Assembly: GCA_913062745.1 (NCBI GenBank)
Contig: CAJXXJ010000019.1
Span: 1-15,473 of the forward strand
Direction of reading: 5' to 3'
Length of the DNA: 15,473 nt
From: an uncultured Phaeodactylibacter sp.
GTDB lineage: Bacteria > Bacteroidota > Bacteroidia > Chitinophagales > Saprospiraceae
In this document: positions 1 to 15,473 of the stretch, one piece after another
Layout: every line of letters starts with the position of its first letter
Position numbering within the stretch: position 1 is the stretch's first letter
Notes under the pieces: generated by a model
Told to the model about the DNA's origin: nothing
What the model saw: only the letters and a program-made list of their open reading frames with translations
Database searches by the model: none
Made by a program: the position numbers and the translations under genes

Positions 1-30
1 CTTTCGCGGGGATACCCCGGAGGGACTCCC

Positions 31-60
31 ATCCGTGATTATCCGTGATTATCTGTGGGC
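31..60. repeat. Short tandem repeat, 10-bp unit, 3 copies (last diverged)
   Basis: Two perfect direct copies of ATCCGTGATT (31-40, 41-50) are followed by a diverged third copy ATCTGTGGGC (51-60) and a run of seven A (61-67). It lies immediately 3' of the TolC-like gene, whose stop codon is at 70-72. On the coding strand it reads as a T-run followed by GCCCACAGAT and the repeats. I recall short intergenic arrays of ATCCGTG-like units in Bacteroidota genomes, so it may be one copy of a dispersed family; that is memory, not something visible here. The flanking bases 1-30 contain only a weak GC-rich dyad (CGGGG-ATA-CCCCG at 7-19 less its last base pairings), with no T-run after it on the coding strand, so no terminator is called. 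Confidence 0.6.
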
Positions 61-69
61 AAAAAAAGA

Positions 70-1512
70 TTACTGACCCAACTGCCCAGCAGCCCAAAGC
101 AGCTTCTGTATACTCTTGAAGAATTTACCCCGCAGCTCCGTAAGCTTGAGTTGTGCCTCAATAAGCTTCTGCTCCCGGGAATTTAGAAGGAAAATGGAGC
201 TCTCCCCCAAGTCGAATTTACGGTATTCTGCATCCAGTAGCCGGCTGTAGTTCTCCACAGCGCCTTCATAGAGTGCGATTTGCTCCAGGAAGTTATTCTG
301 CTCATTATAGTAATTATCCACCTTGTTCTCAATCAGCAGGCGCTTGCGCTGCAGGCTGTACTCCGCATCCTGAATTTTGATGCGCGTCAATTGCAGCTTG
401 CCCCGCTCTTTGCGCAACAGCAGCGGGAAGTCGAAGCGCACCCCCCATTTGTAGTTCTGAGTAACCAGCGCATTCAGCCGCTGATCATCCACTCCACCCG
501 GAATGAGGTTCGTGCCATCCCCCAGCAGGTTGTACTCCAGATCCAGACGAGGCTTAAACTGTTCCAACGCCAGGCGGCGGTCCACATCCAGTTGTTCCAG
601 CTTGATTTCGTATTCCAGAATTTCCGGGTGCGTCAGCAAAGCAGTAGCCGAAAGGGCTTCCCGGCTCTGCGGCAGCGGATCCGGCTCCAATTCTTCCAGA
701 ACGGGCGGCCGCAGCTCATCGGTCACCTCCAGCGGTTCGCCCGCTTCTGTCCAGAGAAAGTTGGATAATTGTAACGTAGCATTCCGATACTCAATACGCG
801 CATTATTGAGGTCGAACATGCGGTTTTGTACCTGAATCATCGTCTCCAGGGTATCAATAGCCGGCAAGTCACCTACCCGGTAACTCTCCACAATACCCTC
901 CATACGCTGCTGTGTGATTTCCAGAGCCCGCTCGAAAACAAGAAGTTGATTGTAAGCAACACTCCAGTTCCAGTAAGCCTCCGCAGCATTCATCAAAAGG
1001 TCGTTGACCATTTTCTGCCGCTCTACTTCATTGGCCTGAGCCATCAGTTTGGCCTGCGCCAAATCAGCCCGCCGCTGATCTATGATCAGCCCTCGGCCAA
1101 TGGGTACTTTTACCCCCAGAATTGCCTGTCCGGCATCCGGTACCCGGCGTTCCGGGTTTTGGTAGAGCGCATCGAGATCAGCAGTGGCAAAAGCCCCTTT
1201 GATCTCCACCCCGTACCAGGTCGGAATCTTTACACCCGCCTCGCCGAAGGCGAAGTAGGTCTTCTCATCAAAAGACTTGGCGTCATAGTCACCGTACAGT
1301 TTTGGGTCAAACCCGCCTCGTGCCAGTTGCTCCAGCGCTTCCGCCTGAACGCCCAGCAGGCGGCCCTGCCGTGCTACCGGGTGGTAAGACGCCACCCAAG
1401 CCAGATAAGCATCCTGAAGCAGCACTTTAGCGGAGTCCAGCGGTTGTGCCTGTGCATCCAGCCCTATGATGAAGCAAAGGGCGATGCCCAACGCTCGGTA
1501 TATCCGTTTCAT
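70..1512 (-). CDS. TolC-family outer-membrane efflux/secretion channel
   Basis: 480-residue outer-membrane factor that should form the trimeric exit duct of the exporter encoded just upstream. The N terminus is a signal peptide: basic MKRIYR, a hydrophobic stretch, and a likely cut after AQA around residue 22. The remainder is rich in long amphipathic helices (for example the EVERQKMVNDLLMNAAEAYW region and the C-terminal half with repeated Leu/Arg/Glu heptads), as in the two-fold repeated OEP domain of TolC proteins, and the length is typical for the family. The ATG at 1510-1512 lies 2 bases after the stop of the HlyD-type gene, so the two are surely co-transcribed and probably translationally coupled. 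It is the last gene of the operon; the stop is TAA at 70-72. Family assignment is firm; the substrate is unknown. Confidence 0.92.
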   Translation of the reverse strand: MKRIYRALGIALCFIIGLDAQAQPLDSAKVLLQDAYLAWVASYHPVARQGRLLGVQAEALEQLARGGFDPKLYGDYDAKSFDEKTYFAFGEAGVKIPTWYGVEIKGAFATADLDALYQNPERRVPDAGQAILGVKVPIGRGLIIDQRRADLAQAKLMAQANEVERQKMVNDLLMNAAEAYWNWSVAYNQLLVFERALEITQQRMEGIVESYRVGDLPAIDTLETMIQVQNRMFDLNNARIEYRNATLQLSNFLWTEAGEPLEVTDELRPPVLEELEPDPLPQSREALSATALLTHPEILEYEIKLEQLDVDRRLALEQFKPRLDLEYNLLGDGTNLIPGGVDDQRLNALVTQNYKWGVRFDFPLLLRKERGKLQLTRIKIQDAEYSLQRKRLLIENKVDNYYNEQNNFLEQIALYEGAVENYSRLLDAEYRKFDLGESSIFLLNSREQKLIEAQLKLTELRGKFFKSIQKLLWAAGQLGQ

Positions 1513-1514
1513 GC

Positions 1515-2903
1515 TTACTTAATATTTTTCGCGGGCGCCTTGAACTGTATCCGGTCAGAATCTTTTTCCACTTCCAGCGTACGGCCGTCGTAGTAGTCTG
1601 GTGGAAATCCGTTAAGGCGCCGCCAAATTTCGTACCAGACCGGCACATTATCGAGCAGGGCGATGCCCTGTGCTCCGGAGCCAACGCGCAGCTCTTCCGG
1701 CCATTCTTCCGATTCCGGGTCAGGCCCTACCAGAATACGATATTCCCCTTTGGAGCTGATCATATTGTCAATCGCCACAACCCGGCCCTTATAAGTACCG
1801 AACGACTGCCCGGGCCAGCCGGAAAAGATAAAGGCAGGCCAGCCATCAAAGATAAAACGGACCTCCTGCCCAATATCGACCAGGGGCAGATCCATAGGTT
1901 TGATATACAGCTCCACCGCCAGCTCATATTCCGCCGGCATGATCGTCACAATGCCATCGCCCTCCTTGACTGTTTCGCCAATACCAGGCTTGATCGCTTT
2001 GGTGATGTAGCTCTTCTGTGGTGCCACTATATAGTAAAACTGACTCCGCTGAGTGTAGTTGGAGGCCTGGATGCTTAGCTTTTGCACATCGCCCTGTGCA
2101 TCAGCTATTGTGGACTGCGTACTCGCTATTTCCGACCGGACTTTGGCGATTTTTTCAGCATACTCGTTCGTGACATTTTGCAGGTCCAGTTCGGCAATCA
2201 TCAGCTCCTGCTCAGCTTCCTCTACGTAGTTGCGTTTGGTAACCAAATTGGCGGCGGCCTTTTGCTTTTTGTCCTGCATGTCTTCCACCTTGGTACGGGA
2301 AGCAATACCGTCCTCAAACAGGCTGCGCTGACGCTCCAGCTGACGCTCAGCGATTGAGTCCTGTATCACAGCCTGCTGATAATCGGCTACGGCTGTCTGA
2401 AGGGTCAGCTCCTTTTGCGTGATCTTGTTTGCGAGCTGACGCCTTTTGAAGATCAGCTCTTGTTGCATCGCATCGATCTGCTCCCGCAGAGCATTGATCT
2501 TGTTTCTGTACTCGCTGATTGCTTCCTCCTTAGCTTCCACCTGCCGCTCGGTACGGGGTACCAGCTCGGGGTCAAAGTACTCCGACTTGATTTCCGAGAG
2601 GAAGACGATCGTATCGCCTTTTTCCACCAGCTCGCCTTCCCGGACGTACCACTTTTCAATACGGCCCGGGATAGTCGCCTGTATCGTTTGCGGGCGCTGC
2701 CCCGGCTGCAGGGTGGTCACCTCACCTTTAGACTGAATATTCTGCGTCCACGGCAAAAACATGAACACCAGCACCAGCAGCATCGTGAACAGCAGCCAAC
2801 GGATGAACATCCGGTTGGCATTGGAAAGGACGGTTCCCCGGAAAGAGTTGAACCGGCTGAATTCTACTTCCTGGTTGACGGTATTTTTTGATATGTTCAA
2901 CAT
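1515..2903 (-). CDS. HlyD-family periplasmic adaptor (membrane fusion protein)
   Basis: 462-residue adaptor linking the inner-membrane ABC subunit to the TolC-like channel. Features in order: a cytoplasmic N terminus of about 30 residues, one transmembrane helix (about 32-51), the first half of a barrel-sandwich (lipoyl-like) domain (about 72-104, with ATIPGRIEKWYVREGELVEKGD), a long alpha-helical hairpin (about 118-285), the second half-barrel (about 290-323, VAPQKSYITKAIKPGIGE), and a C-terminal beta-barrel. The hairpin tip carries R191-x3-L195-x6-S202 (RQRSLFEDGIAS), matching the R-L-S motif by which adaptors dock onto TolC proteins. The C terminus has a Trp/Pro-rich stretch (PVWYEIWRRLNGFPPDYY) that I recall from Bacteroidota adaptors of this kind. 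The gene starts 4 bases after the ABC gene and ends 2 bases before the TolC-like gene. It resembles type I-secretion adaptors more than RND ones because of its ABC partner and N-terminal helix. Confidence 0.92.
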   Translation of the reverse strand: MLNISKNTVNQEVEFSRFNSFRGTVLSNANRMFIRWLLFTMLLVLVFMFLPWTQNIQSKGEVTTLQPGQRPQTIQATIPGRIEKWYVREGELVEKGDTIVFLSEIKSEYFDPELVPRTERQVEAKEEAISEYRNKINALREQIDAMQQELIFKRRQLANKITQKELTLQTAVADYQQAVIQDSIAERQLERQRSLFEDGIASRTKVEDMQDKKQKAAANLVTKRNYVEEAEQELMIAELDLQNVTNEYAEKIAKVRSEIASTQSTIADAQGDVQKLSIQASNYTQRSQFYYIVAPQKSYITKAIKPGIGETVKEGDGIVTIMPAEYELAVELYIKPMDLPLVDIGQEVRFIFDGWPAFIFSGWPGQSFGTYKGRVVAIDNMISSKGEYRILVGPDPESEEWPEELRVGSGAQGIALLDNVPVWYEIWRRLNGFPPDYYDGRTLEVEKDSDRIQFKAPAKNIK

Positions 2904-2907
2904 AGTT

Positions 2908-4704
2908 CTAAGAGCTTGATTTTACCTGCCCGGAGACGTGGTGTCCGTTTCCGGAGCTTTTGGAACTGAAATTACGCGTCCAGGTAAATACATTATTAAA
3001 GTGCGGGCCTGCCAGAACATCTTCAAATGACCCCTGCTGCACGATTTTGCCTTCCTTCATCACAATGACGCGGTCACAGCGGGAAGCCAGCACCGGGTCA
3101 TCGGTCACGGTGACCATCGTCCAGTTATGCTGACGATCGGTCAGGAAGTCGGAAATCATCTCCCGGTCCTCCTGCTCAATGCCGTAGAAGAAGCCTTCTA
3201 CCGCCAGCATGCGAGGCTTGGAAATAATACAGCGGGCCAGGATGATGCGGGTACGGATGCTCTGCGGCACATTACTGCCTTCCGGCAAAAGCATCGTCTC
3301 ATAGCCTTCGGGCAACCTATCCACATAGTTGCTCAACCCGATCTGATTGGAAATGCGGATCACTTCCTTGAGGTCCACATCCGGGATACTGAAGGTAATA
3401 TTCTCCAGTATCGTCCCCCGGAAGATATCTTCCTGCGCCGAGTAGTCGCCGATTTGCTGCCGCAAACTGTGGATATTCAGATTGCGGACCGGAAAACCGT
3501 TGTAAGCTATTGTCCCGCGGAAATCAGTGTATAAGCCTGCCATGATTTGCAGCAGCGTCGATTTGCCGGAGCCATTATAGCCCGCTATGCAAATGCGCTC
3601 ATTAGCCTTGATAGACAGGTTGATATTATCGAGCGTGTTCTTTTTGGAATCATGAAACTGAAAAGCCAGTTGTTCCAGTTCTACTTCGATGCCATTCCCC
3701 GTGTCGATTTGCTCAAACATGCGGCCGTCTTCATCCTCGATCGGTAAATCCGTAACTGCACCCAGCTTTTCCAGTCCAGTGAGCACATCGTAGATGGTTT
3801 CCATGCTCAGGATAAGCTTTTCCACAGAGTTCATTACCAGAATCACTACAATCTCTGCTGCCACAAACTGACCGATGTTAATCTGATTATTGATCACCAG
3901 GTAGGCTCCCAAAAACAGCAGGCCGGCCGTAACAATAGTCTTGAAGGCCACGATATTGCCATACTGAAATACCAGAATACGGAAGTGTTTTTTCCGGGCT
4001 TCCAGATAATCACATACCAGGCTGTCGGTCTTGTTGAGCGAAAAAGTATTGCCGCCAGCCAACTTGAAGGTGTTCATCGCTCGGGCGATCTCTTCCAGCC
4101 AGTAAGCTACTTCGTATTTGTACTTCGACTCTTTGAGGCTCGTCTTCAGGCCGCCCGGCCCGGTGATCCGGAAAATCAAAATAAGGATCACAATAAGCGC
4201 CATGCCGAAAAAGACAAAGAAGGGGTGGTAGAAGGAGATCAAAATCAGGCCGAAGAAAATCTGCAGCACTGCCGTGGAGAAGTCCATGAGTATTTTCGGC
4301 ACCCCTTTCTGCAAAGTCAGGGTATCGAAAAAACGGTTGACCAACTCCGGCGGGTAAAACCGAACCACCTCATCCAGCTTGATACGCGGGATACGGTATG
4401 CGAAGTCGAACGCGGAGCGAGCAAAAATGCGCCGCTGAATGGTTTCCGTCACCGTCAGCTGCATCACTTTAAGAATGCCGGACAAAGTTGTCGCAATAGT
4501 GACAATAGCCACTAAAATGACCAGGGAGGCAGAAAGCGCCCCTCCGGCAATGAGCCCGATAATAGCCTGTACCCCCAGCGGGAGGCTCAGGGTGATCAGG
4601 CCTGCGAAAATCGCATAAATATAAATATAGTAGATATCCTTCTTGTCCAGCTCCAGCAGCCGAAAAAAGCGCTGCAGCGGACGAACGGAACCATAATCTG
4701 CCAT
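2908..4704 (-). CDS. ABC half-transporter (TMD-NBD) with degenerate ATPase motifs
   Basis: 598-residue exporter half-molecule. The membrane domain has about six hydrophobic segments (roughly 27-50, 60-78, 143-160, 163-180, 250-272, 278-298). It is followed by a nucleotide-binding domain from about residue 338. Walker A is intact (GYNGSGKST, 375-383) and a Q-loop Gln is present (Q424). The rest is altered at gap-free aligned positions: the LSGGQ signature reads VPQSI (479-483) inside an otherwise normal GxN-RxRIxLAR frame; Walker B Asp-Glu is E503-G504; the D-loop SALD is YGIE (507-510); the switch His is D535 in VTVTDDP. No peptidase C39 or C39-like domain precedes the membrane domain. It is first of three tightly packed export genes, 183 bases after tetR. 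The inferred role is the inner-membrane engine or scaffold of a tripartite exporter; whether it hydrolyses ATP alone is doubtful. Confidence 0.9.
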   Translation of the reverse strand: MADYGSVRPLQRFFRLLELDKKDIYYIYIYAIFAGLITLSLPLGVQAIIGLIAGGALSASLVILVAIVTIATTLSGILKVMQLTVTETIQRRIFARSAFDFAYRIPRIKLDEVVRFYPPELVNRFFDTLTLQKGVPKILMDFSTAVLQIFFGLILISFYHPFFVFFGMALIVILILIFRITGPGGLKTSLKESKYKYEVAYWLEEIARAMNTFKLAGGNTFSLNKTDSLVCDYLEARKKHFRILVFQYGNIVAFKTIVTAGLLFLGAYLVINNQINIGQFVAAEIVVILVMNSVEKLILSMETIYDVLTGLEKLGAVTDLPIEDEDGRMFEQIDTGNGIEVELEQLAFQFHDSKKNTLDNINLSIKANERICIAGYNGSGKSTLLQIMAGLYTDFRGTIAYNGFPVRNLNIHSLRQQIGDYSAQEDIFRGTILENITFSIPDVDLKEVIRISNQIGLSNYVDRLPEGYETMLLPEGSNVPQSIRTRIILARCIISKPRMLAVEGFFYGIEQEDREMISDFLTDRQHNWTMVTVTDDPVLASRCDRVIVMKEGKIVQQGSFEDVLAGPHFNNVFTWTRNFSSKSSGNGHHVSGQVKSSS

Positions 4705-4887
4705 GGTGAATTGTTTTTGGCTAGCTCAGTAAACAGTGGCACAACATCGTTTCAGCTATGCCGATATCGAAACCTGCACTTTCAGCTGATATTCCTTTTT
4801 GCCCGTTCGGGAGGCAGGGACAGCTGTTAGTTCGTACAACCGCTTTTGAGCGAATCATTGGTACTCAATCTTTAAAATGCATAGATT
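4705..4887. other. 183-bp gap between tetR and the ABC gene
   Basis: No gene and no clear intrinsic terminator: a small dyad CGCT-TTTG-AGCG (4841-4852) has no T-run after it on the coding strand. No good TAnnTTTG element was found on the minus strand. An 8-bp direct repeat TTTCAGCT occurs at 4750-4757 and 4780-4787, exactly 30 bp apart. The ABC start (ATG at 4702-4704) is preceded by the A-rich CCAAAAACAATTCACC rather than a Shine-Dalgarno sequence, as is common in Bacteroidota. Read-through from tetR into the exporter genes is plausible, but an internal promoter cannot be excluded. Confidence 0.5.
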
Positions 4888-5646
4888 CTAGGAATGTTGC
4901 AATCCATTGTTTTGATGTACGTTAACATTGCCGTTAGATTTAGCGGAAGCACCGCTCGGCGGCTGCCCGGGCTGCACCAGTCTCCAGGCAAAATAACATA
5001 GAAGTTCTTCCACCTGTTCCAGCGTGTCCTCCTTTGCTTCCACCTCCGTCAGCCGGGGCAGGTGCTCTGCAAAGTAGATATGGTTATTAGCCATTTCCAG
5101 CAAATTGCTCGCCAGAGAGCGAGGGTACGGAAAGTCCGGGTTATTCTCCTGAATGACCTTGGCTACCTTTTCGCAAAGTGCCTTGTAAGAAACGAAGAAG
5201 CCTTCCCGGTTTTGTGCATCCACCAGCTTATTGTGGTAAGCTTTGGTGCCCTCTGCCACAACGATGCGGTGCAACACGTCCTCATCGATAAACGCAATAG
5301 TGGTATTGCGCTTGGCCGTATCCACAATACAACTGATCACCGCCTTTAGCCGTTCGGCAGGCACTTCCATATCGATCAGCTTGATTTCTATCCGAAACCG
5401 CATCCACTCCCAGTACCAGTTGACCAGGTACAGCAAGAGCAGATGCTTGTTTTCAAAATAGCGATAGATTGAGGCTTCTGTAGAGCCGATCCGCTCCGCC
5501 AGGCGCTTAAAGTTGAAGCGCTCCAGGCCCAGCTCATCGATCAGAAGGATACTGTACTGCAGTATCTTTCGCCCCAAGTCCGTACGCTGCGGATTGGTCT
5601 TGTACAGTTTTTCATTGATTTTTAACTCTACGGATAAGAGTGCCAT
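4888..5646 (-). CDS. TetR/AcrR-family transcriptional regulator
   Basis: 252-residue one-component regulator. The N-terminal DNA-binding domain covers about residues 22-72, with the typical helix-turn-helix around FNFKRLAERIGSTEASIYRYFENKH (45-68), ending in the usual YRYFENK recognition-helix signature. The rest is helical and should form the ligand-binding and dimerisation domain; it is diverged, so no ligand can be named. The C-terminal 25 residues are low-complexity and polar. It is slightly longer than the common 190-220 residue TetR proteins, through an N-terminal extension of about 20 residues and this tail. It lies 33 bases after the sigma-factor gene and 183 bases ahead of the exporter genes, in the same direction. 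TetR proteins often repress the exporter next to them, so it is the likely local regulator. A 19-bp palindrome 25 bp upstream of its start is a candidate binding site. No Shine-Dalgarno sequence is visible. Confidence 0.88.
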   Translation of the reverse strand: MALLSVELKINEKLYKTNPQRTDLGRKILQYSILLIDELGLERFNFKRLAERIGSTEASIYRYFENKHLLLLYLVNWYWEWMRFRIEIKLIDMEVPAERLKAVISCIVDTAKRNTTIAFIDEDVLHRIVVAEGTKAYHNKLVDAQNREGFFVSYKALCEKVAKVIQENNPDFPYPRSLASNLLEMANNHIYFAEHLPRLTEVEAKEDTLEQVEELLCYFAWRLVQPGQPPSGASAKSNGNVNVHQNNGLQHS

Positions 5647-5670
5647 ATCAGTAAGTGGTTATACAGGGGT

Positions 5671-5689
5671 GCTTAACGATTAGTTAAGC
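5671..5689. promoter_or_regulatory. 19-bp palindrome, candidate TetR operator
   Basis: Perfect inverted repeat GCTTAAC-GATTA-GTTAAGC with 7-bp arms and a 5-bp centre. It overlaps the last codons and stop (5680-5682) of the sigma-factor gene and sits 25 bp upstream of the tetR start. Size and symmetry suit a TetR dimer. Its right half ATTAGTTAAGC (5679-5689) recurs exactly at 6296-6306 in the sigma leader. It could instead form an RNA hairpin at the sigma stop codon, but no T-run follows on the coding strand, so it is not a standard terminator. The regulatory role is inferred. Confidence 0.45.
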
Positions 5690-6213
5690 AATTCATTAAG
5701 GTTCCTGGATTGATACATTCCCTTCAGTCCTTGTTGCAGCTTCTTGCGGGCAAAGAAGATGCGGCTCTTCACGGTGCCGAGAGGGATATCCAGCTCAGTG
5801 GCGATTTCATCGTATTTGAAGCCCTGATAGTGCATCATGAAAGGCACCTTGAGCCAGTCTTCCAGCCCGTCCACCAGCTTGGTGAGCTCTTTCATCGTCA
5901 CTACAGACTCGCCTCCGTTGAAGGCCGTGCGGTCTCCTGAATTGAGGAAGTAATTATTGTTGGTGTGATCGTTAAGCGTTTGCCGCCGCTTCTTTTGGCG
6001 GTAATTATTGATAAAGGTGTTGCGCATGATCGTCATCAGCCACGCACGCAGGTTGGTGTGCGGCTTATACATACTGCGGTACTTGAACGCTTTGTATGCA
6101 GTGTCCTGCAGCAAGTCCTGCGCTTCTTCCTCATTTTTGGTCAAATGACAGGCGAAGGAAAACAGCATAGACTCAAAACGGCAAAACGACTCGGTGAATT
6201 CAATCTGTGACAT
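5680..6213 (-). CDS. ECF-type RNA polymerase sigma factor (sigma-70 family)
   Basis: 177-residue group 4 sigma factor. Region 2 spans about residues 10-77: LFSFACHLTKNEEEAQDLLQDT, then the FKYRSMYKPHTNLRAWLMTI segment for -10 recognition and core binding, and NTFINNYRQKKRR. A non-conserved linker (about 78-108) leads to region 4 (about 113-163), where YDEIATELDIPLGTVKSRIFFARKKL is the helix-turn-helix for the -35 element. There is no C-terminal extension. Notably no anti-sigma gene follows; the next gene is tetR, 33 bases downstream and in the same direction. It would redirect RNA polymerase to an unknown regulon, possibly including this cluster. The ATG at 6211-6213 is chosen because region 2 begins soon after it; a second upstream ATG is out of frame. 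Family assignment is secure; the stimulus is unknown. Confidence 0.93.
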   Translation of the reverse strand: MSQIEFTESFCRFESMLFSFACHLTKNEEEAQDLLQDTAYKAFKYRSMYKPHTNLRAWLMTIMRNTFINNYRQKKRRQTLNDHTNNNYFLNSGDRTAFNGGESVVTMKELTKLVDGLEDWLKVPFMMHYQGFKYDEIATELDIPLGTVKSRIFFARKKLQQGLKGMYQSRNLNELLN

Positions 6214-6295
6214 AGGCTCTGCATTTTAGTGTTCTGGCAGTTGCCGCTTCCTGACCGGCATCATCCCTTGTGCCTTGCTCCTGCCAAATCGATTA

Positions 6296-6306
6296 ATTAG
6301 TTAAGC
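6296..6306. repeat. 11-bp match to the tetR-proximal palindrome
   Basis: ATTAGTTAAGC here is identical to 5679-5689, the centre and right arm of the palindrome upstream of tetR, in the same orientation. Both copies are followed by TTCAT (directly here, after two extra A at the other site). The left arm is not conserved, giving only a partial dyad TTAA-TTAG-TTAA (6293-6304). It lies in the presumed 5' leader of the sigma gene, just downstream of the predicted start site, where a bound repressor could block transcription. Confidence 0.35.
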
Positions 6307-6338
6307 TTCATACTATAATAGCTTTACTATCACAAACG

Positions 6339-6346
6339 CAAATATA
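6339..6346 (-). promoter_or_regulatory. Bacteroidota-type -7 promoter element for the sigma-tetR cluster
   Basis: The coding strand reads TATATTTG, an exact match to the Bacteroidota primary-sigma -7 consensus TAnnTTTG. It would give a leader of roughly 120 bases before the sigma-factor ATG. The expected -33 TTTG is not present at the right distance; the nearest A/T-rich candidate (coding strand CTTTAG, 6373-6378) is about 10 bp too far. The promoter is therefore a partial match and may need an activator or an alternative sigma factor. Confidence 0.45.
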
Positions 6347-6385
6347 ACACTCTACTCCAGACTAGGTTGAGACTAAAGCACTTTT

Positions 6386-6402
6386 TTTAGAAAAAATCTA
6401 AA
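6386..6402. promoter_or_regulatory. A/T-rich inverted repeat upstream of the sigma promoter
   Basis: TTTAGA-AAAAA-TCTAAA is a perfect 6-bp dyad with a 5-bp centre, about 40 bp upstream of the -7 element. The nearby CTAAA (6373-6377) pairs with the same TTTAG half. The position suits an activator or repressor site. On the coding strand there is no GC-rich stem, so it is not a terminator. Purely positional evidence. Confidence 0.25.
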
Positions 6403-6445
6403 CAGGCTCAAACTACCTGCCAATACTGAGGTATAGGCCTAAACG

Positions 6446-6485
6446 AAAAACGCCCGTTTTGGCTGACAAGTTACCAAAACGGGCG
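6446..6485 (-). terminator. Rho-independent terminator of the giant T9SS protein gene
   Basis: Perfect 12-bp stem CGCCCGTTTTGG (6451-6462) / CCAAAACGGGCG (6474-6485) with an 11-base loop. On the minus strand it is followed by TTTTTCGTTT. It starts 29 bases beyond the stop codon of the gene at 6515. The T-run is on the minus-strand side only, so it terminates the giant-protein transcript and insulates the sigma-tetR-exporter cluster. The remaining bases of the 6214-6514 gap hold the sigma promoter region. Confidence 0.9.
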
Positions 6486-6514
6486 TAGTTCCACCCTCTT
6501 CTAAAATAGGAACA

Positions 6515-9500
6515 CTACCGGGCAAGAACGAATTTTTGTGTCCAGCTCTGAGTGCTGCTTTGGAAATGCAGGAGGTATACCCCATCAGCGGGAAGTTTCT
6601 TTACCGGAAGCTCCCAGTGGTTTGCCCCTTCTGAGCACTGCAGCTCATCAGCCAGCAAAGGTTGCCCTTGCAAATCGTACACGGAGACCTTTACCTGCTC
6701 TGCCCGGCTCAACTCGAAGTAGAGTGTTGCTGCTTCGCGTACCGGATTGGGTGTCAGCACCGGCACCGCGTAGGTATTGTTGAAAGAAAGGTGCAGGTAC
6801 CGCTTGCGAAGCTGATCGTCATAGGCTTCCGGCCTCAGGGGCCCATCCGCCAGGTGCAGCGCATCGGACAGCTTGCCGGATTGCAACACCTTCAGGTGCA
6901 GCGTAAACAAGCGGTGCTTTCCGGATTGCTGACTGCCCGTCCAGCTTACCGGCAACTGCCCGGACGGCAAGTGCCGGGCGTTGAAGTGGGCTTCCGTCAG
7001 CACACCTTCTTCCACACGCTCCAGGGTTACCCGGTTAATGTCCACATCCAACAGGCCCTGCAACCCAATGAGTTGATTCATATCTGCATAAACCGGAACG
7101 CGGACGCGCTGCCCGGCTTGCAGCCACTGTTCTTCGGCCTGCAGCACATGGGCCATTTCATAGCGGGGCTCCAACTGTCCGGACTGTGCAGCTACTGTGG
7201 AGCTGTAATCGATATCCCCCATCTTGATGGCTACAAAGTCTTCAGCCAGGAGTTCGCCCTCCAGCTCATCGTAGTAGATGCTGTTCGGTATCGGGCTGGC
7301 CCAGGGGTTATCCGGGTTAATAAATTCGTGGCTTTTCGGCACAAAGCGCCAGCTGTCGGTATTCGGAAACTCGGTAATGATACTCAGGATCACCTGCCGC
7401 AGCTGCAGAATATCAAGTGTACTGATTGAGCCGGAATTATTGACGTCGGCTGCCAGGAATTTGTAGGGAGAATCAAAAGGAGTCCGGCCCAGCACATGCT
7501 GATTGATCAGTGCGATATCAAAAGTACTGAGCCCATTCTGATCGTCTCCGTCCTTAGAAGGTGTAAGCGTATAGCTGTAGCCGGATTCCAGATCGTCCAG
7601 CACATATTGCCCCAGCGAATCGGTCAACACCTCACTCGTCAGGTTTCCCGTAAGGGACATCAGCACACCGCCCACGCCCACTGAGTCCGGCCGCTCCACT
7701 GCTCCCGCAAGCAAGGGCAGTTGCTCATCACAATCGGCAATATTGTCATTAACGACGATGAAGGTTTCGCAGTTATCGTAATTCGGCCCGCCAATGCTGC
7801 CATCCGGCTGTACGGCAAAGGGGTTGCCGGCGGCATCCCAGGCGTAGATTTCTACCAGCAGCACGCCGAGGTCGTCACAGGTGACGATCATTTCATCCTG
7901 ATTGATATCCGGCGTCTCCCCTACCCGGTTGATGGAGTACCGCAGAGGCATAGAGCAATCGATGTATTCGCTGACGATAAAATCTTCCGCGAATACATTC
8001 AGAGCCCCCCGGTCAATATCTCCGTCACCATCTGCGTCCGTTTCCGGGAACAGCGGCATCAGCGAAAGAGAAATGCCATTCAGGCAGGCCGGTGCAGGCG
8101 CTTTGCAATCTACAATTTCAAAGGGCAGGGTAGCTGAGGCTACATTTCCACAACCGTCTTCCACCACAATCTTAAATTCATGCATCCCGATCGGGTAGTC
8201 GCCGCTGATTTTGTACTTCGGGTAAGTCCCGAAAATATCATTAAGGACGGTATCAATCGTACCGTCTGCATACTCGTCATAAAACACCCGGATATCCAGG
8301 TCATTGGGCGTACAATCGTCGGAGATGACGATGGGGAATTCGGCGGGCGCCCGGCAGGTAGCGTTGTTGTTGCTGCAGATGGGCGGGAAGTCCGGGAAGA
8401 GGATTTGGGGTGCCACAGTATCGTACACCAGCAAGTGCTGTTCGTATTGCCAGAAGCCTCTTGATACGGTATTGCGCCAGAAGCCCTGCGGGTTGGTCTG
8501 CCCGGTACAAATCGTTCCTTTTTGACCCGCAGCCGGGTTGTTGTTGAATGGCATGTCATCCCGGTCTACGAAAGCCTGATCCGGGTGGCGGATTACCCAG
8601 ACGTCTTCATCTCCGGGGTTCTCATCGCAGTCCTCATCGCGGCTGATGACCACCGGTTCGGACTGGCCGTCGTATTCACACCAATTGATGACCCGGTAGG
8701 TACGGAAAATTTTATAGCACTCATCCCCGGAAGCTGAGAAAAGGGTATCGGTAACACTGACGGCGAGCAGGTCACAGGCTTGCTCAAACACTTCGATGGT
8801 ATCCGCATTAGGCGCGCCGCAGTTTTCGTAGCCATCCTCCGGGAATTTGATCAGATAGTCATGCTCTGCGGTCAGGGTCACGGTCTGATTGCAGATTTGC
8901 AAAGCGGAGGTATTGCCGGAAGCATCCACTGCCCTAAACCTCCTGATCAGCGTTCCGACTCCACAATCATCGATATCGCTGACGGGGGGAAGTTCCTGCC
9001 AGCTTGCACCGCAGTTATCGATTGCGCCCGGTTCGCCGAAAAGCGCTCCCAGCAGCGCCAGGCTGTCCGCCGAAAAGCCCGGAGGCAAGTCCGCACAGCT
9101 CATCGTTACCGGATCGGGCGGCAGGCAGCTGGGGTTCGTTTTATCTTCCACCAGCACTTCGGTAGCGCAAACATTGGTATTCCCTGCGGTATCAATGACC
9201 AGCAGCTCCACGCCCTGCAGAGTGTTGATTTCACAGCAATTGAAAGTCACCGAGGCAGACCAGGGCGTAAAGAAAGGCGCGACGGCCTCGCAGTCTTCAT
9301 TGAGCGTCACACGCCTGCGCACCGCCAGGCTGTCGATGCCACAGTTATCCCAGCTCCCTTCATTGATGTGATTGGCGAACAGTCGGGATTCACCGTTGCC
9401 GCCCAGCGACACAATTACTTCATCATCGCAGATGGCTACCGGGTCTGACTCGTCTTCCACACAGAATCCACATTCCAGCACAGAAGTATTGCCGCAGTCG

Positions 9501-11941
9501 TCTGACACAATGTAGCGGAACCGATGGCAGCCGGAAGGGATACCCGCTACCGTTTTATTGGGTACCGTTGCCGGCACGCTCGCCAGCACCACGGTATTGA
9601 CCACAGTATCTACCGGCTGGCCGAAATCGTTGAACACAATACTATCCTCATCGGTCACAACTTCCACGGCAAAAGACCAGTTTGAGCAATTGTCAACCAC
9701 CTGTGGGGCAGGCACCACAAATGCAGCCTCACATTCAAAAGATGCCGCAGGATACACCAGCTCATCCGGGAAGCCGTCGCCGTCGATATCCACCACCGGG
9801 CACTCCACTTCCGGTGCGGTAAAATCACCGATTTTGATGATTTGAGCATAGACTTCAGTATTAGCCGGCTCGCACCAGTCGATGATCGTCCACCGGCGCA
9901 CAAACTGGAAGGAAGAGGGGCACAGTTCGATATTCGGGCCGTCCTCGTAGGTGGCTCCCAGATTGCAGTAGTCGTCCCGCAGGTCAATAGCGCCCTGCGC
10001 GGTCAGGATGAACGGATAGCCCGTAAACTCCGGGTCCGGGCCGCCCAGCTCGTCCAGCGGAAAGTCTTCATCGCACTCGATAGGCATGGTAAAAGGAGGC
10101 AGGAGTACATCTTCGATGCCGGGGCGGCGGAAGTTTATATTTTGAATGCAGTTCGACTGATTGCCAGCTTCATCAGTCGCCCGGAAGAAGCGGCGGATGC
10201 GCAGGCTGCCGCAGTCGCCCTCCTCTTCCGGTATGTCATTAAAGGTAAGCAACGATTGCGAGCAGTTATCCGATACTTCCGGAGCGCCCGTCCACTGCAG
10301 GCTATCGGCGTTTTGCACGAAAGTGACATCATTGCAATACAGTGGGTAAGTCAGCAGGCGGCTTTGCTGCGGAAAGCCGATGATGCTGCCGCCGTTATCT
10401 GACAGTATCGCGTACTGATAATCTCCCGTTTGCCCGGGTTCATCGCTACTGGTCAGCAAAAAGTAGGATTGCCCCGGGCGAAGTGGGAGCGCGGTCCGCA
10501 ACAGCGGGTTGTTGCCTCCTCCAAGCGGGTTGCCGGCCTGCGGGAAGTCAGCCTGCCCGATAATATTGGTACAGGGGCTCAGTGGATTGAAGCTACGCTG
10601 GAATACCGCCATATCGGCTTCAAAGCCTGCTTCCAGAAAGAAAGTGTAAACATCTTCGGCATCCACTTCAAACTCAATAAGTTCGTAGTGGCGCGCTCCC
10701 GGGCTGGCGAAGTTTTCAATCAGGCAGGAATACAACTGCGTGCTCAGCAGCGGGTCATTTTCGTCGAGCGAACCCGCAATTATCTGCAGGTCGGTGTACA
10801 GCGTAGCGGTTTCGGTATCTTCCGGGCAGATGAGCGTGGGCGGCTGCTCATCAAGGGCCGTTACTTCCCCCCAGCAGGGGAATAGCAAGCCAGGGTCAAG
10901 CCCTGTGAAGGAGGCGGAAAAAGCAGTAACAACGGCCTTTGCGTTCCCGTTGCCGGCAAGCTGCCACACCAGGCTTTGCCCGGCAGAAAGGTTGATGTTA
11001 GCGGTTCCGGCATCATTAATGCCGCCCACGACAACGGTGCCGGCCGGGCTGCCGTCACTTCCGATAATCAGCCCGGAAAAGCTATGGCTGCCCCCGTCAG
11101 ATTGAGCAGCCCAGCTCAGGCTCAGGCTGGCGTTAAAGGGTGCCGAGTAAACTGCCACTGCGGCATAATCGTCGCTGTCGCCTGAAAGAATGAGGCTGTC
11201 AGCAGTATGTACCACTGTTCCGCCGCCGGTGCCCAGTGTAGACCACTGCTGTGGCCTGAAGCTGCCGGTGAAGCCTGCTACAGGTGCCGGTTGGACAGGC
11301 TGCAGTTCATAGTCATAAGTTCCGGGGCCATCGATCAGCGGGCCGTTCGCCGGGGTATCGTCCAGTACTGTGATTTCAAAATACTCTGCGGGGTAGCATC
11401 CGATATCGCCCTCCAGCACCATATCAGGCGTCAGCCGTCGTTGGCAGGCGTCGTTTAGTGCTACAGTGATGGCATCATTACAGGCGTAATTGGCACCCGG
11501 TGCAGGCTCCTGCGTCACTTCCACCGGCAGGGACAGCGACTGTTGGTTGCCGGAGAGGTCTGTAGCGGTAACTTCTACCGTGTAGGAACCGGCAGGTGCT
11601 AAAAGCAGATATTGCCGATTATTAAGCGGTTCAAGGTATAGGCCATCGGAAGCAGCCACACTGAGCTGAGGGTCGGGGTCGCAGTTATCGGAGGCGGTAA
11701 CCGAAAAGAAGAACGCCTGGCTGCCGCCGTTTTCGCAACCGGAAAGAGCGGCCTGAAATCCATTGACCGGGGCTACAAGCACGGGGGCAGTACTGTCCTC
11801 GTCACAGTCACTTGCCGAAGCAGCGGCTGACGGCGAGGCAAAGCCGGGCCTATCTCCATCCAGCCAGACACGGCCAGATGCCAGCAACAGCACTATCGCT
11901 GCACCGAAAACAAAACTGTAAAGCGTACTCCGATCTACCAT
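6515..11941 (-). CDS. Giant secreted multidomain protein: HYR/Ig-like, dockerin, cohesin-like, T9SS sorting domain
   Basis: 1808-residue protein from the chosen ATG (11939-11941), preceded by AGGAG five bases upstream and starting a good signal peptide (MVDRSTLYSFVFGAAIVLLLASG). In-frame ATGs up to 12013 would add 24 non-signal-like residues. Domains: a HYR-like Ig repeat (TATDLSGN) near the N terminus; two beta-sandwich modules, the second resembling bacterial pre-peptidase C-terminal domains (about 10380-10830); a long Cys-rich series of DNC-type repeats; Asp-rich calcium motifs (DIDGDGFPDE, DADGDGDID); a CarboxypepD-reg-like sandwich; a dockerin type I pair (NGLSTFDIALINQHVLG and DVNNSGSISTLDILQLRQVI, about 7380-7545); a cohesin-like sandwich (about 6840-7145); and a type A T9SS C-terminal domain (LTPNPVREAATLYFEL to QKFVLAR). 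It should cross the outer membrane by T9SS and be surface-anchored or released. No catalytic domain is recognised; adhesion or matrix function is inferred. It is paralogous to the upstream neighbour. Confidence 0.88.
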   Translation of the reverse strand: MVDRSTLYSFVFGAAIVLLLASGRVWLDGDRPGFASPSAAASASDCDEDSTAPVLVAPVNGFQAALSGCENGGSQAFFFSVTASDNCDPDPQLSVAASDGLYLEPLNNRQYLLLAPAGSYTVEVTATDLSGNQQSLSLPVEVTQEPAPGANYACNDAITVALNDACQRRLTPDMVLEGDIGCYPAEYFEITVLDDTPANGPLIDGPGTYDYELQPVQPAPVAGFTGSFRPQQWSTLGTGGGTVVHTADSLILSGDSDDYAAVAVYSAPFNASLSLSWAAQSDGGSHSFSGLIIGSDGSPAGTVVVGGINDAGTANINLSAGQSLVWQLAGNGNAKAVVTAFSASFTGLDPGLLFPCWGEVTALDEQPPTLICPEDTETATLYTDLQIIAGSLDENDPLLSTQLYSCLIENFASPGARHYELIEFEVDAEDVYTFFLEAGFEADMAVFQRSFNPLSPCTNIIGQADFPQAGNPLGGGNNPLLRTALPLRPGQSYFLLTSSDEPGQTGDYQYAILSDNGGSIIGFPQQSRLLTYPLYCNDVTFVQNADSLQWTGAPEVSDNCSQSLLTFNDIPEEEGDCGSLRIRRFFRATDEAGNQSNCIQNINFRRPGIEDVLLPPFTMPIECDEDFPLDELGGPDPEFTGYPFILTAQGAIDLRDDYCNLGATYEDGPNIELCPSSFQFVRRWTIIDWCEPANTEVYAQIIKIGDFTAPEVECPVVDIDGDGFPDELVYPAASFECEAAFVVPAPQVVDNCSNWSFAVEVVTDEDSIVFNDFGQPVDTVVNTVVLASVPATVPNKTVAGIPSGCHRFRYIVSDDCGNTSVLECGFCVEDESDPVAICDDEVIVSLGGNGESRLFANHINEGSWDNCGIDSLAVRRRVTLNEDCEAVAPFFTPWSASVTFNCCEINTLQGVELLVIDTAGNTNVCATEVLVEDKTNPSCLPPDPVTMSCADLPPGFSADSLALLGALFGEPGAIDNCGASWQELPPVSDIDDCGVGTLIRRFRAVDASGNTSALQICNQTVTLTAEHDYLIKFPEDGYENCGAPNADTIEVFEQACDLLAVSVTDTLFSASGDECYKIFRTYRVINWCEYDGQSEPVVISRDEDCDENPGDEDVWVIRHPDQAFVDRDDMPFNNNPAAGQKGTICTGQTNPQGFWRNTVSRGFWQYEQHLLVYDTVAPQILFPDFPPICSNNNATCRAPAEFPIVISDDCTPNDLDIRVFYDEYADGTIDTVLNDIFGTYPKYKISGDYPIGMHEFKIVVEDGCGNVASATLPFEIVDCKAPAPACLNGISLSLMPLFPETDADGDGDIDRGALNVFAEDFIVSEYIDCSMPLRYSINRVGETPDINQDEMIVTCDDLGVLLVEIYAWDAAGNPFAVQPDGSIGGPNYDNCETFIVVNDNIADCDEQLPLLAGAVERPDSVGVGGVLMSLTGNLTSEVLTDSLGQYVLDDLESGYSYTLTPSKDGDDQNGLSTFDIALINQHVLGRTPFDSPYKFLAADVNNSGSISTLDILQLRQVILSIITEFPNTDSWRFVPKSHEFINPDNPWASPIPNSIYYDELEGELLAEDFVAIKMGDIDYSSTVAAQSGQLEPRYEMAHVLQAEEQWLQAGQRVRVPVYADMNQLIGLQGLLDVDINRVTLERVEEGVLTEAHFNARHLPSGQLPVSWTGSQQSGKHRLFTLHLKVLQSGKLSDALHLADGPLRPEAYDDQLRKRYLHLSFNNTYAVPVLTPNPVREAATLYFELSRAEQVKVSVYDLQGQPLLADELQCSEGANHWELPVKKLPADGVYLLHFQSSTQSWTQKFVLAR

Positions 11942-12503
11942 AGTTGCTCCTGTCATTGTCAGAGGTATTCCTGCTGCCCGGTGCTTTTGAGTGGCGCCCG
12001 GCATACAGACCATCTGTGAATGTGCAAGTTAACACAATTGTATTTGCTTTGAGCATTTGCCCAATATCTGCTTTTGCAGCGAATGCTACAAACACCCTGC
12101 TAAGGCCTTAAAATTGATGTATGCTTATCGTGTTTATTTTCTGTGCCTGGGAAAGCTACGCAGACGCTTAAATGATGCCAGAGCACCACTCTGCTCTATG
12201 TCTGCGCATTCACTCCGAAGAAGACCACCACAGTGTGGCAGGCTGAGAACCCGGGCATTTATAATCCGGACCCCTTCAGAATGCGTGTAGGTGGAAGGGT
12301 AACGGGTACTGACTCCTTCACGCTACATGGTGATAACGATTGATTGTATAATCGGTTGATCTAAATCTGCAGCATACTGCAGCCCCTTAACAGGGCAGAT
12401 AAATCCATGGGGTAGATGAAAACATGGTTGGGGGGAGTAATCTTATGGAAGCGAATATAAGAAAAATAAATTCGTTCGCGCGGTTTTCATAGCCTGACAA
12501 ATT
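11942..12503. other. Non-coding interval between the two giant paralogues
   Basis: About 560 bases without a convincing gene; a 77-codon plus-strand frame (12057-12290) has no recognisable motif. The interval must hold the promoter of the 6515-11941 gene. The best candidate on the minus strand is TACAATTG (12035-12042, one mismatch to TAnnTTTG) with TTGG (12061-12064) 18 bp upstream, giving a leader of about 85 bases. Small dyads include AGAGCA/TGCTCT (12180-12197), CCAC-AGT-GTGG (12228-12238) and the double CTGCAG (12367-12382). No tRNA, CRISPR or insertion-sequence end was seen. Confidence 0.4.
12035..12064 (-). promoter_or_regulatory. Weak promoter candidate for the 6515-11941 gene
   Basis: The minus strand reads TTGG (12061-12064), an 18-bp spacer, then TACAATTG (12035-12042). 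This is one base away from the Bacteroidota -7 consensus TAnnTTTG, with a partial -33 element. The start site would fall near 12029, which favours the ATG at 11941 over the upstream ATG at 12013. Sequence match only. Confidence 0.3.
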
Positions 12504-12534
12504 AAAAAAGGGAGCAGCCGTTCTGACTGCTCCC
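12504..12534 (-). terminator. Rho-independent terminator of the upstream giant paralogue
   Basis: Perfect 8-bp stem GGGAGCAG (12510-12517) / CTGCTCCC (12527-12534) with a 9-base loop. On the minus strand it is followed by TTTTTTAAT. It begins 13 bases after the TAA stop at 12548-12550. It ends transcription of the 12548-15473 gene, so the two paralogues are separate transcription units. Confidence 0.88.
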
Positions 12535-12547
12535 GGGGGGTAAATCG

Positions 12548-15473
12548 TTATTCTGTTATAATCATCTTTCTGGTGGCGACCTGATTGCCCATTTGCAGGC
12601 GGTAGTACAGCAGGCCATTGCGCACCGGAAGCTCACTGAGCTCATGGCGCTGCAGGCTTACTTCATTGTACCCTTTCGCATAGTCGCCTTCTATGACGCG
12701 CAGCAGGCGCCCGTTGATATCGAAGAGGCTGATTTCCGCAGGACCGGATTCCGGCAGTTCGAAGCCAATCACCGTTTGTCCGCGAACCGGGTTTGGCCGG
12801 TTTTGATACAAGCGGAAAGTGCCCTCTGCCGTTGCTGCCTGCCGGAAGCGCAGACGCACGTCCATATGCTCGCCTTCCCAGCTGTATGCTTCGGCTGCTG
12901 TGCGCTGCGAGGTAATTTGCAGCTGCTCACTGAGTAGCTGGCCAGGCAAAGCAAGCGGGCTAACGCGGAAGAACAGGCGGAAAAGCTCCTGTTTGCCTTC
13001 CTGATGGCGTGGCTGCACCGCAGCAGTTTCGTACCAGCTGGCGGTCAGCTGGCCATCATTGGCAGCGTACAGGCCCAGGCTGTTTTCGTCTGCAAGGCCA
13101 TAGCTGGCCTCTTCAAACTGCAGCAGCGCCGGGTCAAAATCAAGCGTAAACTGATAGCCCTGTACGGCTTCTTCAGCATCCATATAGAATGGCACCTCTA
13201 TCAGGGTGCCCGGCTGCAATTCCTGCTCCTCTGCTTCCAGGTAGAAAGCATTGGCAAAGTTGCGGTCCTCGAGCTGCCCGGACTGTGCGGCAGTAGTGGT
13301 GGCCGTGTTATTGACGTCTCCAATCTTGATCGCGACAAAGTCGGCGGCCATTTCGTTCCCGTTCAGGTTATTCACCGTGATGACTTCCGGGAAGTAGGTA
13401 AACCACGGGTTTTCCGGATAAGGGAAGACATAATCCTCAGCGACAAAGCGCCAGCTTGTATTGTTCGGGAACTCCAGAATCTGCCCCAGAATCAGCTGCT
13501 GTATCTGAATCATATCCAGCGTAGTGATGGAGCCGGAGCGGTTTACGTCGGCGGCAATCCGCTTGTAAGGCCCCTGCAGCGGTGTCACCCCTAGCAAGTG
13601 CTGCTGAATGATGATCAGGTCAAAGGTAGACACGCCGTTGCGGTGCTCATCGTCGCGGAAAGGCGTAACGGTGTAGTCAGCGCCCATCGGCAGGCTGTCA
13701 AAGGCGTAAGTGCCGCCTGAGCCGGTCATCATTGAAGTGCTCATCATACCACTCAGCGAGACTTCCACTGCTTCCACTGCATCATCGTTTTCCCGCATAA
13801 TCTGCCCGGCCATCATCGGCATTGGGCTGCTGCACAGGTTGTTGTTATCGGTGATGTAGAGATAGGTTTCGCAGAAGCCCCAGTTGGGCCCGCCTACGGT
13901 TCCGTCTGGCTGTACCGCTTCCGGATTGAAAGCACTGTCGTAGAAGTAGACTTCTACTTCCACCAGGCCGACATCATCGCAGGTGAAGTAAATCGCTGTC
14001 TGATCCATATCCGGCTCTTCACCCACCAGGTTGATGGAGAAGGCAATGGTATCGTCACTGCAGTCCGCCACACTGAGGTGGAAGTCGTTCGCCCAGATAC
14101 CCGCACCGGCTACGTCAAATTCGCCATCGCCGTCAATATCGGTATTCGGCGCCAGCTCCTGCAGGTTGAAGGTCAGCCCGTTCAGGCAGGTGAAAGTCGG
14201 CGCAGCGCAGTCGACTACATCAAACGGCAGCGTCGCAACATTAGTATTATTGCCACAACCGTCCTGTACGGTCACTACAAACTCGTGGCTGCCAATCGGG
14301 TACTCTCCGCCAATGACGTAGTTCGGATAAGCACCGCTCAGCAGCGGCGTCACATCGAAGTCGATCGTGCCGTCCGCTTTAGCGTCCAGCTCTACGGTGA
14401 TCTGAAGGTCATCCGGAGAACAGTTCTCTACTATAGTAAAGGGATACTGAACAGTTGCATTGCAGGCTGTCTGATCAATGCTGCAGAACTGATCCGGCTC
14501 GGTAAAGCTGACTTGCGGCGGCGTGGAGTCCATCACTTTGATGATCTGTGTATACTCCCACAGACCTACTGAGTTGACGGTGCGCCAGTAGCCTGCCGGG
14601 TTGGTATTACCGTCGCAGTTGGTCGACTTCGTACCGAAGGCCGGCACTTGATTATTCGGGTTGTTATCCCGGTCGATGAATACGGTAGTCGGTGTACGCA
14701 CCACCCATACATCCTCGTCTCCCGGCTGCATGTCGCAGTCCTCATTGCGGCCTACGACCACGGCGCTGTCCTGTCCGTTGTACTCGCAGTGATTCAGCAC
14801 GCGGTACTTCCGGAAGATGGTGTAGCACTCCGGGCTATTGCCTGAGGTTGGGTAGAAGATTTCCTCCGTTACGCTGACAGAAAGGTCATCGCAGCCCAGC
14901 CCTTCGACCTCGATAGAGTCCGGATCAGGCACTGCACAGTCGGAAATTACATCCTTCGGGAACTTGATGGTGTAGTTGAACTCGTTTGCGATCGTCACCA
15001 CCTGCTGACAGGTATTGGTAGAAGCGTTGCCCTGCGCATCGAAGGCAGCAAACTGACGGATGATGGTACCTACCCCGCAGTCATTGAGGTTAACTACCGG
15101 TGGCAGCTCCTGAATGCTCGTAGTGGAGCAGTTGTCATCAGCTGTTGCAGCGCCGTAAAGTGCATCAAGCCCTGCGGTGTCGAACGGATCGAAACCAACC
15201 GGCACATCAGCGCAGGTAGTATTTACATTGGCCGGTGCAAAGCAGAACGGCGTGATCTTGTCTTCTATCAGTACCTCGAGCCAGCAAATGTTTTCATTAC
15301 CGCTTTCGTCAATCACTTTCAGTTCGATGGTCACCATCTGATTGACATCACAGCAGGTGAAGTCAACGAAGCCGGCCCACTCGCTGTAGTAATCCGGCAC
15401 ATCACTGCAGTCAGTCGGATCCAGCTCAATCAGGCGGCGCACAAGTATGGTGTCCACTCCGCAGTTGTCATTG
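12548..15473 (-). CDS. Giant secreted paralogue (5' end beyond window): HYR/Ig-like, dockerin, cohesin-like, T9SS sorting domain
   Basis: C-terminal part (about 974 residues) of a second giant protein. The frame stays open to the window edge: the bases before the internal GTG at 15457 encode NDNCG, matching DNCG at the equivalent place in the 6515-11941 protein, so that GTG is not the start. Modules: Cys-rich DNC repeats; conserved blocks such as NPGDEDVWV-like QPGDEDVWVVR; a calcium motif DIDGDGEFD; a CarboxypepD-reg-like sandwich (about 13655-13815); a dockerin pair (NGVSTFDLIIIQQHLLG and DVNRSGSITTLDMIQIQQLIL, about 13487-13643); a cohesin-like sandwich (about 12900-13250); and a T9SS type A domain starting at YQNRPNPVRGQTVIGFELPE. 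It aligns with the neighbour nearly end to end, so the missing part may be some 900 residues long. Likely exported by T9SS to the surface; the function beyond a structural or adhesive role is not visible. Confidence 0.88.
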   Translation of the reverse strand, partial: NDNCGVDTILVRRLIELDPTDCSDVPDYYSEWAGFVDFTCCDVNQMVTIELKVIDESGNENICWLEVLIEDKITPFCFAPANVNTTCADVPVGFDPFDTAGLDALYGAATADDNCSTTSIQELPPVVNLNDCGVGTIIRQFAAFDAQGNASTNTCQQVVTIANEFNYTIKFPKDVISDCAVPDPDSIEVEGLGCDDLSVSVTEEIFYPTSGNSPECYTIFRKYRVLNHCEYNGQDSAVVVGRNEDCDMQPGDEDVWVVRTPTTVFIDRDNNPNNQVPAFGTKSTNCDGNTNPAGYWRTVNSVGLWEYTQIIKVMDSTPPQVSFTEPDQFCSIDQTACNATVQYPFTIVENCSPDDLQITVELDAKADGTIDFDVTPLLSGAYPNYVIGGEYPIGSHEFVVTVQDGCGNNTNVATLPFDVVDCAAPTFTCLNGLTFNLQELAPNTDIDGDGEFDVAGAGIWANDFHLSVADCSDDTIAFSINLVGEEPDMDQTAIYFTCDDVGLVEVEVYFYDSAFNPEAVQPDGTVGGPNWGFCETYLYITDNNNLCSSPMPMMAGQIMRENDDAVEAVEVSLSGMMSTSMMTGSGGTYAFDSLPMGADYTVTPFRDDEHRNGVSTFDLIIIQQHLLGVTPLQGPYKRIAADVNRSGSITTLDMIQIQQLILGQILEFPNNTSWRFVAEDYVFPYPENPWFTYFPEVITVNNLNGNEMAADFVAIKIGDVNNTATTTAAQSGQLEDRNFANAFYLEAEEQELQPGTLIEVPFYMDAEEAVQGYQFTLDFDPALLQFEEASYGLADENSLGLYAANDGQLTASWYETAAVQPRHQEGKQELFRLFFRVSPLALPGQLLSEQLQITSQRTAAEAYSWEGEHMDVRLRFRQAATAEGTFRLYQNRPNPVRGQTVIGFELPESGPAEISLFDINGRLLRVIEGDYAKGYNEVSLQRHELSELPVRNGLLYYRLQMGNQVATRKMIITE

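Follow-up and report, generated by a model that had tools for sequence, protein, structure and literature searches.

In the textbook view ABC exporters are powered by the binding and hydrolysis of ATP; degenerate sites, where known exporters have them, are usually found in heterodimers. Type I secretion and peptidase-containing exporters (LssB, TIGR03375; HlyB; PCAT1) share with the protein described here the fold of a membrane domain (TMD) followed by a nucleotide-binding domain (NBD), as well as HlyD and TolC partners. The reports found of ion-coupled transport by exporter membrane domains alone rest on engineered truncations (PMC2704374, PMC6155054, PMC4979069). In the available portions of those papers, the NBD-less constructs LmrA-MD and MsbA-MD carried out proton-coupled transport, the TM6 Glu E314 of LmrA was needed for the part driven by the pH gradient, MsbA-MD performed less well than the full-length protein, and an assay in which LmrA with Mg-ATP gave a current showed none for LmrA-MD.

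The window, i.e. the whole stretch of DNA analysed (15,473 nucleotides), carries on its minus strand, in this order, an ECF sigma factor (5680..6213), a TetR-type regulator (4888..5646; domain match and locus comparison), a degenerate ABC half-exporter with TMD and NBD (2908..4704; 598 aa; open reading frame, PF00664 plus PF00005, AlphaFold2 model), a HlyD-type periplasmic adaptor (1515..2903; 462 aa) and a TolC-type outer-membrane channel (70..1512; 480 aa), the last two from open reading frames and domain profiles. The half-exporter, HlyD and TolC genes are only a few bases apart, and adaptor and channel genes are thus linked to the exporter as in tripartite ABC-HlyD-TolC systems. A linked ECF sigma factor was present in the genus and in a few other relatives, and its belonging to the export system is uncertain. 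Two very large surface-type proteins (6515-12013 and 12548-15457, minus strand; 1832 and at least 969 aa), alike by eye, have HYR-like repeats, a dockerin-like stretch and a C-terminal sorting-like domain. In five relatives (L031-L035), too, a long gene lies upstream of the ECF sigma factor, coding for 1734 aa (where the stretch ends within it) to 1852 aa.

The AlphaFold2 model of the 598-aa protein had a pLDDT of 79 overall and of 81-96 in NBD blocks. Its Foldseek matches were type IV exporters (TMq 0.54-0.69 among the 50 matches listed), with PCAT1 as the top PDB fold match and HlyB at rank 10 among the matches listed; the closest PDB match by sequence was BSEP. The best NCBIfam match, TIGR03375, reached 198 bits (cut-off 693), and TIGR01846 reached 173 (cut-off 726), so that the protein falls outside both subfamilies. 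Pfam recognised no peptidase domain in it.

Residues 355-565 align without gaps with the first NBD of BSEP, and the motif columns correspond to those of five canonical half-exporters in the alignment. Walker A (GYNGSGKST, residues 375-383; 3556..3582) is intact. The signature LSGGQ is replaced by VPQSI (479-483; 3256..3270), the Walker B Asp-Glu by E503-G504 (3193..3198), the D-loop SALD by YGIE (507-510; 3175..3186) and the switch His by D535 (3100..3102). The open reading frame and these residues were present as an earlier note on this DNA had described them, but its Q-loop Gln (Q424) was off by one: the gap-free register places the canonical Gln at A423 (3436..3438), and it is lost. Gln occupies column 423 in 5/5 canonical exporters vs. 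10/207 core relatives (defined below). A Walker A-bearing NBD (PF00005) is present in the window protein and absent from the NBD-less clade described below. By fold and descent the window protein is an ABC exporter; having neither LSGGQ, Walker B Asp-Glu, Q-loop Gln nor switch His, it would on sequence grounds not belong among active ABC ATPases. By the known chemistry both composite sites would be impaired, as the earlier note held, since the signature and Walker B/His are lost on the same chain.

A search at E ≤ 1e-20 returned 7996 proteins, which will include ordinary ABC exporters, and the best 120 were examined and aligned. These were 61-90% identical to the window protein and had the same losses. 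The core set comprised 207 distinct sequences (211 before removing identical rows), a similarity-biased sample in which some genes occur twice in near-identical form, as protein and as locus. Signature (scored as S480 with G482), Asp-Glu and His were all lost together in 204/207 core sequences, with the signature kept in 2, Asp-Glu in 1 and the switch His in none. All 22 canonical orthologues in the same genomes carried LSGGQ, DEA and IAHR; with three main losses shared so widely, this argues that the losses are not due to chance. Within the order, 25 of 39 genomes had a match at E ≤ 1e-99, whereas the next-best ABC protein stood at 2e-36, which sets the family sharply apart.

The odd residues are themselves conserved: N478 and D/N535 occur in all 120 distinct close sequences (window included), E503 in 114 and P480 in 111, which argues for selection on a changed domain and not for gene loss. 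Across the core, position 503 was Glu in 158/207 and position 504 was acidic in 95/207 (Glu in 31, Asp in 64). The earlier note's interpretation stood in part. The odd motifs do characterise a family of Bacteroidota half-transporters, and homologues beside HlyD and TolC, aligned at the motif columns, have the same losses, so that the window gene is not a decayed copy; canonical homologues in the same operon setting were sought, and the core group yielded the one Asp-Glu and no His. Gly504, proposed as a further loss of this copy alone, is instead common (78/207 core and 69/120 close sequences, window included), and this claim fell together with that of a retained Q-loop Gln.

Gene neighbourhoods were compared in 145 loci: the window with the loci of 24 relatives (25), 40 loci from 39 genomes, and 80 loci from named genomes. 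HlyD adjoined the gene in 142/145 (25/25, 39/40 and 78/80) and TolC in 136/145 (24/25, 38/40 and 74/80), and a TetR relative was linked in a substantial minority (12/25, 15/40 and 33/80); these counts depend on thresholds set for single queries or profiles, so that distant relatives of the TetR, TolC and ECF genes will be missed. HlyD was absent from L128, L204 and L225, and TolC from the same loci plus L040, L130, L194, L200, L205 and L210. Some of these loci stop at a contig end, which is not the case for L040, L128, L130 and L204. The TetR linkage suggests that the substrate would be a small toxic molecule. In L047, L049, L050, L051, L155 and L156 the HlyD and TolC genes have a small open reading frame (125-132 aa) between them. 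Of the 296 genomes in the phylum sample, 75 carried the family (ABC profile, E ≤ 1e-60), and the same 75 matched the HlyD profile (E ≤ 1e-40); the best ABC and HlyD matches were on different contigs in G312 and G320. Wider loci were examined for 39 of the 75 carriers, besides G000 and G011.

The 25, 40 and 80 loci examined showed no canonical half-exporter next to the gene, and a catalytic partner encoded there was therefore rejected. The other ABC-type genes in these loci were seven: two UvrA, two without a membrane-domain match (496 aa, cut, and 585 aa, with LSGGE) and three small ATPases (244-285 aa). There was also one weak NBD match (18 bits) in locus L118.

A deeper sister group (12 sampled) kept Asp-Glu (12/12), His (10/12) and the Walker A Lys (12/12), with an often non-standard signature (S480 with G482 in 5/12), and the tree separated it from the core with support 100/100. 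As the sister group retains Asp-Glu and His, the ancestor of the family was probably catalytic, the whole core family having departed from it; the tree was midpoint-rooted for drawing, and this polarity from catalytic ancestor to loss holds if the root lies between sister group and core. An extra N-terminal region of 144-266 aa precedes the membrane domain in L121-L125 and in most of the sister group (L126, L127, L129-L134, L141). It is possibly a worn peptidase-like domain; five such regions (L121, L125, L126, L130, L132) had no Pfam match. In two sister-group loci a UvrA gene lies directly upstream of the exporter gene (L132:1090-4050 and L133:6932-9790).

The membrane domain (residues 1-336; 3697..4704) is the better conserved part of the protein and the sole part retained in the NBD-less clade. 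In 22 genomes holding both proteins, mean pairwise identity in the family was 57% for TMD and 38% for NBD, the reverse of the canonical half-exporter (51% and 69%). NBD identity was lower than TMD identity in 230/231 genome pairs for the family vs. 4/231 for the canonical protein, pairs that are not independent. Among six close relatives dN in the NBD was about 1.3-3 times that in the TMD, and was the greater in 15/15 pairs, with dS near saturation in most pairs.

In four genomes of the phylum sample (four of the matches in the 75 carriers) a membrane domain of 333-339 aa occurred without NBD and was followed by HlyD and TolC. A scan of named genomes gave 38 NBD-less loci (330-369 aa) out of 80; as these were the best 80 of at least 591 confirmed stretches, ranked by likeness to an NBD-less sequence, the ranking favours the NBD-less form and 38/80 is no prevalence figure. 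Two of the 38 are the same genes as two of the four from the phylum sample, leaving 40 distinct loci (42 rows before deduplication). The hosts are Mucilaginibacter, Pedobacter, Chitinophaga rhizophila, Paraflavitalea, Dyadobacter, Hymenobacter, Fibrella, Fibrisoma, Larkinella, Spirosoma and some metagenome-assembled genomes. HlyD was downstream in 38/38 scan loci: in 29 the two genes have one and the same short overlap, and in the others HlyD starts no more than 122 bases away, so that an NBD would not fit between them. TolC was downstream in 37/38. The best 120 protein relatives of one NBD-less sequence were 316-356 aa long, the species-named ones mostly from Hymenobacter.

The NBD-less rows tested (nine) formed one clade (support 100/99) nested in the family and sister to a full-length member. 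Several independent NBD losses had been considered, as the genus of one NBD-less genome (G204) also has a full-length copy (G110, L137), and were rejected, since the tree places the nine rows together and L137 elsewhere. Hymenobacter has a full-length degenerate copy in Hymenobacter sp. BT190 (L229) and H. gummosus (L235) and NBD-less copies in others, which indicates two family lineages in this genus. Two NBD-less members matched PF00664, the exporter membrane domain, and the Foldseek matches of an NBD-less model (mean pLDDT 73) were PCAT1/HlyB, with TMq 0.55-0.79 among the 50 matches listed. Median dN/dS in the clade was 0.19 and the maximum 0.31 (102 of 703 pairs, those with pS < 0.70), which argues that the NBD-less genes are under purifying selection.

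A search with an NBD query found no family-type NBD elsewhere in the four NBD-less genomes, and a split gene with its NBD at another site was thus not found in them. The top match in each genome lay at E 1.6e-22 to 2.9e-18 (24-29% identity; open frames of 583-726 aa), a level expected of ordinary half-exporters, compared with 6.7e-44 for the family NBD of the control genome G227. Shorter ABC ATPases matched at weaker E-values, as in any genome.

Overall TMD conservation was higher in the NBD-less clade than in the core (0.64 vs. 0.52), and in blocks of 10 residues the clade was more conserved in all but 211-220 (0.27 vs. 0.41). In steps of 7 residues the biggest drop in conservation after NBD loss was at 212-218, with smaller drops at 202-208 and 147-153. 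Residues 210-216 (4057..4077), a short helix in the AlphaFold2 model, are taken as coupling helix 2 from the model and from conservation. Coupling helix 2 is the loop that docks on the NBD in other exporters. Relaxation of a docking loop at 212-218 would be expected if no NBD, own or borrowed, docked there.

Several charged TMD residues are kept with and without NBD and absent from the five canonical exporters (K133, K196, E284, E295, K296); E284 (3853..3855), an acidic residue of TM6, is I, F or L in those exporters. Others (E87, K137, D141, D306, K313) are matched by a residue of like charge in one to three of the five, the conserved acidic D306 (3787..3789) being Glu in 2/5. D306 precedes the Walker A Lys by 75 residues, compared with 74 from E314 to K388 in LmrA, a likeness by residue counting only. 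The conserved TMD charges are mostly already present in the sister group that retains Asp-Glu and His. As they mostly predate NBD loss and some have canonical counterparts, ion coupling need not be what they evolved for, and their candidacy as ion-coupling sites is a lead only.

The reading tentatively favoured here is that the window protein is the inner-membrane subunit of a HlyD-TolC tripartite exporter that has abandoned its ABC motor and transports without ATP hydrolysis, most likely coupled to an ion gradient. We infer a lack of ATPase activity; in NBD-less members the transport cycle cannot run on its own ATP hydrolysis. The membrane domain would transport the substrate, presumably as a homodimer in the manner of other half-exporters, and pass it to HlyD and TolC, the energy coming perhaps, by analogy, from a proton or sodium gradient through the conserved charges. 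Passive conduction or a scaffold role would fit the sequence data equally well. The NBD of the window protein would be a remnant that still folds and may retain nucleotide binding in a structural or regulatory role, even this remnant being gone from the Pedobacter/Hymenobacter/Spirosoma clade. It is possible, if open to doubt, that a natural lineage switched from ATP hydrolysis to ion-gradient drive while keeping its HlyD-TolC conduit, with graded steps preserved: Asp-Glu and His kept (sister group), a dead NBD (window), the Walker A Lys lost, and the NBD gone.

Nucleotide binding probably still matters in full-length members, given their well-predicted NBD fold, a Walker A Lys kept in 189/207 core sequences and an A-loop aromatic (F or Y at position 350) kept in 191/207. 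These features, together with the conserved N478, P480 and E503 and the LmrA ion current started by ATP binding and not by hydrolysis in the available portion of PMC6155054, agree with full-length NBDs that bind ATP without hydrolysing it and so gate a passive or ion-driven membrane domain. This reading is rather unlikely, as a whole clade has no NBD and the Walker A Lys is gone in 18/207. Fifteen of these have Arg (GRAT/GRVT/GRST; P0018, P0020-P0025, P0027, P0028, P0094, P0104, P0111, P0114, P0117 and L199), a further step from nucleotide chemistry. Improbable is catalysis supplied by an unlinked canonical half-exporter in a heterodimer, or by a shared ATPase. Heterodimers with a degenerate site are known (TmrAB, TM287/288 and MsRv1273c/72c, from their titles and abstracts), and canonical half-exporters and other ABC ATPases occur elsewhere in these genomes, NBD-less ones included; but the loci examined hold no canonical half-exporter, one chain has lost site residues of both kinds, and NBD-less members, with their relaxed docking loop, supply no half of an NBD dimer. 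The earlier note's dependence on an unlinked ATPase found no positive evidence, with no canonical half-exporter beside the examined operons and a persisting NBD-less clade, though full-length members might still use one.

Hydrolysis by a non-canonical route, with E503 or nearby acids standing in for Walker B and His, could draw on the frequent acids at 503 and 504, but it is quite improbable given that the losses of signature, Q-loop, D-loop and His coincide, that 504 is Gly in the window protein and in other core sequences, and that the NBD can be missing altogether. A decayed or misassembled gene would account for the loss of all catalytic motifs but Walker A; it is scarcely credible with 120 relatives sharing the losses in intact operons, low dN where dS is near saturation, and NBD-less genes that occur in many isolates at the low dN/dS given above. 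Decay of one copy is refuted for the family by the shared losses.

The abandoned-motor reading concerns more than a single odd gene: the observation is of a conserved lineage which, by the sequence criteria tested, appears to have moved off ATP hydrolysis and which ends in natural NBD-less members. This suggests that evolution can shift a classic ATP-driven pump toward another power source. If true, NBDs first dead and then missing in cultured isolates of Pedobacter, Mucilaginibacter and Hymenobacter, among others, would offer native proteins for tests as well as evolutionary intermediates. Searches of the open-access literature turned up no description of a naturally NBD-less or fully degenerate ABC-HlyD-TolC system.

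Compared with LssB, HlyB and PCAT1, the window protein has no LSGGQ, Asp-Glu or His, and one clade of its family has no NBD. TmrAB, TM287/288, PatAB and MsRv1273c/72c, compared by title and abstract, likewise combine degenerate catalytic residues with a fold that is otherwise intact; unlike in those systems, signature and Walker B/His are here lost on one chain, and the loci examined hold no partner half-exporter. LmrA-MD and MsbA-MD, as far as the available portions of their papers describe them, resemble the NBD-less members in being exporter membrane domains without NBD, with a functional TM6 Glu in LmrA. They are, however, laboratory truncations without HlyD or TolC, whereas the NBD-less state of this family is natural, occurs in many genera and is operonic.
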